Positions 1 to 64,000 of a stretch of DNA of 64,000 nucleotides are shown here, piece by piece. Source of the DNA: Klebsiella africana (GTDB taxonomy: Bacteria; Pseudomonadota; Gammaproteobacteria; Enterobacterales; Enterobacteriaceae); the NCBI RefSeq assembly GCF_020526085.1, contig NZ_CP084874.1, positions 3,534,001 through 3,598,000 on the forward strand, read 5' to 3'. Each line of letters opens with the position of its first letter. Position 1 is the first letter of the stretch. The notes beneath the pieces were generated by a model that ran no database searches, was not told the DNA's origin, and was given only the letters and a program-made list of their open reading frames with translations. A program made the translations under genes and the position numbers.

Positions 1-203
1 TGTTTAACCGCGTAGAAATGCGCCAACAGCGCTTTATTCAACGCCTTGACCGCCTGCGGATTGGCAAAATCAATAGTCTGCTCACCCAGCGGATTGAGCG
101 TAATGTATCCCTGCAGATCAGGATGTGCCTGGCACAGCGCGGGCAGGTCGTAGCGTTGATGGTGGCGGTTACGCGGGTGTAACCCCGGTTTCTGGGCTTT
201 CAT
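1..203 (-). CDS. rlmF: 23S rRNA (adenine(1618)-N6)-methyltransferase, N-terminal part (runs off the window)
   Basis: The first 67 codons are present, read leftwards from the ATG at 203; the rest lies outside the window. The translation starts [19 protein letters not shown] and continues with a segment ending in [15 protein letters not shown], which matches the N-terminus of E. coli RlmF (YbiN). That enzyme methylates A1618 in the 23S rRNA peptide tunnel using S-adenosylmethionine. A good Shine-Dalgarno (AGGAG) sits about 6 nt before the ATG. The SAM-binding and NPPF-type catalytic motifs would lie outside the window, so only the family, not activity, can be judged. It diverges from the flavin-reductase-like gene at 301. 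Confidence 0.9.
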
Positions 204-300
204 GGGCAATCTCCTTTGAACAGCCGCGTAAGATACCCGTTGACGGCGGCGCGGTAAATAAGGGAGTCTGGATATCTCTATTATCCGTGACAGGTGCAGC

Positions 301-915
301 ATGTACTTTTATCAACCTTCGCAGGGCCACGGCCTGCCGCATGACCCGCTGAACGCGATTATCGGACCTCGTCCGATCGGCTGGATCGCCTCACAGGACG
401 CTGAGGGTCAGCGTAATCTGGCGCCATACAGCTTTTTTAACTGCTTTAACTATCGGCCGCCGATCATTGGTTTCGCCAGCAGCGGCTGGAAAGACAGCGT
501 GCGAAATATCATCGAAACGAAAGAGTTCGTCTGGAACCTGGCGACGCGCCCGCTAGCCGCCGCGATGAACGAAACCTCCGCCTCGATCCCGCACGATGAG
601 GATGAATTCGTGCGCGCCGGTCTCACCGCCGCCGCCAGCCGCCTGGTCAGCGCCCCTCGGGTCGCGGAGAGCCCGGTGAACTTTGAGTGCCGGCTGTCGC
701 AGTGTATTCAGCTCACCACCGCCGAAGGCAACCCTGTCGATACGTGGCTGGTGCTCGGCGAAGTGGTCGCCGTGCATATTGATGAATCTCTGCTGGACAA
801 CGGTATCTATCAAACCGCCCGGGCCCAGCCTATCCTGCGCGCCGGTGGCCCGAGCGCCTATTACGGTATTGCTGACAGTCTGCGCTTTGACATGATCCGC
901 CCTGACGCCCGCTAA
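301..915 (+). CDS. flavin reductase family (FMN-binding split-barrel) protein
   Basis: A 204-residue soluble protein with no signal peptide. The N-terminal segment PRPIGWIAS followed by [20 protein letters not shown] is the typical FMN-binding split-barrel start of the flavin reductase/flavoredoxin-like family, in which FMN sits at a dimer interface and is reduced by NAD(P)H. Length fits the family (about 200). Partner oxygenase and substrate cannot be told from sequence. It stands alone, divergent from rlmF, with an AGGTG ribosome-binding site before the ATG. In E. coli the gene next to rlmF is mcbA, so this gene is extra relative to that arrangement. Family call is firm; physiological role is unknown. 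Confidence 0.8.
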
Positions 916-956
916 ATAATCTACCGGCCAGAGTAGCCCTCCCCTGCGCCGGTAGC

Positions 957-977
957 ATGCAAAACGCCTTGTTTTGC
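957..977. other. small hairpin TGCAAAAC/GTTTTGCA
   Basis: Perfect 8-bp inverted repeat with a 5-nt loop between the flavin-reductase-like gene and mcbA. It is not followed by a clean T-run, so it is a weak terminator candidate or simply an AT-rich dyad. Confidence 0.4.
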
Positions 978-1011
978 ATTAAAAACTCCCTATCGTCCGG
1001 TCTGGAAAGGC

Positions 1012-1018
1012 CTACACT
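1012..1018 (+). promoter_or_regulatory. putative -10 element (CTACACT), sigma-S-like
   Basis: CTACACT lies 37 nt before the mcbA-like start, preceded by GGAAAGGC. The same arrangement, GGAAGG then CTACACTT, occurs before ybhB at 39691. C at the first position of the -10 (CTACACT) is a known feature of RpoS-dependent promoters; the assignment is an inference from sequence alone. Confidence 0.4.
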
Positions 1019-1054
1019 TAAGCTATGTCCCATGCTGTTTATGAGGATATGCTG

Positions 1055-1315
1055 ATGAAAATCACCTCGCTGCTGTTCGCTGCGGCGCTCACCGCTCATG
1101 TCACCGCGGCCTCTCCCCTGCCATCGCCACCCGTACTGCCCTATGAGGGGCCGCTCCGCCCTGTCGGCACCGTCTCCGCCTCCGGCGCCAGCACCCTGGA
1201 CGATCTGGCGGCTGCCCTCGCGGATAAGGCCCACCGTCAGGGGGCGATAGCCTGGCGGATCAATGCCGCCAGCAGCGGTAACCGGCTGTACGGTTCAGCT
1301 ATAATTTATCAATAA
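1055..1315 (+). CDS. mcbA: small secreted YhcN/DUF1471 family protein, McbA-like
   Basis: Eighty-six residues. Residues 1-19 (MKITSLLFAAALTAHVTAA) are a Sec signal peptide; the mature part contains LRPVGTVSASGASTLDDL and ends GSAIIYQ, the DUF1471 (YhcN/BhsA/McbA) fold. In E. coli McbA affects colanic acid and biofilm and also lies beside rlmF. I chose the ATG at 1055 because an AGGA ribosome-binding site lies 8 nt upstream and the signal peptide starts there; two in-frame upstream ATGs (1025, 1049) are less well placed. ybiI follows after 20 nt, so the two are probably cotranscribed. The ortholog assignment rests on position and similarity; stress response is inferred from the family. Confidence 0.75.
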   Translation: MKITSLLFAAALTAHVTAASPLPSPPVLPYEGPLRPVGTVSASGASTLDDLAAALADKAHRQGAIAWRINAASSGNRLYGSAIIYQ

Positions 1316-1335
1316 CCTTTTACAGGAGGCAGACG

Positions 1336-1602
1336 ATGGCATCAGGTTGGGCAGGCGACGGCGCCGTTCAGGATCAGATCGACAGCACCATTGACGATGC
1401 GGTGGCTCGCGCCCGCCGCGAGCTTCCACGCGGCGAAAGCAACAAATTTTGTGATGAATGCGGAGAGCCGATTCCGGAGGCCCGTCGACAGGCCATCCCC
1501 GGGGTCAGATACTGCGTGAAGTGCCAGCAGGAGAAAGATTTACATAACAATACATTTTCAGGATATAATCGCCGTGGTTCCAAGGATAGCCAGTTACGCT
1601 GA
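1336..1602 (+). CDS. ybiI: DksA/TraR-type C4 zinc-finger protein YbiI
   Basis: Eighty-eight residues with a C-terminal four-cysteine zinc finger, Cys39-x2-Cys42 and Cys60-x2-Cys63, in the order found in the DksA/TraR family. The coiled-coil arm of full DksA is missing, so this is the short TraR/YbiI class. Proteins of this class may bind the RNA polymerase secondary channel, but YbiI has no established role. Strong AGGAGG site 10 nt before the ATG; 20 nt after mcbA. In E. coli fiu and ybiX lie between mcbA and ybiI; they are absent here. Confidence 0.9.
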   Translation: MASGWAGDGAVQDQIDSTIDDAVARARRELPRGESNKFCDECGEPIPEARRQAIPGVRYCVKCQQEKDLHNNTFSGYNRRGSKDSQLR

Positions 1603-1740
1603 CTTTCCTTTACCGTTCATGACAGCCATTCGCATTATCTTTTCGCGCACATTTTTTGGCGGAAAAAGTCGCAATATGTGCCCTTAAGCGCGCCGGTGTT
1701 CCTCGCTTCGCCGTCAGACGAACAGAATGAGAAATAATTT

Positions 1741-1764
1741 ATTAATAATCAGTAAATTATTAAT
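1741..1764. promoter_or_regulatory. AT-rich perfect inverted repeat upstream of ybiJ
   Basis: ATTAATAAT-6 nt-ATTATTAAT, a perfect 9-bp dyad in an AT-rich stretch, about 125 nt before the ybiJ start. It could be an operator or a nucleoid-protein site; no known consensus is claimed. The rest of the 285-nt gap 1603-1887 shows no ORF with a good start. Confidence 0.35.
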
Positions 1765-1887
1765 CATTCAAAAAAATCGATGAAGACTGTTAATTTCATT
1801 CGATTTTATCTCCCGCAGAAAAGCGTGATACTTATCACATCGACGGAACATCGTCCCCTGAACAGAACAACCTGCGAGAGATTAACT

Positions 1888-2148
1888 ATGAAAAACATCA
1901 AATATGCTGCCGCTGCCATCGCTCTGACTGCTCTTTCCTTCGGCGCCTTTGCCGCCGAACCGGTTACCCCCGCTCAGGCTGAAAGCATGAATAAAATTGG
2001 CGTGGTGTCTGCGCAAGGCGCAACCACTTTAGATGGTCTGGAAGCAAAACTGGCTGCTAAAGCCGAAGCCGCTGGCGCGACCGGCTACAGCATCACGTCC
2101 GCTAACACCAACAACAAACTGAGCGGTACTGCGGTTATCTATAAATAA
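1888..2148 (+). CDS. ybiJ: small secreted DUF1471 protein YbiJ
   Basis: Eighty-six residues: signal peptide MKNIKYAAAAIALTALSFG to about residue 23 (cleavage after AFA), then the DUF1471 domain with IGVVSAQGATTLDGLE and a C-terminal LSGTAVIYK. Paralogous to the McbA-like protein at 1055. The ATG at 1888 is preferred over an in-frame upstream ATG at 1780, because the signal peptide starts here and a GAGAG site lies 7 nt upstream. Periplasmic or surface stress/biofilm roles are known for relatives (BhsA, McbA), not for YbiJ itself. An intrinsic terminator follows. Confidence 0.9.
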   Translation: MKNIKYAAAAIALTALSFGAFAAEPVTPAQAESMNKIGVVSAQGATTLDGLEAKLAAKAEAAGATGYSITSANTNNKLSGTAVIYK

Positions 2149-2210
2149 TCGCTGTATCCCTCTGTAAGCCACTGAATTAACCCTGAAAAGACCTTTAATA
2201 CCCTTGCCTT

Positions 2211-2242
2211 GCCCGTCCGAGCCACCGGACGGGCTTTTTTTT
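2211..2242 (+). terminator. rho-independent terminator after ybiJ
   Basis: Stem GCCCGTCC/GGACGGGC with a short loop, followed by eight T residues (2235-2242). Confidence 0.9.
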
Positions 2243-2257
2243 ATCCTGTAGATCCGA

Positions 2258-3226
2258 TCACCAGCAGTCGTCGACGCGGCTTAGCCCTTGCGCCAGCGAC
2301 GTCACTTCTCCGCTGGCCAGCAGACAGCAGGCAAGCTGGATCTTCAACGAGTTGGGCACCGGTTCTACGCCTGCGACGCAGCGCTCGATCCAGCGTGCGG
2401 TGACCTCGGGATCTTTCGAGGCCGGCAGAACCACCGCCTCCGCTACCGTCGCAGTCTGGCGTTCATACAACACCCGCACGCCCTGCTCATCGATCAGACT
2501 GATCTGCGGGCAGCGCTGCGGGTTGGCGTACACTTCGCCCTCGGTACCGTGCATCAACAGCGCGCGGCCACCGGTCTCACGAAAGAAGTTCGCCACCCGC
2601 GGCACATATTCCGGATGCGACACGCTGGAGAGACGCAACGCCTCCCCTTCGCCAAACGGCGTGGCCAGCTTGGCCAGGGTGTGGGCGCTGTTGCGCACGC
2701 CCATCCGCCAGCGCATCGCCAGCTGTTTCTCCAGCGGCGGACAGAAGGCGCCCACCGGGATATACACCGGCTCATGCCCCTCCAGCTGCGCCTGTGCCTG
2801 TCCGGCATGCCGGGTGGCCGGAATGTCCAGCAGTGTAAAAATGGTTTCGGTCAGCACCCGGGTGGGATCGTGACTGACGCCGTGAACCACCACCGGAAAT
2901 CCCAGCTTGTGCAGGAGCATCGCCAGCAGCGGCGTGAGGTTCGCCTGCTTGCGCGCGCCGTTGTAGCTGGGGATAACGATCGGCATCGGCTTGCCGGCCG
3001 GCGGGGTCAGGCGCAGCGTATGCTGCTGCATCGCCGCGTAAAAACCTTTCATCTCCGCTTCGCCTTCGCCTTTAATGCGCAGGGCGATTAATATTCCCCC
3101 CAGCTCCAGCTCCGGCACCTCGCCGTTCAGCATCCGCGCGTAGAGCGCACGGGCGGTCTCTTCATCGAGATCGCGGGCATGATTCTTACCGCGACCCACC
3201 TCTTTTATAATTTTGCTGTACTCCAT
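2258..3226 (-). CDS. ybiB: YbiB, TrpD2-type glycosyltransferase-fold nucleic-acid-binding protein
   Basis: 322 residues related to anthranilate phosphoribosyltransferase (TrpD): N-terminal helical domain (about 1-70, with LNGEVPELELGGILIALRIKGE) then the nucleoside-phosphorylase-like alpha/beta domain. E. coli YbiB (TrpD2) lacks TrpD activity and binds nucleic acid; it is LexA-regulated together with dinG. Here it lies 29 nt downstream of dinG on the same strand, which fits a dinG-ybiB operon read from the SOS promoter. Its 3' end faces the ybiJ terminator. Confidence 0.88.
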   Translation of the reverse strand: MEYSKIIKEVGRGKNHARDLDEETARALYARMLNGEVPELELGGILIALRIKGEGEAEMKGFYAAMQQHTLRLTPPAGKPMPIVIPSYNGARKQANLTPLLAMLLHKLGFPVVVHGVSHDPTRVLTETIFTLLDIPATRHAGQAQAQLEGHEPVYIPVGAFCPPLEKQLAMRWRMGVRNSAHTLAKLATPFGEGEALRLSSVSHPEYVPRVANFFRETGGRALLMHGTEGEVYANPQRCPQISLIDEQGVRVLYERQTATVAEAVVLPASKDPEVTARWIERCVAGVEPVPNSLKIQLACCLLASGEVTSLAQGLSRVDDCW

Positions 3227-3255
3227 GGCTCCCCCTGGCGCATCACGCGCTGGCG

Positions 3256-5412
3256 TCAGCGACGTTTGCGGCCTGACTGTTTTGCTGTCTGTTTTGCTTT
3301 CCGTTTTACTATAACCTCCGGAACGCCCGGCTGCTCTATGGGAAAAACAGGTAACGCGTTCAGTAGACGCGCGCCATAGTTTTTGGTCAACAGACGCTTA
3401 TCGTAAATCACCACCTCTCCCCAGCAGTGATGACTGCGGATCAGACGCCCCACCTGCTGAATAAGATTAAAGGAGGCGCTAGGCAAACTCTGTACCTCGA
3501 AGGGATAACGATTGAGGCTTTTCAGCCATTCGCCTTCGGTGATCACCACCGGGCTGTCGATGGGCGGAAAGGCGATTTTATGGATATGCACCTGGCTTAG
3601 CAGATCGCCCTTTAAATCGAGACCTTCGGCAAAGGACTGCAGACCCACCAGCACGCTGCGCTCGCCGCTTTCCACTCGTTTGCGATGCAGCTCCACCAGC
3701 CGGTAGCGCGGCTGGTCGCCCTGCACCAGCAGCATCAGGCGCAGATCGGTCACATGCTCGAGGAAGCGGTTCATCGCCCGCCCGCTGGCAAACAGCACCA
3801 GCATCCCGAGATGTTTTTTGCTTTCCACCTGCTGGCGAAAATAGGCCGCCATCTCGGCAATGTGCTGCTCTTCGTTATCCATCAGCGGTTCATAGCGCAT
3901 TTGAGGAATAATAATTTTTCCTTGCTCAACATGGTTGAACGGCGAATCCAGCGCCACGAAGCGGTCCCCCGCTTTCTCCTTCAGACCGCTCATCTCCTGC
4001 AGGCGCGAGAAGCTGTTTAGCGAGCGTAGCGTCGCTGACGTCACCACGATGTGCGGCACGCTGCGCCACAGCAGCCGTTCAAGCTGATCGCTGACGCGGA
4101 TGCCGACGCAGTGGAACCAGACGTGGATCTGGCCGTCGCGCACTACCCGCGTCGCCCATTTGGTTACCGGCGCGCCTGAGGACTGCGCCAGCGACGCCAG
4201 GCGCCACAGCTTGCTTTGGCTTTCAAACATGCCAAGGGCGCGGTTCATCTGCAGCAGCACCCGATGCAGACGCACCACGTCATGGCTGCCGGTCTTTTCA
4301 CTGAGATCGTTCAGGAACAGCTCCGCCAGGCCGCGCAGCATCTCGGTGAGCTTCGCCAGCCGCTGGCAGATCTCCATCACCTCCTGCGGCAGCTCGCCCA
4401 TCGGGAAACGATGCTCCGCTTCCTGACCGGCGGGCATGTAGAGATTGAGAATATTATTCAACGAGGCAATCAGCTCGAACAGCTCTTCGCAATGGCCGGT
4501 GAGCCGCTCCGGATTGGCCAGCGGCGGCGTGGTTTTCGGGCGGAACTGCTCCATGCAGGTGGCCACCAGCTTGCAGAACAGATCCAGCTGCAGGCGAAAC
4601 CAGGGGGCGGTGATCTCGGCGCTCATCTCCAGCGCGTCGCGGGCGACGTCCGGCAGATGATGACCTTCATCGAGGACCAACAGCAGGTTTTTCGGCTCCG
4701 GTAGCACCGCCTCGCTCTCCATCGCCGCCATCACCAACGCATGGTTGGCCACCACCACTTCCGCCTCCTGAATTTCCCGCCGCGCCACAAAGAACGGGCA
4801 CTCGCGATAGTAGTGGCAGTTACGGTTCAGGCAGCTGGCCTTGTCGGTGCTCAGCCGGCTCCACAGCGCATCGTCGATGGCTTTGTCGGTATGGTCGCGC
4901 AGGCCGTCCCAGCGGTAGCTGTCGAGATCCTGCTTCAGGGTCGCACACAGCTTCTGCTCCGCCTGATTATTCGGCGTGAGATCGTCATCGAGAAAGGCCA
5001 GCAGATCCTGCTGCGACGGCTCGGTGCTAGCCAGCGCCGTCAGGTTGCGCGGGCAGACGTAGCGCCCGCGGCCAAAGGCGGCGGTGAAGCGCAGGTCGGG
5101 AATGATTTTGCGCAGCAGCGGCAGGTCTTTACTGTAGATTTGATCCTGCAGGGCGACGTTGGCGGTGCTAACCACCAGCGTTTTTTGTTCCTCCCGGGCG
5201 ATGGCTATACCCGGGATCAGGTATGACAGCGTTTTACCGACGCCGGTCGGTGCTTCGATAGCCAGATGCCTGCCCTCTTCCCCGGCGAGGGTTTTCGCCA
5301 CATCGGCGATCATCTGCCGCTGCGGGGGGCGGGGAATAAAGTCCGGGATCTGTTCCTGAAGCGCCTTATACCAGGCGGCGATTTGCGCTTTCAGCGCAGC
5401 GGTCAAAGCCAT
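3256..5412 (-). CDS. dinG: ATP-dependent iron-sulfur DNA helicase DinG
   Basis: 718 residues, an XPD-like superfamily 2 helicase that unwinds DNA 5'-3', resolving R-loops, D-loops and G-quadruplexes. Visible motifs: Walker A APTGVGKT (54-61), DEGH box (248-251), and the four cysteines 120, 194, 199 and 205 that hold the 4Fe-4S cluster, at the same positions as in E. coli DinG. Late motifs include QVGRLIRS near residue 655. A LexA box 14 nt before the start explains its SOS control. A basic tail (KRKAKQTAKQSGRKRR) ends the protein. ybiB follows 29 nt downstream. Confidence 0.96.
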   Translation of the reverse strand: MALTAALKAQIAAWYKALQEQIPDFIPRPPQRQMIADVAKTLAGEEGRHLAIEAPTGVGKTLSYLIPGIAIAREEQKTLVVSTANVALQDQIYSKDLPLLRKIIPDLRFTAAFGRGRYVCPRNLTALASTEPSQQDLLAFLDDDLTPNNQAEQKLCATLKQDLDSYRWDGLRDHTDKAIDDALWSRLSTDKASCLNRNCHYYRECPFFVARREIQEAEVVVANHALVMAAMESEAVLPEPKNLLLVLDEGHHLPDVARDALEMSAEITAPWFRLQLDLFCKLVATCMEQFRPKTTPPLANPERLTGHCEELFELIASLNNILNLYMPAGQEAEHRFPMGELPQEVMEICQRLAKLTEMLRGLAELFLNDLSEKTGSHDVVRLHRVLLQMNRALGMFESQSKLWRLASLAQSSGAPVTKWATRVVRDGQIHVWFHCVGIRVSDQLERLLWRSVPHIVVTSATLRSLNSFSRLQEMSGLKEKAGDRFVALDSPFNHVEQGKIIIPQMRYEPLMDNEEQHIAEMAAYFRQQVESKKHLGMLVLFASGRAMNRFLEHVTDLRLMLLVQGDQPRYRLVELHRKRVESGERSVLVGLQSFAEGLDLKGDLLSQVHIHKIAFPPIDSPVVITEGEWLKSLNRYPFEVQSLPSASFNLIQQVGRLIRSHHCWGEVVIYDKRLLTKNYGARLLNALPVFPIEQPGVPEVIVKRKAKQTAKQSGRKRR

Positions 5413-5425
5413 GAGAAAACCTGAA

Positions 5426-5445
5426 TACTGTATAAACAGCCACTA
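5426..5445 (-). promoter_or_regulatory. LexA (SOS) box of dinG
   Basis: On the minus strand the 20-mer has a perfect right half (TTTATACAGTA) and a degenerate left half (TGG instead of CTG): the same asymmetric box, GGCTGTTTATACAGTA, known in front of E. coli dinG. It ends 14 nt upstream of the dinG ATG. Confidence 0.8.
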
Positions 5446-5521
5446 TTGTGCCATTTTTGCCTGCCCGGAGGTATTGCTTTCTGCTGAGAGTGGAAGCGTG
5501 CTCGACAAATAGTGTAATGGA

Positions 5522-5561
5522 AAGAAAAAGGCCCGCCGCCGCGTAGCGGACAGACGGGCCT
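5522..5561 (-). terminator. rho-independent terminator after rhlE
   Basis: Minus-strand stem AGGCCCG...CGGGCCT (5529-5561) with an internal GC-rich hairpin, followed by T-rich sequence (TTTTTCTTT). It separates rhlE from the dinG promoter. Confidence 0.8.
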
Positions 5562-5599
5562 GAGCCGGGCCGCGTTATCGCGGCCGGGGCATCAGCATA

Positions 5600-6955
5600 T
5601 TATTCGCCAGCCGGTTTACGCGGGCGACGGCGGCGCGGCGGTTTGCCGTCCTGAGTGCGCGCTTTCGGTGCCTCGCCGTCCTGACGACGCGGGGCGCTGC
5701 TCTGGCTGCGCGGCTGTCCGCTGCGTCCCTGACTCTGGCCGCCGCGTCCCTGACCCTGACCACGACCGCCGCCGCGCTGCTGGCGACCGTTCTGGATAGG
5801 TTCGGCTTTAATGGACGGATCCGGCTCATAGCCGGCAATTGCGATGCGTGGGATCTCTTTTTTCAGCAGGCGCTCGATATCGCGCAGCAGCTTATGCTCA
5901 TCCACGCAGACCAGCGACAAGGCTTCGCCGGTGGCCGCCGCGCGACCGGTACGCCCAATGCGGTGGACATAATCTTCCGGCACGTTCGGCAGCTCGTAGT
6001 TCACCACGTGCGGCAGCTCTTCGATATCCAGACCGCGGGCGGCGATATCGGTCGCCACCAGCACGCGAATGCCGCCGGATTTAAAGTCGGCCAGGGCGCG
6101 AGTACGCGCTCCCTGGCTCTTGTTGCCATGGATTGCCGCGCTGCGGATGCCGTCTTTGTTCAGCTGTTCCGCGAGGTGGTTGGCGCCATGCTTGGTACGG
6201 GTAAACACCAGCACCTGCTGCCAGTTGCCTTCGCCGATAAGCTGCGACAGCAGTTCGCGCTTGCGGTTCTTATCAACGAAATGGACGTGCTGGGTGATCT
6301 GCTCGGAGGCGGTGTTACGACGTGCCACTTCCACTTCCAGCGGGTTGTGCAGCAGTTTCTCGGCCAGACCCTTGATCTCGTCGGAGAAGGTCGCCGAGAA
6401 CAGCAGGTTCTGTCGACGCGCCGGCAGTTTGGCCAGTACGCGACGGATGTCATGGATAAAGCCCATATCCAGCATGCGGTCCGCTTCGTCCAGCACGAGG
6501 ATTTCAACTTTATCAAGACTGACGGCATTCTGATGTTCGAGGTCCAGCAGACGACCCGGGGTGGCGACGAGGATGTCGACACCGCCGCGCAGTTTCATCA
6601 TCTGCGGGTTGATGCTCACGCCGCCGAAGACCACCAGCGAGCGAATATTCAGGTATTTACTGTAATCGCGGACGTTCTCGCCCACCTGCGCCGCCAGCTC
6701 ACGGGTCGGGGTCAGGATCAGCGCGCGTACCGGACGACGCCCCTTTGCATGCGGCTCATTCTGGATCAGGCGCTGCAGCAGCGGCAGGGTAAAGCCCGCC
6801 GTTTTTCCGGTGCCGGTCTGGGCGCTGGCCATCAGATCGCGGCCCTGCAGTACCGCCGGGATCGCCTGCTGCTGGATAGGGGTCGGCTCAACGTAGCCCT
6901 GCTCAGCGACAGCGCGCAGGATATCGGGATTCAGGCCAAGGGAATCAAAAGACAT
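5600..6955 (-). CDS. rhlE: DEAD-box ATP-dependent RNA helicase RhlE
   Basis: 451 residues. Q-motif [10 protein letters not shown] (25-34), Walker A AQTGTGKT (45-52), a DEAD box in [16 protein letters not shown] motif LFSATFS, and HRIGRTGR motif VI identify a two-RecA-domain DEAD-box helicase; RhlE acts in rRNA maturation and 50S assembly. Residues about 385-451 form a low-complexity basic tail rich in RGG/GQG repeats, as usual for RhlE RNA binding. The start at 6955 gives [10 protein letters not shown]; the longer frame to 7120 lacks family similarity. In E. coli ybiA lies between rhlE and dinG; it is absent here. Confidence 0.96.
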
Positions 6956-7170
6956 AACAACTCCGAACCGCCCCGGCCCGGTGAAGGGCGTAGTTTTCAG
7001 GGAGATTATTGCGATAAGAGATGGCAAAAACCACAATGCCATGAAGGGGCGCAGTCTAGCAGATTTTGTGACAGGCCGCATAAAATCTGCAAAAGAATGC
7101 CGCGCCTGGCAGGCGGGCATGAGAAGGCCGCTGAGCGCGCTCAGCGGCCAGGTGGGTCATTGCAGCGCGG

Positions 7171-8163
7171 TTAACGCAGACGATACTTAATTTTTTCAAC
7201 AATCTTCGCGGTGGAGATGCCGTAGCGATCGTGAAGGGTCGGCAGCGCGCCGGCTAACAGGAACGCGTCGGGCAGCCCCACGCTATCCAGCTCACAGCGC
7301 ACACCCTTACGCATCAACAGCGCGGCCACCGCCTCCCCTAACCCGCCGACCGCGGTGTGATTCTCGGCGGTCACCACCAGACGGCCCGGCTTCGACGCCT
7401 GTTCAATAATCGCTTTCTCATCCAGCGGTTTGATGGTCGGCACGTGCAGGACCGCCACGCTAATGTTATCGGCCCGCAGCTTTTCAACCGCCTCCAGCGC
7501 GCGCATGGTCATCAGCCCGGAGGAGATAATCAGCACATCGTTGCCCTCCTCCAGCAGCTTAGCCTTACCCAGTTCGAACTGATAGCCATATTTATCCAGC
7601 ACCAGCGGCACCTTACCGCGCAGCAGACGCATATACACCGGCCCCTGGTGATCGGCAATGGCCGGTACCGCCTGCTCTATCTCCAGCGCATCGCAAGGAT
7701 CGACGATAACCATGCCAGGGATACCGCGCATAATCGCCAGATCTTCAGTGGCCTGATGGCTCGGCCCGTAGCCGGTCGTCAGTCCCGGCAGCGCCGCGCA
7801 GATCTTCACGTTCAGATGCTCTTCGGCAATGACCTGGTGAATAAAATCATAGGCGCGACGGGTTGCAAAGGCGGCATAGGTGGTGGCGAATGGAATAAAT
7901 CCCTCCTTCGCCATCCCCCCTGCCGCCGCCATCAGCAGCTGCTCGGCCATTCCCATCTGGAAGAAACGATCCGGAAAGGCCTGGGCGAAAATATGCAGGT
8001 CGGTATATTTTGACAGGTCCGCAGTCATGCCGACGATTTCCGGGCGCTGCGCCGCCAGTTTTGACAGCGCGACGCCGAAGGGCGCAGGGGCGGTCGCCTG
8101 GCCTTCATCAGCAATCGAGGCGATCATCGCCGACGTTTTTAAACGGGGTTGACTCTGGCTCAT
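7171..8163 (-). CDS. transketolase-like protein, C-terminal subunit
   Basis: 330 residues matching the pyrimidine-binding plus C-terminal domains of transketolase (separate subunit). The segment MGMAEQLLMAAAGGMAKEG holds the Glu that activates the thiamine ring in the partner's site. A TTYAAFATRRAYDFIHQ helix and GYGPSHQATEDLAIMRGIPG are typical of split transketolases. It overlaps the N-terminal subunit gene by one base (TAATG), so the two are cotranslated and probably form an A2B2 enzyme. Lying with an SDR, an MFS carrier and a LysR regulator, it likely serves a specific sugar or sugar-acid pathway rather than the pentose phosphate pathway; the substrate is unknown. Confidence 0.85.
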   Translation of the reverse strand: MSQSQPRLKTSAMIASIADEGQATAPAPFGVALSKLAAQRPEIVGMTADLSKYTDLHIFAQAFPDRFFQMGMAEQLLMAAAGGMAKEGFIPFATTYAAFATRRAYDFIHQVIAEEHLNVKICAALPGLTTGYGPSHQATEDLAIMRGIPGMVIVDPCDALEIEQAVPAIADHQGPVYMRLLRGKVPLVLDKYGYQFELGKAKLLEEGNDVLIISSGLMTMRALEAVEKLRADNISVAVLHVPTIKPLDEKAIIEQASKPGRLVVTAENHTAVGGLGEAVAALLMRKGVRCELDSVGLPDAFLLAGALPTLHDRYGISTAKIVEKIKYRLR

Positions 8164-9008
8164 TACAGCACTCCTTCCGGTTTGTTAGCGTCCAGCATCG
8201 CGATCGCTTTTTGCCATTCGTCGGCATCGACGCGAATAAAATGGTTCTTATCGCGGGTTTCGAGGAACGGCACCCCTTTGCCCATCAGCGTGTCGCATAA
8301 AATGACCCGCGGCTGGTTGCCGGAATAACTTTTCGCGTTGTCAAAGGCGGCCATTACCGCCGCCAGATCGTTACCGTCCACGCGCTGTACGTACCAGCCG
8401 AAGGCGGCCCATTTATCCTGCAGCGGCTCAAAGCCGAGGATTTTGCGTGAATCGCCGTCAGCCTGCTGTTTGTTGACGTCGACAAGGTTAATCAGGTTGC
8501 TCAGGCCATAGTGAGCCGCCGACATCGCCGCCTCCCAGGTCGACCCTTCGTCCAGCTCCCCATCGGACATGGAGTTGTAGACCCAGGCCGTGCTCTGTTT
8601 CTGCCGCAGCCCGAGCGCCATGCCGACGGCAATGGATAGCCCCTGCCCCAGCGAACCGCCGGACATCTCCATCCCCGGGGTGTAGGTCGCCATACCGGAC
8701 ATCGGCAGGCGGCTATCGTCGGAGCCGTAGGTTTCCAGCTCGGCTTCCGGGATAATGCCCGCCTCCAGCAGTGCGGCATAATAAGCGATAGCGTAATGGC
8801 CGTGAGAGAGCAGAAAGCGATCGCGCCCCTCCCACTCGGGATCTTCCGGGCGATAGGTCATGGCGTGGCTGAAAGCGGTCGCCAGTACATCGGCATAGCC
8901 CAGCGCCTGGCCGATATAGCCCTGCCCCTGAACTTCCCCCATTTGCAAGGCGTAGCGACGAATACGCCACGCCGCCGCGGCGACTTTTTGTGATTCGGTG
9001 ATCTTCAT
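8163..9008 (-). CDS. transketolase-like protein, N-terminal (thiamine-diphosphate) subunit
   Basis: 281 residues, the pyrophosphate-binding half of a transketolase: FLLSHGHYAIAYYAALLEAG, GSLGQGLSIAVGMALG and the metal/ThDP motif region SDGELDEGSTWEAAM through LVDVNKQQADG. The motif normally starts GDG; here it is SDG, while the Asp and the distant Asn are kept. Split transketolases are known in dedicated catabolic routes (for example apulose and sulfoquinovose pathways), which is context, not proof of substrate. The C-terminal subunit follows with a one-base overlap, and the SDR lies 13 nt upstream. Confidence 0.85.
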   Translation of the reverse strand: MKITESQKVAAAAWRIRRYALQMGEVQGQGYIGQALGYADVLATAFSHAMTYRPEDPEWEGRDRFLLSHGHYAIAYYAALLEAGIIPEAELETYGSDDSRLPMSGMATYTPGMEMSGGSLGQGLSIAVGMALGLRQKQSTAWVYNSMSDGELDEGSTWEAAMSAAHYGLSNLINLVDVNKQQADGDSRKILGFEPLQDKWAAFGWYVQRVDGNDLAAVMAAFDNAKSYSGNQPRVILCDTLMGKGVPFLETRDKNHFIRVDADEWQKAIAMLDANKPEGVL

Positions 9009-9021
9009 CTGTTTGCCTCGC

Positions 9022-9771
9022 TTAGTGGATTAACATGCCGCCGTTAACGTCCAGAGTGATGCCGGTGGAGTAGGAGGAAAGGTCGCTGCCGAGGAACAGC
9101 GCAGCGCGCGCAATATCTACCGCGTCGCCGAGGCGGTTCATTGGAATGCCGGCAAGAATGTTGGCCGTCATGGCGTCGGTCAGCTTGCCGGCGGTAATGT
9201 CGGTCTGAATCAGCCCCGGGGTGATACAGTTAACGCGGACGTTATCTGGGCCAAGCTCGCGCGCCATCGCCCGCGCCAGCCCCAGCACTCCGGCTTTTGC
9301 CGCGCTGTAGTGCGGGCCGCCAAAGATACCGCCGCCGCGCTGGGCGGAAACGGACGAGATGCAGACGATGCTGCCGGATTTTTGCGCCCGCATGGTGGGA
9401 ATTACCGCCTGCGACATCAGCAGCGTGCCGCGCAGGCTGACATCAAGCACCGCGTCATAATTGGCGCGCTTGATATCCATCAGCTTCAGCGGTTGGGTAA
9501 TCCCGGCGTTATTGACCAGCACATCAACCCGGCCATATTTCGCCAGAATTTGTTCGATGGCCGCCTGCACCTGCACTTCATCAGCGACGTTCGCCGCCAG
9601 GCCCAGATGGCCTTCGCCTAATGCCGCTGCGGCGGTTTTACTGGCTTCGCCATTGAGGTCGATAATGACCACTTTCGCGCCATTTTCGGCGAATAATTTC
9701 GCAGTCGCGAAGCCTAAACCGCGTGCGGAGGCCGCGCCAGTAATAATGGCGACTTTATCTTTTAATAACAT
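9022..9771 (-). CDS. short-chain dehydrogenase/reductase (SDR) of the split-transketolase cluster
   Basis: 249 residues. Rossmann motif TGAASARGLG near the N-terminus, an acidic residue after beta-2 (IIDLNG) pointing to NAD(H), NNAG, and the catalytic SSVSAQ...YSAAK pair: a classical SDR. The start at 9771 (MLLKDKVAIITG) is chosen for its GGAG site 7 nt upstream; a start six codons earlier would leave an unusual extension. It lies between the MFS gene (50 nt upstream) and the transketolase halves, so it probably oxidises or reduces a polyol or keto-sugar in the same pathway. Substrate not determinable from sequence. Confidence 0.85.
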   Translation of the reverse strand: MLLKDKVAIITGAASARGLGFATAKLFAENGAKVVIIDLNGEASKTAAAALGEGHLGLAANVADEVQVQAAIEQILAKYGRVDVLVNNAGITQPLKLMDIKRANYDAVLDVSLRGTLLMSQAVIPTMRAQKSGSIVCISSVSAQRGGGIFGGPHYSAAKAGVLGLARAMARELGPDNVRVNCITPGLIQTDITAGKLTDAMTANILAGIPMNRLGDAVDIARAALFLGSDLSSYSTGITLDVNGGMLIH

Positions 9772-9821
9772 AGTTTCACTCCATGACATTACGTCATATT
9801 AATTAACAGGATATATTTCCG

Positions 9822-11153
9822 TTATTGTGGTTCATCGAGGAAAAGAATCACCACCAAACCAATGGCGGCACAGATACCAAAATAGGTAAATACAGAATTA
9901 AAACTCCCGGTTTTATCAAGCAAGAAACCAGCCGCCATCGGCGCTACAAATCCACCGAGGTTGCCGCCGCTATTAATAATGGAAGAGGCGATTGGATAGG
10001 TTTTGCTATCCGAAACGGCCATACCGTACGCGGTAAAGGCTGGCCAGCCGATATTTAAACAAAAGCCGACAAAGAATAATCCAATACAAACTGCCAGGGT
10101 GCTGGCCGGGATATTCAGCATAATTAGCATCATGACCACCGTTGACACCGCAGTGAACATCATGGTGGGTTTACGCCGGCGGCCTAATAGTTTATCCGAA
10201 ATCCATCCGCCGCCGATCGCGCCAATAAAGCCGCCGATGCACGGCATACTGGCCACGAAGCCCATACTCATCACATCGAAACCACGCTCTTTCACTAAAT
10301 ACAGCGGGATCCAGGTTAATAAGCCGTACAGCACGCTAACCATCATAAAATACGCCAGGCAGTCACCGAGGATGTTTTTTGAGGTAAATAAGCCTTTCGC
10401 CGTATCAATTGGCGCCATCTTTTTCACCCGAATAATTTTATCCAGCCAGGTGAAGCGATCGGCAATTAAGATATTTTCGCGTACGCTATTATTATGACTT
10501 TCACGCCCGGCATTAATCTCTGCCAGTTCGCTTTGGGAAACAAATCCGCTCTCAGAAGGTTTAGATTTGACCAGCAAATACCATGCGATAGCCGCCACAA
10601 TCCCGGGTATCGCAAAAGAGAAAAAGACCCACCGCCACCCCCAGGTCACCGCAATCCACACCGCCAGCGGCGGCACAATAATCGGCGCAAACATGGTCGC
10701 CGCGATGTAAACGCCGGTTGCCGTGGCTTTCTCTTTTGGTGGAAACCAGTTATTTATCGTCGAGGCCAGCCCCACCGGGCAAGGTCCTTCGCTCAGCCCC
10801 AGTCCCAGCCGCACCAGCTTCAGGCCAAACACGGAGCTCACCGTACCCATCAGCCAGGTAAAAGCGGAGAAGCCGAAAATGGAGAGCGATACCAGCCCCC
10901 GGGTACCGCGTTTGGCGATGAAAAAGCCGGCCGGAATCTGGCTTATCGCATAGCCGAGGAAAAACATACTGGCGATGGCCCCGGCTTCAAAGTTATTGAT
11001 ATGAAACTCATCAATGATGAAAGGCAGTACCGCGCCAATATTCGTTCGGTCGGCGTAATTGATGGCATACACCAGAAAAATCATCGTCAAAACCACGAAA
11101 CGATATTTCGTTTTCCTGGCGTCAGTACAGACCAGCGTATCTATACGTGACAT
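9822..11153 (-). CDS. MFS transporter, anion:cation symporter (ACS) type
   Basis: 443 residues with about 12 membrane segments. YAINYADRTNIGAVLPFI in helix 1 and RLGLGLSEGPCPVGLASTINNWFP in helix 4 are characteristic of the ACS family, which takes up organic anions such as hexuronates, aldonates or phthalates by proton symport. First gene of the operon MFS-SDR-transketolase N-C, so it likely imports the substrate. Its codons are visibly more AT-rich than those of the flanking ybh/ybi genes, consistent with horizontal gain of the cluster. The LysR regulator is divergent, 416 nt away. Confidence 0.85.
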   Translation of the reverse strand: MSRIDTLVCTDARKTKYRFVVLTMIFLVYAINYADRTNIGAVLPFIIDEFHINNFEAGAIASMFFLGYAISQIPAGFFIAKRGTRGLVSLSIFGFSAFTWLMGTVSSVFGLKLVRLGLGLSEGPCPVGLASTINNWFPPKEKATATGVYIAATMFAPIIVPPLAVWIAVTWGWRWVFFSFAIPGIVAAIAWYLLVKSKPSESGFVSQSELAEINAGRESHNNSVRENILIADRFTWLDKIIRVKKMAPIDTAKGLFTSKNILGDCLAYFMMVSVLYGLLTWIPLYLVKERGFDVMSMGFVASMPCIGGFIGAIGGGWISDKLLGRRRKPTMMFTAVSTVVMMLIMLNIPASTLAVCIGLFFVGFCLNIGWPAFTAYGMAVSDSKTYPIASSIINSGGNLGGFVAPMAAGFLLDKTGSFNSVFTYFGICAAIGLVVILFLDEPQ

Positions 11154-11569
11154 AGGGTTTCCTCGTTTTATACCTCATCTACTTCGCTGTAAGCTGCCGC
11201 TTCGGATCACCGCGTTTTACTATCCATACAGGAGCAAGAGATAAATACTTTTCGCCAGCGAAACAGGTGGTTAGGTGTTTTATAATTGCAATGCAAGCAC
11301 ATCGCAGTTTGTTATCAGGCCTGTGAGAGGAATATAACAACCCCAAAATGAAACGGTATTCAAAAAACCTCAATTATGATTGAGAAAAATTGAGTTAGTG
11401 ACTTCCCGCAAATTTTTAGCGTTTACTGACTCGCGCACCTTTAACAAGATAAATTGTTAAGCCCATCACAAATTAACGTTGTTTTTTCGCTTTTCCCTAT
11501 GCTGTACATCCCAGCTGCGCCACGCTGTTGGCTATTTTCTTTTATTCACGCCCCGCGCAGGATGCTGCC
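11154..11569. promoter_or_regulatory. divergent control region between MFS operon and LysR gene
   Basis: AT-rich 416-nt gap without a credible gene. It holds two dyads: CTCAAT-4-ATTGAG at 11369-11384 with a third ATTGAG at 11389-11394, and TTAACAA-6-TTGTTAA at 11441-11460. Either could be the LysR-type regulator site (T-N11-A style dyads); which one is not decidable here. Confidence 0.5.
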
Positions 11570-12493
11570 ATGAGCCAACCGCTGCCCAATAAAAATTTGC
11601 CGATGCCCTCTTTACGCAATATCCAGGCGTTTATTGAAGTGGCCGCTACCGGCAGCCTTAACCTGGCCGCAGAGAATCTCAATATTACCGCCTCGGCGGT
11701 CAGCCATCAGATAGCCAGCCTGGAGCACTTTCTGGGGAAAAAACTGTTCTCCCGCAGCAGCAAAGGCGTCACGTTAACGGCGGTGGGAGAAAAATATCTC
11801 AAAGAGGTCTCCGGGGCGCTGAATATGATTGGCCAGGCCACCAGCCAGGTGATCAACGATATCCATCAGGATTATTTACGTATCCACTCGGCGCCGAGCT
11901 TCGGCCTGCTATGGCTGATGCCTCGTCTGGATAAATTCCGCCAGGCGTGGCCGGCGTTAAAAATCAGCCTGACCTGTTCCTACGAAAGCATCCAGTTTTC
12001 GCGAGATAATATTGATATCGATATTCGCCACGGGCTGTCACAGTGGCCGACGCTGCTGGTCAGAACCATTAAAAATGAGCGCGTCCTGCCCTACAGCGCA
12101 GCGTCTTATTTAGCCAGCCATCCTGTGCAGGCTGTGGAAGATCTGCTGGCCTGCGATCTGATCCACTCCGACAGCACCTTGATTAACTGGAGCAACTGGC
12201 TGTCGTGGCACAAGGTCCGCGGCTGGCATAAAAACTTCATTTTTAATTTCGACCGGTCATATATGAGCATCGAGGCGGCCAGAATCGGGATGGGCGTGAT
12301 CCTTGAGAGCAATCTGCTGGCCGGCGGCCATGTGCGCCAGGGGCAGCTGACGCCGGTATTTGCCGACGAGCGGAGCATGCCGGTCGGCGCGCACCACTTC
12401 GTTCTCCCTCATGCCAATGAACAGAAGGAGAAGGTTCAGCGCTTTTTCACCTGGGTCGCCGGGGAGCTACAGGAAGACGGCTTTCATATTTAG
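11570..12493 (+). CDS. LysR-family transcriptional regulator (GcvA-like)
   Basis: 307 residues. Winged-helix domain at about 13-72 (PSLRNIQAFIEVAATGSLNL, then ASAVSHQIASLEHFLGKKLF), followed by the two-lobed effector-binding domain. The SLNLAAENLNITASAVSHQI pattern resembles the GcvA/AmpR branch. Start set at 11570 because a CAGGAT site lies 8 nt before it; an upstream in-frame start at 11528 lies in poorly conserved sequence. Divergent from the MFS-SDR-transketolase operon and most likely its regulator, responding to a pathway intermediate. Confidence 0.85.
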   Translation: MSQPLPNKNLPMPSLRNIQAFIEVAATGSLNLAAENLNITASAVSHQIASLEHFLGKKLFSRSSKGVTLTAVGEKYLKEVSGALNMIGQATSQVINDIHQDYLRIHSAPSFGLLWLMPRLDKFRQAWPALKISLTCSYESIQFSRDNIDIDIRHGLSQWPTLLVRTIKNERVLPYSAASYLASHPVQAVEDLLACDLIHSDSTLINWSNWLSWHKVRGWHKNFIFNFDRSYMSIEAARIGMGVILESNLLAGGHVRQGQLTPVFADERSMPVGAHHFVLPHANEQKEKVQRFFTWVAGELQEDGFHI

Positions 12494-12531
12494 TCCTGGC
12501 GGGTGGACAAACCGCCAGCCTGCGCCTAAAG

Positions 12532-12551
12532 TTAATCAATCGATTGATTAA
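12532..12551. promoter_or_regulatory. perfect 20-bp palindrome upstream of cecR (probable CecR operator)
   Basis: TTAATCAATCGATTGATTAA is its own reverse complement over all 20 bases and ends 15 nt before the cecR ATG. TetR-family repressors usually bind such dyads in front of their own gene; autoregulation of cecR-ybhGFSR is the natural reading. Confidence 0.75.
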
Positions 12552-12566
12552 TTTTTGCGGAACGCG

Positions 12567-13226
12567 ATGACCACTAAAGGCGAACAGGCGAAAAGTCAGC
12601 TTATCGCGGCCGCTATCGCCCAGTTTGGCGAGTACGGCCAGCATGCCACCACCCGCGATATCGCCGCCCAGGCCGGGCAGAATATCGCCGCAATCACCTA
12701 TTATTTTGGCTCGAAAGACGATCTGTATCTTGCCTGCGCCCAGTGGATCGCCGATTTTATCGGCGACAATTTTCGTCCGCACGCCGAAGCGGCGGAGCAT
12801 CTGCTTGCCGGGGCAGCGCCGGATCGCCAGGCGATCCGCGACCTCATCCTTAGCGCCTGCCACAACATGATCCTGCTGCTCACCCAGGACGATACGGTTA
12901 ACTTAAGCAAATTCATTTCCCGCGAACAGCTGGCGCCGACTGCCGCCTACCATCTAATCCACCAGCAGGTGATTGCCCCCCTGCACCACTATCTCACCCG
13001 GCTGATTGCCGCCTGGACCGGCCGCGAAGCCAGTGATACGCAAATGATCCTCCATACCCACGCCCTGCTGGGCGAGGTGCTCGCTTTCCGTCTCGGGCGT
13101 GAAACTATCCTGCTGCGCACCGGCTGGACGCAGTTTGACGCGCAAAAAACGGAACAGATTTTCGCAGTCATTACCTGTCATATCGATTTCATCCTGCATG
13201 GGTTATCGCAAAGGAGTTTGGGCTGA
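12567..13226 (+). CDS. cecR: TetR-family regulator CecR (YbiH)
   Basis: 219 residues from the ATG at 12567 (a TTG at 12555 would add four). N-terminal TetR helix-turn-helix at about 10-55 with [27 protein letters not shown], then the ligand-binding domain including [16 protein letters not shown], nearly identical to E. coli CecR. CecR controls rhlE and the ybhGFSR exporter and influences susceptibility to cefoperazone and chloramphenicol. In E. coli cecR and rhlE are adjacent and divergent; here the transketolase cluster separates them, so control of rhlE from this site is unlikely to be preserved in the same form. Its TGA overlaps the ybhG ATG (TGATG). Confidence 0.94.
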
Positions 13227-14221
13227 TGAAAAAACCCGTCGTCGTCATTCTGCTGATCGTGATTCTTCTCGCCGCGCTGGGCGGCGGCTGGTGGTGGTAC
13301 CAGAACAGCCGGCAGCAGCCGCTGACCCTGTATGGCAATGTCGATATCCGCACCGTCAACATGAGCTTCCGCGTTGGCGGTAGGCTGGCCTCGCTGACCG
13401 TCGACGAAGGCGACAGCATCCGCGCCGGGCAAACTCTCGGCGAGCTTGACCGCGCGCCGTATGAAAATGCCCTGCTGCAGGCCCAGGCCAATGTCTCCAC
13501 CGCCCAGGCGCAGTATGACCTGATGATGGCCGGCTACCGCGCGGAAGAGATTGCCCAGGCCGCGGCGGCGGTGAAACAGGCGCAGGCCGCTTACGACTAT
13601 GCGCAAAACTTTTATCAGCGCCAGCTCGGGCTGCGCGCCAGCAGCGCCATTTCCGCCAACGATCTGGAGAATGCCCGCTCCTCGCGCGATCAGGCGCAGG
13701 CAACGCTCAAATCGGCGCAGGATAAGCTGCGTCAGTATCGCGCCGGTAACCGCCCGCAGGAGATTGCCCAGGCCAAAGCCAGTCTGGAACAGGCGCAAGC
13801 CGCGCTGGCCCAGGCCAAACTGGACCTGCACGATACCGTGCTCACCGCCCCTTCTGACGGTACGCTAATGACCCGCGCCGTTGAGCCCGGCACCATGCTG
13901 AGCGCTGGCGGCACCGTACTGACGCTGTCGTTAACCCATCCGGTGTGGGTTCGCGCCTACGTTGACGAGAAAAACCTCGGCCAGGCGCAGCCGGGACAAG
14001 AAGTGCTGCTCTATACCGACAGCCGGCCGGATAAGCCCTATCACGGCAAAATCGGCTTTGTCTCGCCGAGCGCCGAATTCACGCCGAAGACCGTCGAGAC
14101 TCCCGATCTGCGCACCGATCTGGTCTACCGTCTGCGCATTGTGGTGACCGATGCCGACGGCGCGCTGCGCCAGGGAATGCCGGTGACCGTCTCCTTTAAC
14201 AACGGGAACGGACATGAGTGA
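13226..14221 (+). CDS. ybhG: HlyD-family membrane fusion protein YbhG
   Basis: 331 residues. One N-terminal membrane anchor (about 5-26), lipoyl/barrel-sandwich halves (around [20 protein letters not shown] and [16 protein letters not shown]), a long alpha-hairpin rich in Gln/Ala (70-190), then a beta-barrel. It links the YbhFSR inner-membrane ABC complex to an outer-membrane channel such as TolC. Start overlaps the cecR stop by one base and its end overlaps ybhF by 8 nt, so the operon is translationally coupled. Confidence 0.94.
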
Positions 14222-15953
14222 GGCCGTCATCGCCTTAAACGGCCTGAGCCGCCGTTTTCCCGGTATGGACAGACCGGCGGTGGCGCCGCTCACCTGCACG
14301 ATCCGCGCCGGCTACGTCACCGGTCTGGTGGGCCCCGACGGCGCGGGGAAAACCACCCTGATGCGAATGCTGGCCGGGTTGCTCAAGCCCGATGAGGGCA
14401 GCGCCAGCGTGATCGGCTTCGACCCGCTAAAAGACGACAGCGCCCTGCACGCAGTGCTCGGCTATATGCCGCAGAAATTCGGCCTGTATGAAGATCTGAC
14501 GGTAATGGAAAACCTGACCCTTTACGCCGACCTGCGCAGCGTCACCGGCGAGGCGCGGAAGAAAATTTTCGACCGCCTGCTGGAGTTTACCTCCCTTGGT
14601 CCATTCACCGACCGGCTGGCAGGCAAGCTTTCCGGCGGCATGAAGCAAAAGCTGGGGCTCGCCTGTACCCTGGTGGGCGACCCGAAAGTACTGCTGCTCG
14701 ATGAGCCCGGCGTCGGCGTCGACCCTATCTCGCGCCGCGAGCTGTGGCAGATGGTGCACGAGCTGGCCGGCGACGGCATGCTGATCCTGTGGAGTACCTC
14801 CTATCTCGATGAAGCGGAACAATGCCGCGACGTGTTGCTGATGAACGAAGGCAAACTACTCTACCAGGGAGAGCCGACGGCGCTGACGCAAACCATGGCC
14901 GGGCGCAGCTTTCTGGTTTCCAGCCCGCAGGAAAACAATCGCCGTCTGCTGCAGCGGGCGCTAAAGCTGCCGCAGGTTAGCGACGGGGTGATCCAGGGCA
15001 AATCGGTACGCCTGATCCTGAAAAAGGACGCCCGCATTGAGGAAGTCCAGCAGCATGGCGACATGCCGCCGCTGCAGGTGGCCGACACCGCGCCGCGCTT
15101 TGAAGATGCGTTTATCGATCTGCTCGGCGGCGCCGGGACCGCCGAATCGCCGTTGGGAGCGATAATCCATCGCGTTGACGGCAGCAAAGACGAAACGGTC
15201 ATTGAAGCCCAGTCGTTAACGAAAAAGTTTGGCGATTTCGCCGCTACCGACCACGTCGATTTCCAGGTTAAGCGCGGCGAGATCTTCGGCCTGCTCGGCC
15301 CCAACGGCGCCGGGAAATCCACCACTTTCAAAATGATGTGCGGCCTGCTGGTGCCCACCTCCGGCAAAGCGCTGGTGCTGGGGATGGATCTCAAGGTCAG
15401 CTCTGGCAAGGCACGCCAGCATCTGGGCTATATGGCGCAAAAATTTTCGCTGTACGGCAACCTCAGCGTCGAGCAGAACCTGCGCTTTTTCTCCGGCGTC
15501 TATGGCCTGCGGGGCCGGGCGCAAAATGAAAAAATCGCCCGGATGAGCGATGCCTTTGGCCTGAAAAGTATCGCCCGTCACGCCGCCGACGAACTGCCGC
15601 TCGGCTACAAGCAGCGGCTGGCGCTGGCCTGCTCGCTGATGCATGAACCCGATATTCTGTTTCTCGATGAACCAACCTCCGGCGTCGACCCCCTCACCCG
15701 CCGCGAGTTCTGGCTACATATCAACAGCATGGTCGATAAAGGCGTGACGGTGATGGTGACCACCCACTTTATGGATGAAGCGGAATACTGCGACCGCATC
15801 GGGCTGGTTTACCACGGTAAGCTTATCGCCAGCGGCACCCCGGACGCGCTGAAGGCGCAGGCGGCGGATGACAGCCAGACGGACCCGACCATGGAGCAGG
15901 CGTTCATTACCCTGATTAACCGCTGGGATAAGGAGAATAGCCATGAGCAATAG
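14214..15953 (+). CDS. ybhF: ABC exporter ATPase YbhF (two fused nucleotide-binding domains)
   Basis: 579 residues containing two ATPase domains. First: Walker [10 protein letters not shown], signature LSGGMKQ, Walker [13 protein letters not shown]. Second: Walker [10 protein letters not shown], Walker [14 protein letters not shown]-loop TTHF; its signature reads LPLGYKQ, which departs from LSGGQ, while the rest is intact, suggesting unequal sites. It powers the YbhSR permeases; the E. coli YbhFSR system has reported drug and Na+(Li+)/H+ transport activity. Overlaps ybhG by 8 nt and ybhS by 11 nt. Confidence 0.94.
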
Positions 15954-17076
15954 CATTCTCTCCTGGCGGCGGGTCCGCGCCCTGTGCGTCAAAGAGACCC
16001 GGCAGATTGTGCGCGATCCCAGCAGCTGGCTGATTGCGGTGGTGATCCCCCTGCTGCTGCTGTTTATCTTCGGCTACGGTATTAACCTCGACTCCAGCAG
16101 ACTGCGGGTCGGCGTATTGCTGGAGCAGCAGAGCGAAGAGGCGCTGGATTTCGTCCATACCATGACCGGCTCGCCCTATATCGACGCCACCGTCAGCGAC
16201 AACCGCAGGCAGCTGATTGAGATGATGCAGGCCGGGCGCATCCGCGCCATGGTGGTCATTCCGGTGGACTTCGACCGCCAGATGGCTCGCCCCGGCGCCG
16301 ACGCACCGCTGCAGCTCATCACCGACGGCAGCGAGCCCAATACCGCCAACTTCGCTCAGGGCTATGTGGAAGGTATCTGGCAAATCTGGCAGCAGCAGCG
16401 GGCGGAAGACCGCGGCGAAACCTTTGAACCGCTGATCGACGTGCAGATGCGCTACTGGTTTAACCCGGCGGCCATCAGCCAGTACTTTATTATCCCCGGC
16501 GCGGTGACCATAATTATGACCGTGGTCGGCGCCATACTAACCTCGCTGGTGGTGGCCCGCGAGTGGGAACGCGGCACTATGGAAGCGCTGTTGTCGACGG
16601 AGATCACCCGCGCCGAACTGCTGCTGTGCAAGCTCATTCCCTACTATTTCCTCGGCATGCTGGCGATGTTGCTGTGTATGCTGGTGTCGGTATTTATTCT
16701 CGGCGTGCCCTACCGTGGTTCGCTGCCGATCCTGTTTGTTATCACCAGCCTGTTTTTGCTCAGCACCCTGGGGATGGGGCTGCTTATCTCAACCATCACC
16801 CGCAATCAGTTTAACGCCGCCCAGGTGGCGCTGAATGCCGCCTTTTTACCGTCGATTATGCTGTCCGGGTTCATTTTCCAGATAGACAGTATGCCAGCGG
16901 TGATCCGCGCGGTGACCTACGTGATCCCGGCGCGCTATTTCGTTAGTACTCTGCAAAGCCTGTTTCTGGCGGGCAATATTCCGGTGGTGCTGCTGGTCAA
17001 CGTGCTGTTTTTGATTGCGTCGGCGGTGATGTTTATCGGCCTGACGTGGCTGAAAACCAAACGGCGTCTGGATTAA
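15943..17076 (+). CDS. ybhS: ABC-2 type permease YbhS
   Basis: 377 residues. One N-terminal membrane segment (about 27-47), a large periplasmic domain, then five C-terminal helices starting near 180 with the ABC-2 signature region [19 protein letters not shown]. It pairs with YbhR as the heterodimeric channel of the YbhGFSR exporter. Overlaps ybhF by 11 nt; ybhR follows after 89 nt that contain a REP element. Confidence 0.93.
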
Positions 17077-17092
17077 CCCTGGCGCTCGAATT

Positions 17093-17126
17093 TTGCCCGG
17101 TGGCGCTACGCTTACCGGGCCTACGG
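17093..17126. repeat. single REP element between ybhS and ybhR
   Basis: TTGCCCGGTGGCGCTACGCT followed by TACCGGGCCTACGG forms a GC-rich imperfect palindrome of the REP (PU) type inside the operon, where it may tune mRNA stability of the upstream part. Confidence 0.75.
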
Positions 17127-17165
17127 TAGGTTTCGGTCGCCCGGGTCCGACATGAGGAAGGTTCT

Positions 17166-18272
17166 ATGTTTCATCGTTTATGGACATTAATCCGCAAAGA
17201 GTTGCAGTCGCTGCTGCGCGAACCGCAGACGCGGGCGATTTTAATCATGCCGGTGCTTATTCAGGTACTGCTGTTTCCTTTTGCCGCGACGCTGGAGGTG
17301 ACCAACGCCACCATCGCCATCTATAGCGAGGACAGCGGCCGCCATGCGATAGAGCTGACCCAGCGTTTCGCTCGCGCCAAAGCCTTTACCCACGTCCTGC
17401 TGCTGAAAAGCCCGCAGGCGATCCAGCCGACCATCGATGAACAAAAAGCGCTGCTGGTGGTGCGCTTCCCGGCGGATTTCTCACGCAACCTCGACAACTA
17501 TCAAACTGCCCCGCTGCAGCTCCTGCTCGACGGGCGCAACTCTAACAGCGCGCAAATCGCCGCCAACTACCTGCAGCAGATCGTGAAAGACTATCAGCAG
17601 GAACTGCTGGAGGGGAAAGCGAAGCCGAATAACAGCGAACTGGTGGTGCGCAACTGGTATAACCCGAATCTCGACTACAAGTGGTTCGTGGTGCCATCGC
17701 TTATCGCCATGATCACCACTATCGGAGTGATGATCGTCACATCGCTGTCGGTCGCCCGCGAGCGCGAACAGGGCACTCTTGACCAGCTGTTAGTCTCACC
17801 CCTCGCCACCTGGCAAATCTTCGTTGGCAAAGCGGTGCCGGCGCTGATCGTCGCCACCCTGCAGGCGACTATCGTGCTGGCGATTGGTATCTGGGCCTAT
17901 CAGATCCCGTTTGCCGGCTCGCTACTGCTGTTCTATTTCACGATGGTAATTTACGGCCTATCGCTGGTGGGCTTTGGCTTATTGATTTCGTCACTGTGCG
18001 CCACCCAGCAGCAGGCGTTTATCGGCGTGTTCGTCTTTATGATGCCGGCTATTCTCCTTTCTGGGTACGTCTCACCGGTGGAAAATATGCCGCAGTGGCT
18101 GCAGGATCTGACGTGGATAAACCCGATCCGCCACTTTACCGATATCACTAAGCAAATTTATCTGAAGGATGCGAGTCTGAAGATAGTGTGGGGGAGTTTG
18201 TGGCCGCTACTGGTCATAGCGGCCACCACCGGCTCAGCGGCGTATGCGATGTTCCGAAGGAAGATTGCGTAA
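17166..18272 (+). CDS. ybhR: ABC-2 type permease YbhR
   Basis: 368 residues with the same layout as YbhS: N-terminal helix (about 25-42), periplasmic domain (43-170), then five or six helices with the ABC-2 segment [18 protein letters not shown]. Partner of YbhS. The gene ends with TAA at 18270-18272, and an ERIC element begins on the very next base, so the convergent ybhQ end lies within that repeat. Confidence 0.93.
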
Positions 18273-18395
18273 TACCCGTCATCGTTCAAACTACAACGGC
18301 GTTGGCTTTCCTTACTCACCCCAGTCGCATAGTTATCTATGCTTCTGGGGATTCGCTGCGTTGCCGCCTTGTTGTAGCCCGAACGCTTTAGGGTA
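18273..18395. repeat. ERIC (intergenic repeat unit) element between ybhR and ybhQ
   Basis: About 123 bp with the ERIC core ACTCACCCCAGTCGCATAG and CTATGCTTCTGGGGATTCGC, GTTGGC and TTGCCGCC flanks, and terminal TACCCGTCAT / TTTAGGGTA, as in the enterobacterial ERIC consensus. It forms a near-complete hairpin. The left end abuts the ybhR stop codon and the right half is translated as the 3' end of ybhQ. Confidence 0.88.
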
Positions 18396-18770
18396 ACGGC
18401 TCTTATCTTTCGCCAGCAGCGAGACCACCGCCGGGCCTGCCAGTATCACCAGCCCGGCGAGGGCCAGCAGCAGGTTGTTGTGCAGCACGCGCGACAGCAG
18501 CCACAGCGCTATCATGGCCGCGCCGAAGTACCAGGTCGTGGTGAGCTCCTCAAGGAAGTCTCCCACATCGCGCCAGCGCGCCTCATGGTGACGCTGTAAA
18601 AACAGCATCGCCAGCAACGTGACGCTGTAGAGGACGCACAGTCCCAATCCGACGCGCACCAGCGCGCCGCTCATCCAACCCATCACCAGTACTGCCACGA
18701 CCAGTAGATGCAACATAATCTGCCAGCAACTAAGACCCGTTGCGACGCGTACACGTTGTTGCCACTTCAT
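18333..18770 (-). CDS. ybhQ: inner-membrane protein YbhQ with an ERIC-encoded C-terminus
   Basis: 145 residues with about four membrane helices. Residues 1-125 match E. coli YbhQ closely (MKWQQRVRVATGLSCWQIML, then LEELTTTWYFGAAMIALWLL and AGPAVVSLLAKDK). The last 20 residues (YPKAFGLQQGGNAANPQKHR) and the stop codon are read from the ERIC element, so the native tail, basic in E. coli, has been replaced. Function unknown. Divergent from ybhP-clsB-ybhN. Confidence 0.9.
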   Translation of the reverse strand: MKWQQRVRVATGLSCWQIMLHLLVVAVLVMGWMSGALVRVGLGLCVLYSVTLLAMLFLQRHHEARWRDVGDFLEELTTTWYFGAAMIALWLLSRVLHNNLLLALAGLVILAGPAVVSLLAKDKSRYPKAFGLQQGGNAANPQKHR

Positions 18771-18901
18771 GGCTTCTCTCCTGAAGGATTTTTCTCTGCT
18801 ACTCAGAGTACCGCACTTTACGGAAAATTCCGTATCACCGCATCTTTTTGTGACGTCTACTACACTATTTTATTCAGGAAAGTGACATTTACTGGAGAAT
18901 T

Positions 18902-19663
18902 ATGGCTGAGCCAACGTCGGGATTTTCGTTGAACGTGCTGACAATTAACACCCATAAAGGCTTTACGGCGTTTAATCGGCGTTTTATTTTGCCTGAACTA
19001 CGCGAAGCCGTGCGCAGCGTCAGCGCTGACATCGTTTGCCTGCAGGAAGTGATGGGCGCTCACGAAGTTCACCCCCTGCATATCGAAAACTGGCCGGATA
19101 CGACGCATTACGAATTTCTCGCCGACACCATGTGGAGCGATTACGCCTACGGGCGCAACGCGGTCTATCCGGAAGGCCACCACGGAAACGCCGTGCTGTC
19201 ACGCTTCCCGATTGAATACTATGAAAATCGCGATATCTCGGTCGGCAACGGGGAGAAGCGCGGACTATTGTACTGCCGCATCGTGCCGCCGCAGAGCGGG
19301 GTGACCCTACACGTGATTTGCGTGCATCTCGGTTTACGCGCCGACCAGCGGCAGGCACAGCTGGCAATGCTGGCGGAGTGGGTCAATACCCTGCCCGCCG
19401 GCGAGCCGGTGGTGGTGGCTGGCGATTTTAACGACTGGCGCCAGCAGGCTAATCAGCCATTAAAAACCCAGGCCGGGCTGGAAGAGATCTTTACCCGCGC
19501 CCGCGGACGGCCGGCACGCACGTTTCCGGTCAGTTTTCCGCTACTGCGCCTCGATCGTATTTACGTCAAGAACGCCCATGCCAGCCGCCCGAAGGCGCTG
19601 GCGCTCAAACAATGGCGGCATCTGTCCGATCATGCACCCCTTAGCGTGGAGATACATTTGTGA
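18902..19663 (+). CDS. ybhP: endonuclease/exonuclease/phosphatase-family protein YbhP
   Basis: 253 residues with the EEP fold: [25 protein letters not shown] (metal-binding Glu), [21 protein letters not shown] (Asp/Asn) and the terminal [11 protein letters not shown] (catalytic Asp-His). First gene of ybhP-clsB-ybhN; the stop codon overlaps the GTG of clsB. Its substrate is unknown; the neighbourhood suggests a lipid or phosphodiester role. Confidence 0.92.
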
Positions 19664-20904
19664 AATGTCGTTGGCAGGAAGGCAACCGCATTACGCTACT
19701 GGAGAACGGCGACCAGTATTATCCGGCGCTGTTTGCGGCCATCGGTCGCGCCAGCCGGCGGGTGATCCTCGAATCCTTTATCTGGTTTGAAGATGAGGTC
19801 GGTCGGCGGCTACACGCGGTCCTGCTGAAGGCCGCCCGCCGCGGTATTCAGGTGGAGGTGCTGCTCGACGGCTACGGCTCACCGGATCTCAGCGATGAAT
19901 TTGTCGGCGAACTCACCGCCGCCGGGGTGATTTTTCGCTACTACGATCCAGGCCCTAAACTGCTGGGGATGCGCACAAACCTGTTCCGCCGTATGCACCG
20001 TAAAATTGTGGTCATCGACGACACCACCGCCTTTGTTGGCGGCATTAACTACTCTGCCGAGCATATGAGCGACTACGGCCCAGAGTCAAAGCAGGATTAC
20101 GCGGTACAGGTCGAGGGACCGGTGGTGCTCGACATTCTGCAGTTCGAACTGGAAAATCTGCCCACTAGTGAAAACACCCGCCGCTGGTGGCGCCGCCGCC
20201 GTCACCAGCCGGAGATCAACCAGACGCCCGGCGAGGCGCAAGCGCTGTTTGTCTGGCGCGACAACCACGATCATCGGGACGATATTGAACGCCACTATCT
20301 GAAAATGCTGACCAGCGCCCGTCGGGAGGTGATCATTGCCAACGCCTATTTTTTCCCTGGCTATCGCCTGCTGCATGCGATGCGCAATGCCGCGCGGCGC
20401 GGGGTACGGGTCAAGCTGATCGTTCAGGGCGAGCCGGATATTCCGATTGTGAAATTTGGCGCCCACCTGCTCTATCACTACCTCGTAAAGGGCGGGGTGC
20501 AAATCTACGAGTATCGCCGTCGCCCGCTGCATGGCAAGGTCGCTCTGGCAGACGATCACTGGGCCACCGTCGGGTCGAGCAACCTGGATCCCCTGAGTCT
20601 GTCGCTGAATCTGGAAGCGAATCTGATCATCCACGATCGGGTGTTTAATCAGACGCTGCGCGATAACCTCAACGGGCTTATCGCCAGGGATTGCCAGCGC
20701 ATTGATAAATCAATGCTGCCGAAACGCAGCTGGTGGCGTCTGGGCGTCAGCGTGATGACCTTCCACTTTCTGCGCCATTTCCCGGCGTGGGTCGGCTGGC
20801 TGCCGGCCCATACCCCACGACTGGCGAGGGTTAGCCCGCCGGTGCAACCGGAAATTGAAACCCAGGATCGCGTCGAATCACAAACCAGGGATAATCCGCT
20901 ATGA
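19660..20904 (+). CDS. clsB: cardiolipin synthase B
   Basis: 414 residues, phospholipase D superfamily. Two HKD motifs: [16 protein letters not shown] starting at His113, and [20 protein letters not shown] in the C-terminal half. ClsB joins two phosphatidylglycerols, or transfers phosphatidyl groups, to make cardiolipin at the inner membrane. Starts at GTG 19660, overlapping the ybhP stop by 4 nt (as in E. coli, MKC start). The last about 40 residues, after the [10 protein letters not shown] segment, are variable. ybhN begins in its last four bases (ATGA). Confidence 0.95.
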
Positions 20905-21866
20905 GCAAATCGCATCCCCGCTGGCGATTGGCAAAAAGAGTATTGACCGGGCTCTTTTTTATCGCCGTCATCGTCCTGCTGGTGATTTACGCGCAGAAGG
21001 TCGACTGGCAGGACGTGTGGAAGGTGATCCGCGGCTACGACCGGCTGGCGCTGGGCAGCGCCATTGCGCTGGTTATCGTCAGCTATCTGATCTATGGCTG
21101 CTACGATCTACTTGGCCGCGCCTATTGCGGGCACAAGCTGGCGAAACGCCAGGTGATGCTGGTGTCGTTTATCTGTTATGCCTTTAACCTGACACTCAGC
21201 ACCTGGGTCGGCGGGATCGGTATGCGCTACCGGCTGTACTCGCGACTGGGGCTGAACGGCAGCACCATTACGCGTATTTTTTCCTTAAGCATTACCACCA
21301 ACTGGCTGGGCTATATCCTGCTCGGTGGCGTGATATTTACGGCGGATCTGGTGAAGCTGCCGCCGCACTGGTACATCAGCCAAACCACTCTGCGCATTAT
21401 CGGTGGGGTGATGTTGGTTCTCACGCTTTGCTATCTGTTCGGCTGCGCGTTCGCCAAACGCCGTCACCTGACGATTAAAGGCCAGCGGCTGGTGCTGCCC
21501 TCCTGGCGCTTCGCGCTGCTGCAGATGGGACTCTCTGCGGCAAACTGGATGGCGATGGGGGCGATAATCTGGCTGCTGTTGGGCAGCGAGATTAACTATT
21601 TTCTGGTATTAGGGGTGCTGCTGGTCAGCAGTATCGCCGGGGTGATTATCCACATTCCGGCCGGGATCGGCGTGCTGGAGGCAGTGTTTATCGCCATGCT
21701 CTCCGGGGAAGAGATTACGAAGGGCGCGATCATCGCCGCCCTGCTCGCCTGGCGCGCACTCTATTATTTCCTGCCGCTGCTGCTGGCGACGGTGGCTTAT
21801 CTGCTGCTGGAGAGCCGGGCGAAAAAGCTGCGGCAAAAGAACGAGCGCAAGCTGGCCCGCGAATGA
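20901..21866 (+). CDS. ybhN: inner-membrane protein YbhN (LPG-flippase-like/UPF0104)
   Basis: 321 residues, about eight membrane helices, of the family with lysylphosphatidylglycerol flippase domains (MprF N-terminus). SYLIYGCYDLLGRAYCG, NLTLSTWVGGIGMRYRLYSR and HIPAGIGVLEAVFIAML are the conserved stretches. Translationally coupled to clsB (ATGA overlap), which fits a lipid-translocation role next to cardiolipin synthase. Ends in a basic cytoplasmic tail. Confidence 0.92.
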   Translation: MSKSHPRWRLAKRVLTGLFFIAVIVLLVIYAQKVDWQDVWKVIRGYDRLALGSAIALVIVSYLIYGCYDLLGRAYCGHKLAKRQVMLVSFICYAFNLTLSTWVGGIGMRYRLYSRLGLNGSTITRIFSLSITTNWLGYILLGGVIFTADLVKLPPHWYISQTTLRIIGGVMLVLTLCYLFGCAFAKRRHLTIKGQRLVLPSWRFALLQMGLSAANWMAMGAIIWLLLGSEINYFLVLGVLLVSSIAGVIIHIPAGIGVLEAVFIAMLSGEEITKGAIIAALLAWRALYYFLPLLLATVAYLLLESRAKKLRQKNERKLARE

Positions 21867-21868
21867 AA

Positions 21869-22640
21869 CGGCCAGGTCGCGCAGCGCTAGCCGGGCCTGC
21901 GGGGTGTGAGCCTGTGAGAGGATCCTGTAGGCCGGGCAAGGCGCCAGCCGCCGCCCGGCAACATCACGGGTACTGTGCCTGATATCTCGCCCGGCGGCGC
22001 TGCGCTTGCGCGGGCCTACGGGGTGTGAGCCTGTGAGAGGATCTTGTAGGCCGGGCAAGGTGCCAGCCGCCGCCCGGCAACCTCACGGGTATCGTGCCTG
22101 ATATCTCGCCCGGCGGCGCTGCGCTTGCGCGGGCCTACGGGGTGTGAGCCTGTGAGAGGATCCTGTAGGCCGGGTAAGGCGCAGCCGCCACCCGGCAATA
22201 CCACGGGTACCGTGCCTGCTATCTTGCCCGGCGGCGCTGCGCTTGCACGGGCCTACGGGGTGTGAGCCTGTGAGAGGATCCTGTAGGCCGGGTAAGGCGC
22301 AGCCGCCACCCGGCAATACCACGGGTACCGTGCCTGATATCTCGCCCGGCGGCGCTGCGCTTGCACGAGCCTGCGGGGTGTGAGCCTGTGAGAGGATCCT
22401 GTAGGCCGGGTAAGGCGCAGCCGTTACCCGGCAACATCACGGGTACCGTGCCTGCTATCTTGCCCGGCGGCGCTGCGCTTGCCGGGCGTAAGGAAATGTA
22501 ACACTGTGATAAAAAGAGGTTAGATCCTGTAGGCCGGGTAAGGCGCAGCCGCCACCCGGCAACATCACGGGTACTGTGCCTGACGCCATCGCCCGGCGGC
22601 GCTGCGCTTGCCGGGCGTAAGGAAATGTAACACTGTGATA
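21869..22640. repeat. tandem BIME array (six REP pairs)
   Basis: Six head-to-tail units, each with two inverted REPs (GTAGGCCGGGTAAGGCG and GCCCGGCGGCGCTGCGCTTG) and a linker. The first five carry a GGTGTGAGCCTGTGAGAGGA linker with period 118-119 bp (linker starts near 21904, 22023, 22142, 22260, 22378). The last two junctions instead carry GGAAATGTAACACTGTGATA then AAAAGAGGTTAG, at 22491 and 22620. That segment is also the sequence next to the ybhL stop, so a piece of native flank has been duplicated with the repeat. The array occupies the place of ybhM in E. coli. No gene lies inside. Confidence 0.92.
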
Positions 22641-22648
22641 AAAAGAGG

Positions 22649-23353
22649 TTAGCGGCGGTTGCCCATAATACGCAGCAGCATCAGGAACAGGTTGATGAAG
22701 TCCAGATACAGCGTTAAGGCGCCGAGGATCGAGTATTTACGCAGATTGGCGCTGTCGCGGGTATCAATCTGCTCGCCGATGTTTTTCAGCTTCTGGGTGT
22801 CATACGCCGTCAGGCCGACAAACAGCACCACCCCAATATAGGTCACAGCCCACATCAGCGCCTCGCTCTTCAGCCACAGGTTGACCAGCGACGCCAGCAC
22901 GATGCCAATCAGCCCCATAAACAGCATGCTGCCGAAGCCGCTCAGATCGCGCTTCGTGGTGTAACCATACAGGCTCATCGCCCCGAACATCCCGCCGGTG
23001 ACCACAAAGGTGCTGGCGATCGATGAGTAGGTATAGGCGATAAAAATGCTCGACAGCGTCAGTCCGGTCAGCGCCGAATAGAGCATAAACAGCGTGGTGG
23101 CCATCCCGGCGCTCAGCCGCTGCACCATTCCCGACAGCACAAACACCAGCGCCAGCTGGGCAATAATCAGCCCGAAGAAAGTGATTTTGCTCGAAAAAAC
23201 GAACATCATCACCGCCGGAGTATTCGCTGCGAACCACGCGATAAACGCCGTCAGCAGCAGGCCGACCGTCATCCAGCCGTAGACTTGCGCCATGTAAGTC
23301 TGCAGGCCGGTACGGCCCTGCACTATTGAATCGGAACGCGGATATCTGTCCAT
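22649..23353 (-). CDS. ybhL: Bax inhibitor-1/YccA family inner-membrane protein YbhL
   Basis: 234 residues, seven predicted membrane helices, BI-1 family (TMBIM). The N-terminal MDRYPRSDSIVQGRTGLQTY is cytoplasmic; helices begin around residue 27. The conserved C-terminal AYDTQKLK and a charged segment LKNIGEQIDTRD lie before the last helix, as in pH-gated calcium-leak homologues. Physiological role in enterobacteria is not established. Stop codon lies at the edge of the BIME array. Confidence 0.93.
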   Translation of the reverse strand: MDRYPRSDSIVQGRTGLQTYMAQVYGWMTVGLLLTAFIAWFAANTPAVMMFVFSSKITFFGLIIAQLALVFVLSGMVQRLSAGMATTLFMLYSALTGLTLSSIFIAYTYSSIASTFVVTGGMFGAMSLYGYTTKRDLSGFGSMLFMGLIGIVLASLVNLWLKSEALMWAVTYIGVVLFVGLTAYDTQKLKNIGEQIDTRDSANLRKYSILGALTLYLDFINLFLMLLRIMGNRR

Positions 23354-23398
23354 GACTCTCTCCTGATTAACAAAGTTTCACCCTGTAAGCGTATCACA

Positions 23399-23851
23399 CT
23401 ACCAGCGCTCTGCCGCCTGACGATCGCTATCGCGGGCATCGACCCAGCGTTCGCCTTCCGGCGTCGCCTCGCGCTTCCAGAATGGCGCGCGGGTTTTCAG
23501 GTAATCCATAATAAACTCGCCGGCGGCGAAGGCGCTGCCGCGGTGGGCGCTGGTGACGCCGACAAACACAATTTCTTCCCCCGGCCACATTTCGCCGATG
23601 CGGTGGATAACCGTCACCCGGCCCAACGGCCAGCGCTCGCGCGCCAGGTCGACAATTTCCGCCAGTGATTTCTCGGTCATCCCCGGATATTGTTCGAGGG
23701 TTAAGGCTTTCACGCTGTCGCCGAGGTTGTGATTGCGTACTTTACCGGTGAAGGTGACCACCGCGCCGTCTTCATCGCGTTCGGCCAGCCAGGGATATTC
23801 CTCGCCGACGCTAAAGCGCGCCGGGCTGACCACGATACGGGTTTGCGTCAT
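23399..23851 (-). CDS. moaE: molybdopterin synthase catalytic subunit MoaE
   Basis: 150 residues. MoaE takes sulfur from the MoaD thiocarboxylate to convert cyclic pyranopterin monophosphate to molybdopterin. Conserved VTFTGKVRNHN, LTLEQYPGM and RAPFWKRE (active-site Lys) are present. Last gene of moaABCDE; one base separates the moaD stop from its ATG. Confidence 0.95.
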   Translation of the reverse strand: MTQTRIVVSPARFSVGEEYPWLAERDEDGAVVTFTGKVRNHNLGDSVKALTLEQYPGMTEKSLAEIVDLARERWPLGRVTVIHRIGEMWPGEEIVFVGVTSAHRGSAFAAGEFIMDYLKTRAPFWKREATPEGERWVDARDSDRQAAERW

Positions 23852-23852
23852 G

Positions 23853-24101
23853 TCAGCCCCCCGTTACCGGTGGAAAGAACGCCACTTCGTCACCGTTGAC
23901 GACAGGATGGTCAAACGCGGTCAGCGTCTGGTTGACTGCCGCCAGCAGCTTGCCCTCCTCCAGGGCCAGCGCCCAGCGGTCGCCGCGAGCGGCAAGCTGC
24001 TGACGCACCGCCTCAACGGTCGCCAGGTCGCTGGCATCGAGGGTTAGCGCATCGGTACCCACCAGCTCGCGCACCTGGGCAAAAAACAGAACCTTAATCA
24101 T
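23853..24101 (-). CDS. moaD: molybdopterin synthase sulfur-carrier subunit MoaD
   Basis: 82 residues, ubiquitin-like fold, ending in the required Gly-Gly ([10 protein letters not shown]) that is adenylated and thiocarboxylated. The start at 24101 ([13 protein letters not shown]) gives the family length; it overlaps the end of moaC by 8 nt. An in-frame extension to 24167 lies inside moaC and is not used. Confidence 0.94.
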
Positions 24102-24582
24102 GGCGTTCACCCGCCTTAAAATCGCCGGACTTGCCGCCGCTTTTCGCCAGCAGGCGCACCGGGCCAATCACCATATCTTTCTGTACCGCTTTGCACATAT
24201 CGTAAATGGTCAGCGCGGCAACCGAGGCGGCGGTCAATGCTTCCATTTCGACGCCGGTTTTCCCGGTGAGCCGGCAGAGCGATTCAATGCGCACCCGGTT
24301 ATGTTCCGGCTGCGCCTGCAAATTAACTTCCACTTTGCTCAGCATCAGCGGATGACACAGCGGGATCAGCTCCCAGGTGCGTTTGGCCGCCTGGATCCCG
24401 GCGATACGCGCAGTGGCAAACACGTCGCCTTTATGGTGGCTGCCGTCGATAATCATCTCCAGGGTCGTCGCCTGCATTTCGACATAAGCCTCGGCGCGCG
24501 CTTCGCGCACCGTTTCCGCTTTGCCGGAGACATCCACCATATGGGCTTCGCCCGCGGCGTTAATATGGGTCAGTTGTGACAT
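24094..24582 (-). CDS. moaC: cyclic pyranopterin monophosphate synthase MoaC
   Basis: 162 residues. Conserved [28 protein letters not shown] and [19 protein letters not shown] include the Asp-Met-Cys-Lys active site. It closes the pyranopterin ring after MoaA. Three bases separate it from the moaB stop upstream, and moaD overlaps its end. Confidence 0.95.
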
Positions 24583-24585
24583 AGA

Positions 24586-25098
24586 TTATTTCTTCAGGTG
24601 AGGAATAAAGTTACACGGACGAGTGCGGGCATCCAGCTGCGGAGCAATGATGTTGTCCCACGCTGTGCGGCAGGCTTTGGTCGAGCCCGGCATGGCGAAA
24701 ATCAGCGTGCGATTGGCGACACCGGCCACGGCCCGGGACTGCAGCGTCGAGGTGCCGATCTCTTCGAACGACAGCATGCGAAACACTTCGCCAAACCCTT
24801 CAACCTCGCGGTCAAACAACGGCAGCAGCGCTTCCGGCGCCTGATCGCCGTCGGTAAAACCGGTGCCGCCGGTGATCAGCACCACCTGCACATCATCGCT
24901 GGCGATCCACGCCGACACCTGGGCGCGAATCGCGTAGCGGTTCTCTTTGACGATCGCCTTATCGACGACATGGTGCCCCGCCTCCTGCGCCGCCTCGCGC
25001 AGCCAGTGGCCGGAGGTATCATCCTCTTCGCCGCGGCGGCTGGAAACGGTAAGAATAGCAATACGGGTCGGGATAAACTCAGCGCTAGCCTGGCTCAT
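24586..25098 (-). CDS. moaB: molybdenum cofactor biosynthesis protein MoaB
   Basis: 170 residues, MPT-binding domain of the MogA/MoaB family: VLITGGTGFTDGDQAPEALLPL and MPGSTKACRTAWDNIIAPQLD. In enterobacteria MoaB is dispensable because Mog does the adenylyl transfer, but it stays in the operon. Between moaA (23-nt gap) and moaC (3-nt gap). Confidence 0.94.
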   Translation of the reverse strand: MSQASAEFIPTRIAILTVSSRRGEEDDTSGHWLREAAQEAGHHVVDKAIVKENRYAIRAQVSAWIASDDVQVVLITGGTGFTDGDQAPEALLPLFDREVEGFGEVFRMLSFEEIGTSTLQSRAVAGVANRTLIFAMPGSTKACRTAWDNIIAPQLDARTRPCNFIPHLKK

Positions 25099-25121
25099 CT
25101 GAATGCTCCTTTCGAAAACGA

Positions 25122-26111
25122 TTAACCGCCAATATACGACAGGTTCTGCGTAATACCGGTGTTGCCCTGATGCAGGAAATGGGTCTGCTTTTTATGGGTC
25201 AAGGCTTCGGCGATCCGCGCCTCCAGCGCGGCCTGCTGCTGGTCCTCAGCCATCAGATCGCGCAGGTCGACACCGCCTTCGCCAAACAGGCACAGGTGCA
25301 GTTTGCCAACGGACGAGACGCGCAGCCGGTTGCAGGTCGCGCAGAAGTCTTTTTCATACGGCATGATGAGGCCGATTTCGCCGGCGTAGTCCGGGTGACA
25401 AAAGACCTGCGCCGGGCCATCGCTGCGCTGGCGGATCTGATGGATCCAGCCGCGACGCAGCAGTTCGTCGCGCAGCACCATGCCGGAGAGATGATGACGG
25501 CGGAACAGGTCGCTGCCCTCGCCGGTCTCCATCAGCTCAATAAAACGCAGCTGAATACGCCGGTGTTGGATCCACGCGAGAAAGGTATCGAGCTGGTGAT
25601 GGTTAACATCGCGCATCAGCACGGTGTTGACCTTCACCTTGTCAAAGCCGGCGGCAAAAGCGGCGTCAATCCCGTCCATCACCTGGTGAAATTTATCCTG
25701 GCCGGTGATGGCGTGGAACTGACGGGCGTCGAGGCTATCTACGCTGACGTTGATCGCCGTCAGGCCAGCATCGCGCCAGCGCGCCACATCGCGCGCCAGG
25801 CGGTAACCGTTGGTGGTGACCGCAATCTGACGGATTGCCGGGTTTTCACGCACGGCGGCAATGATCTCAGTGAAGTCGCGGCGCAGGGAGGGTTCCCCAC
25901 CGGTAAGGCGAACTTTTTCGGTGCCCAGCGCGGAGAAAGCGCGCGTGACCCGGCGTACTTCGTCTACGCTGAGAAAGCCATTGTTGTTGACGGCGCCGGG
26001 CTTGTAACCGTTCGGCAAGCAGTAGGTGCAACGGAAGTTGCACACATCGGTAATCGACAGACGCAGGTAATAAAACTTACGCGCGAATGCATCGGTAAGC
26101 TGTGAGGCCAT
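25122..26111 (-). CDS. moaA: GTP 3',8-cyclase MoaA (radical SAM)
   Basis: 329 residues. N-terminal radical-SAM cluster cysteines 24, 28 and 31 (CNFRCTYC), [12 protein letters not shown] motif, and the second C-terminal 4Fe-4S cluster in [18 protein letters not shown]; the protein ends in the functional GG. First step of molybdenum cofactor synthesis. The ATG at 26111 ([15 protein letters not shown]) matches the E. coli start; the longer frame to 26186 runs through the riboswitch. Confidence 0.96.
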
Positions 26112-26114
26112 ATA

Positions 26115-26215
26115 CACCTTTCCAAATACGGGAGACGCGGTCATTTCTTCCCACGCCCTGGCGACAACCGGAGGCGTCGCGGCCAAACCGCCATATCTTT
26201 TGACACAGGCGAAGA
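26115..26215 (-). promoter_or_regulatory. molybdenum-cofactor (Moco) riboswitch in the moaA leader
   Basis: The leader before moaA contains, on the minus strand, GCGACGCCTCCGGTTGTCGC, a GGGCGTGG stem and the GAAGAAATGACCGC segment typical of the Moco RNA motif known in front of enterobacterial moaA. It would reduce moa expression when cofactor is plentiful. Limits are approximate; no covariance check was possible. Confidence 0.75.
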
Positions 26216-26445
26216 GGCTAGAGTGTTAACAGGTTATGCCGATAGTAGCGCGTTATGCGCGGTTTCGCCATTTGCGTTTTCGCTATATAAGCTTGTATAT
26301 ATCGCTAACTTCGTGCATTTTCGCTACAGAATAGCCATAAATCATTTTTTTGCCTTGATATCGGTCAGTTTGTCGGGCTCCTCCCATCGTCTTTTAGGGG
26401 TAGATCGGGTAGTGTGTGGCCGTTTATATGAAATAAGGAATTTCT
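26216..26445. promoter_or_regulatory. divergent moaA/ybhK promoter region
   Basis: AT-rich region with GCTATATAAGCTTGTATATA around 26281-26300, which can serve promoters on either strand. AATAAGGAATTTCT directly before 26446 is the ybhK ribosome-binding site. No further gene is supported. Confidence 0.5.
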
Positions 26446-27351
26446 ATGCGCAATCGTACATTCGCTGACCTTGATCGGGTGGTCGCACTTGGCGGCGGGC
26501 ATGGCCTGGGCCGGGTGATGTCCTCCCTTTCCTCGCTCGGCTCGCGGCTGACCGGCATTGTCACCACCACTGACAACGGAGGATCCACCGGACGGATCCG
26601 CCGCTCAGAAGGCGGCATTGCCTGGGGCGATATGCGCAACTGCATCAATCAGTTAATCGCCGAGCCGAGCGTGGCGTCGGCGATGTTTGAGTACCGTTTT
26701 AGCGGTAATGGTGAACTTTCCGGACATAACCTCGGAAATCTGATGTTAAAGGCCCTCGATCACCTGAGCGTGCGGCCTTTAGAAGCCATCAATTTGATCA
26801 GAAACCTGCTGAAAGTCGACGCTTTTCTGATCCCGATGTCGGAACAACCGGTGGATTTGATGGCGCTCGATCATGAAGGCCATGAAGTTTATGGCGAAGT
26901 GAATATCGATCAGCTTGATAACATACCGCAGGAGCTAATGCTCACCCCGCCGGTACCGGCCACCCGCGAAGCGGTGGAGGCTATCGCCGAAGCCGATCTG
27001 ATCCTCATTGGGCCGGGCAGTTTCTACACCAGCCTGCTGCCAATCCTGTTGCTCGACGAGATGGCCCAGGCGTTGCGCCGCACGCCGGCGCCGATGGTGT
27101 TTATCGATAACCTCGGCAAAGAGCATAGCCCGGCTGCCCGACTGTCGCTGGCGGAGCGCATTGCGATTATGGAGCGCTACGTAGGCAAGCGGGTGGTGGA
27201 TGCGGTGATCGCTGGCCCAAAAGCCGATATCCACGGCATCGACGATCGGCTGGTGATCCAGACGCCGCTGGAGGCCAGCGACGTGCCCTATCGCCATGAC
27301 CGGGCGCTGCTCCGCGGGGCGCTGGAAAAAACGATCCAGCTGCCGGGCTAA
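26446..27351 (+). CDS. ybhK: YbhK, CofD/YvcK-family protein (GluP/gluconeogenesis factor type)
   Basis: 301 residues. [36 protein letters not shown] and [18 protein letters not shown] mark the UPF0052/YvcK family, whose members bind UDP-N-acetylglucosamine and affect cell shape and growth on gluconeogenic carbon in Gram-positives; the enterobacterial role is not settled. Divergent from moaA as in E. coli; in E. coli uvrB follows on the other side, whereas pmrCAB is inserted here. Confidence 0.92.
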
Positions 27352-27392
27352 TCCCGCGCGCCGGAGGAACAACCTTCGGTGCACCTTAAAAT

Positions 27393-27409
27393 CTTAAGGT
27401 TGTCTTAAA
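27393..27409 (+). promoter_or_regulatory. PmrA box of pmrCAB
   Basis: CTTAAG-GTTGT-CTTAAA matches the PmrA box (two YTTAAK half-sites, 5-nt spacer). A -10 element TATACT follows at 27425-27430, exactly 15 nt after the second half-site. This is the expected PmrA-activated promoter of the operon, starting 46 nt upstream of pmrC. Confidence 0.9.
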
Positions 27410-27454
27410 ATAGGGCTGGCACTCTATACTTATCTCTTACTGTGGGTAGGTATT

Positions 27455-29095
27455 ATGTCGTTATTGCCTCTGCGTCGGCCAGTCTTCAGCCGCACGACTT
27501 ATCTGATTCTCTTTGCTTGCTATATTGGTATCTTTCTCAACCTGGCATTTTATCGCCAGGTTTTCCCGTTGCTACCGGTCAACAGCCTGCATAACTGGCT
27601 GGTATTCCTCAGTATGCCGATCGTGGCCATTAGCGTGATGAATATCATCACCACCCTCGCTTCGTTCCTGAAGCTGGACCGGCTGGTGATTAGCCTGTTT
27701 ATTCTGCTCAGCGCGTCGGCGCAATACTTCATCTGGAACTTCGGCGTGGTGATCGACCGCAGCATGATCACCAATATCCTCGACACCACGCCGGCGGAAA
27801 GCTTTGCTCTGCTCTCCGGCGAAATGATTGCCGTCCTCGGACTCTCCGGGGTATTAGCAGTACTGATTGCCTGGTGGGTGAAAATCCGGAAACCGGCCAC
27901 ACTGTGGCGCGGCGTGGCCTGGCGTCTGGTCAATATCGTGGCCTCTGCGCTGCTGATCGTCCTGATTGCCGCTCTGTTTTATAAAGACTACGCCTCGCTG
28001 TTCCGTAACAACAAGGAGCTGGTGAAATCCCTGAGCCCCTCCAACAGCATTGTGGCAGTAAACTCCTGGTATGCTCACCACCGCATGGACAACCTGCCGC
28101 TGGTGAAGATTGGCGAAGATGCCACGCAGAAAGCGGTGATGCATAACGGTCCGCGCAAGAATCTGACAATTGTCGTGCTGGGCGAAACCTCGCGGGCAGA
28201 CAACTTCTCACTGGGCGGCTACGATCGGGAGACTAACCCGCGCCTGCAACAGGACGACGTGGTGTACTTCCCGAAAACCACCTCCTGCGGCACAGCAACG
28301 GCGGTTTCCGTTCCCTGCATGTTCTCTAATATGCCGCGCGCACATTACGATGAAGAACTGGCCCACCATCAGGAAGGCGTCCTGGATATTCTGCAGCGCG
28401 CGGGTGTTCAGGTGCTGTGGAACGACAATGACGGTGGCTGTAAAGGCGCCTGTGACCGCGTACCGCACCAAAACGTCACCGATCTGAACCTCAGCGGTCA
28501 GTGCATCGACGGCGAGTGCTACGATGACGTCCTGTTCCATAATCTCGACAGCTACATCGACAACCTGAAACAGGATGGCATTATCGTACTGCATACCATC
28601 GGCAGCCACGGCCCGACCTATTACAACCGCTATCCGGCTGAATTTAAAAAATTCACCCCGACCTGCGATACCAATGAAATCCAAAGTTGTACGCAACAAC
28701 AGTTGACCAATACCTACGACAACACCATTCTGTATGTCGACTATGTCGTTGATAAAGCGATAAAACTATTGCAATCTAAACAAGACAAATTTACCACTAG
28801 CCTGGTTTATTTGTCCGACCACGGCGAATCGCTGGGCGAAAATGGCGTTTATTTGCATGGTCTGCCGTACTCCATTGCGCCGGATACGCAAAAACACGTG
28901 CCCATGCTGCTGTGGCTGTCGCCGGATTACCAGCAACGTTACGGTGTTTCCAGCCAGTGTTTGCAACAACAGGCTAAGTCGAAGGATTATTCACAAGATA
29001 ATCTGTTCTCCACCCTGCTCGGCCTGCTCGGCGTCAGCACCCACGAGTACCAGGCGGCAGATGATATTTTAACGCCATGTAGAGAGGCTGGTTGA
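27455..29095 (+). CDS. eptA: lipid A phosphoethanolamine transferase PmrC (EptA)
   Basis: 546 residues: five N-terminal helices (about 15-175) and a periplasmic alkaline-phosphatase-like catalytic domain. Metal and nucleophile residues are visible: Glu244 in [10 protein letters not shown], nucleophile Thr280 in [15 protein letters not shown], and Asp-His in [12 protein letters not shown]. It adds phosphoethanolamine to lipid A phosphates and so lowers binding of polymyxins and cationic peptides. First gene of pmrCAB; the TGA overlaps the pmrA ATG (TGATG). Confidence 0.95.
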
Positions 29096-29766
29096 TGAAA
29101 ATCTTAGTCATTGAAGACGATGCGCTGCTGTTGCAGGGGTTGATTCTGGCGATGCAAAGTGAAGGATACGTGTGCGACGGCGTCTCCACGGCGCACGAAG
29201 CGGCGCTATCGCTGGCCAGCAATCACTACAGCCTGATCGTGCTGGATCTCGGCCTGCCGGATGAAGACGGCCTGCATTTTCTCACCCGTATGCGACGGGA
29301 GAAAATGACCCAGCCGGTGCTGATCCTCACCGCCCGCGATACGCTTGAGGATCGCATTAGCGGTCTCGATACTGGCGCGGATGACTACCTGGTGAAACCC
29401 TTTGCCCTGGAGGAGCTCAATGCGCGCATTCGCGCCCTGCTCCGTCGGCATAACAACCAGGGCGATAACGAAATCAGCGTCGGCAATCTGCGCCTCAACG
29501 TCACTCGCCGCCTGGTGTGGCTGGGTGAGACCGCGCTGGAATTGACGCCGAAAGAGTATGCCCTGCTGTCACGGCTGATGATGAAAGCCGGTAGCCCGGT
29601 ACATCGTGAGATCCTGTACAACGATATCTACAGCTGGGACAACGAGCCGGCGACCAATACCCTGGAAGTGCATATTCACAACCTGCGCGATAAGATTGGC
29701 AAATCGCGGATCCGCACCGTCCGGGGCTTTGGCTATATGCTGGCTAACAACATCGACACGGAATAG
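29095..29766 (+). CDS. pmrA: response regulator PmrA (BasR)
   Basis: 223 residues. OmpR-type: receiver domain 1-115 with acidic Asp8/Asp9, phospho-acceptor Asp51 ([10 protein letters not shown]) and Lys102-type lysine in DYLVKPF, then a C-terminal winged helix ending [12 protein letters not shown]. Gly53, a site often changed in colistin-resistant strains, is the normal Gly. It should act on the PmrA boxes at 27393 and 30982. Start chosen at the ATG overlapping the pmrC stop. Confidence 0.95.
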
Positions 29767-29769
29767 ACC

Positions 29770-30867
29770 ATGGCCCTGTTTGCAACCGAAACCTGGACCA
29801 TGCGCCACCGGCTGCTGCTGACCATCGGCGCCATTCTGGTAGTCTGCCAGCTAATCAGCGTCTTCTGGCTATGGCATGAGAGCAAAGAGCAGATCCAGCT
29901 GCTGGTGGCCAGCGCCATCGAAGGACACAACAACCAGAAACATGTGGAGCATGAGGTTCGGGAAGCGGTCGCCAGCCTGCTGGTGCCTAGCCTGCTGATC
30001 GTCGGCCTGGCGCTGTATATCAGCATGCTGGCGGTGCGCAAGATCACCCGCCCGCTTTCACGACTGCAAAGCGAACTGGAGAACCGCACGCCGGACAATC
30101 TCACCCCTATCGTACTCAGCGAATCGGTGCCCGAGGTCACGGCAGTGACCACCGCCCTGAATCAGCTGGTTTCCCGCCTCAATCTGACCCTCGACCGCGA
30201 GCGGCTGTTTACCGCCGACGTGGCGCATGAGCTACGCACCCCGCTGGCCGGGCTGCGGCTGCACCTTGAGCTGCTGGCGAAAGTGCATGGCGTCGGCGTC
30301 GACCCGCTGATCCAGCGTCTCGATCAGATGACCAACAGCATTTCCCAGCTGCTGCAGCTGGCGCGCGTTGGCCAGTCCTTCTCCGCCGGCAGCTATCAGC
30401 AGGTGTTATTGCTGGATGACGTGGTGAAACCGTTGCAGGAAGAACTGGAAACCATGCTGGCGCAGCGTCAGCAGCGGCTGCTGCTGACGGATACCGAAAA
30501 CGAGGCCGTTGTGTCGGGCGACGCAACGTTAATCCGCGTGATCCTGCGCAATCTGGTGGAGAATGCTCACCGCTACAGCCCGGAAGGGTCGACGATCCGT
30601 GTGTCGGTGAAAGCGGGCCTGATGCCGGTGATGGCAGTGGAAGATGAAGGGCCGGGGATCGATGAGGCGAAGAGCGGTGAACTCAGTAAAGCCTTTGTGC
30701 GTATGGACAGTCGCTACGGCGGCATAGGCCTCGGACTGAGCATCGTCACGCGCATCGCTCAGCTGCATGACGCCCAGTTCTTTTTGCATAACCGCCAGCC
30801 GGGGCCAGGGGTCCGCGCGTGGGTATTATTCCCGCGGCGCGCGGGTCAGAACGTCAGCACCCACTGA
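29770..30867 (+). CDS. pmrB: sensor histidine kinase PmrB (BasS)
   Basis: 365 residues: helices at about 14-34 and 68-88 around a short periplasmic loop (the Fe3+/Al3+/acid sensor), HAMP, dimerisation segment DVAHELRTPLAG with phospho-His153, N-box RNLVENAHRYSPEG, and G-box DEGPGID. Residues Leu82, Thr157 and Arg256, reported as sites of colistin-resistance or strain changes, are unchanged here; residue 246 is Ala. Three nt separate it from the pmrA stop. Its last 22 bases overlap, tail to tail, the small membrane-peptide ORF on the other strand. Confidence 0.94.
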   Translation: MALFATETWTMRHRLLLTIGAILVVCQLISVFWLWHESKEQIQLLVASAIEGHNNQKHVEHEVREAVASLLVPSLLIVGLALYISMLAVRKITRPLSRLQSELENRTPDNLTPIVLSESVPEVTAVTTALNQLVSRLNLTLDRERLFTADVAHELRTPLAGLRLHLELLAKVHGVGVDPLIQRLDQMTNSISQLLQLARVGQSFSAGSYQQVLLLDDVVKPLQEELETMLAQRQQRLLLTDTENEAVVSGDATLIRVILRNLVENAHRYSPEGSTIRVSVKAGLMPVMAVEDEGPGIDEAKSGELSKAFVRMDSRYGGIGLGLSIVTRIAQLHDAQFFLHNRQPGPGVRAWVLFPRRAGQNVSTH

Positions 30868-30938
30868 TGGAAAAAGGCAACAAGAATGACCAGGGCGGTA
30901 GCAACCGCCAGATATTCACGGAAGTTAATTTTTTGCAT
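30846..30938 (-). CDS. PmrA-box-driven 30-residue membrane peptide (not previously recognised by me)
   Basis: ATG at 30938 to TGA at 30846. The peptide starts MQKINFREY, then has one hydrophobic helix (about 9-23) and ends HQWVLTF. AGGA lies 8 nt before the ATG. Upstream on the same strand are a PmrA box at 30982-30998 and TATCCT at 30950-30945, 15 nt from the box, the same spacing as at pmrC. Design (charged start, single helix, about 30 residues, PmrA control) recalls Salmonella/E. coli PmrR, an LpxT inhibitor, but sequence similarity is weak, so equivalence is inference. The last 22 bases are antisense to the pmrB 3' end. Confidence 0.6.
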   Translation of the reverse strand: MQKINFREYLAVATALVILVAFFHQWVLTF

Positions 30939-30939
30939 G

Positions 30940-30971
30940 GACACTATCCTCATCAGGTTGAGGATAGTGTC
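30940..30971. promoter_or_regulatory. 13-bp-arm perfect palindrome over the small-ORF promoter
   Basis: GACACTATCCTCA - 6 nt - TGAGGATAGTGTC. It covers the -10 element (TATCCT) and the ribosome-binding site of the 30-codon ORF. If the transcript starts just after the -10, only one arm is transcribed, so a DNA-level role (operator) is more likely than an RNA hairpin; read-through transcription would instead form a stem hiding the ribosome-binding site. Confidence 0.65.
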
Positions 30972-30981
30972 GCCTGGCGAG

Positions 30982-30998
30982 ATTAAGCGAACATTAAG
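30982..30998 (-). promoter_or_regulatory. second PmrA box (minus strand)
   Basis: Minus strand CTTAAT-GTTCG-CTTAAT, both half-sites matching YTTAAK with the required 5-nt spacer. It is oriented towards the 30-codon ORF, with TATCCT 15 nt downstream. Confidence 0.8.
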
Positions 30999-31000
30999 AA

Positions 31001-31022
31001 GGCCGCAACGCGGCCTTTTTTC
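31001..31022 (+). terminator. rho-independent terminator of pmrCAB
   Basis: GGCCGC-AAC-GCGGCC stem followed by six T residues and a TCTT tail. A pmrCAB transcript reaching it would be antisense to the whole small ORF and its promoter. Confidence 0.88.
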
Positions 31023-31117
31023 TTCTCAGATGTGTGTCATCTGACAAAGGGGACGATAAGAGAAGCGCGCGCCTTTACTCTACCCCGCACCTCCACGCCA
31101 CCAATATAGGCCCAGAT

Positions 31118-33139
31118 TCAGGAGGCAGCGATAAACAGCTCGCGCAGCTGATGCAACTGGTCGCGAATTTGCGCCGCCTCTTCAAACTCAAGGTTCTGAG
31201 CGTGCTGCATCATCTGCCCTTCCAGTTCATGGATTTTCTGCTGCAGCGCTTTTGGCGTCATATCCACTCCGCTAAGCCCGGCAGGCTCGGCGGTCTTCGC
31301 TTTACCGCGCCCTTTGGCTTTGGTTTTCGCCAGGCTCTGACCCAGCTGCAGGATATCCACAACTTTCTTGTTGAGCCCCTGTGGCACGATGCCGTGCTCT
31401 TCGTTATAGCGCTGCTGTTTCTCCCGCCGCCGTTCCGTTTCACCAATGGCTTTAGCCATCGAGGGGGTGATCTTATCGCCGTAGAGGATGGCTTTGCCGT
31501 TGACGTTGCGCGCCGCACGGCCGATGGTCTGGATCAGCGAGCGCTCGGAGCGCAGGAAGCCCTCTTTGTCCGCATCCAGGATCGCCACCAGCGATACCTC
31601 CGGCATATCGAGCCCCTCACGCAGCAGGTTGATCCCCACCAGCACGTCAAACTCGCCAAGGCGCAGGTCGCGGATAATCTCCATACGTTCGACGGTGTCG
31701 ATATCCGAGTGCAGATAGCGCACGCGCTCGCCGTGCTCCTCAAGGTACTCGGTTAAGTCTTCCGCCATCCGCTTGGTAAGAGTAGTGACCAGCACACGCT
31801 CGTTGATGGCCGTGCGCAGGCGGATCTCCGACAGCAGATCGTCGACCTGGGTCGCCACCGGCCGCACTTCGATCAGCGGGTCAAGCAGACCGGTCGGCCG
31901 CACCACCTGATCCACTACCTCGCCGCCGGATTTATCCAGCTCGTAGGCGCCGGGTGTCGCCGACACGTAGATGGTTTGCGGCGCCAGCGCTTCGAATTCT
32001 TCAAACTTCATCGGCCGGTTATCCAGCGCCGACGGCAGGCGGAAGCCGTACTCCACCAGCGTCTCTTTACGCGCCCGGTCGCCGCGGTACATGCCGCCGA
32101 TCTGCGGCACCGTGACGTGGGATTCGTCGATCACCAGCAGGCCGTCCGCCGGAAGATAGTCAAACAGGGTGGGCGGCGGCTCGCCAGGCCCGCGCCCGGA
32201 GAGGTAGCGCGAGTAGTTTTCAATACCCGAGCAGTAGCCCAGCTCGTTCATCATTTCGAGGTCAAACTGGGTGCGCTGGGTTAAGCGCTGCTCTTCCAGC
32301 AGCTTGTTATTTGCCAGCAGCACCTTGCGCCGCTCCGCCAGCTCCAGCTTGATCTCTTCCATCGCCTGGACGATGCGCTCCCGCGGCGTCACGTAGTGCG
32401 TCTTGGGATAAATAGTGTAGCGCGGCACCGTGGATTCCACGTGGCCGGTAAGCGGATCAAACAGCGACAGGCGCTCGACCTCTTCGTCAAACAGCTCAAT
32501 GCGCAGGGCGATATCGTCGGATTCCGCCGGGAAGACGTCGATCACCTCACCGCGCACCCGGAAGGTGCCGCGCTGGAAGGCCTGATCGTTGCGGGTATAC
32601 TGCAGCTCGGCCAGGCGGCGCAGGATAGCGCGCTGGTCGATAAGCATCCCCACCGTCAGGTGCAGCATCATCTTTAGATACAGGTCCGGGTCGCCGAGGC
32701 CGTAGATCGCCGAGACCGAGGCCACCACCACCACATCGCGCCGCTCAAGCAGCGCTTTGGTCGCCGACAAACGCATCTGCTCGATATGTTCGTTTACCGA
32801 GGCGTCCTTCTCAATAAAAGTATCTGAGCTGGGGACGTAGGCTTCCGGCTGGTAGTAATCGTAATAGGAGACGAAATACTCGACGGCATTCTCGGGGAAA
32901 AACTCTTTCATCTCGCCGTAGAGCTGGGCCGCCAGGGTTTTGTTTGGCGCCAGCACCATCGTCGGCCGCTGCAGATCGGCAATGACGTTGGCGATGGTGA
33001 AGGTTTTCCCTGAACCGGTGACCCCCAGCAGCGTCTGATGCGCAAGTCCATCCTCCAGCCCCTCTTCCAGGCGACGGATGGCTTCCGGTTGGTCTCCGGA
33101 GGGACGAAAGGCAGAATGCAGTACAAACGATTTACTCAT
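31118..33139 (-). CDS. uvrB: excinuclease ABC subunit B (UvrB)
   Basis: 673 residues. Walker [12 protein letters not shown] (about 38-47), the beta-hairpin region [21 protein letters not shown] that grips damaged DNA, DESH box [10 protein letters not shown], helicase motif [12 protein letters not shown], and the C-terminal UVR domain ([20 protein letters not shown]) that contacts UvrC. It is the damage-verifying helicase of nucleotide excision repair. A LexA box 76 nt upstream gives SOS control. Confidence 0.97.
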
Positions 33140-33214
33140 CGATCAGAACCTGAAGAAAGATTTAGCGGCCGGTGTTTAATTCTACCCTTCGGGCCGTTTT
33201 TTGCCAACCAAATA

Positions 33215-33234
33215 TACTGGATATTTAACCAGTA
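33215..33234 (-). promoter_or_regulatory. LexA (SOS) box of uvrB
   Basis: TACTGGATATTTAACCAGTA: a near-perfect 20-bp LexA box with outer TACTG/CAGTA halves and AT-rich centre, 76 nt before the uvrB start. Confidence 0.9.
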
Positions 33235-33849
33235 CGCATTTATGATAGCGCCAGAAGGCGGCCTTTTTAGCCAGCAAGTGGGGTACAAAACGCCCGCCGG
33301 GCGAAATAATCGTCCAACTGTCAGGGTTATCCCCAGAAATTTTACCCTTTTAACATTTGTCAAGCGGACGGGTGAAAGTTTTATGGCAGTAGATGACGCT
33401 TTTCTTACACCCATTGATTTTATTTAACTAACTGATATTTAATAAATTTAAAGAAAAGACGTCTTTCGCGCCAATTCAGCCGCAGGCCGCGTACGCTCTA
33501 GCTTACCGCAGGTTTTCTAACTCTAATACACAAGGTTATCCACAGGAATAGTGGATAACTGTCTGCAGCCCAAGACCGCCGCCGCCCGGCGCTTATCGTC
33601 TTTCGCCGTAAACCGTGCGGCGAAAAATTTTTATCGAACTATTTTTGATAACTATCCGTTTAAAGCCGCTCGATTTTTGCTGCTTTTTGCACCACTCTTT
33701 AGCGTCGGGCACCGGAAAAGTGCAGCCCTGGCGCTGACGGTGCCCGATGGTATCGGCGTTCCGCGCTTTTTTCCGAGCGTTCTTTTTCCTGGCAAGAGTT
33801 TTGCAGCATCTTTCTGTCGCCCTGACGCCAGGATAAGGAGAAAACGTCC
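33235..33849. other. long uvrB / ABC-ATPase intergenic region
   Basis: About 600 nt with the inverted DnaA boxes, AT-rich stretches (33420-33460, 33610-33660) and a GATAAGGAG ribosome-binding site at its right end for the next gene. Short frames present here have neither good starts nor recognisable products. Confidence 0.5.
33536..33558. promoter_or_regulatory. inverted pair of DnaA boxes upstream of uvrB
   Basis: TTATCCACA at 33536-33544 matches the DnaA consensus exactly; GTGGATAA at 33551-33558 is the opposite-strand copy (8 of 9). DnaA binding near a distal uvrB promoter has been described in E. coli. Confidence 0.65.
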
Positions 33850-34572
33850 ATGTTGAATTTACAGGCAGTAAATCATTTTTACGGTAACCAGCACTCACTG
33901 TGGAATGTCGATCTTGAACTACGCCCGGGAGAGTGCATTGGCGTACTGGGACGCGAAGGCATGGGAAAAACCACACTGGTTAACTGCATTGCCGGCCACC
34001 TGCCGGTCACCAGCGGTCGGATGACCTGGCATGACATTGGCGCCCCGCCGCGGGATCTCACTCCCCTGTCCGCTCAGTCGCGCAGCGCCATCGGTATCGG
34101 CTATGTGCCACAGGATAAACGCATCTTTTCCCAGCTCAGCGTGGAAGAGAATCTGCACATTGCCCTCGCGGCCGGGAACCCCGGGGTAAACGCCAGCGGC
34201 GGCGAAATCTATGAGTACTTTCCCGAGCTCTATGCCCTACGCCAGCGCAAAGGCGCCTCGCTGAGCGACGACGATCAGTTCCAGTTGGCGCTGGCCAGGG
34301 CGCTGATCGTCCAGCCGCGGTTGCTGATCCTTGATGAACCCTCGCGCGGCAGAGGGCCGCGCTGCCTGCAAAAGCTGGCGGACCTGCTGCTGCGGTTAAA
34401 TCGCGATATCGGCCTGACGGTGCTGCTCGCCGAGCAGCACCTGCCCTTTATCCGCCGGGTGGCGGATCGCTTCTGTGTCTTGCACCGGGGGCGTAACGTC
34501 GCCGAAGGCGATATTATGGCGCTGGATGAGCCGCTGCTGGCGCAGTGGATGACGCTGGATCCAGCGCCCTGA
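33850..34572 (+). CDS. orphan LivF/UrtE-type ABC ATPase with a degenerate signature
   Basis: 240 residues, resembling the branched-chain amino acid/urea importer ATPase (LivF, UrtE). Walker A GREGMGKTT (about 36-44), Q-loop YVPQDKRIF, Walker B LLILDEPSRGRGP and H-loop LLAEQH are present, but the signature LSGGQQ reads LSDDDQ, and the D-loop region is altered. No permease or binding-protein gene is nearby. Strong AAGGAG 8 nt before the ATG. The last 59 bases overlap the end of bioD on the other strand. ATP binding is likely; normal transport ATPase cycling is doubtful. Confidence 0.8.
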   Translation: MLNLQAVNHFYGNQHSLWNVDLELRPGECIGVLGREGMGKTTLVNCIAGHLPVTSGRMTWHDIGAPPRDLTPLSAQSRSAIGIGYVPQDKRIFSQLSVEENLHIALAAGNPGVNASGGEIYEYFPELYALRQRKGASLSDDDQFQLALARALIVQPRLLILDEPSRGRGPRCLQKLADLLLRLNRDIGLTVLLAEQHLPFIRRVADRFCVLHRGRNVAEGDIMALDEPLLAQWMTLDPAP

Positions 34573-35242
34573 GGTCCAGATACTGGCCGAGATCGTCGCG
34601 CTGCGCGATATCGGCAAGCCATGGTATTTCGCCGAGGAACGGCGCGGCCAGTCGGTTTTTCAGCGTCGCCAGATATTCGGCGTGGCGCTTACCCGGCGGC
34701 TGCACGTCATTGGCGATCCACCCTGCCAGCGGCAGCCCCGCCTGGCGTACCGCCTGGGCGGTAAGCATCGCATGGTTGATACAGCCGAGCTTAACCCCCA
34801 CCACCAGAATGACCGGCAGCTGTTCGGTTTGCACCCAGTCGGCAAAGGTCAGGGTGTCCGACAGCGGCGTGAACCAGCCACCGGCACCTTCCACTAGCAC
34901 CCAGTCGGCGAGACTTTCCAGCTCACGCAGCCCGCTGGAGAGCCTGGCCGCGGCGATCGGCCGCCCTTCATCGGCGCTGATAATGTGCGGCGAGGTCGGC
35001 TCGGCGAAGGTGTAAGGGTTCACCTGGTCGTAGCGCAGCGCGACCCGGCTATGGCGCTGCAGGGCCAGCGCATCTTCATTACGCAGCCCATCGCCGGTAA
35101 GCTCGCTACCGGAGGCCACCGGCTTATAGCCGGCAGTGTGAAAACCCAACAGATTCGCCGCCTGCAGCAGGGCGCTGCTGGCGATGGTTTTACCGACTTC
35201 AGTATCGGTCCCGGTGACAAAAAAATGTTTAGTCACGCTCAA
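34514..35242 (-). CDS. bioD: dethiobiotin synthetase BioD
   Basis: 242 residues. P-loop [15 protein letters not shown] (8-22), GYKPVASG and [14 protein letters not shown] match BioD, which closes the ureido ring of dethiobiotin with ATP and CO2. It is about 17 residues longer than E. coli BioD; the extra tail is a Pro/Ala-rich stretch ([11 protein letters not shown]) read through the overlap with the ABC-ATPase gene. Last gene of bioBFCD; its start overlaps bioC by 14 nt. Confidence 0.94.
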
Positions 35243-35984
35243 TGACTCCTGTAAAAAGAGAATACGTCAGCGGGCAGATGCCCTGCCGCTGCGGCCAAGC
35301 CAGCTGCAGCTCGCGCAGTTTGCCGCGGCCAAGCGGGGCGGCTGTCCGCCCCTGGTGCAAATGGGTGGCGCCGATGCCCTTCAGCGAGCGCATAGCGCTC
35401 AGCGCATCGGCGAACGGCAGGCTAATCTGATGCACCTCGCCGGTCGCGCGCAGGCCGCTAAGCGCCGCGCGCACCGCCGCTTCGCTAAGGAAACGGTTGG
35501 CATGCGGCTGGTCGTCGATGGCCCGCCACGCCTGATTGAGCTCCGGCAGCGAGTCGGCGAGCAGCGTGCTAAACGCCACCCTGCCGCCGGGGCGCACCAC
35601 CCGGTACAGCTCGCCAAGGGCTGCGCGCAGATCGTTGCACCACTGCACCGCCAGATTGCTCCACGCCAGATCGACGCAGGCGTCCGGCAGCGGCAACGCC
35701 TCAATATCGCCCAGCAGGTAATGCTGGGCGGCGTCGTTACGCTGCGCCTGGGCCAGCATGCCGGCGGAGAGATCCAGCGCGGTCACCACGCTGCCCGCCT
35801 CACGCCAGTAGCGGCTTATGCTACCGGGGCCGCAGCCGGCATCCAGCACCTGCGCAAAATCGCGGCGCGCCAGCTGGCGCAGCAGCAGATCGGCGCTGCG
35901 CCGCTGCAGTTCATCATGTTGCGAATAGCCGCTGGCCGCCCGACCAAACGCCGCGGCCACCGCCTGCTTATTCACCGTGGCCAT
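35229..35984 (-). CDS. bioC: malonyl-ACP O-methyltransferase BioC
   Basis: 251 residues, class I SAM methyltransferase: motif [10 protein letters not shown] (about 44-52), [20 protein letters not shown] and [16 protein letters not shown] as in E. coli BioC. Methylates the free carboxyl of malonyl-ACP to start pimeloyl synthesis. The start at 35984 ([17 protein letters not shown]) is the conserved one. Overlaps bioF by 17 nt and bioD by 14 nt. Confidence 0.95.
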
Positions 35985-37125
35985 GCAGCGTCTCCAGTAA
36001 ACGGTTAATGTCTTCAGCATGATGGGCGGCGGTCAGGGTCAGGCGCAAACGCGCGCTGCCGACCGGCACCGTCGGTGGACGGATCGCCGTTGCCCAGCAG
36101 CCCGCGTCGCGCAGACGGCAGGCCAGGGCCAGCGCCCGGGCGTTATCTCCGACGATCAGCGGCTGGATCGCGCTGACGGAATCGGTCAACCCCAGCGACG
36201 TCTCGCCCATCCCCTCGCGGAACTGACGGATGCGGGCGGCTAAGGTTTCCCGCCGCTGCTGGCCCTCATCGCTGCGAATGACCCGCAGGGCAGCGCTCAG
36301 CGCCACCGCCTGGGCGGGTGGCATCGCGGTGCTGTAGATCAGGTGACGAGCAAACTGCAGCAGATAATCGGCCATCGATTCACTGCACAGTACCGCCGCA
36401 CCGCTCACCCCAAACGCCTTGCCGAAAGTAACCACCAGCAGCTCAGGACGCACCGCCTGCGCGGCGCAGCTTCCACGCCCTTCGTCACCGATTACGCCGA
36501 TGCCGTGGGCGTCATCCACCAGCAATAACGCCCCGGCGGTATGCGCTGCAGCGTGAATGGCCGATAGCGGCGCGCTGTCGCCATCCATACTGAAGATCCC
36601 TTCCGTCACAACTAGCTGCTGACCGTCCAGCGGTTTCGCCAGCCGTTGCGCGAGCTGTTGCGGGTCATTGTGGGCAAAGCGGCGCAGCTGCGCCGGGCTG
36701 AGGCTCGCCGCCTCCAGCAGGGAGGCATGGCTCAGGCGGTCGGCGATAATCCGATCCTCTTTTTCCGCCAGGGCGGCAATCAGCGCCTGATTCGCGGCGA
36801 AACCGGAGATAAACAGCAACGCACGCGGAAAGCCCAGCCAGTCGGCAAGTTCCTCTTCCAGCACGCGGTGGGCTTCGCTATAGCCACTCACGTGGCCCGA
36901 GCCGCCGGCGCCGACGCCGTAGCGCGTGGCCCCCTGTTGCCAGGCGGCGATAATCGCCGGATGCTGACTCAGGCCCAGATAGTCATTGCTGGAGAAGTTA
37001 AGCCAGCGCTCCCCTTCCCGCTCCAGCCAGCGCCCGGCGCCGTGCGTCACCGGCAGGCGGCGGCGAAACGCCTCCGCCGCCCGCCGCTCGTCCAGCGCCC
37101 GATCGATTCGTTGCTGCCAGCTCAT
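35968..37125 (-). CDS. bioF: 8-amino-7-oxononanoate synthase BioF
   Basis: 385 residues, PLP-dependent alpha-oxoamine synthase. [39 protein letters not shown] and the PLP-lysine segment [17 protein letters not shown] are present. Condenses pimeloyl-ACP with alanine. Start overlaps bioB by four bases. Confidence 0.96.
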
Positions 37126-38162
37126 AGCGCCGCCGCGTTGTAGTATTCCTCAGTGTCCGGGGTGAGTAAGGCCTGCTCCAGGCGCTGCTGCTGCTCATTG
37201 TCGCCTTCCAGCACCGCCGTCTGCTGCGGGTTGATCCCCAGCTTGCGGAACAGCTGCAGGTCTTTGTCCTCTTCCGGGTTCGGCGTGGTCAGTAGCTTGC
37301 AACCGTAGAAAATCGAGTTCGCCCCGGCCATAAAGCACATCGCCTGGGTCTGCTCGTTCATCTGCTCGCGGCCGGCGGAGAGACGCACGTAAGAGGTGGG
37401 CATCATGATGCGCGCGATGGCGATCGTGCGGATGAAATCGAAAGCGTCGACGTCGTCGTTATCCGCCAGCGGCGTGCCCTTGACCTTCACCAACATGTTG
37501 ATCGGCACGCTCTCCGGCGGCGTCGGCAGATTAGCCAGTTGCAGCAGCAGTCCGGCGCGATCTTTTACGGTCTCTCCCAGCCCGACAATGCCGCCGGAGC
37601 AGACTTTGATCCCGGCACCACGCACTTTGTCCAGCGTATCCAGGCGCTCCTGGTAGGTGCGGGTGGTGATGATGTTGCCGTAAAATTCCGGCGAGGTATC
37701 GAGGTTATGGTTGTAGTAATCGAGGCCCGCCTCGGCCAGGCGCTGCGCCTGGCTATCGGTGAGCGTACCGAGCGTCATACAGGACTCCAGCCCCAGCGCC
37801 TTGACGCCTTTCACCATCTGTTCCAGATAGGGCATATCGCGGTCATTGGGGTTTTTCCACGCCGCGCCCATGCAGAAGCGGGTGGAGCCGGCGTTTTTCG
37901 CCTGGCGCGCTGATTCCAGCACCTGCTCAACCTCCATCAGGCGCTCGGCTTCGAGGCCGGTTTTGTAGCGTGCGCTTTGCGGGCAATATTTACAGTCTTC
38001 CGGGCAGGCGCCGGTTTTGATCGACAGCAACGTACTGACCTGCACCTGACGCGGGTCAAAATGCTGGCGGTGGATTTGCTGCGCTTCGAATAGCAGATCG
38101 ATGAGCGGTTTATTAAATAACTCAGTTACTTGTGACATTGTCCAACGTGCACGGTGAGCCAT
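37122..38162 (-). CDS. bioB: biotin synthase BioB (radical SAM)
   Basis: 346 residues. Radical-SAM cysteines 53, 57 and 60 (CPEDCKYC) hold the 4Fe-4S cluster; Cys97 and the later cysteines plus the Arg in SYVRLSAGR hold the auxiliary 2Fe-2S sulfur donor. Inserts sulfur into dethiobiotin. The ATG at 38162 (MAHRARW) with GGAGAG upstream matches E. coli; the frame to 38219 reads through an ERIC element and is not used. Confidence 0.96.
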
Positions 38163-38179
38163 TGGTCTCTCCAAAGGTC

Positions 38180-38304
38180 GTACACTTCCTATTTCACACA
38201 GCCTCTTTGTTGGCTGCACTCGCGCCCCCCAGTCACATAGTGAACTATGCTCCTGGGGATGTTCTCGCTTGCCGCCTCGATGCTGCGCGAAATATTTTGT
38301 GTAC
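38180..38304. repeat. ERIC element in the bioB leader
   Basis: About 125 bp with the ERIC core CCCCCCAGTCACATAG and CTATGCTCCTGGGGATG, GTTGGCTGCACTCGC and TCGCTTGCCGCC flanks, and matching ends GTACAC/GTGTAC. It lies between the BirA-controlled promoter (38331-38370) and the bioB start (38162), so it is transcribed into the bioBFCD 5' untranslated region. Confidence 0.9.
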
Positions 38305-38330
38305 GTTTCATTGTAAGTAAGTTCAGTGTA

Positions 38331-38370
38331 GACTTGTAAACCTAAATGTTTTCAAAATGGTTTACAAGTC
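38331..38370. promoter_or_regulatory. BirA operator (bioO), divergent bioA/bioB promoters
   Basis: GACTTGTAAACC - 16 nt - GGTTTACAAGTC, a perfect 12-bp-arm palindrome matching the 40-bp E. coli bio operator. Biotinyl-AMP-loaded BirA dimer represses both bioA and bioBFCD here. Confidence 0.95.
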
Positions 38371-38374
38371 GATT

Positions 38375-39664
38375 ATGACACTGGACGATCTCGCCTTCGA
38401 TCGGCGCCACATCTGGCACCCCTACACCTCTATGACTTCCCCCTTGCCGGTCTACCCGGTGGTTTCCGCCCACGGTTGCGAGCTGTCCCTCGCCGGCGGT
38501 GAACAGCTGATTGACGGCATGTCCTCCTGGTGGGCGGCGATCCACGGTTACAATCACCCGCGCCTCAATGCGGCGCTGAAGGGGCAAATTGACCAAATGT
38601 CGCACGTGATGTTCGGCGGGATCACCCATCCGCCGGCGGTGGCGCTGTGCCGTCAGCTGGTGGCGATGACCCCGTCCTCGCTGGAGTGCGTTTTCCTCGC
38701 TGATTCCGGTTCGGTGGCGGTAGAGGTGGCGATGAAAATGGCGCTGCAGTACTGGCAGGCCAAAGGCGAACCACGTCGTCGTTTTCTGACCTTCCGCAAC
38801 GGCTATCACGGGGATACTTTCGGTGCGATGTCGGTCTGCGATCCGCAGAACTCGATGCACAGCCTGTGGCAGGGCTACCTGCCGGATAACCTGTTCGCCC
38901 CCGCGCCGCAAAGCCGCTTCGACGGCGAGTGGGATGAGATGGATATGGTGCCGTTTGCCCGCCTGATGGCCGCGCATCGTCACGACATCGCCGCGGTGAT
39001 CCTCGAACCGATCGTCCAGGGCGCGGGCGGTATGCGGATGTACCATCCGGAGTGGCTGAAGCGGGTGCGTAAAATGTGCGACCGGGAAGGAATACTGCTG
39101 ATCGCCGATGAGATTGCCACCGGCTTTGGCCGCACCGGCAAGCTGTTCGCCTGTGAACATGCCGGGATTACCGCCGACATTCTGTGTCTGGGTAAAGCGC
39201 TGACCGGCGGCACCATGACCCTTTCCGCCGCCATCACCACCCGAACGGTGGCAGAAACCATCAGCAATGGCGAAGCCGGCTGCTTTATGCACGGCCCCAC
39301 GTTCATGGGCAATCCACTGGCCTGCGCGGTGGCCAGCGAAAGCCTGCGCCTGCTGGAGAGCGGCGAATGGCAGCCGCAGGTGGCGGCGATTGAAGCCCAG
39401 CTGCAAGCCGAGCTGGCCCCGGCGCGGGGATCCGCGCTGGTCACCGACGTCCGTGTGCTGGGTGCCATTGGCGTGGTTGAAACCCGGCGTCCGGTCAATA
39501 TGGCCGCCCTGCAGCGCTTTTTCGTCGAACAGGGAGTATGGATCCGCCCGTTTGGCCGCCTGATTTATCTGATGCCGCCTTACATCATCACGCCCGAGCA
39601 ACTGACCCGCCTGACCCGTGCGGTCAACCAGGCCGTGCAGGACGAAACATTTTTTAGCGAATAA
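38375..39664 (+). CDS. bioA: adenosylmethionine-8-amino-7-oxononanoate aminotransferase BioA
   Basis: 429 residues, class III PLP aminotransferase using SAM as amino donor to make 7,8-diaminopelargonate. [49 protein letters not shown] and the PLP-lysine in [10 protein letters not shown] are present. I use the ATG at 38375 (MTLDDLAF), matching E. coli; an in-frame ATG at 38357 lies inside the operator. The start is only 5 nt from the operator end. Confidence 0.95.
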
Positions 39665-39690
39665 ATAGCGGAATTGCGTCGTCGGGAAGG

Positions 39691-39697
39691 CTACACT
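39691..39697 (+). promoter_or_regulatory. putative -10 element (CTACACT) of ybhB
   Basis: GGGAAGG-CTACACTT 38 nt before the ybhB ATG, the same motif and spacing as before mcbA at 1012. Confidence 0.4.
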
Positions 39698-39734
39698 TCT
39701 TTGTTAATCAGCGCATTATCAATGAGGATGAAGC

Positions 39735-40211
39735 ATGAAACTGATCAGTCACGATCTCCAGGACGGCGGCAAGCTGCCTAATCGTCACGTCTTCAACGGC
39801 ATGGGCTACGATGGCGATAATATTTCGCCGCACCTGATGTGGGATGATGTGCCCGCGGGGACCAAAAGCTTTGTGGTGACCTGCTACGATCCAGATGCGC
39901 CGACCGGTTCCGGCTGGTGGCATTGGGTGGTGGCTAACCTGCCTGCGGATACCCGCGTGTTGCCGCAAGGGGCCGGTTCCGGTCAGGCAGAGCTGCCGGA
40001 AGAGGCCGTTCAAACCCGTACCGATTTTGGTAAGGCAGGTTACGGCGGCGCGGCGCCGCCGAAGGGCGAAACCCACCGCTACATTTTTACCGTCCACGCC
40101 CTGGACGTCGAGAGAATTGAGGTGGATGCTGAGGCCAGCGGCGCGATGGTCGGCTTTAATGTCCATTTCCATTCCCTCGCCAGCGCTTCCATCACCGCCC
40201 TGTTCAGTTAA
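39735..40211 (+). CDS. ybhB: phosphatidylethanolamine-binding (Raf-kinase-inhibitor-like) protein YbhB
   Basis: 158 residues, PEBP family. CYDPDAPTGSGWWHWVVANLP is the ligand-site DPDxP...H motif and KGETHRYIFTVHAL the second one. Cytoplasmic; ligand and role in bacteria unknown. Strong GAGGATGAAGC ribosome-binding site. In E. coli ybhC comes next; here repeats and the hut genes intervene. Confidence 0.93.
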   Translation: MKLISHDLQDGGKLPNRHVFNGMGYDGDNISPHLMWDDVPAGTKSFVVTCYDPDAPTGSGWWHWVVANLPADTRVLPQGAGSGQAELPEEAVQTRTDFGKAGYGGAAPPKGETHRYIFTVHALDVERIEVDAEASGAMVGFNVHFHSLASASITALFS

Positions 40212-40218
40212 TTATCCC

Positions 40219-40301
40219 CCGGATAGCGGCTTGCGCCTTATCCGGGCAACCCGCGGTGCCGGTATATTGTCGGGTGGCGCTTCGCTTACCCGACCTACAA
40301 T
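40219..40301. repeat. REP pair after ybhB
   Basis: Two imperfect GC-rich palindromes: CCGGATAGCGGCTTGCGCCT with TATCCGGG, and TGTCGGGTGGCGCTTCGCTT with ACCCGACCTAC, as in Y/Z-type REPs. Confidence 0.75.
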
Positions 40302-40417
40302 CCCCCCAGGCCCACGCAAGAGAAGCGCCGCCGGGCAAGCGTTGATTACCTTCCAGGCAGCCCTGTTGCGCGGTTATTTTGCCGGGCGGCGGCTGACGCC
40401 TTACCCGGCCTACGGGG
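40295..40417. repeat. BIME, left direct copy
   Basis: Begins CTACAATCCCCCCAGGCCC, contains GCGCCGCCGGGC and TGCCGGGCGGCGGCTGACGC, and ends CCTACGGGG. The same unit recurs in the same orientation at 40794-40902. Confidence 0.8.
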
Positions 40418-40793
40418 TCCAGACCCAGTATGTGAATCGCCGCCGAACATGGGGCCGCTGAAACTGCCGGGGCTGGCGGCCTCAACATCGCTGAGACGTT
40501 CCCGGAAGGCCGGGGCAGCCCGCATGGATGCGGGCTGAGGGCCGTGTTTTGCAAGGACGCTGCCTCGGCCCGACCCGAAGCCTGCAGGGATAAGTCGAAG
40601 GCACCACGCAGTGGCGATGTTGCTGGCCGAAGCCCGGGGGTACAGGGGGCGGCGGCGACTGGCCGCCCCCTGTGCGCTCCCTGCGCCATGAGTGACATAA
40701 CGTAGAAGACATTTCGGGAGCGCAATGTGCTCGGAATTAATACAAAACAACTGTTTTTACCGGATTAAAACCGTTACAAGCCGATAGCAGTAT
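40418..40793. other. GC-rich structured island between two direct BIME copies
   Basis: About 375 nt without a convincing gene. Strong stems: CAGCCCGCA-4-TGCGGGCTG (40516-40537); ACAGGGGGCGGC-8-GCCGCCCCCTGT (40642-40673); GCGCTCCC/GGGAGCGC (40674-40681 with 40716-40723). The plus-strand translation near 40727 reads CSELIQNNCFYRIKTVTSR and a stop, which recalls short ash/Icd-like reading frames often annotated beside P4-type satellites. That likeness is from memory, so phage origin is a tentative inference. Confidence 0.45.
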
Positions 40794-40902
40794 CTACAAT
40801 ACCCCCAGGCCCGCGCAAGCGCAGCGCCGCCGGGCGATTGCCGCGGGCACGGAGCCGCTTTTATGCCGGGCGGCGGCTGACGCCTTGCCCGGCCTACAGG
40901 GG
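40794..40902. repeat. BIME, right direct copy
   Basis: Begins CTACAATACCCCCAGGCCC and repeats the left copy with a few changes, ending CCTACAGGGG. A further REP half (CCCCGGCAAGCGTAGCGCCA) lies at 40927-40950, beside the end of the permease gene. Confidence 0.8.
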
Positions 40903-40962
40903 CCTCTCCCAAGCTCACACCTCGTAGCCCCGGCAAGCGTAGCGCCACTGGGGAGATTGACC

Positions 40963-42345
40963 TTACTGTTCAGTGGCCACCTGCAGCGCGGTTTTACGCA
41001 CCCGCGCGTACCACACCAACGTCAGCAGCCCCAGCCAGACCAGGCCGGCGATCAGCGCCATCCGCGTCTCGGCAAACATCCCCAGCACGGCGATGACCAG
41101 CCCCATAAACAGCAGCGTCAACAGCGGCGCAACCGGCCAGAACGGAATGGGAAAGGCAATCTGGCTGCGCTCTTCGGCAGACAAACCGCGGCGCATGGCG
41201 AAATGGGATAGCAGAATCATCAGCCACACCCATACCGTGGCGAATGCCGCCAGCGAGGCAATTAGCACAAATACCTGCTCGGGGATCAGATAGTTCAGCA
41301 CCACCGCCGCCAGCAGCGCGCCGCCCATGACCACCACCGTCATCCAGGGTACGCCGTTGCTGGCGATGCGCTGGAAGCTTTTTGGCGCCAGCCCCTCTTT
41401 CGACATGCCGTACATCATGCGTCCGGCGCCAAAAATATCGCTGTTAATCGCCGAGATGCTGGCGCTGATCACGATGATGTTAAGGATGGTCGCCGCCGCC
41501 GGGATCCCCAGACCGTCGAAAATAAGCACAAACGGACTCCCCTGTTCGCCAAAGCTATTCCACGGGAAAATGGCCATCAGCACCGCCAGGGTGCAGACGT
41601 AGAACAGGATAATGCGCAGCGGAATGGTATTGATGGCCTGCGGGATCACCTTCTTCGGATCCTTCGCTTCCGCGGCGGTGACGCCGATAATCTCCACCCC
41701 GCCGAAGGCGAACATCACGATACCGAGCGAGGCGATGACGCCCTGCCAGCCGTTAGGGGCAAAGCCGCCGTGGCTCCAGAGGTTTTCCAGCCCGGTGGCC
41801 GGGAAGCTGTGGCCAAAGCCAAAGAAGATGATCCCCGCCCCCGCCAGCATCATGGCGATAATCGCCACCACCTTCACCAGCGACAGCCAGAACTCCATCT
41901 CGCCAAATACCCGCACGTTGCACAGGTTCATCGCACCGATAAAGAAGATGATGCTGAGGATCCAGATCCAGCGCGGCACATCGGGGTACCACAATCCCAT
42001 ATAGATGCCGAAGGCGGTGACGTCGGCCAGGGCGACGATCACCATTTCAAAGGTGTAGGTCCAGCCGGTAATAAACCCGGCCAGCGGCCCGAGATACTGA
42101 CGGGCGTAGCTGCCAAAGGAGCCGGAAACCGGATTGCGCACCGCCATCTCGCCTAGCGCGCGCATGACGATAAACACCGCCGCGCCGCCAATCAGATAGG
42201 CCAGCAGCACCGCCGGGCCCGCCGCTTTGATGGCGGAGGCCGAGCCATAGAACAGCCCGGTGCCGATAGCGGAGCCGAGCGCAATAAACCGAATGTGTCG
42301 GGCATTGAGCCCGCGCAGCAGATGTGGCTTGTGTTGTTGTTGCAT
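40963..42345 (-). CDS. amino-acid permease of the hut cluster (HutT/ProY-like, APC family)
   Basis: 460 residues, 12 membrane helices, amino acid-polyamine-organocation superfamily. Helix 1 [20 protein letters not shown] and the following [12 protein letters not shown], plus [16 protein letters not shown], are the AAT-family substrate-site signatures. Similar to ProY and histidine permeases. It lies 98 nt downstream of hutH on the same strand, so it most likely brings in histidine as part of hutU-hutH-permease; substrate is inferred from position. Confidence 0.85.
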
Positions 42346-42443
42346 ATACAGGTGTCCTGATTTTTTTATATGACGACAAATATGCGATGTAGGGCGGTCG
42401 GGGGAATGACGTCCCCCGACGCGGGTACAGAGAACAACGGTGA

Positions 42444-43970
42444 TTAATGCAGTACGGCAGGCAGCAGACGCGTCAGGTGACGGGCCGCCAGAAGCGCAAT
42501 GGCGTTATCGATATCCGGGGCGAAGTAGCGATCCTGCGAATAGTGCGGCACGCGTTCGCGCAGCAAGTGACGCGCTTCTTCCAGCAGCGGACTGGTGGTC
42601 AGTCCTTCGCGCATATCCAGCCCCTGCGCTGCCGCCAGCCACTCAACGGCCAGTACGCCGCGGGTGTTCTCAGCCATCGCCCACAGGCGGCGACCGGCGG
42701 CCGGCGCCATCGAGACGTGGTCTTCCTGGTTGGCGGAGGTGGGCAGACTGTCAACGCTATGCGGGTGCGACAGCGCTTTGTTTTCACTGGCTAACGCCGC
42801 CGCCGTGACCTGGGCAATCATAAAACCGGAGTTGACGCCGCCATTTTTCACAAGGAACGGCGGCAGCTGCGACATATGGCTGTCCATCATCAGCGCGATG
42901 CGACGCTCGGAAAGCGAGCCGATTTCGGCGATCGCCAGCGCGATATTATCCGCCGCCATCGCCACCGGTTCGGCATGGAAGTTACCGCCGGAGATGACGT
43001 CATTTTCGGCGGCAAAGACCAGCGGGTTATCGGAGACCGCGTTGGCTTCAGACAGCAGCACCTCAGCCGCCTGGCGGATCTGCGTCAGGCACGCGCCCAT
43101 CACCTGCGGCTGGCAGCGCAGGGAGTACGGGTCCTGCACCTTGCTGCAGTTATGGTGCGACTGCGAGATCGCGCTATCGTCGGTCAACAGGTGGCGATAC
43201 AGCGCCGCCGCATCAATCTGCCCGCGCTGGCCGCGCACTTCATGGATGCGCGCATCAAACGGACGACGTGAGCCCAGCGCCGCTTCGGTGGTTAACGCCC
43301 CGCAAACGACCGCGGAGGCGAACAGATCCTCGGCTTCGAACAGGCCGCGCAGCGCAAAGGCCGTCGACGCCTGGGTGCCGTTCAGCAGCGCCAGACCTTC
43401 TTTCGCCGCGAGGGTAATCGGCTCCAGCCCCACCTGACGCAGCGCTTCGGTGGCCGGCAGCCATTCGCCGCCGCGTACCCGCGCTTTGCCTTCGCCAAGC
43501 AGGGTCAGCGACATATGCGCCAGCGGCGCGAGGTCGCCGGAAGCGCCGACGGAGCCTTTCGCCGGGATCCACGGCGTCACGCCGGCATTCACCAGGCCAA
43601 TCAGCGCCTGGATCACGCTCAGGCGGATCCCGGAGAAACCGCGGGACAGACTGTTAATCTTCAGCACCATAATCAAGCGCGCCAGGTCATCATCCAGCGG
43701 CTCGCCAACGCCCGCCGCATGGGACAGAACCAGCGAACGCTGCAGGTTCTCCAGATCTTCCGTCGAGATACGGGTCTGCGCCAGCAGGCCAAAACCGGTA
43801 TTGATACCGTAGGCGGTCCGCCCTTCGGCGAGGATGGCGTTAACGCAGGCCACGCTCTCATCAATCGCGGCAAACGCGCTGCTATCGAGGGTGATGTTCA
43901 GCGGGTGGCTGTAAACATCGCGGAGCTGCGACAGGCTCAGTTGCCCCGGAATTAGCGTTAAAGATTTCAT
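42444..43970 (-). CDS. hutH: histidine ammonia-lyase HutH
   Basis: 508 residues. The Ala143-Ser144-Gly145 triad in [14 protein letters not shown] cyclises to the MIO electrophile; YGINTGFG near the N-terminus and the SYDYQ-equivalent late loop complete the site. Converts histidine to urocanate and ammonia. The start at 43970 overlaps the hutU stop (ATGA). Cytoplasmic tetramer in the family. Confidence 0.96.
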
Positions 43971-45655
43971 TTCACGTTCCCCTGCGTTGCCGCCACCATC
44001 GGAAGATTCAGACCTTGTTCCACCGCGCATTCAATGGCGATATCGTAACCCGCGTCAGCATGTCGCATCACGCCGGTCGCCGGGTCGTTATGCAGGACGC
44101 GAGCAATACGCGCCGCCGCTTCATCGGTACCGTCACAGACGATAACCATCCCGGAGTGCTGCGAGAAGCCCATGCCTACCCCGCCGCCGTGGTGCAGCGA
44201 CACCCAGGTCGCGCCGCTGGCGGTGTTAAGCAGGGCGTTGAGCAGCGGCCAGTCGGATACCGCATCCGAGCCGTCGCGCATGGCTTCGGTTTCGCGGTTC
44301 GGGCTGGCGACGGAGCCGGAATCAAGGTGATCGCGGCCAATGACGATCGGCGCGGAGACTTCGCCGCTGCGCACCATTTCGTTAAACGCCAGACCGAGCT
44401 TTTGCCGCCACTCCAGACCGACCCAGCAGATACGCGCCGGCAGTCCCTGGAAGCTGATGCGCTCGCGCGCCATATCCAGCCAGTGGTGCAGATGGTGATC
44501 ATCTTTAATGATCTCTTTCACTTTTGCGTCGGTTTTGTAGATATCCTGCGGATCGCCGGACAGCGCTACCCAACGGAACGGGCCGATACCGCGGCAGAAC
44601 AGCGGGCGAATATACGCCGGCACGAAGCCCGGGAAATCGAAGGCGTTGCTGACACCCATTTCCTGCGCCATCTGGCGGATGTTGTTGCCGTAGTCGAAGG
44701 TCGGTACGCCCATTTCATTAAAGGCCAGCATCGCCTGCACGTGGTCGGCCATCGAGCGTTTCGCCGCCAGAATGGTGCCCTGCGGGTCGGATTCGGCTTT
44801 CTGCTGATACTCTTCCCAGTTCCAGCCTTTCGGCAGATAGCCGTGCAGCGGGTCGTGGGCACTGGTCTGGTCGGTGACCATATCCGGGCGCACGCCGCGC
44901 TTCACCAGCTCCGGCACAATCTCCGCGGCGTTGCCGCACAGCGCGATGGAGATGGCGCGGCCTTCGGCGGTGTATTTCTTGATGCGTGCCAGGGCGTCAT
45001 CCAGCGAGGTGGCTTGTTCATCCACGTAGCGGGTACGCAGACGGAAATCGATGCGGCTCTGCTGGCATTCAATGTTCAGCGAGCAGGCGCCCGCCAGCGT
45101 CGCGGCCAGCGGCTGCGCGCCGCCCATTCCGCCCAGACCGGCGGTTAACACCCAGCGGCCTTTCAGGCTGCCCTGATAGTGCTGGCGACCGGCTTCGACG
45201 AAAGTTTCGTAGGTGCCCTGCACGATGCCCTGGCTACCGATATAGATCCAGCTGCCGGCGGTCATCTGGCCGTACATCGCCAGCCCTTTGGCATCCAGCT
45301 CGTTAAAGTGTTCCCAGGTGGCCCAGTGCGGGACCAGGTTGGAGTTGGCGATCAGCACGCGCGGTGAGTTTTCATGCGTTTTAAAGACGCCGACCGGTTT
45401 ACCGGACTGCACCAGCAGGGTTTCGTCGCCTTCCAGGTTTTTCAGCGCCTTCACGATAGCGTCATAGCATTCCCAGTTGCGCGCAGCGCGACCAATACCG
45501 CCATAGACCACCAGCTCATGCGGGTTTTCGGCGACATCGGGATCGAGGTTATTCATTAACATACGCAGCGGCGCTTCGGTCAACCAGCTCTTGGCGGTAA
45601 GCGTCGTGCCTCTTGGCGCACGGACGTCCAGCTGGCGATATTTGCTTTGCGACAT
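43967..45655 (-). CDS. hutU: urocanate hydratase HutU
   Basis: 562 residues, NAD-dependent (tightly bound NAD as electrophile). [49 protein letters not shown] and [16 protein letters not shown] are family hallmarks. Converts urocanate to imidazolonepropionate. First gene of hutUH; ATG at 45655 ([10 protein letters not shown]) is used, since the frame to 45697 crosses the operator. Confidence 0.96.
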
Positions 45656-45700
45656 CGGGGTTTCTCCTGACAATGAACGTTGTGTACGTAGATACATATA

Positions 45701-45714
45701 CTTGTCTATACAAG
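45701..45714. promoter_or_regulatory. HutC operator of hutUH
   Basis: CTTGT-4-ACAAG dyad with core TGTCTATACAA (45703-45713), 46 nt before hutU. Its reverse complement, TTGTATAGACA, is repeated exactly in front of hutI at 48772-48782. Two such sites fit HutC repression of both hut promoters. Confidence 0.75.
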
Positions 45715-45761
45715 CATGCGCAAGCCAGGATTTAACAGAAATGATACAATTTTGTTATATT

Positions 45762-45788
45762 GCGTCAGCAATCACGTTTTGCTGACGC
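45762..45788. other. 9-bp hairpin between hutC and hutU
   Basis: GCGTCAGCA-9-TGCTGACGC, just beyond the hutC stop. Neither side has a T-run, so it is not a standard intrinsic terminator; it may end or protect hutC mRNA or form a protein site upstream of the hutU promoter. Confidence 0.5.
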
Positions 45789-45797
45789 CAGCGTGGA

Positions 45798-46523
45798 TCA
45801 GGAACCAAAGCGCCCCTGCAGACGATAACGGCTACCGGGGAACAGCAGGCGCGCGTGAGAGACAATGTGGGTTGTAGACCAGGTGCGGCGGCGGATCAGC
45901 AGGCATGGGTCGTGGGCGTGAATATGCAGCAGGGCACACTCTTCCGCCGTGGCCTGCACCGCTTCAACAATATGTTCACCTTCGGTTAACGGCGCAATCA
46001 GCGACAGGTAATCATGCGGCGTGGTGGCGGTGTAATCCTGATGCAGATAGTCCGGTACCACCGCGGCATTCACGCAGCGATCTTCGATTTGCACCGGCAC
46101 CTCGTTTTCGTAATGGACCATCAGCGAGTGAAAGATGCGGGTGCCTTCCGGGACGCTGAGCGCCGTCGCCTGAATATGATCCGCCCGGGTCTCCTCCAGC
46201 AGGAGCACCTCACAGCGGTGCTGATGATGACGGGCAACAATTTCCGCCGCAATGCTGCGCACTTCAAACAGCGCCGACTGCCCTTTCGGCTCGGCGACAA
46301 AGGTTCCCACCCCTTGCAACCTGACCAGCAGGCCTTCGTCCGTCAGCTCGCGCAGCGCGCGGTTGATAGTCATCCGGCTGAAGCCGAACTGGGCTACCAA
46401 CTCGGCTTCCGAAGGGATACGGTCATGTGGTCGCCAGACGCCGCTGTGGATCTTTTCACCGATAGCCTGCTTCACCTTCTCATAAAAAGGCGCGGGCGCG
46501 GAACGGGGTTGTTGTGAAAACAT
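45798..46523 (-). CDS. hutC: histidine-utilisation repressor HutC (GntR family)
   Basis: 241 residues. GntR winged helix (about 12-75: IPSEAELVAQFGFSRMTINRALRELTDEGLLVRLQGVGTF split by sequence) and a UTRA effector domain (95-235) that binds urocanate, the inducer. ATG at 46523 (MFSQQPRSAPAPFY) is preferred to a TTG seven codons earlier. Third gene of hutIGC, 57 nt after hutG. Confidence 0.94.
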   Translation of the reverse strand: MFSQQPRSAPAPFYEKVKQAIGEKIHSGVWRPHDRIPSEAELVAQFGFSRMTINRALRELTDEGLLVRLQGVGTFVAEPKGQSALFEVRSIAAEIVARHHQHRCEVLLLEETRADHIQATALSVPEGTRIFHSLMVHYENEVPVQIEDRCVNAAVVPDYLHQDYTATTPHDYLSLIAPLTEGEHIVEAVQATAEECALLHIHAHDPCLLIRRRTWSTTHIVSHARLLFPGSRYRLQGRFGS

Positions 46524-46580
46524 AGCCTGGCTTTCCTTTTGCAAAATGGGCGGCGAAGCCCCCAGAATATACCGGAATGG

Positions 46581-47537
46581 CTACTGCCACCAATGGGCGA
46601 TTTGCCATGCCAGACGGGCCGCCGCGCGGGCGCCCTGTCCGTCGATGTCAAATTGCGGATTAAACTCGACCAAATCCACCGCCTGTAGCTTGCCGCTGCG
46701 GCACAACGGCTCAACGATGCGCAGCAGCGTGGCCAGCGGCACGCCCAGCGCCGCCGGGGCCGACACCGCCGGCATTTCTCGCGCCGGCAGCACATCGAGA
46801 TCGATAGTCAGATATAGACGATCGTATTGCGCGATATTGCGCTCAAGCTCCGCCAGCACGCGAGTTTCGAAGGCTGTCAGCACCTCCAGATCCTCAACGA
46901 TAGTCACCTGGCGGCGCGCCGCTTCATCCCACAGCGCCTGGGTGTTCGCCGCCCGGCTCACGCCGATGCAGGTATAGTGAAAACCGCGCTGCTGCGCGTC
47001 ACACTCCAGCGCCAGCTGGCGGAACGGCGTCCCGGAGCTGGCGCAGTCGGCAAAGCGCAGATCCAGATGCGCATCGAGATTAATAATGCCCACCTTTTCG
47101 CCCGGGAAGGCATCCAGTACCCCGGCGCCGTGGCCGAAGGCCGTCTCGTGGCCGCCGCCCAGGACCAGCGTGCGTTTACCCGCCCGCTGACAGTCGGCCA
47201 CCGCCTCGCGCAGCGCCTGATGCGCGGCTTCTAACTGCTCGCCGTCGACGCTGATGGTGCCCATATCCACGCAGCGGTCATGGCCCTGATGGCTGGCCAT
47301 GTTGGCCAACGCGCGGCGCAGCGTTTCCGGGCCATGCGCGGCGCCGGTGCGCCCTTTGTTACGCCGGACCCCTTCGTCGCAGGCGAAGCCAAGCAGTGCG
47401 ATATCGCCAGGCATCTCCTGCGGGGCGAAGTGTTCCGCGCGGGCGATGGTCTGGAACAGGCGTAGCGCATTGGGCGCTTCCGCGCTATCGTCGCGCCCCT
47501 GCCAGAGACTGGCGGGCGTAGCTTGCCACAGCATCAT
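46581..47537 (-). CDS. hutG: formimidoylglutamase HutG
   Basis: 318 residues, arginase/ureohydrolase family with binuclear manganese: [18 protein letters not shown] and TIDLDVLPA carry the metal-binding His/Asp residues. Hydrolyses formiminoglutamate to glutamate and formamide. Starts ATGATG overlapping the hutI stop by four bases. Confidence 0.95.
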
Positions 47538-48751
47538 TGCAGTTCTCCTCGTACCACACGCCCCCAGAGCGGACTGCGCCCCGGCTCATACACCATTTCG
47601 ACCGGATGCTCAGCATCCCAGATAGCAAAGTTAGCGACAAAGCCCGCCGCCAGCTGACCGTGACTCTCCTGTCGCCCCAGCGCCCGCGCAGCATGGCGTG
47701 TGACGCCGGCCCACGCCTCTTCCGGCGTCAGGCCAAACTTAACGCAGGCCATATTCATCGCCAGATGCAGACTGGCGAAGGGGCTGGTGCCCGGGTTGAA
47801 ATCGGTCGCCACCGCCATCGGCACCTGGTACTTGCGCAGCAGTTCCACCGGCGGTTTGCGGGTTTCATTAAGGAAGTAGAACGCGCCGGGGAGCAGGGCT
47901 GCCACGGTGCCGCTTTCGCGCATCGCCGCCACGCCCTCTTCCGTCAGATACTCGATATGGTCGGCGGAAAGCCCATGATAGCGGCTCACCAGTTGAGCGC
48001 CGCCCAGCGACGAGAGCTGCTCAACGTGGCCTTTTACCGGAATGCCCAGCGCCTGCGCCGCCTGAAAGACGCGCTCAGTTTGCTGCGGGCTGAAGCCGAC
48101 GTTTTCACAGAAGACGTCAACGCTTTCAAACAATCCCTCCTGCCACAGCGTCGGCAGTATGGTCTCGCAGACCAGCGAGATATAGCCATCGGCGTCGCCA
48201 TGATATTCCGGCGGAGTGGCGTGGGCGGAGAGCAGCGTCGCCGACAGTTCCACGCCATTATGATCGGCCAGTTGTCGAGCGACCCGCAGCATTTTGCGTT
48301 CGTTTGGCAGGTCCAGGCCGTAGCCGGATTTGATCTCCAGGGTGGTCACCCCTTCACGCAGCAGACGGGCCAGCCGCGGCTGGGCCAGCGCCAGTAGTTC
48401 AGCTTCGCTGCTGTCGCGCGTGGCGCGCACGGTGGAGTTAATTCCGCCGCCGCTGGCGCTGATGGTTTGATAGGAGACGCCGTTCAGTCGCTGCTCCCAC
48501 TCCTGCGCCCGGCTGCCGCCGAAGACGAGATGGGTATGGCAGTCGATTAATCCCGGCGTGACCAGCCGGCCTTTAAGATCGATACTGCGCCCGCTGGGAA
48601 CGTCATCTTCGGGAACAATCGCCGCAATGCGACCGTCACGCACCAGCAGCGCATGGTGCTCCAGCAGGCCGTACGGTTGAGCGTAATCGGGGTTCAGGGT
48701 GGCGAGACGCACGTTTCGCCAGATAACGCGTTCAGAGGTGGCTTGAGTCAT
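47534..48751 (-). CDS. hutI: imidazolonepropionase HutI
   Basis: 405 residues, amidohydrolase. [15 protein letters not shown] provides the two metal-binding His; [26 protein letters not shown] and [10 protein letters not shown] give further metal and active-site residues. Opens the imidazolone ring to formiminoglutamate. First gene of hutIGC; ATG at 48751 ([16 protein letters not shown]). Longer upstream frame lies in the promoter region. Confidence 0.95.
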
Positions 48752-48771
48752 AGCGCTTAACTTGTCATGGG

Positions 48772-48782
48772 TTGTATAGACA
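48772..48782. promoter_or_regulatory. HutC operator of hutIGC
   Basis: TTGTATAGACA, identical (in opposite orientation) to the core at 45703-45713, 20 nt upstream of hutI. The 256-nt gap 48752-49007 otherwise shows only AT-rich promoter-like sequence for hutI and ybhC. Confidence 0.7.
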
Positions 48783-49007
48783 TTTATTTTCATAACGCCG
48801 ATAAAGTCAACAATAGCGCGGGGAAATGTTATTTTTTTGTGACTAAAGACCATCCAGCAGGACTGCACGTTGCGTAAAGACGGTAAGTTTTTCCGCCCAT
48901 GTCTTCCCGTTTCGTTCAAGTTAGTATAAAACAGCAGGTTTTAAAGGACTTATACCCTGGCGTCTCAGCCGGGGTATTTCACTACGCTTAATTTTGCCCG
49001 GAGCAAC

Positions 49008-50291
49008 ATGAACACATATTCCGTTTCCCGTCTGGCGCTGGCGCTGGCCTTCGGCGTGACGCTGTCCGCCTGTAGCTCGACGCCTGCCGATCAACAGCCC
49101 TCAACGCAGACTGCACCGGGCACTACCGCGCGTCCCATACTCAACGCCGAAGAAGCGAAAAACTTCACGCCGGCGGCCTATTTCCAGTCGCTGGCTCCCA
49201 ATACCGCCGCCTGGACGCCGTCTGCTATCAGCCTGCCGGCGCAGCCTGACTTTATCGTCGGTCCTGCGGGAACCCAGGGCGTAACCCATACCACCATTCA
49301 GGCGGCGGTGGATGCGGCGATTGCTCGTCACTCTAACCGTCGTCTGTATATCGCGATTATGCCAGGCGAGTACCCGGGAACCGTCTACGTTCCGGCGGCG
49401 CCGGGCGCCCTGACCCTGTATGGTACCGGCGATAAGCCAATTGACGTGAAAATCAGCGAAGCCATTGATTCCGAGATGGATCGCAACACCTGGCGTCGTC
49501 TGGTCAATCCAGGCGGTAAATATATGCCGGGTAAACCGGCGTGGTATATGTTCGACAGTTGCCAAAGCAAATCCACGGCGACCGTCGGCGTGATGTGTTC
49601 CGCAGTCTTCTGGTCACAGAATAATGGTCTGCAGCTGCAGAACCTGACCATCGCCAACAACCTCGGCGACAGCGTTGACGCCGGTACCCACCAGGCGGTG
49701 GCCTTGCGCAGCGATGGCGACCAGGTGCAGATCAATAAGGTCAATATTCTTGGCCGTCAGAACACCTTCTTCGTGACCAACAGCGGCGTGCAGAACCGTC
49801 TGCAGGACAACCGTCAGACCCGCACGCTGGTGACCAACAGCTACATTGAAGGCGATGTGGATATCGTTTCCGGTCGCGGTGCAGTGGTATTTGATAACAC
49901 CGACTTCCGCGTGGTGAACTCGCGCACCCAGAAAGAGGCCTATGTCTTCGCGCCGGCCACCCTGAAAAGCGTGACCTACGGCTTCCTGGCGACCAACAGC
50001 CGCTTCACCGCCTCCGGCGATAACGTCGCGCAATTAGGCCGCGCGCTGGACGTCGATGGCAACAGCAATGGCCAGGTGGTGATCCGCGACAGCGCTATCA
50101 ATGAAGGCTTTAATATTGCCCAGCCGTGGGCTGCGGCGGTAGGATCCAGCCGTCCGTTCAACGGCAACACCGGCAGCGCCGATGACAAAGGCAATCTGCA
50201 GCGCAACCTCAACGACAACGGCTTCAACCGCATGTGGGAGTACAACAACCGCGGCGTGGGAAGCACGGTGGTCGCCGAGCCGAAGCAGTAA
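49008..50291 (+). CDS. ybhC: pectinesterase-fold lipoprotein YbhC
   Basis: 427 residues. Lipoprotein signal MNTYSVSRLALALAFGVTLS ending in the lipobox L-S-A-Cys (Cys22); no Asp at +2, so outer-membrane sorting is expected. The rest is a right-handed beta-helix of the pectin methylesterase family with TTIQAAVDAAI, GRQNTFFV and GDVDIVSGRGAVVFDN, the last holding a catalytic Asp. E. coli YbhC is an outer-membrane lipoprotein reported with acyl-CoA thioesterase activity rather than pectin use; true substrate unknown. Confidence 0.93.
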   Translation: MNTYSVSRLALALAFGVTLSACSSTPADQQPSTQTAPGTTARPILNAEEAKNFTPAAYFQSLAPNTAAWTPSAISLPAQPDFIVGPAGTQGVTHTTIQAAVDAAIARHSNRRLYIAIMPGEYPGTVYVPAAPGALTLYGTGDKPIDVKISEAIDSEMDRNTWRRLVNPGGKYMPGKPAWYMFDSCQSKSTATVGVMCSAVFWSQNNGLQLQNLTIANNLGDSVDAGTHQAVALRSDGDQVQINKVNILGRQNTFFVTNSGVQNRLQDNRQTRTLVTNSYIEGDVDIVSGRGAVVFDNTDFRVVNSRTQKEAYVFAPATLKSVTYGFLATNSRFTASGDNVAQLGRALDVDGNSNGQVVIRDSAINEGFNIAQPWAAAVGSSRPFNGNTGSADDKGNLQRNLNDNGFNRMWEYNNRGVGSTVVAEPKQ

Positions 50292-50309
50292 AGCGCAACA
50301 AGCATGAAC

Positions 50310-50338
50310 CATAATAAAAGAGAGGGCGATGCCCTCTC
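50310..50338 (-). terminator. terminator for the P-type ATPase operon
   Basis: GAGAGGGC-GAT-GCCCTCTC; on the minus strand the stem is followed by TTTTATTAT. It sits just after the ybhC stop. Confidence 0.6.
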
Positions 50339-50373
50339 TCAGACTGCTGACAACGTGCAATCTTCAGGAATTG

Positions 50374-50480
50374 CCCGGCGGCGCTGCGCTTGCGCGGGCC
50401 TAGAGCTAACTGCATAACGGTTTGATATTGAAGTCTTTCGTAGGCCGGGTCAGGCGAATGCCGCCACCCGGCAAAAATGC
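50374..50480. repeat. REP pair between ybhC and the P-type ATPase gene
   Basis: TTGCCCGGCGGCGCTGCGCT with CGCGGGCCTA, and GTAGGCCGGGTCAGGCGAAT with GCCGCCACCCGGCA in inverse order, separated by about 35 nt. Confidence 0.8.
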
Positions 50481-50515
50481 GAGCACAATGACGAAACAGG
50501 TTTGTCGTCAGCCAG

Positions 50516-50545
50516 AGAGGGGGCAATGCCCCCTCTTTTCTTTTT
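50516..50545 (+). terminator. rho-independent terminator (ybhC side)
   Basis: AGAGGGGGC-AAT-GCCCCCTCT followed by TTTCTTTTT on the plus strand. Together with the minus-strand terminator at 50310 it makes overlapping convergent termination around the REP pair. Confidence 0.75.
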
Positions 50546-50564
50546 CGTTCAGCGCTTCACGCCG

Positions 50565-53252
50565 TCAGGCGGAACGCCATTTGCGGGTCAGCGGCTTTTC
50601 CAGTTCGACGATCAGGAACATGGCGAAACCGATGATAAAAGTGATCACCCAGTAGCGGAACGGCAGTCCGGTGGTGCCGAACAGCATCTGCATAAACGGC
50701 GCATAAATAATCAGCAGCTGCAGGACCAGCAGCACACCGCTAACCACCCAGATCCCTTTGTTGGCCAGCAGGCCTTTGGTTAACGAGAAGCCATCCGACA
50801 CGCGGCAGTTCAGCATATAGAACCACTGCGCGGTGACCAGGGTCTGCAGCAGCACGGTCCGGATAAACTCTGGCGAATAGCCTCGCGGCTGCAGCCAGGC
50901 CTCGAGAATAAAGGCGCTAACCGCAATCATCGATCCCACAAACGCCACGCGCCAGATGGCAAAGCCGTCCATCACGTGCAGTTTGGGGTCGCGCGGTGGT
51001 CGTCGCATGATATTTTTCTCGCCGGCTTCAAACGCCAGGCCAAACGACAGCGTGGCCGAGGTGGCCATGTTCATCCACAGGATCAGCACCGGCGTCAGCG
51101 GCAGCACGTTACCCGCCAGCAGCGCGATCACGATCAGTAACCCCTGGGCAAGGTTGGTCGGCATGACGAAGAGAATGGTTTTCTTCAGGTTGTCATATAC
51201 CCGACGCCCCTCGCGGACCGCGCTGGCGATGGTGGCGAAGTTATCATCGGTCAGCACCATATCGGCGGCTTCCTTGGTCACCTCGGTTCCCTTGATCCCC
51301 ATCGCCACGCCAACGTCAGCCTGCTTCAGCGCTGGAGCATCGTTCACCCCATCGCCGGTCATTCCGACAATCTCTTTCTTGCTCTGCAGAGCCTGCACCA
51401 GGCGGAACTTATCTTCCGGGCTGGTGCGAGCAAAGATATCAAACTGCTGCGCGGCCACGCTCAGCTGCGCGTCGTCCATCACCTCCAGCTCGCGCCCGGT
51501 TATGGCATTTCCCGCATTGCCAATCCCCAGCATCTTGCCGATGCTCATCGCCGTTTGCGGGTGGTCGCCGGTGATCATTTTCACGCGGATCCCGGCCTGC
51601 AGGCAGTCGGCTATCGCCGTGATGGCCTCCGGCCGCGGCGGATCCATCATCCCGGCGACCCCTAGCAAAATCACCTCTTGCTGCAGATCCTGATGGGTCA
51701 GTTCGGTCTGGCCTGCGGCAGCTGGCTTCCACGCCGCGGCCACCATCCGTAGTCCTTCCCGGGCGTACTCTTCAATTTTGCCTTCCCAGTACGGCAGATC
51801 CAGCGGCTGCAATCCGCTGTCGCTCTGCTGATACTGGCACAGGCGGAACAGGACATCCGGCGCGCCAGTGACCAGCACCACCTCCTCTTCACCCAGCCGG
51901 TAGAGGGTCGACATGTATTTATATTGCGAATCAAAAGGAATTTTACTGCGCAGTTCGCTGGTCAGCGGCGGCAGAGTGACCTTCGCCGCCAGCACTTTCA
52001 GCGCCCCCTCGGTCGGGCCACCGGTGATTTTCCACAGCCCGCTCTCCTCTTTAATAAGCTGGCTGTCGTTACACAGATCGATGGTGCGTAGATAGCGCTC
52101 GAACAGCGAGCCTGGCGCGATCGTGACCGGTGTCGGGTCGTCAATGGCGTGGATCTTACCGACCGGCTCATAGCTGTCCCCTTCCACCCGATAGACGCTG
52201 TCGGCAGTGATCACCGCCTTCACCGTCATTTCGTTCATGGTCAGGGTCCCGGTTTTATCCGAGCAGATAACCGTCATCGCACCGAGGGTTTCCACCGTCG
52301 GCAGCTTACGGATAATCGCCTTCTGGCGGGCCATCGCCTGCACGCCAAGCGACAGAATAATCGAGATAATCGCCGGCAACCCTTCCGGGACCGATGCCAC
52401 CGCGAGGCTAATCAACGACAACATCAGTTCGGAAACCGGCATATCGCGGAACAGCAGGCTAAAGACGAACAGCGCCGCCATCATCACCAGAATGAGGATA
52501 AAGATGGCTTTGCCCAGCTTGTCCATTTGCACCAGCAACGGCGTGCGGTGTTTCTCAATGCCCGCCATCATCTGGTTAATATGGCCCAGCTCGGTATCGC
52601 CGCCGGTGGCCACCACGATCCCTTTCCCCGCCCCAGAGCTGACGGTGGTCCCGGAAAACAACAGGTTGCTGCGATCGCCAAGCGGTAAATCGCCGCTTAG
52701 CGGCTCGGTGGTTTTCTCCACCACCGTCGACTCGCCAGTGAGGATCGCCTCTTCCACCCGCAGGTTGTGCGCCTCAATCACACGTAAATCGGCAGGGATA
52801 CGGTCGCCGGCGCGGATCACCACGATATCGCCAGGCACCAGCGAGGTGGTGGGGATGGTCTCATGGTTGCCCTGACGGATCACCACCGCTTCGCTGGACA
52901 GCATATTGCGGATACTCTGCAGCGATTTTTCCGCATTACTCTCCTGAATGAAGCCGATCAGCGCATTGACCACCGCTACCGCGAGGATCACCGACATGTC
53001 GATCCAGTGGCCCATTACTGCCTTCAGCAACGCCGCCGCCAGCAGGACATAGATCAGCACATCGTTAAAATGCACAATAAAACGTAGCCAAGCGGGTTTA
53101 CCCGGCTTCTGCGGCAGGGCATTTTCGCCATACTGCTGCAGGCGCGTGGCCGCTTCTGCTCCACTAATCCCCTCCGGCGTGCTCTGCACGCTGACGAGCG
53201 TCTCCTCAACGGAGCGCTGATAGTAGGGCGCGCCCGGTTTATCTGTATTCAT
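50565..53252 (-). CDS. P2-type cation-transporting P-type ATPase
   Basis: 895 residues. Actuator motif TGES (172-175), phosphorylation motif DKTGTLT at Asp332, nucleotide-site KMITGDHPQTA and hinge MTGDGVNDAPALKQADVG. Helix 4 has PEGLP (289-293) as in Ca2+ or Na+/H+ pumps (SERCA/PacL/PMA groups), but helix 6 reads WMNMATSATLSFGLAFE, where Ca2+ pumps have Asn..Asp; the Asp is Ser. So the ion is uncertain; monovalent cation or proton is possible. Upstream, 42 nt away on the same strand, is a universal stress protein, probably cotranscribed. Confidence 0.88.
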   Translation of the reverse strand: MNTDKPGAPYYQRSVEETLVSVQSTPEGISGAEAATRLQQYGENALPQKPGKPAWLRFIVHFNDVLIYVLLAAALLKAVMGHWIDMSVILAVAVVNALIGFIQESNAEKSLQSIRNMLSSEAVVIRQGNHETIPTTSLVPGDIVVIRAGDRIPADLRVIEAHNLRVEEAILTGESTVVEKTTEPLSGDLPLGDRSNLLFSGTTVSSGAGKGIVVATGGDTELGHINQMMAGIEKHRTPLLVQMDKLGKAIFILILVMMAALFVFSLLFRDMPVSELMLSLISLAVASVPEGLPAIISIILSLGVQAMARQKAIIRKLPTVETLGAMTVICSDKTGTLTMNEMTVKAVITADSVYRVEGDSYEPVGKIHAIDDPTPVTIAPGSLFERYLRTIDLCNDSQLIKEESGLWKITGGPTEGALKVLAAKVTLPPLTSELRSKIPFDSQYKYMSTLYRLGEEEVVLVTGAPDVLFRLCQYQQSDSGLQPLDLPYWEGKIEEYAREGLRMVAAAWKPAAAGQTELTHQDLQQEVILLGVAGMMDPPRPEAITAIADCLQAGIRVKMITGDHPQTAMSIGKMLGIGNAGNAITGRELEVMDDAQLSVAAQQFDIFARTSPEDKFRLVQALQSKKEIVGMTGDGVNDAPALKQADVGVAMGIKGTEVTKEAADMVLTDDNFATIASAVREGRRVYDNLKKTILFVMPTNLAQGLLIVIALLAGNVLPLTPVLILWMNMATSATLSFGLAFEAGEKNIMRRPPRDPKLHVMDGFAIWRVAFVGSMIAVSAFILEAWLQPRGYSPEFIRTVLLQTLVTAQWFYMLNCRVSDGFSLTKGLLANKGIWVVSGVLLVLQLLIIYAPFMQMLFGTTGLPFRYWVITFIIGFAMFLIVELEKPLTRKWRSA

Positions 53253-53294
53253 ACTCTCTCCCTCGATTTCTGAAGCGGAAGTCAGGACGCGTCA

Positions 53295-53726
53295 TCAGCG
53301 CACAACGAACACCGGGACATGGGCATAGCGCACAATGTTTGCCGCTTCAGAGCCGAGCAGGTGCGTCTGGATCCCCGGATTGCGCGAACCGACAATCACC
53401 ACATCCGCTTTCAGCTCATCGGCCAGGGCAATCACTTGATCGCGAATATTGCCACTACGCACATAAAGATGGCTGGCGTCTTCCGCAAGGCCATTTTTCT
53501 TCACCAGCTCACTCAGCTTTTCCTTAGCGGTATTAAGCAAATGGTCTTCCATCTTACGGGCATCAGAGATAAATCCGCGGGTTAATACAGGAGAAAAGGC
53601 CGGAATAACATGGACAAGATGAATTTGCCCGGCAGAGTGTTGGGCAAGGAATTTCGCATGAGAGAGCGCTTTGTCGGCTAGGCCTGCATCAAACACGTCA
53701 ACGGGAACAACGATATTTTTATACAT
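53295..53726 (-). CDS. universal stress protein, UspF-like
   Basis: 143 residues, UspA superfamily. N-terminal YKNIVVPVDVFD and C-terminal nucleotide-binding VIVGSRNPGIQTHLLGSEA (G-x-G...GS type) point to an ATP-binding UspF/UspG-class protein. Precedes the P-type ATPase by 42 nt, a pairing suggesting stress-linked ion transport; this is inference from position. Confidence 0.9.
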   Translation of the reverse strand: MYKNIVVPVDVFDAGLADKALSHAKFLAQHSAGQIHLVHVIPAFSPVLTRGFISDARKMEDHLLNTAKEKLSELVKKNGLAEDASHLYVRSGNIRDQVIALADELKADVVIVGSRNPGIQTHLLGSEAANIVRYAHVPVFVVR

Positions 53727-54094
53727 GAGATAATCCTTTTATTACCAATACATTGCGTAGTGATGAATAGCCCCTTACAGGGGGAGGAACGAAATCTCAA
53801 CAACAGAAGCGGCGAGCGGAATAGATGTTATTAAACGTAGCACAGGAAAATTAACATTAGAAAATGACGGATTAATAGACTGAAAAATATTAAAAAAAGC
53901 GCTAATTCTGCGTGGTTCTCCTGTACATCTTCCATCAATATCACCCATGCTCGCGGTATTCTCTTTTTTAACACTTCATCTTTTCTCCGACTATGCTGAT
54001 TACAAGCAGGCGTGCCGCGCCCACAGTCCGTTGGTCGCAGAATGTATGAGATGAAATGCATTCGCGGAGCGGACAGGCATTAAGGGAGAAAATC
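53727..54094. other. AT-rich intergenic region upstream of usp and the small ORF
   Basis: 368 nt, noticeably AT-rich at 53820-53960. It must hold the usp promoter on the minus strand and the promoter for the small ORF/efflux operon on the plus strand. No clear operator or further gene seen. Confidence 0.5.
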
Positions 54095-54205
54095 ATGTTT
54101 GGTTATAGTCTGTTACGTCTGGGGCTGTTTGTCGCGCTGGCTATTGTCGCCTGCACGCTGGTGGGGCTTTTCACCTATCTGGTCGTCGCCGCGCTCGCCG
54201 AATAA
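54095..54205 (+). CDS. 36-residue single-span membrane protein ORF upstream of the RND operon
   Basis: ATG at 54095 with GGGAG 9 nt upstream, TAA at 54203-54205. The protein begins MFGYSLLRLGLF; residues 9-34 are almost wholly hydrophobic, with one Cys (20). It lies 54 nt before the RND adaptor gene. Small membrane proteins such as AcrZ modulate RND pumps, which makes the position suggestive; I do not recognise this one and function is unknown. Confidence 0.5.
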   Translation: MFGYSLLRLGLFVALAIVACTLVGLFTYLVVAALAE

Positions 54206-54259
54206 CCGGGAACGGCAGAATAAAAACGTAAAATAAATCCTGAGTCTGAGGGGAATACT

Positions 54260-55345
54260 GTGAACCGTTATTTTTCTCTCATCCCGGTTGTTATTTTATT
54301 TACAACCGCTTGCGATCAGAAAGCACCGTCCGTTGAGTCCGCCCCGCGCATGGTTAAAGTGGCGCAGGTAACCGCCGTGGGGAATATCCAGCAGCGAACC
54401 TTTCCGGCACGTATCGAGTCTGGCGACGCCACCGAGCTGTCGTTTAAGCGGGGCGGCCAGGTGGAGTCGCTGGATATTCGCCAGGGCGCCACCATAACCC
54501 AGGGACAAACGCTGGCGCGTCTGAATGCCCGCGAGGCACAGCAGCGGGTCAATGAGCGACAAACGGCAGCCACTCTCGCCCAGCGTCAGTTCGACCGCTT
54601 CCAGACTCTGGCCGGGCGCCAGGCGATCTCCCAGGCAGAGATGGACGTGCAGCGCGCCAATCGCGATGCCGCCAACGCGGCCTTAAAAATCGCCCGTGAA
54701 GAGCTGGCGCAAATGAGCCTCACCGCGCCCTTCGGCGGGATTGCCGCCGGCGTGCACATCCGTAATCATCAGGTGGTCGCTGCCGGTCAGCCGGTGATCA
54801 CTCTGACGCGCACCGACCTGCTGGACGTGGTTTTTAGTATTCCGGAAAATCTGTTCACCTCGCTGGATATCCGCAATTCTTCTTACCGTCCGGTCGTCAG
54901 GATCAATACCCTGCCGGGCCGCGAGTTTACCGCAGAGTATAAAGAGCATACCGGCAGCAGCGATACCAGCACCCTCACCTGGCAGATCATTTTAACCATG
55001 CCGCGGCCGGATGATTTCCCCACCGTCGGCGGGGTCAGCGGCACCGTGACGGTCAATCTCGGCAATTTACCGGCCAGCAGCGGACGGGAAACTCTCGTGG
55101 TGCCGGTGGAGGCGGTCTTTAACCCCGATAACCGCCCGAAGAATGAACCGGTCGTCTGGGTGGTGAAAGGCGATAACGCGCATCGGTACCTGGAAGAGCG
55201 CAGGGTTATGGTCGGGGAAGTAACCTCGCAGGGCGTGATGATCACCGAAGGGCTCCGCGCGGGTGAACAGGTCGTAGCGGCGGGCGTGAGTGAGCTGCAT
55301 GCCGGGCAGCCGGTGCGGATTTGGACGCGTGAACGAGGATTATAA
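54260..55345 (+). CDS. RND efflux periplasmic adaptor lipoprotein
   Basis: 361 residues from a GTG start with GAGGGG 8 nt upstream. Signal peptide MNRYFSLIPVVILFTTA ends at Cys18 (lipobox FTTAC), so it is membrane-anchored by lipid. Order: barrel-sandwich first half (FKRGGQVESLDIRQGATITQ), alpha-hairpin (about 80-150), second half (LTAPFGGIAAGVHIRNHQVV), beta-barrel and membrane-proximal domain. One base-level junction with the pump gene: the TAA and next ATG are adjacent. No outer-membrane channel gene follows, so TolC is the likely partner. Confidence 0.88.
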   Translation: MNRYFSLIPVVILFTTACDQKAPSVESAPRMVKVAQVTAVGNIQQRTFPARIESGDATELSFKRGGQVESLDIRQGATITQGQTLARLNAREAQQRVNERQTAATLAQRQFDRFQTLAGRQAISQAEMDVQRANRDAANAALKIAREELAQMSLTAPFGGIAAGVHIRNHQVVAAGQPVITLTRTDLLDVVFSIPENLFTSLDIRNSSYRPVVRINTLPGREFTAEYKEHTGSSDTSTLTWQIILTMPRPDDFPTVGGVSGTVTVNLGNLPASSGRETLVVPVEAVFNPDNRPKNEPVVWVVKGDNAHRYLEERRVMVGEVTSQGVMITEGLRAGEQVVAAGVSELHAGQPVRIWTRERGL

Positions 55346-58300
55346 ATGGACATTTCCCGTCAGTTTATTAATAACCCGACCCGCGTCTGGTTAGCCATTT
55401 TGCTGCTGGGGGTGGGGGGGCTGTTCGCCCTGCTCAATATCGGCCGTCTGGAAGATCCTGCCTTCACCATTAAAACGGCGGTGATCGTCACCCACTACCC
55501 GGGGGCGTCCGCTCAGCAGGTGGAGGAGGAGGTAACCCTGCCGCTGGAAAACGCGATTCAGCAGCTTCCCTCGCTGGATAACGTCAGCTCCATCTCCTCA
55601 AATGGCTTATCGCAAATTACGGTGAATATCGCTTCGCAGTACCATTCCAGCGAGCTGCCACAGATCTGGGATGAGCTACGTCGCCGCGTCGGTGACGCCA
55701 GCCGGCTTTTCCCGCCGGGCGTAGTGACCCCTTTCGTTAATGATGACTTTGGCGATGTTTTTGGCTTTTTTTTCGCTATCTCGGGCGACAATTTTACCAA
55801 TCCTGAGCTGGTGCGCTATGCCGAGCAGCTGCGCCGGGAGCTCGTGCTGGTGCCAGGGGTCGGTAAAGTCGCCCTCGGCGGCGCTATCTCGCAGCAGATC
55901 AACGTCGATATCTCACTGGCGAAAATGGCCGCACGCGGGATCACGCTTAACCAGCTCTCCGCCATCCTCAGCCGACTCAACGTGGTGTCCAGCGCCGGGG
56001 AGATCCGCGTAGGCAGCGAATCGATCCGCCTCCACCCCACCGGAGAGTTTCAGAATATCGATGAGCTGGGGGACCTGCTGGTCAGCCCACATGGCGCCAG
56101 CGCCGCCACCCGACTGCGAGATATTGCCACGCTGTCGCGCGGGCTGAGCGACTCGCCCGCCAGTATCTATCATGCCAACGGCCGCCAGGCGGTGACCATG
56201 GGGATATCCTTTATCCCTGGGGTCAACGTCATAGATGTGGGGCATGCCCTCGAAGCCCGACTTCAGCAGATGGCCGCCGACAAACCGGCGGGCATCGACA
56301 TCGCTGTTTTTTACGATCAGGCAGCTGAGGTTGCCCACTCGGTCAATGGTTTTATTACTAACTTCCTGATGGCCCTGGCGATCGTCGTCGGCGTGCTGCT
56401 GGTGTTCATGGGGGTACGCAGCGGGATCATCATTGCGTTGTCGCTGGCGCTCAACGTCCTCGGCACCCTGCTTATCATGTATATCTGGGGGATCGAGCTA
56501 CAACGGATCTCCCTCGGGGCGCTGATTATCGCCCTGAGTATGCTGGTGGACAATGCCATTGTCATTGTTGAAGGGGTGCTAATCGCCCGCCAGCAAGGAT
56601 CTCCGCTGCTGGGCGCCGTTAACTACGTGATCCGCCGCTCTGCTCTGCCGCTGCTCGGCGCAACGATCATCGCCATCCTCGCCTTCGCGCCAATTGGCCT
56701 CTCACAAGACTCCACCGGGGAGTACTGCAAATCGCTGTTCCAGGTGCTGCTGATCTCCCTGATGCTGAGCTGGTTTTCAGCGTTGACCATCACCCCGGTG
56801 CTCATTAAGTGGTGGTTGTTTAAAAACGCCCCGCCGGCCGCCGTCGCGGAGGAAAAAGCCGATCCCTACCGCGGCCGCTTTTACCGCGGCTATCAGCAGA
56901 TGCTGCAAATACTGCTGCAGCAAAAGACCCTGACCCTGGTGCTGATGGGCGCGCTGTTAGCCGGAGCGATCTGGGGCTTCACCTTCGTCCGGCAGAATTT
57001 CTTTCCGTCATCGAATACGCCTATTTTCTTTGTCGACCTGTGGCTGCCCTACGGCACCGATATTAATGCCACCGAGCAGATGACCCGCGATATTGAGCGG
57101 TCGATCGCCGGCCAGCCAGGGGTGGTCACCACCGTCTCCACCATCGGCCAGGGTAGTATGCGTTTTATTCTCACCTACAGCGGCCAACGGCAGTACAGCA
57201 ACTATGCGCAGATCATGGTGCGGATGGACGACCAGCGCAGTATCGCCCCGGTCACTCGCCACGTGGAAACCTGGATCGCCAGAAACTACCCGCAGGTGAA
57301 CGCCAGCACCAAACGCATTATGTTCGGCCCCTCCGGGGATAGCGCGATTGAGGTGCGGATTAAGGGCCCTGACCCGGACACGCTGCGCGCGCTGGCCAGC
57401 CAGGTGGGCGACATTCTCGCCGCGGACCCGGCGACCGACAGCGTGCGTAATGACTGGCAGAACCGCAGCAAAGTGATCCGCCCGCAGTACTCCCCGGCGC
57501 TGGGGCGCGAGCTGGGGGTGGATAAACAGGACATTGATAACGCGCTGGAGATGAATTTCTCCGGCAGTCGCGCCGGGTTATATCGCGAGGGCGCCGATCT
57601 GCTGCCGGTGATTGTCCGGCCGCCGGAAGCGGAACGACAGGATGCCAACCACCTGAATAATGTGCTGGTCTGGAGCCAGAGTCGGCAGCAGTATATCCCG
57701 TTGAGTAACGTCATCAATGGCTTCTCGCTGGAGTGGGAAGATCCATTGATTCTCCGCCGGGATCGCACCCGGGTGCTCACGGTTCAGACCGATCCCAGCC
57801 CGCAAAGCGGCCAAACCTCGGGTGATATTCTCGCCCGGGTGAAACCGCGCATTGATGCGCTGACGCTGCCACACGGCTACCGCATTGAATGGGGTGGCGA
57901 TGCCGAAAATTCCAGCGAGGCGCAGCAAGGGCTGTTCACCACCCTGCCGCTCGGCTATCTGGTGATGTTTATCATTACGGTGCTGATGTTTAGTTCGCTG
58001 AAAAACGCCGTCGCCATCTGGCTAACCGTTCCGCTGGCGCTGATCGGCGTCACGCCCGGCTTTCTGCTCACCGGCATCCCGTTTGGCTTTATGGCGTTAA
58101 TCGGCCTGCTTAGCCTCAGCGGTATGTTGATCCGTAACGGCATTGTGCTGGTTGAAGAGATAGAGCAACAAAAACAGGAGAAAGATCAACGACAAGCCAT
58201 CATTGATGCGGCAACCTCACGTCTGCGGCCGATCCTGCTGACCGCCTTCACCACCGTGCTTGGCCTTGCCCCGCTGTTGCGCGATGTCTTTTTCCAGAGT

Positions 58301-58411
58301 ATGGCGGTGGTGATTATGTTCGGACTGGCCTTTGCCACCGTACTGACGCTGCTGGTTCTACCGGTGATTTACGCTTGCTTCCACCATAAGGATATGACGC
58401 CTCAACGATGA
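55346..58411 (+). CDS. RND multidrug efflux pump permease (AcrB/VexF-like)
   Basis: 1021 residues: 12 helices and two large periplasmic loops (about 35-335 and 560-860), as in HAE1-type RND pumps. In helix 4, the AcrB pair Asp407-Asp408 corresponds to Asp402-Asn403 (SMLVDNAIVIVEG), and the helix-10 Lys940 equivalent is Arg (GMLIRNGIVLVEE), so the proton relay is a variant seen in some RND branches. Substrates unknown. Overlaps the acyltransferase gene by four bases (ATGA). Confidence 0.9.
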   Translation: MDISRQFINNPTRVWLAILLLGVGGLFALLNIGRLEDPAFTIKTAVIVTHYPGASAQQVEEEVTLPLENAIQQLPSLDNVSSISSNGLSQITVNIASQYHSSELPQIWDELRRRVGDASRLFPPGVVTPFVNDDFGDVFGFFFAISGDNFTNPELVRYAEQLRRELVLVPGVGKVALGGAISQQINVDISLAKMAARGITLNQLSAILSRLNVVSSAGEIRVGSESIRLHPTGEFQNIDELGDLLVSPHGASAATRLRDIATLSRGLSDSPASIYHANGRQAVTMGISFIPGVNVIDVGHALEARLQQMAADKPAGIDIAVFYDQAAEVAHSVNGFITNFLMALAIVVGVLLVFMGVRSGIIIALSLALNVLGTLLIMYIWGIELQRISLGALIIALSMLVDNAIVIVEGVLIARQQGSPLLGAVNYVIRRSALPLLGATIIAILAFAPIGLSQDSTGEYCKSLFQVLLISLMLSWFSALTITPVLIKWWLFKNAPPAAVAEEKADPYRGRFYRGYQQMLQILLQQKTLTLVLMGALLAGAIWGFTFVRQNFFPSSNTPIFFVDLWLPYGTDINATEQMTRDIERSIAGQPGVVTTVSTIGQGSMRFILTYSGQRQYSNYAQIMVRMDDQRSIAPVTRHVETWIARNYPQVNASTKRIMFGPSGDSAIEVRIKGPDPDTLRALASQVGDILAADPATDSVRNDWQNRSKVIRPQYSPALGRELGVDKQDIDNALEMNFSGSRAGLYREGADLLPVIVRPPEAERQDANHLNNVLVWSQSRQQYIPLSNVINGFSLEWEDPLILRRDRTRVLTVQTDPSPQSGQTSGDILARVKPRIDALTLPHGYRIEWGGDAENSSEAQQGLFTTLPLGYLVMFIITVLMFSSLKNAVAIWLTVPLALIGVTPGFLLTGIPFGFMALIGLLSLSGMLIRNGIVLVEEIEQQKQEKDQRQAIIDAATSRLRPILLTAFTTVLGLAPLLRDVFFQSMAVVIMFGLAFATVLTLLVLPVIYACFHHKDMTPQR

Positions 58412-59373
58412 ACAGTACCGGTCTGAGCATTATCAAGACGTTAGGCTGTATGACAGCGGTGACCTTTTTCACTATCTATAACACCTGGGATCGCTATGAT
58501 TATGACTATCACTGGATCCTCGGGCTGCTGACCTTTATCTCGACCATCGCGACGCCGCTGTTTTTTGTGGTGGCCGGTTATCTTGATGCGCAGACCCGCC
58601 ACGATGCCAACTGGCAAATCGGTAAAATTAAAAGCGTGGTGATCGTCTTTCTGTTCTGGGTGACGGTCTATTATGTCTGGGAGCCTTACCAGCGTGGCTA
58701 CCTGATCCAGCCTTGGTTTATTTTCGCCCTGATTGTCATCTACACCTTTCATCCGCTGATTGCCTGGCTCAGCCAGCGGCGTGGCCTGTTTTTCGTCGTG
58801 GTACTGACGCTGCTGTGCTGCTCCTATGGTTACGACCTGCTCTCGGTGCTCCACCCGGACAAACATCTTTTCAGCCTGCCGCCGCAGTATCGCCTGTGGA
58901 CCTGGTTACTGTTTTATTTGACCGGGCAGTTATTTAACGATCCAAAGGTCACGGAATGGATACGCCATCCCCGAGTGATTAAAGCCGCAATTATCGCCCT
59001 GCCCTTTGTCTATTTATTTACCTGGTTTTATGAGCGTCATTTTTTCTTCGCACTGTTTAAAGCCGATCGCAATGCGTTCATTCTTACGGGATCGCAAATT
59101 TATATTCTGATCGTCCTGCTGGTTATCGCTGCTAACGCCGTGCAGTTTAAAAAGAACCGCGAGCTGAAGGAGGCGGTGCTGGCGACGGTCAGCAAAGCAA
59201 TGACCGGGGTCTATATCCTACACTACTCTGTTTTTCACCTGCTGGTGATGCTGATCCCTGTGCACTCATTAGCCACCAAGCTGGGAGTCATAGCGCTGAC
59301 CTTTGTCCTGTCGGTGCTCATTTCCCTTGCCGCGCTCTCCAGTACGTTGCTCAAGAAGGTGATTACCCTGTAA
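58408..59373 (+). CDS. membrane acyltransferase-3 family protein (WecH-like)
   Basis: 321 residues with about ten membrane helices; layout and segments such as FISTIATPLFFVVAGYL and ATVSKAMTGVYILHYSVFHL match the acyltransferase-3 (O-acetyltransferase) family. The usual catalytic His near the N-terminus is not obvious: the N-terminal helix has NTWDRYDYDYHWI. Coupled by ATGA to the RND pump gene, an unusual pairing that hints at modification of an exported or envelope molecule. Confidence 0.78.
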   Translation: MNSTGLSIIKTLGCMTAVTFFTIYNTWDRYDYDYHWILGLLTFISTIATPLFFVVAGYLDAQTRHDANWQIGKIKSVVIVFLFWVTVYYVWEPYQRGYLIQPWFIFALIVIYTFHPLIAWLSQRRGLFFVVVLTLLCCSYGYDLLSVLHPDKHLFSLPPQYRLWTWLLFYLTGQLFNDPKVTEWIRHPRVIKAAIIALPFVYLFTWFYERHFFFALFKADRNAFILTGSQIYILIVLLVIAANAVQFKKNRELKEAVLATVSKAMTGVYILHYSVFHLLVMLIPVHSLATKLGVIALTFVLSVLISLAALSSTLLKKVITL

Positions 59374-59389
59374 TCGACAACGCGGCGAG

Positions 59390-59896
59390 TTAGCGGAAGC
59401 TCCACTGAATACTGATCACAAACACGCTGGGAATAATAATGCCGCTTTCAACGGCGAAATAGTCGGTAAAGTTATACTGGATGGCATGGTAAATATAGGG
59501 TGAAAAGCCAATCCCGGTGGCGTCCTTAAAATCTTTATAAGAGCCATGATCGCCGCAATGTTCGAAGGCGTCGAAGAAAAATTCGCCGGTGTAACCGTAT
59601 ACCCCTTTAAAGGTCCACCCATTGCCGTTGTGGTACCAGTCTCTTCTGACCCCCAGCGCCAGGCAGCGATCGTCGAAACTGTTATTCATAGTGCCAACCA
59701 GCAAGCTGTATTTCGAGTCTTCAGAGAATTTTCGCTCCACGGAGAAAAAGTGATTTTCAAAATTCTCGGTATATTGCCCGTGGTTATTGGTCAGATGGTA
59801 GACATAGGAACCGGTATTGACCGAATAGAGGTTAATTTCCTTCGCCTGCGCAACAGTGGCTAACCCGGCCAGGAGCATCACGCTTTTACCGCGCAT
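59390..59896 (-). CDS. putative outer-membrane beta-barrel protein, unrecognised
   Basis: 168 residues from the second Met. A signal peptide (MRGKSVMLLAGLATVAQA) is followed by KEINLYSVNTGSY and alternating aromatic/polar strands rich in Tyr, Phe, Asn, Gly, ending QWSFR. Two cysteines in the middle. This resembles small eight-stranded outer-membrane barrels, but I do not recognise the family. Convergent with the acyltransferase gene (16-nt gap). Confidence 0.6.
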   Translation of the reverse strand: MRGKSVMLLAGLATVAQAKEINLYSVNTGSYVYHLTNNHGQYTENFENHFFSVERKFSEDSKYSLLVGTMNNSFDDRCLALGVRRDWYHNGNGWTFKGVYGYTGEFFFDAFEHCGDHGSYKDFKDATGIGFSPYIYHAIQYNFTDYFAVESGIIIPSVFVISIQWSFR

Positions 59897-60437
59897 CATC
59901 CCTCCTCAGTCCTCTATGCCTGCCCATGGACAGAACGCGTGTGCTGTATTTACCGGTCGTTATGCTGATATAAGTCCCGACAGGGAAATGGGGAAAATAG
60001 ATGACGATGCAGAACAGCAACGTCGTTATTACAAAGCGTAGCACACGCTTTCTCCGTCCACAAAGTGGCCGGGTCGTGCAATGACTGCGGTTTTTCCTTT
60101 ACTTTGCTGTGCAAAAAACAAACAAATCCTCAACCATTTTCCGCTATCATTGGGGTCCGACGCGGAAGTAAGCCACCTGTCGACGACAGAGTTGCTGTGT
60201 ACCCCCTTCCCGCGTCGGCACTCTTTACCTGATTACCTGACGCGGCACCGGTAACAAATATTAAATATTTTCTTCCTCTCTGCCGTCGGCCCCCCGTCCC
60301 CCTGGTTTTACATAGCTATCCTGCACAAACTCGCTTTTTTGTACAAGTTCAAAAAACAAAAAATAACTTTAAAATCAATGAGTAAAAACACACACTAAAA
60401 ATAAGCCGTTACGTTGTACATATCATCACAAAAAAAG
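59897..60437. other. intergenic region with a structured segment and TTGTACA motifs
   Basis: Apart from the inverted repeat at 60157-60218 there are a TTGTACAAG at 60339-60347 and TTGTACAT at 60414-60421. The remainder is AT-rich and shows no gene with a good start. Confidence 0.5.
60157..60218. other. long nested hairpin (possible small RNA or element)
   Basis: CCGACGCGGAAG (60157-60168) pairs with CTTCCCGCGTCGG (60206-60218) with a single bulge, and an inner CTGTC-3-GACAG hairpin sits at 60177-60189. TATCAT at 60145-60150 could be a -10 just before it. No T-run terminator follows, so an RNA gene is only a possibility. Confidence 0.35.
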
Positions 60438-60466
60438 TTGTACATAACAGGATCACCGTCTATAGT
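60438..60466 (+). promoter_or_regulatory. promoter of the YmgB-like gene with TTGTAC -35
   Basis: TTGTAC (60438-60443), 17-nt spacer, TATAGT (60461-60466): a good sigma-70 promoter whose -35 is part of the recurring TTGTACA motif, so a BluR-type regulator would mask it. Confidence 0.65.
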
Positions 60467-60636
60467 TTTGGAGTGTTAACTGCTTGTTGCGCAACAAAGC
60501 GGGAATGCTTAGCGGTTGCGCGGTGAGTGTGGTGGTGGTTCCTGGTTTTGCATTTCCTGTTCTTGACTTTGTGCGTACCAACGGTACGCCGCGACTTTTA
60601 TTGTCAGTTTGCTTTATACGTGGGAGAGTTCGAGCT

Positions 60637-60849
60637 ATGCATATTAAAAATACCATTCCAGCAGAGTTTGTGTTCAATTCAGCCCTGATGAAAAATATTG
60701 AAAATACGCTCATTAAGCAGCACAGAACGATAAATAATGAGCGAATGATTACGGAGATCCAGCATCGTCTGCAAACGGAAAGTAATGAAATACTCTCCGA
60801 CCTCTATCTGCAGGCGCTGGATATGCTGTACAGCAAACCTCATCATTAA
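60637..60849 (+). CDS. YmgB/AriR-type two-component connector protein
   Basis: 70 residues, starting MHIKNTIPAEFVFN, mostly helical, with the pattern of the YcgZ/YmgA/AriR family (ENTLIKQHRTINNERMITEI, then SDLYLQALDMLY). In E. coli such proteins are induced through BluR/BluF and act via the Rcs phosphorelay on colanic acid, biofilm and acid resistance. ATG chosen for GGGAG 10 nt upstream. Family assignment is moderate because these proteins are short and variable. Confidence 0.7.
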   Translation: MHIKNTIPAEFVFNSALMKNIENTLIKQHRTINNERMITEIQHRLQTESNEILSDLYLQALDMLYSKPHH

Positions 60850-60931
60850 ATAACTCCGCCGTGCTGGCAGCAGGCTTTGCCCTGCTGTATCGGCACGCCT
60901 GGGTTTCTATCGGCTAACTGGGGCAAAAAAA

Positions 60932-61486
60932 ATGTCACACCATGATACTTGCTATCGTTCTGAGCATTACGACCTGTGGTTTGATAATCGTTTTCTTCTC
61001 TACGGGATGTCGCTGATCCTGAATACCCTGCCGGCATCTTACTTTCGTAAAAAACATGTTTTCTTTACCAGCGACAATTATTTTGCGGTACTACAGCACG
61101 ATTATAACCGTCGGGATACGTTATTTATTCTTTTAACCGAAGGCAACGATCTTAATTTTCTTAGTGAACTGCCCATGCTGCGCTTACCGGCAAATTCGAC
61201 GCCAGAAGAGTTAAAAATATTCCTGCATCAGCCCACTCGCTATTACAAAACACACCCGGCGCCGGGCGCCTCAGTGCAGTTTACCGAGCGGGAAAAGAAA
61301 GTTATTCAGCTTATCAGCAATGGCGAAGCGGTCGCCAGCATTGGTCGGTCACTCAATCTGCATATAAAAACCATTTATCAGATCCGGCTGAATCTCATTA
61401 AAAAGCTCGGCTGTAGCGGTAGAACCGATTTTTTTAATATCAGCCGCAGTGAGACCTTTAAATCCTGGAGTCAGATCCACCTGTAA
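60932..61486 (+). CDS. LuxR-type transcriptional regulator
   Basis: 184 residues. C-terminal LuxR/FixJ helix-turn-helix (about 118-170) with FTEREKKVIQLISNG, SIGRSLNLHIKTIYQIRLNL and KKLGCSGRTDFF. The N-terminal part (1-110) is a pseudo-receiver-like region without clear Asp phospho-site, similar in style to RcsA/BglJ/MatA regulators. It follows the YmgB-like gene by 82 nt on the same strand and converges with bluR, so it likely belongs to the light/biofilm locus. Targets unknown. Confidence 0.82.
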   Translation: MSHHDTCYRSEHYDLWFDNRFLLYGMSLILNTLPASYFRKKHVFFTSDNYFAVLQHDYNRRDTLFILLTEGNDLNFLSELPMLRLPANSTPEELKIFLHQPTRYYKTHPAPGASVQFTEREKKVIQLISNGEAVASIGRSLNLHIKTIYQIRLNLIKKLGCSGRTDFFNISRSETFKSWSQIHL

Positions 61487-61528
61487 CCCGGCGCAAAAGT
61501 CCTGGCCTGTACAAGCAGGTCAGGACGA

Positions 61529-62263
61529 TTAATTATTCCCGTGAAAATGGATGCTGAAGCCCTGCTCCTGCCAGTGGCTCAGCAGCTCTTCCTGCAGTGG
61601 CGTGGCAGCGCGTCCGGTCCAGACGAAGATATGCTGCCCGGGGAAAAGCTCGGGCCGCGGCGACTCCAGCGGTTCGGCGAGGACGTTCACATGCCAGCCG
61701 CGCTGGGAAAGACGCCATGCCTCCAGCCACAAACGCGTCCGGTCTTCATTACTCCAGCCCACCAGCAACGTCTCTTTGCCATTTTTTTTACGCGCTTCGG
61801 CGAGGAACAGCGCTACGCAGTCAATGAGCAGACCGTCCAGCAGGCTGCTAATCACCAGCGAGGTATTCTGATCGAGCTTGAGGCGCTGACGTACCGGCAC
61901 TAACAGGCTGTCAATGAGGGTATCGACGGGGTGTTGATGACTCAGCGCCATTAATTTGGCGCGGATTCTGGCGGGCTGCATATATCGGAGAATAGACATC
62001 ATCTCTTCCTGAAGATGCGCGGATTCGTCGCGCGCCACCGGCAGGTTATCCTCCAGCAGCGCCTTGACTTTTCCCACGGACACGCCGCGCTCTATCCAGC
62101 GCTTGATCTCTTCAATGCGCAGGATATCTTCTTCATCAAACTGTCGATGCCCGCCTTCGCTGCGTTGCGGTTTCAGTAGACCGTAACGCCGCTGCCAGGC
62201 GCGCAGTGTGACCGGATTGATTCCGCAACGTTCGGCGACTTCACCGATACTGTAAAACGCCAT
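61529..62263 (-). CDS. bluR: MerR-like repressor BluR (YcgE)
   Basis: 244 residues. MerR-type winged helix at 1-70 ([40 protein letters not shown]), then a four-helix plus Rossmann-like domain resembling cobalamin-binding regulators. Closely matches E. coli BluR, which represses the ycgZ-ymgABC genes until photo-activated BluF removes it. A perfect palindrome lies 55 nt upstream of the start. Located between the LuxR-type gene and bluF. Confidence 0.93.
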
Positions 62264-62317
62264 AGCAGCCTCACATCAACCTGATACTTAATGCCTAAAC
62301 TAACGAATTCAGGCATC

Positions 62318-62343
62318 CTGTACAACTCTATTTTCTTGTACAG
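62318..62343. promoter_or_regulatory. perfect TTGTACA palindrome upstream of bluR
   Basis: CTGTACAA-10 nt-TTGTACAG, 26 bp and perfectly symmetric in its arms. The same half-site recurs upstream of the YmgB-like gene and ycgZ. Likely BluR operator, giving autoregulation. Confidence 0.7.
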
Positions 62344-62417
62344 ATAAAGATATCAGGTTGTGGCTCACAGCGCGCGGGAAAAAAGATGAAAAAATATTTA
62401 GTTGATTTCGCAGTGGA

Positions 62418-63629
62418 TCATTTCTTCTCCGGCCATGCGACGGCGGGCAGGCCACCCAGGCGAGCGCCAGCGAATAAATTTCCCTGAAACTGCGAAATAC
62501 CCGCAGACTCCAGCCACATCCACTCTTCAGCACGCTCAACGCCGACGGCAGAGACGGCAATTTCCAGCGAAAAACAGCATTTGATAATAGCCTGTACAAT
62601 CGACTGGCGCGGCCCATCCTGATGGATGTTGCGGATCAGCTCATGGTCAATTTTAATTCGGTCGGGCTGGTAGTGCGCCAGCAGCGACAATCCGGCAAAC
62701 CCGGCGCCAAAGTGATCGATAGCAAGATTAATTCCCGCCCCCTTCAGTTTACGTACCGCATCGGTAAAGTCATCCATCCGTGAAATGACCTCCCGCTCGG
62801 TAAACTCGACAATAATCTGCTCCGGAATCAGATCATTGCGGCTAATCTCATCGAGCAGGAAGGCTACCGCATTGGGCACTTTGACCAGCGTCATCGGCAG
62901 CAAATTAATGCTTAATGCCTTATTACGTAAACCTAATTTACCCGCCAGCGACAGTGCGACGCGTTTACTGTGCAGGTCGGCGAGATAAATATCATCCCCG
63001 GCCAGGCCGGCAAAATAGGCGCCTGGAGACTGTCCGTCCGGGGTGCGCAATAGCGCTTCCCACGAAATAATTTCGCAGGCGAAAGGGTCGACAATCGGCT
63101 GGAAGGCAAAGGAACAACCTTCCGTATTATCGATAATCGGGGTAGCAGGATAGAAGGTATCCTTATCAGGAATAAAAACCCAACTATCGGCGGAAGGAAT
63201 CTCAAAATAGTTCGCTTTTTCTGTGGATTCGACAAAAGTACGGAAAAATTGCAGCGCCCGGTCATCATAGGCGAGCTGATATTTTGTCGTCCCCCGGTCC
63301 ATCACCGCCTGCAGAACTTCCTCGCGATCGTGTTCACGTAAATCAAACAGTTCCATTCCGACCTTACCAAAACGACGGGACGGCGCATAATCGCAAAGCA
63401 ACTCCACCAGATTATAGTGGCGAGGATCCTGGCAAATATGCTGATAAATATCCTGTACGCTTTCTTCAGGCCCTTCAATGAGTTGGAAAAAATGAGTCCC
63501 GTTAAAAAGTAAAATACCGGTGACATCCGCCTGCCCATTTCTCTCGTTTGCCTTGGCAACCATGGCCTCGATCGATTTGAATGAGACATTGTCGCAGATA
63601 TGGCTGCGATAAATGATGGTGGTTAGCAT
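62418..63629 (-). CDS. bluF: blue-light sensor BluF (BLUF-EAL protein)
   Basis: 403 residues. BLUF flavin domain 1-95 with the photocycle residues Tyr7, Asn31 and Gln49, then an EAL domain (about 175-400). EAL motif (191-193), Asn242, Glu275 and Lys326 are kept, but the metal-site DD is Asp305-His306 and the late Glu is Val (SAVGVER, about 363). These are the same losses as in E. coli BluF, which does not degrade c-di-GMP but binds BluR in light. Distinct from the active K. pneumoniae enzyme BlrP1. Confidence 0.94.
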   Translation of the reverse strand: MLTTIIYRSHICDNVSFKSIEAMVAKANERNGQADVTGILLFNGTHFFQLIEGPEESVQDIYQHICQDPRHYNLVELLCDYAPSRRFGKVGMELFDLREHDREEVLQAVMDRGTTKYQLAYDDRALQFFRTFVESTEKANYFEIPSADSWVFIPDKDTFYPATPIIDNTEGCSFAFQPIVDPFACEIISWEALLRTPDGQSPGAYFAGLAGDDIYLADLHSKRVALSLAGKLGLRNKALSINLLPMTLVKVPNAVAFLLDEISRNDLIPEQIIVEFTEREVISRMDDFTDAVRKLKGAGINLAIDHFGAGFAGLSLLAHYQPDRIKIDHELIRNIHQDGPRQSIVQAIIKCCFSLEIAVSAVGVERAEEWMWLESAGISQFQGNLFAGARLGGLPAVAWPEKK

Positions 63630-63958
63630 AGTGATTCCAGATGGGAGGGATAAGCATTCACAGTAGCAGTTATCAGGCTAATCGTCTTGTAAAACAACGT
63701 TTGTCTTAACAAAAAAGATACACTACAAACCCACACTTTGTGCAAGGTTTTTTTTCATTTTTCTATCCTTGTACAACATGCAACGTTAAACCCTGCCTTT
63801 ACAGCCTCAAAAACAATCAAATAAGAACAATTATTCCATTTAAAATCAATAAATTAATAACATTAGTAGCATTATTGCGCAACTTTCTATGTACAAGTTA
63901 ATAATTATTGTATAAGTTTATTGGCAGTTAACAGATGAGTGAAATTTAAGGAGCACAT
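63630..63958. promoter_or_regulatory. bluF/ycgZ divergent control region
   Basis: 329 nt, very AT-rich. It contains CTTGTACAA at 63768-63776, TGTACAA at 63890-63896 and TTGTATA at 63908-63914, the last two forming an imperfect inverted pair with 11-nt spacing, ahead of the ycgZ-like start. Likely BluR sites and H-NS-sensitive sequence. Confidence 0.6.
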
Positions 63959-64000
63959 ATGCAGCAGAATGGTTACATTCCAGATACAGCGAACGCAATT
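63959..64000 (+). CDS. ycgZ: YcgZ-like connector protein, N-terminal part (runs off the window)
   Basis: Only 14 codons are present: MQQNGYIPDTANAI, after a strong AAGGAG site 6 nt upstream. The start resembles E. coli YcgZ (MHQNSVTLDSAGAI) and the position, divergent from bluF, is that of ycgZ, the first gene of the BluR-controlled ycgZ-ymgA-ariR operon that feeds the Rcs system. Confidence 0.75.
   Translation, partial: MQQNGYIPDTANAI

Follow-up and report, generated by a model that had tools for sequence, protein, structure and literature searches.

The gene at the 3′-end of pmrB

The window, that is, the whole stretch of 64,000 nucleotides from Klebsiella africana analysed here, carries a short open reading frame (ORF) opposite the 3′-end of pmrB, for which the name pmrR is used below. 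The features of the locus are as follows.

27393..27409, plus strand: PmrA box of the pmrC(eptA)-pmrA-pmrB operon, CTTAAG-GTTGT-CTTAAA, with TATACT also 15 nt after it
29770..30867, plus strand: pmrB (sensor kinase), the last 22 nt overlapping the end of pmrR on the opposite strand
30846..30938, minus strand: candidate pmrR ORF, 30 codons and a stop, ATG at 30938, peptide MQKINFREYLAVATALVILVAFFHQWVLTF
30940..30952, minus strand: 3′ arm of an inverted repeat, TGAGGATAGTGTC, covering the ribosome-binding site
30947..30950, minus strand: ribosome-binding site AGGA, 8 nt 5′ of the ATG and inside the 3′ arm
30959..30971, minus strand: 5′ arm of the inverted repeat, GACACTATCCTCA, covering the −10 region
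30961..30966, minus strand: TATCCT, likely −10 hexamer, 15 nt after the PmrA box
30982..30998, minus strand: PmrA box by sequence match, CTTAAT-GTTCG-CTTAAT, ending 43 nt before the pmrR start
30996..31021, plus strand: terminator-like inverted repeat and T run behind pmrB (arms 30996-31006/31010-31020)
31118..33139, minus strand: uvrB, upstream neighbour of pmrR on the same strand (named from a reading of its translation)

The initial annotation described a minus-strand ORF of 30 codons with AGGA 8 nt upstream and one hydrophobic helix, and both coordinates and hydropathy agree with this description. The peptide has a single hydrophobic segment, the highest Kyte-Doolittle average of any 15 residues being 2.62 and starting at residue 9, and its C-terminal part holds an F-x3-W-x2-T-F end. 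A search of NCBIfam and Pfam with the peptide gave no family match. Judging by the position of the terminator-like repeat, the pmrB transcript may extend in antisense across the whole of pmrR and its leader. Over this terminator a sub-threshold Rfam match to STnc540 was also seen (30980-31023, plus strand, 26.6 bits against a gathering score of 38).

Genome relatives were chosen around a single genome (G001) that shares 30% of sampled words with the window. The full 30-residue peptide was present without stops in all 20 genomes of the same genus, at 67-97% identity, while the same search gave matches in 7 of the 40 genomes outside Klebsiella, with a best E of 0.04; the weak matches L021-L029 were left out of further comparison. 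An alignment of 21 Klebsiella ORF sequences (20 distinct, encoding 14 distinct peptides) contained no insertion, deletion or stop. For codons 2-22, the part outside the pmrB overlap, dN/dS was 0.161 in these sequences, and of 500 column permutations of the same codons 24 were stop-free, none of which reached the observed pN/pS. Conserved codons and a synonymous bias among relatives, named in the initial annotation as a check, were thus found, without any frameshift or stop. As judged from these alignments, the 30-codon ORF is a real gene under purifying selection.

The initial annotation had also likened the box and TATCCT to the pmrC promoter, and the same spacing was measured at both promoters. 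The box is retained along with the rest of the locus, both half-sites reading CTTAAT in 21/21 Klebsiella sequences, and the sequence 5′ of the box is unconserved across the genus. The pattern YTTAAK-N5-YTTAAK with up to one mismatch occurs four times in the window, where 1.45 occurrences are expected; four are also reached by 7 of 100 shuffles, so that the count by itself is weak evidence. Only two occurrences in the window are exact, the pmrR box and another at the pmrC box, which is a minus-strand match and has one mismatch in pmrC's own direction. In the wider set of leaders described below, the box was exact in 62 of 76 distinct leaders, up to one mismatch having been the search criterion. 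The PmrA of K. pneumoniae is reported to bind the half-sites CTTAAT and CCTAAG, five base pairs apart, CTTAAT more strongly (PMC3973317), and in an iron-adapted E. coli B, pmrR was reported up together with eptA and the arn genes (PMC13405929). The putative transcription start, a few nucleotides past the −10 hexamer, would lie in the loop of the hairpin formed by the inverted repeat.

Relation to known PmrR and distribution in the family

In E. coli MG1655, pmrR (b4703, L031:4117-4206) lies opposite basS/pmrB (4182-5273) with an overlap of 25 nt and has the box CTTAAG-GTTCA-CTTAAT. It has been described as antisense to the eptA-pmrAB operon, overlapping pmrB with its 3′-end and driven by a PmrA box (PMC8129183). 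Since the position, strand and pmrB overlap are the same, the gene in the window is best taken as the pmrR orthologue rather than as a second effector. The window gene and the E. coli and Salmonella genes have in common the opposite strand and overlap with the end of pmrB, a PmrA box from which the start is 43-44 nt away, a length of 29-30 residues with one hydrophobic helix and an F-x3-W-x2-T-[FY] end, and an inverted repeat that takes in both the −10 region and the ribosome-binding site. They differ in that the window peptide is one residue longer than E. coli PmrR, with 6 of the last 29 residues identical, and in the upstream neighbour, which is uvrB in the window and proP in E. coli. The idea of a Klebsiella PmrR-like effector placed beside its controlling system thus stood in part: sequence evidence supports a PmrA-controlled, PmrR-like gene, but it is best regarded as an orthologue rather than something separate from pmrR, and the place is not peculiar to Klebsiella.

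Direct comparison did not link the peptides. BLASTP between the Klebsiella and E. coli peptides gave no alignment at E≤100, and the NCBIfam PmrR model NF033224, with which E. coli PmrR scores 74.2 bits, gave no match to the window peptide at E≤10. With a curated cut-off of 30 bits, the window peptide is by the model's own rule a non-member. The initial annotation had accordingly called PmrR unrelated-looking, a description that did not survive profile comparison: comparing small alignments of the Klebsiella and E. coli-type groups by hhalign gave a probability of 76% and E 2.2e-5, and HMMs that include other genera connect the two. An HMM of 40 peptides of neither type scored 13 E. coli-type peptides at 23.5-34.5 bits (1000 shuffles ≤9.1), and one built from the E. 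coli-type peptides and those 40 intermediates scored 14 Klebsiella peptides at 40.6-49.5 bits (shuffles ≤10.6). Without the intermediates, the E. coli-type HMM gave Klebsiella peptides 3.5-20.0 bits (shuffles up to 8.9) and the Klebsiella HMM gave E. coli-type peptides 6.5-16.1 bits (shuffles up to 7.4), a link that appears marginal. An unrelated new effector was rejected on the grounds of hhalign, the intermediate-genus HMMs and the survey of the F-x3-W motif given below, all of which connect the peptide to PmrR.

A published description of a Klebsiella PmrR was not found in a search limited to the open-access literature. PmrR was reportedly described by Kato et al. in 2012, and that study may already show a Klebsiella sequence. 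In K. pneumoniae, pmrR is named, without further description, among genes that were compared (PMC10215860).

The ends of pmrB were surveyed in 198 genomes of the family. The pmrB-like places numbered 97, in 96 genomes, and 90 of them were read (G067, G152, G187, G151, G156, G071 and G097 were left out). The criteria were a box with up to one mismatch and an ORF of 24-40 residues at a fitting distance, with no residue criterion. A candidate pmrR was found in 33 of the 90 places, with ORFs of 29-39 residues and 40-46 nt from box to start, and F-x3-W was present near the end in 35/35 peptides, namely the 33 candidates, the window and E. coli. Box and ORF were lacking in the other 57 places. Many of these are more distant pmrB homologues, but some close homologues are also without pmrR (G225, G099, G239 and G119, at 73-75% identity), and among named records the same was seen at close pmrB ends in Superficieibacter, Atlantibacter, Siccibacter and Franconibacter (L220, L235, L237, L239, L241). 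The NCBIfam PmrR model is above its cut-off in 10 of the 198 genomes. A new PmrR profile made here has matches at E 4.6e-7 or better in at least 34 of them, of which 33 are the profile's own sources and one (G071) is not, and in 34/34 genomes having such a match it lies at the end of pmrB.

Among the 80 named records listed of 578 relatives, at least 41 carry pmrR, with F-x3-W being part of the filter. For this reason the presence of F-x3-W in 67/67 peptides of the wider set is partly by construction, whereas the 35 survey peptides are unaffected. The titles of the pmrR-bearing records include Klebsiella, Citrobacter, Salmonella, Escherichia, Kosakonia, Kluyvera and Enterobacter, as well as Phytobacter, Pluralibacter, Pseudocitrobacter, Trabulsiella, Pantoea and Tatumella. 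The frame upstream of pmrR ends like uvrB in 18 of the 41 named loci, like proP in 10 and otherwise in the rest; by a rough reading that used the longest frame, it is directed as pmrR in 33 and against it in 8. One record titled Chryseobacterium (L211) has a PmrB 79% identical and reads like an enteric. In complete E. coli genomes the pmrR stretch (query L031:4006-4206) was present in 5358 of 5426, and the best place had at least 99% identity in 5275 of 5359 records.

PmrR-like peptides were also found away from pmrB. In L200 (G036) and L201 (G205) an exact PmrA box precedes the start by 40 nt, and further peptides have an exact box (L204, G130), one mismatch (L202, G146) or two (L203, G154). 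The gene in L200 lies between crcB-like and cspE-like frames, named from a reading of their translations. In G117 a second pmrR-like copy (L205), in which the conserved W is lost, lies about 6.5 kb away from the intact pair, adjoined by a uvrB-like frame and by a stretch resembling the 3′-end of pmrB; here the module may have been duplicated or moved, with the other copy decaying.

The inverted repeat in the leader

Between the −10 region and the ribosome-binding site the leader of pmrR in the window contains a perfect inverted repeat of 13 bp. The pairing of its arms was compared across 76 distinct leaders (96 in all) belonging to 21 peptide clusters. A leader's own arms gave a mean pairing score of 21.9; with arms exchanged between distant relatives the mean was 16.4, and with the 5′ arm shuffled it was 12.1. 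Own arms beat swapped arms in 59 of the 76 leaders and in 15 of the 21 clusters, and none of 10,000 permutations of cluster representatives matched the observed pairing sum. In the remaining 17 leaders and 6 clusters own arms were no better than swapped ones; no pairing is seen in the Pantoea cluster, in that of [Erwinia] mediterraneensis or in four more. A compensated change is seen at one site, which is A-T in Klebsiella, C-G in E. coli and G-C in G115, a genome encoding the same peptide as Kosakonia oryziphila (L223). With leaders whose best helix was below 15 left out, the pairs comprised 627 standard ones, 23 G-U, 24 A-C and 15 others. Among the leaders away from pmrB, that of L200 pairs clearly better than shuffles (3/500), and those of L201, L204 and L205 pair no better than them (107, 198 and 97 of 500).

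The repeat also falls within a family of the Rfam database. The model RF02052 (STnc630, 'Enterobacterial sRNA') spans the PmrA box, the hairpin and the whole pmrR ORF, and its consensus structure already holds an 11-bp hairpin. E. coli (L031:4048-4213) scores 181.8 bits with this model and Salmonella arizonae (L229) 175 bits. The window matches it over the full model length (30839-31006, minus strand) at 34.6 bits and E 1.3e-4, short of the gathering score of 55; L209 and L213 also stay under it, and L211, L228 and L242 had no match at E≤0.01. In ribosome profiling of EHEC, a table of annotated ncRNAs gives STnc630 a ribosomal coverage of 2.45, the limit for translated ones being >0.355, and its listed Shine-Dalgarno sequence aacggagga is the site in front of pmrR (PMC5331693). 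STnc630 is the pmrR gene with its promoter, and what is labelled an sRNA looks like a small mRNA filed as non-coding. The accession RF02052 was not found in open-access papers, and the main text of the STnc630 paper is without pmrR.

An RNA begun at the putative PmrA-driven start would lack the 5′ arm and leave the ribosome-binding site open. In an RNA reading through from uvrB or proP, the repeat would hide that site and the ORF would stay untranslated. Predictions that assume this start gave, for the Klebsiella cluster, an unpaired probability of the ribosome-binding site of 0.06 in read-through RNA, 0.42 from the own start and 0.29 with a shuffled 5′ arm; the corresponding means over the 21 clusters, under the same assumption, were 0.20, 0.375 and 0.303, and read-through was below shuffled in 13 of the 21. 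The leader may possibly be a translation switch that depends on the start site and keeps PmrR at zero unless PmrA orders it, its arms having changed together across genera, a reading put forward here tentatively. From the covariation of the arms we infer that the repeat could insulate pmrR in this manner. Translation of the IS10 transposase is subject to fold-back inhibition on read-through RNA. In both cases one arm of an inverted repeat holds the promoter and its partner arm the ribosome-binding site, a likeness in proposed working only, with no relation by descent. A limited search of the open literature found no account of such a role for the pmrR hairpin. For E. coli K-12, RNA from the gene preceding pmrR is reported to end inside the pmrR ORF (PMC10687069), which means that read-through RNA of this kind exists.

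Proposed function and alternative explanations

LpxT was found in 20/20 Klebsiella genomes and in all 33 survey genomes with pmrR beside pmrB. In the family it is present in 116 of 198 genomes, 34 of which have pmrR beside pmrB; as LpxT is common without it too, the co-occurrence of the two says little on a partnership. The LpxT matches of G010, G110, G139 and G231 cross a TAA, and that of G071 is in two pieces. LpxT and EptA are reported to compete in E. coli for position 1 of lipid A, and PmrR to inhibit LpxT (PMC8129183). Given this, the presence of LpxT and the binding of PmrA to such boxes in K. pneumoniae, the simplest account would be the same function in Klebsiella. PmrB would activate PmrA in mild acid or Fe3+, and PmrA on the box would turn on pmrR along with pmrCAB. 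The peptide, in the inner membrane, would inhibit LpxT and so leave position 1 of lipid A for EptA/PmrC rather than for a second phosphate; less Fe3+ would then be bound and PmrB dampened. By analogy with E. coli and Salmonella, from which the function is carried over, the window gene is very probably the Klebsiella orthologue of pmrR, induced by PmrA and acting on LpxT.

That the ORF is a chance one, kept open by the pmrB overlap and the promoter elements, is so improbable that it was rejected: it is short and its last 22 nt are constrained by pmrB, but 71 of its 90 sense bases lie outside pmrB, where the purifying selection on codons 2-22 was measured, and it is intact in 21/21 Klebsiella sequences and recognisable in other genera. 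More weight may be given to a direct action of the peptide on PmrB or PmrA signalling, in the way that MgrB acts on PhoQ, with the place beside pmrB reflecting this action. MgrB resembles the window peptide as a small membrane peptide in the regulon of a two-component system that is fed back on, and differs in having 47 residues and in acting on the kinase PhoQ. Such an action would suit a small membrane peptide behind a PmrA box and a gene that stays at the end of pmrB in the 41 named loci while its upstream neighbour changes. In E. coli, moreover, plasmid constructs needed the pmrR-containing stretch for the phenotype borne by pmrB, and the authors named PmrR as a possible contributor (PMC8004244). 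On the other side, PmrR-like peptides with an exact box also lie off pmrB (L200, L201, L204), and loss of the pmrR promoter in E. coli is reported to be undone by loss of lpxT while arnT expression stays high (PMC8129183). Direct action is therefore held to be improbable, and for the feedback element on PmrB that the initial annotation offered as its other reading little was found.

The same constructs bear on the view that the conserved element is mainly an RNA, either a hairpin in the pmrB 3′ UTR or a regulatory RNA from the pmrR strand, with the peptide secondary. In favour of it the repeat arms covary and Rfam covers the stretch as the sRNA STnc630. G-U and A-C mismatches are equally frequent, so that the pmrB strand is possible and even RNA and DNA are not told apart. 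The truncation ends in BL21 (L288:13135-13261), as placed here, coincide with the borders of the hairpin and the pmrR PmrA box. The +86 end cuts the repeat and gave an MIC of 0.5 with unmodified lipid A, the +103 end keeps the repeat and gave a colistin MIC of 4 with modified lipid A, and the +126 end, at the first base of the PmrA box and thus including the whole box, gave a colistin MIC of 16; relative to +126, the +86 construct had about 315-fold less pmrB mRNA (PMC8004244). The ends had been chosen by predicted stem-loops, and the available part of the text does not mention the PmrA box (PMC8004244). These data fit either a pmrB 3′ UTR hairpin or pmrR. Against a mainly RNA element, the ORF-only construct had the most pmrB mRNA yet was susceptible, half-lives being alike (PMC8004244), STnc630 has ribosome coverage in EHEC (PMC5331693), and purifying selection acts at the codon level outside the pmrB overlap. 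An RNA element with a secondary peptide is consequently thought unlikely, and the peptide-coding pmrR orthologue is kept as the preferred reading.

In kind the gene is ordinary; what is noteworthy is that its sequence has diverged too far for the standard model, which misses it, and that it has the hairpin, the purpose of which is the least explained part. The modification of lipid A by the PmrAB regulon sets the response of enteric bacteria to polymyxins and bile. Should pmrR occur in all of Klebsiella while escaping the usual family model, one member may be overlooked when the regulon is compared, and two genes can be struck together by changes at the 3′-end of pmrB. The wider family, with Pantoea, Tatumella, Kosakonia, Kluyvera and others, points to F-x3-W as the important residues, and the covarying hairpin offers a testable means by which translation could be coupled to one promoter.
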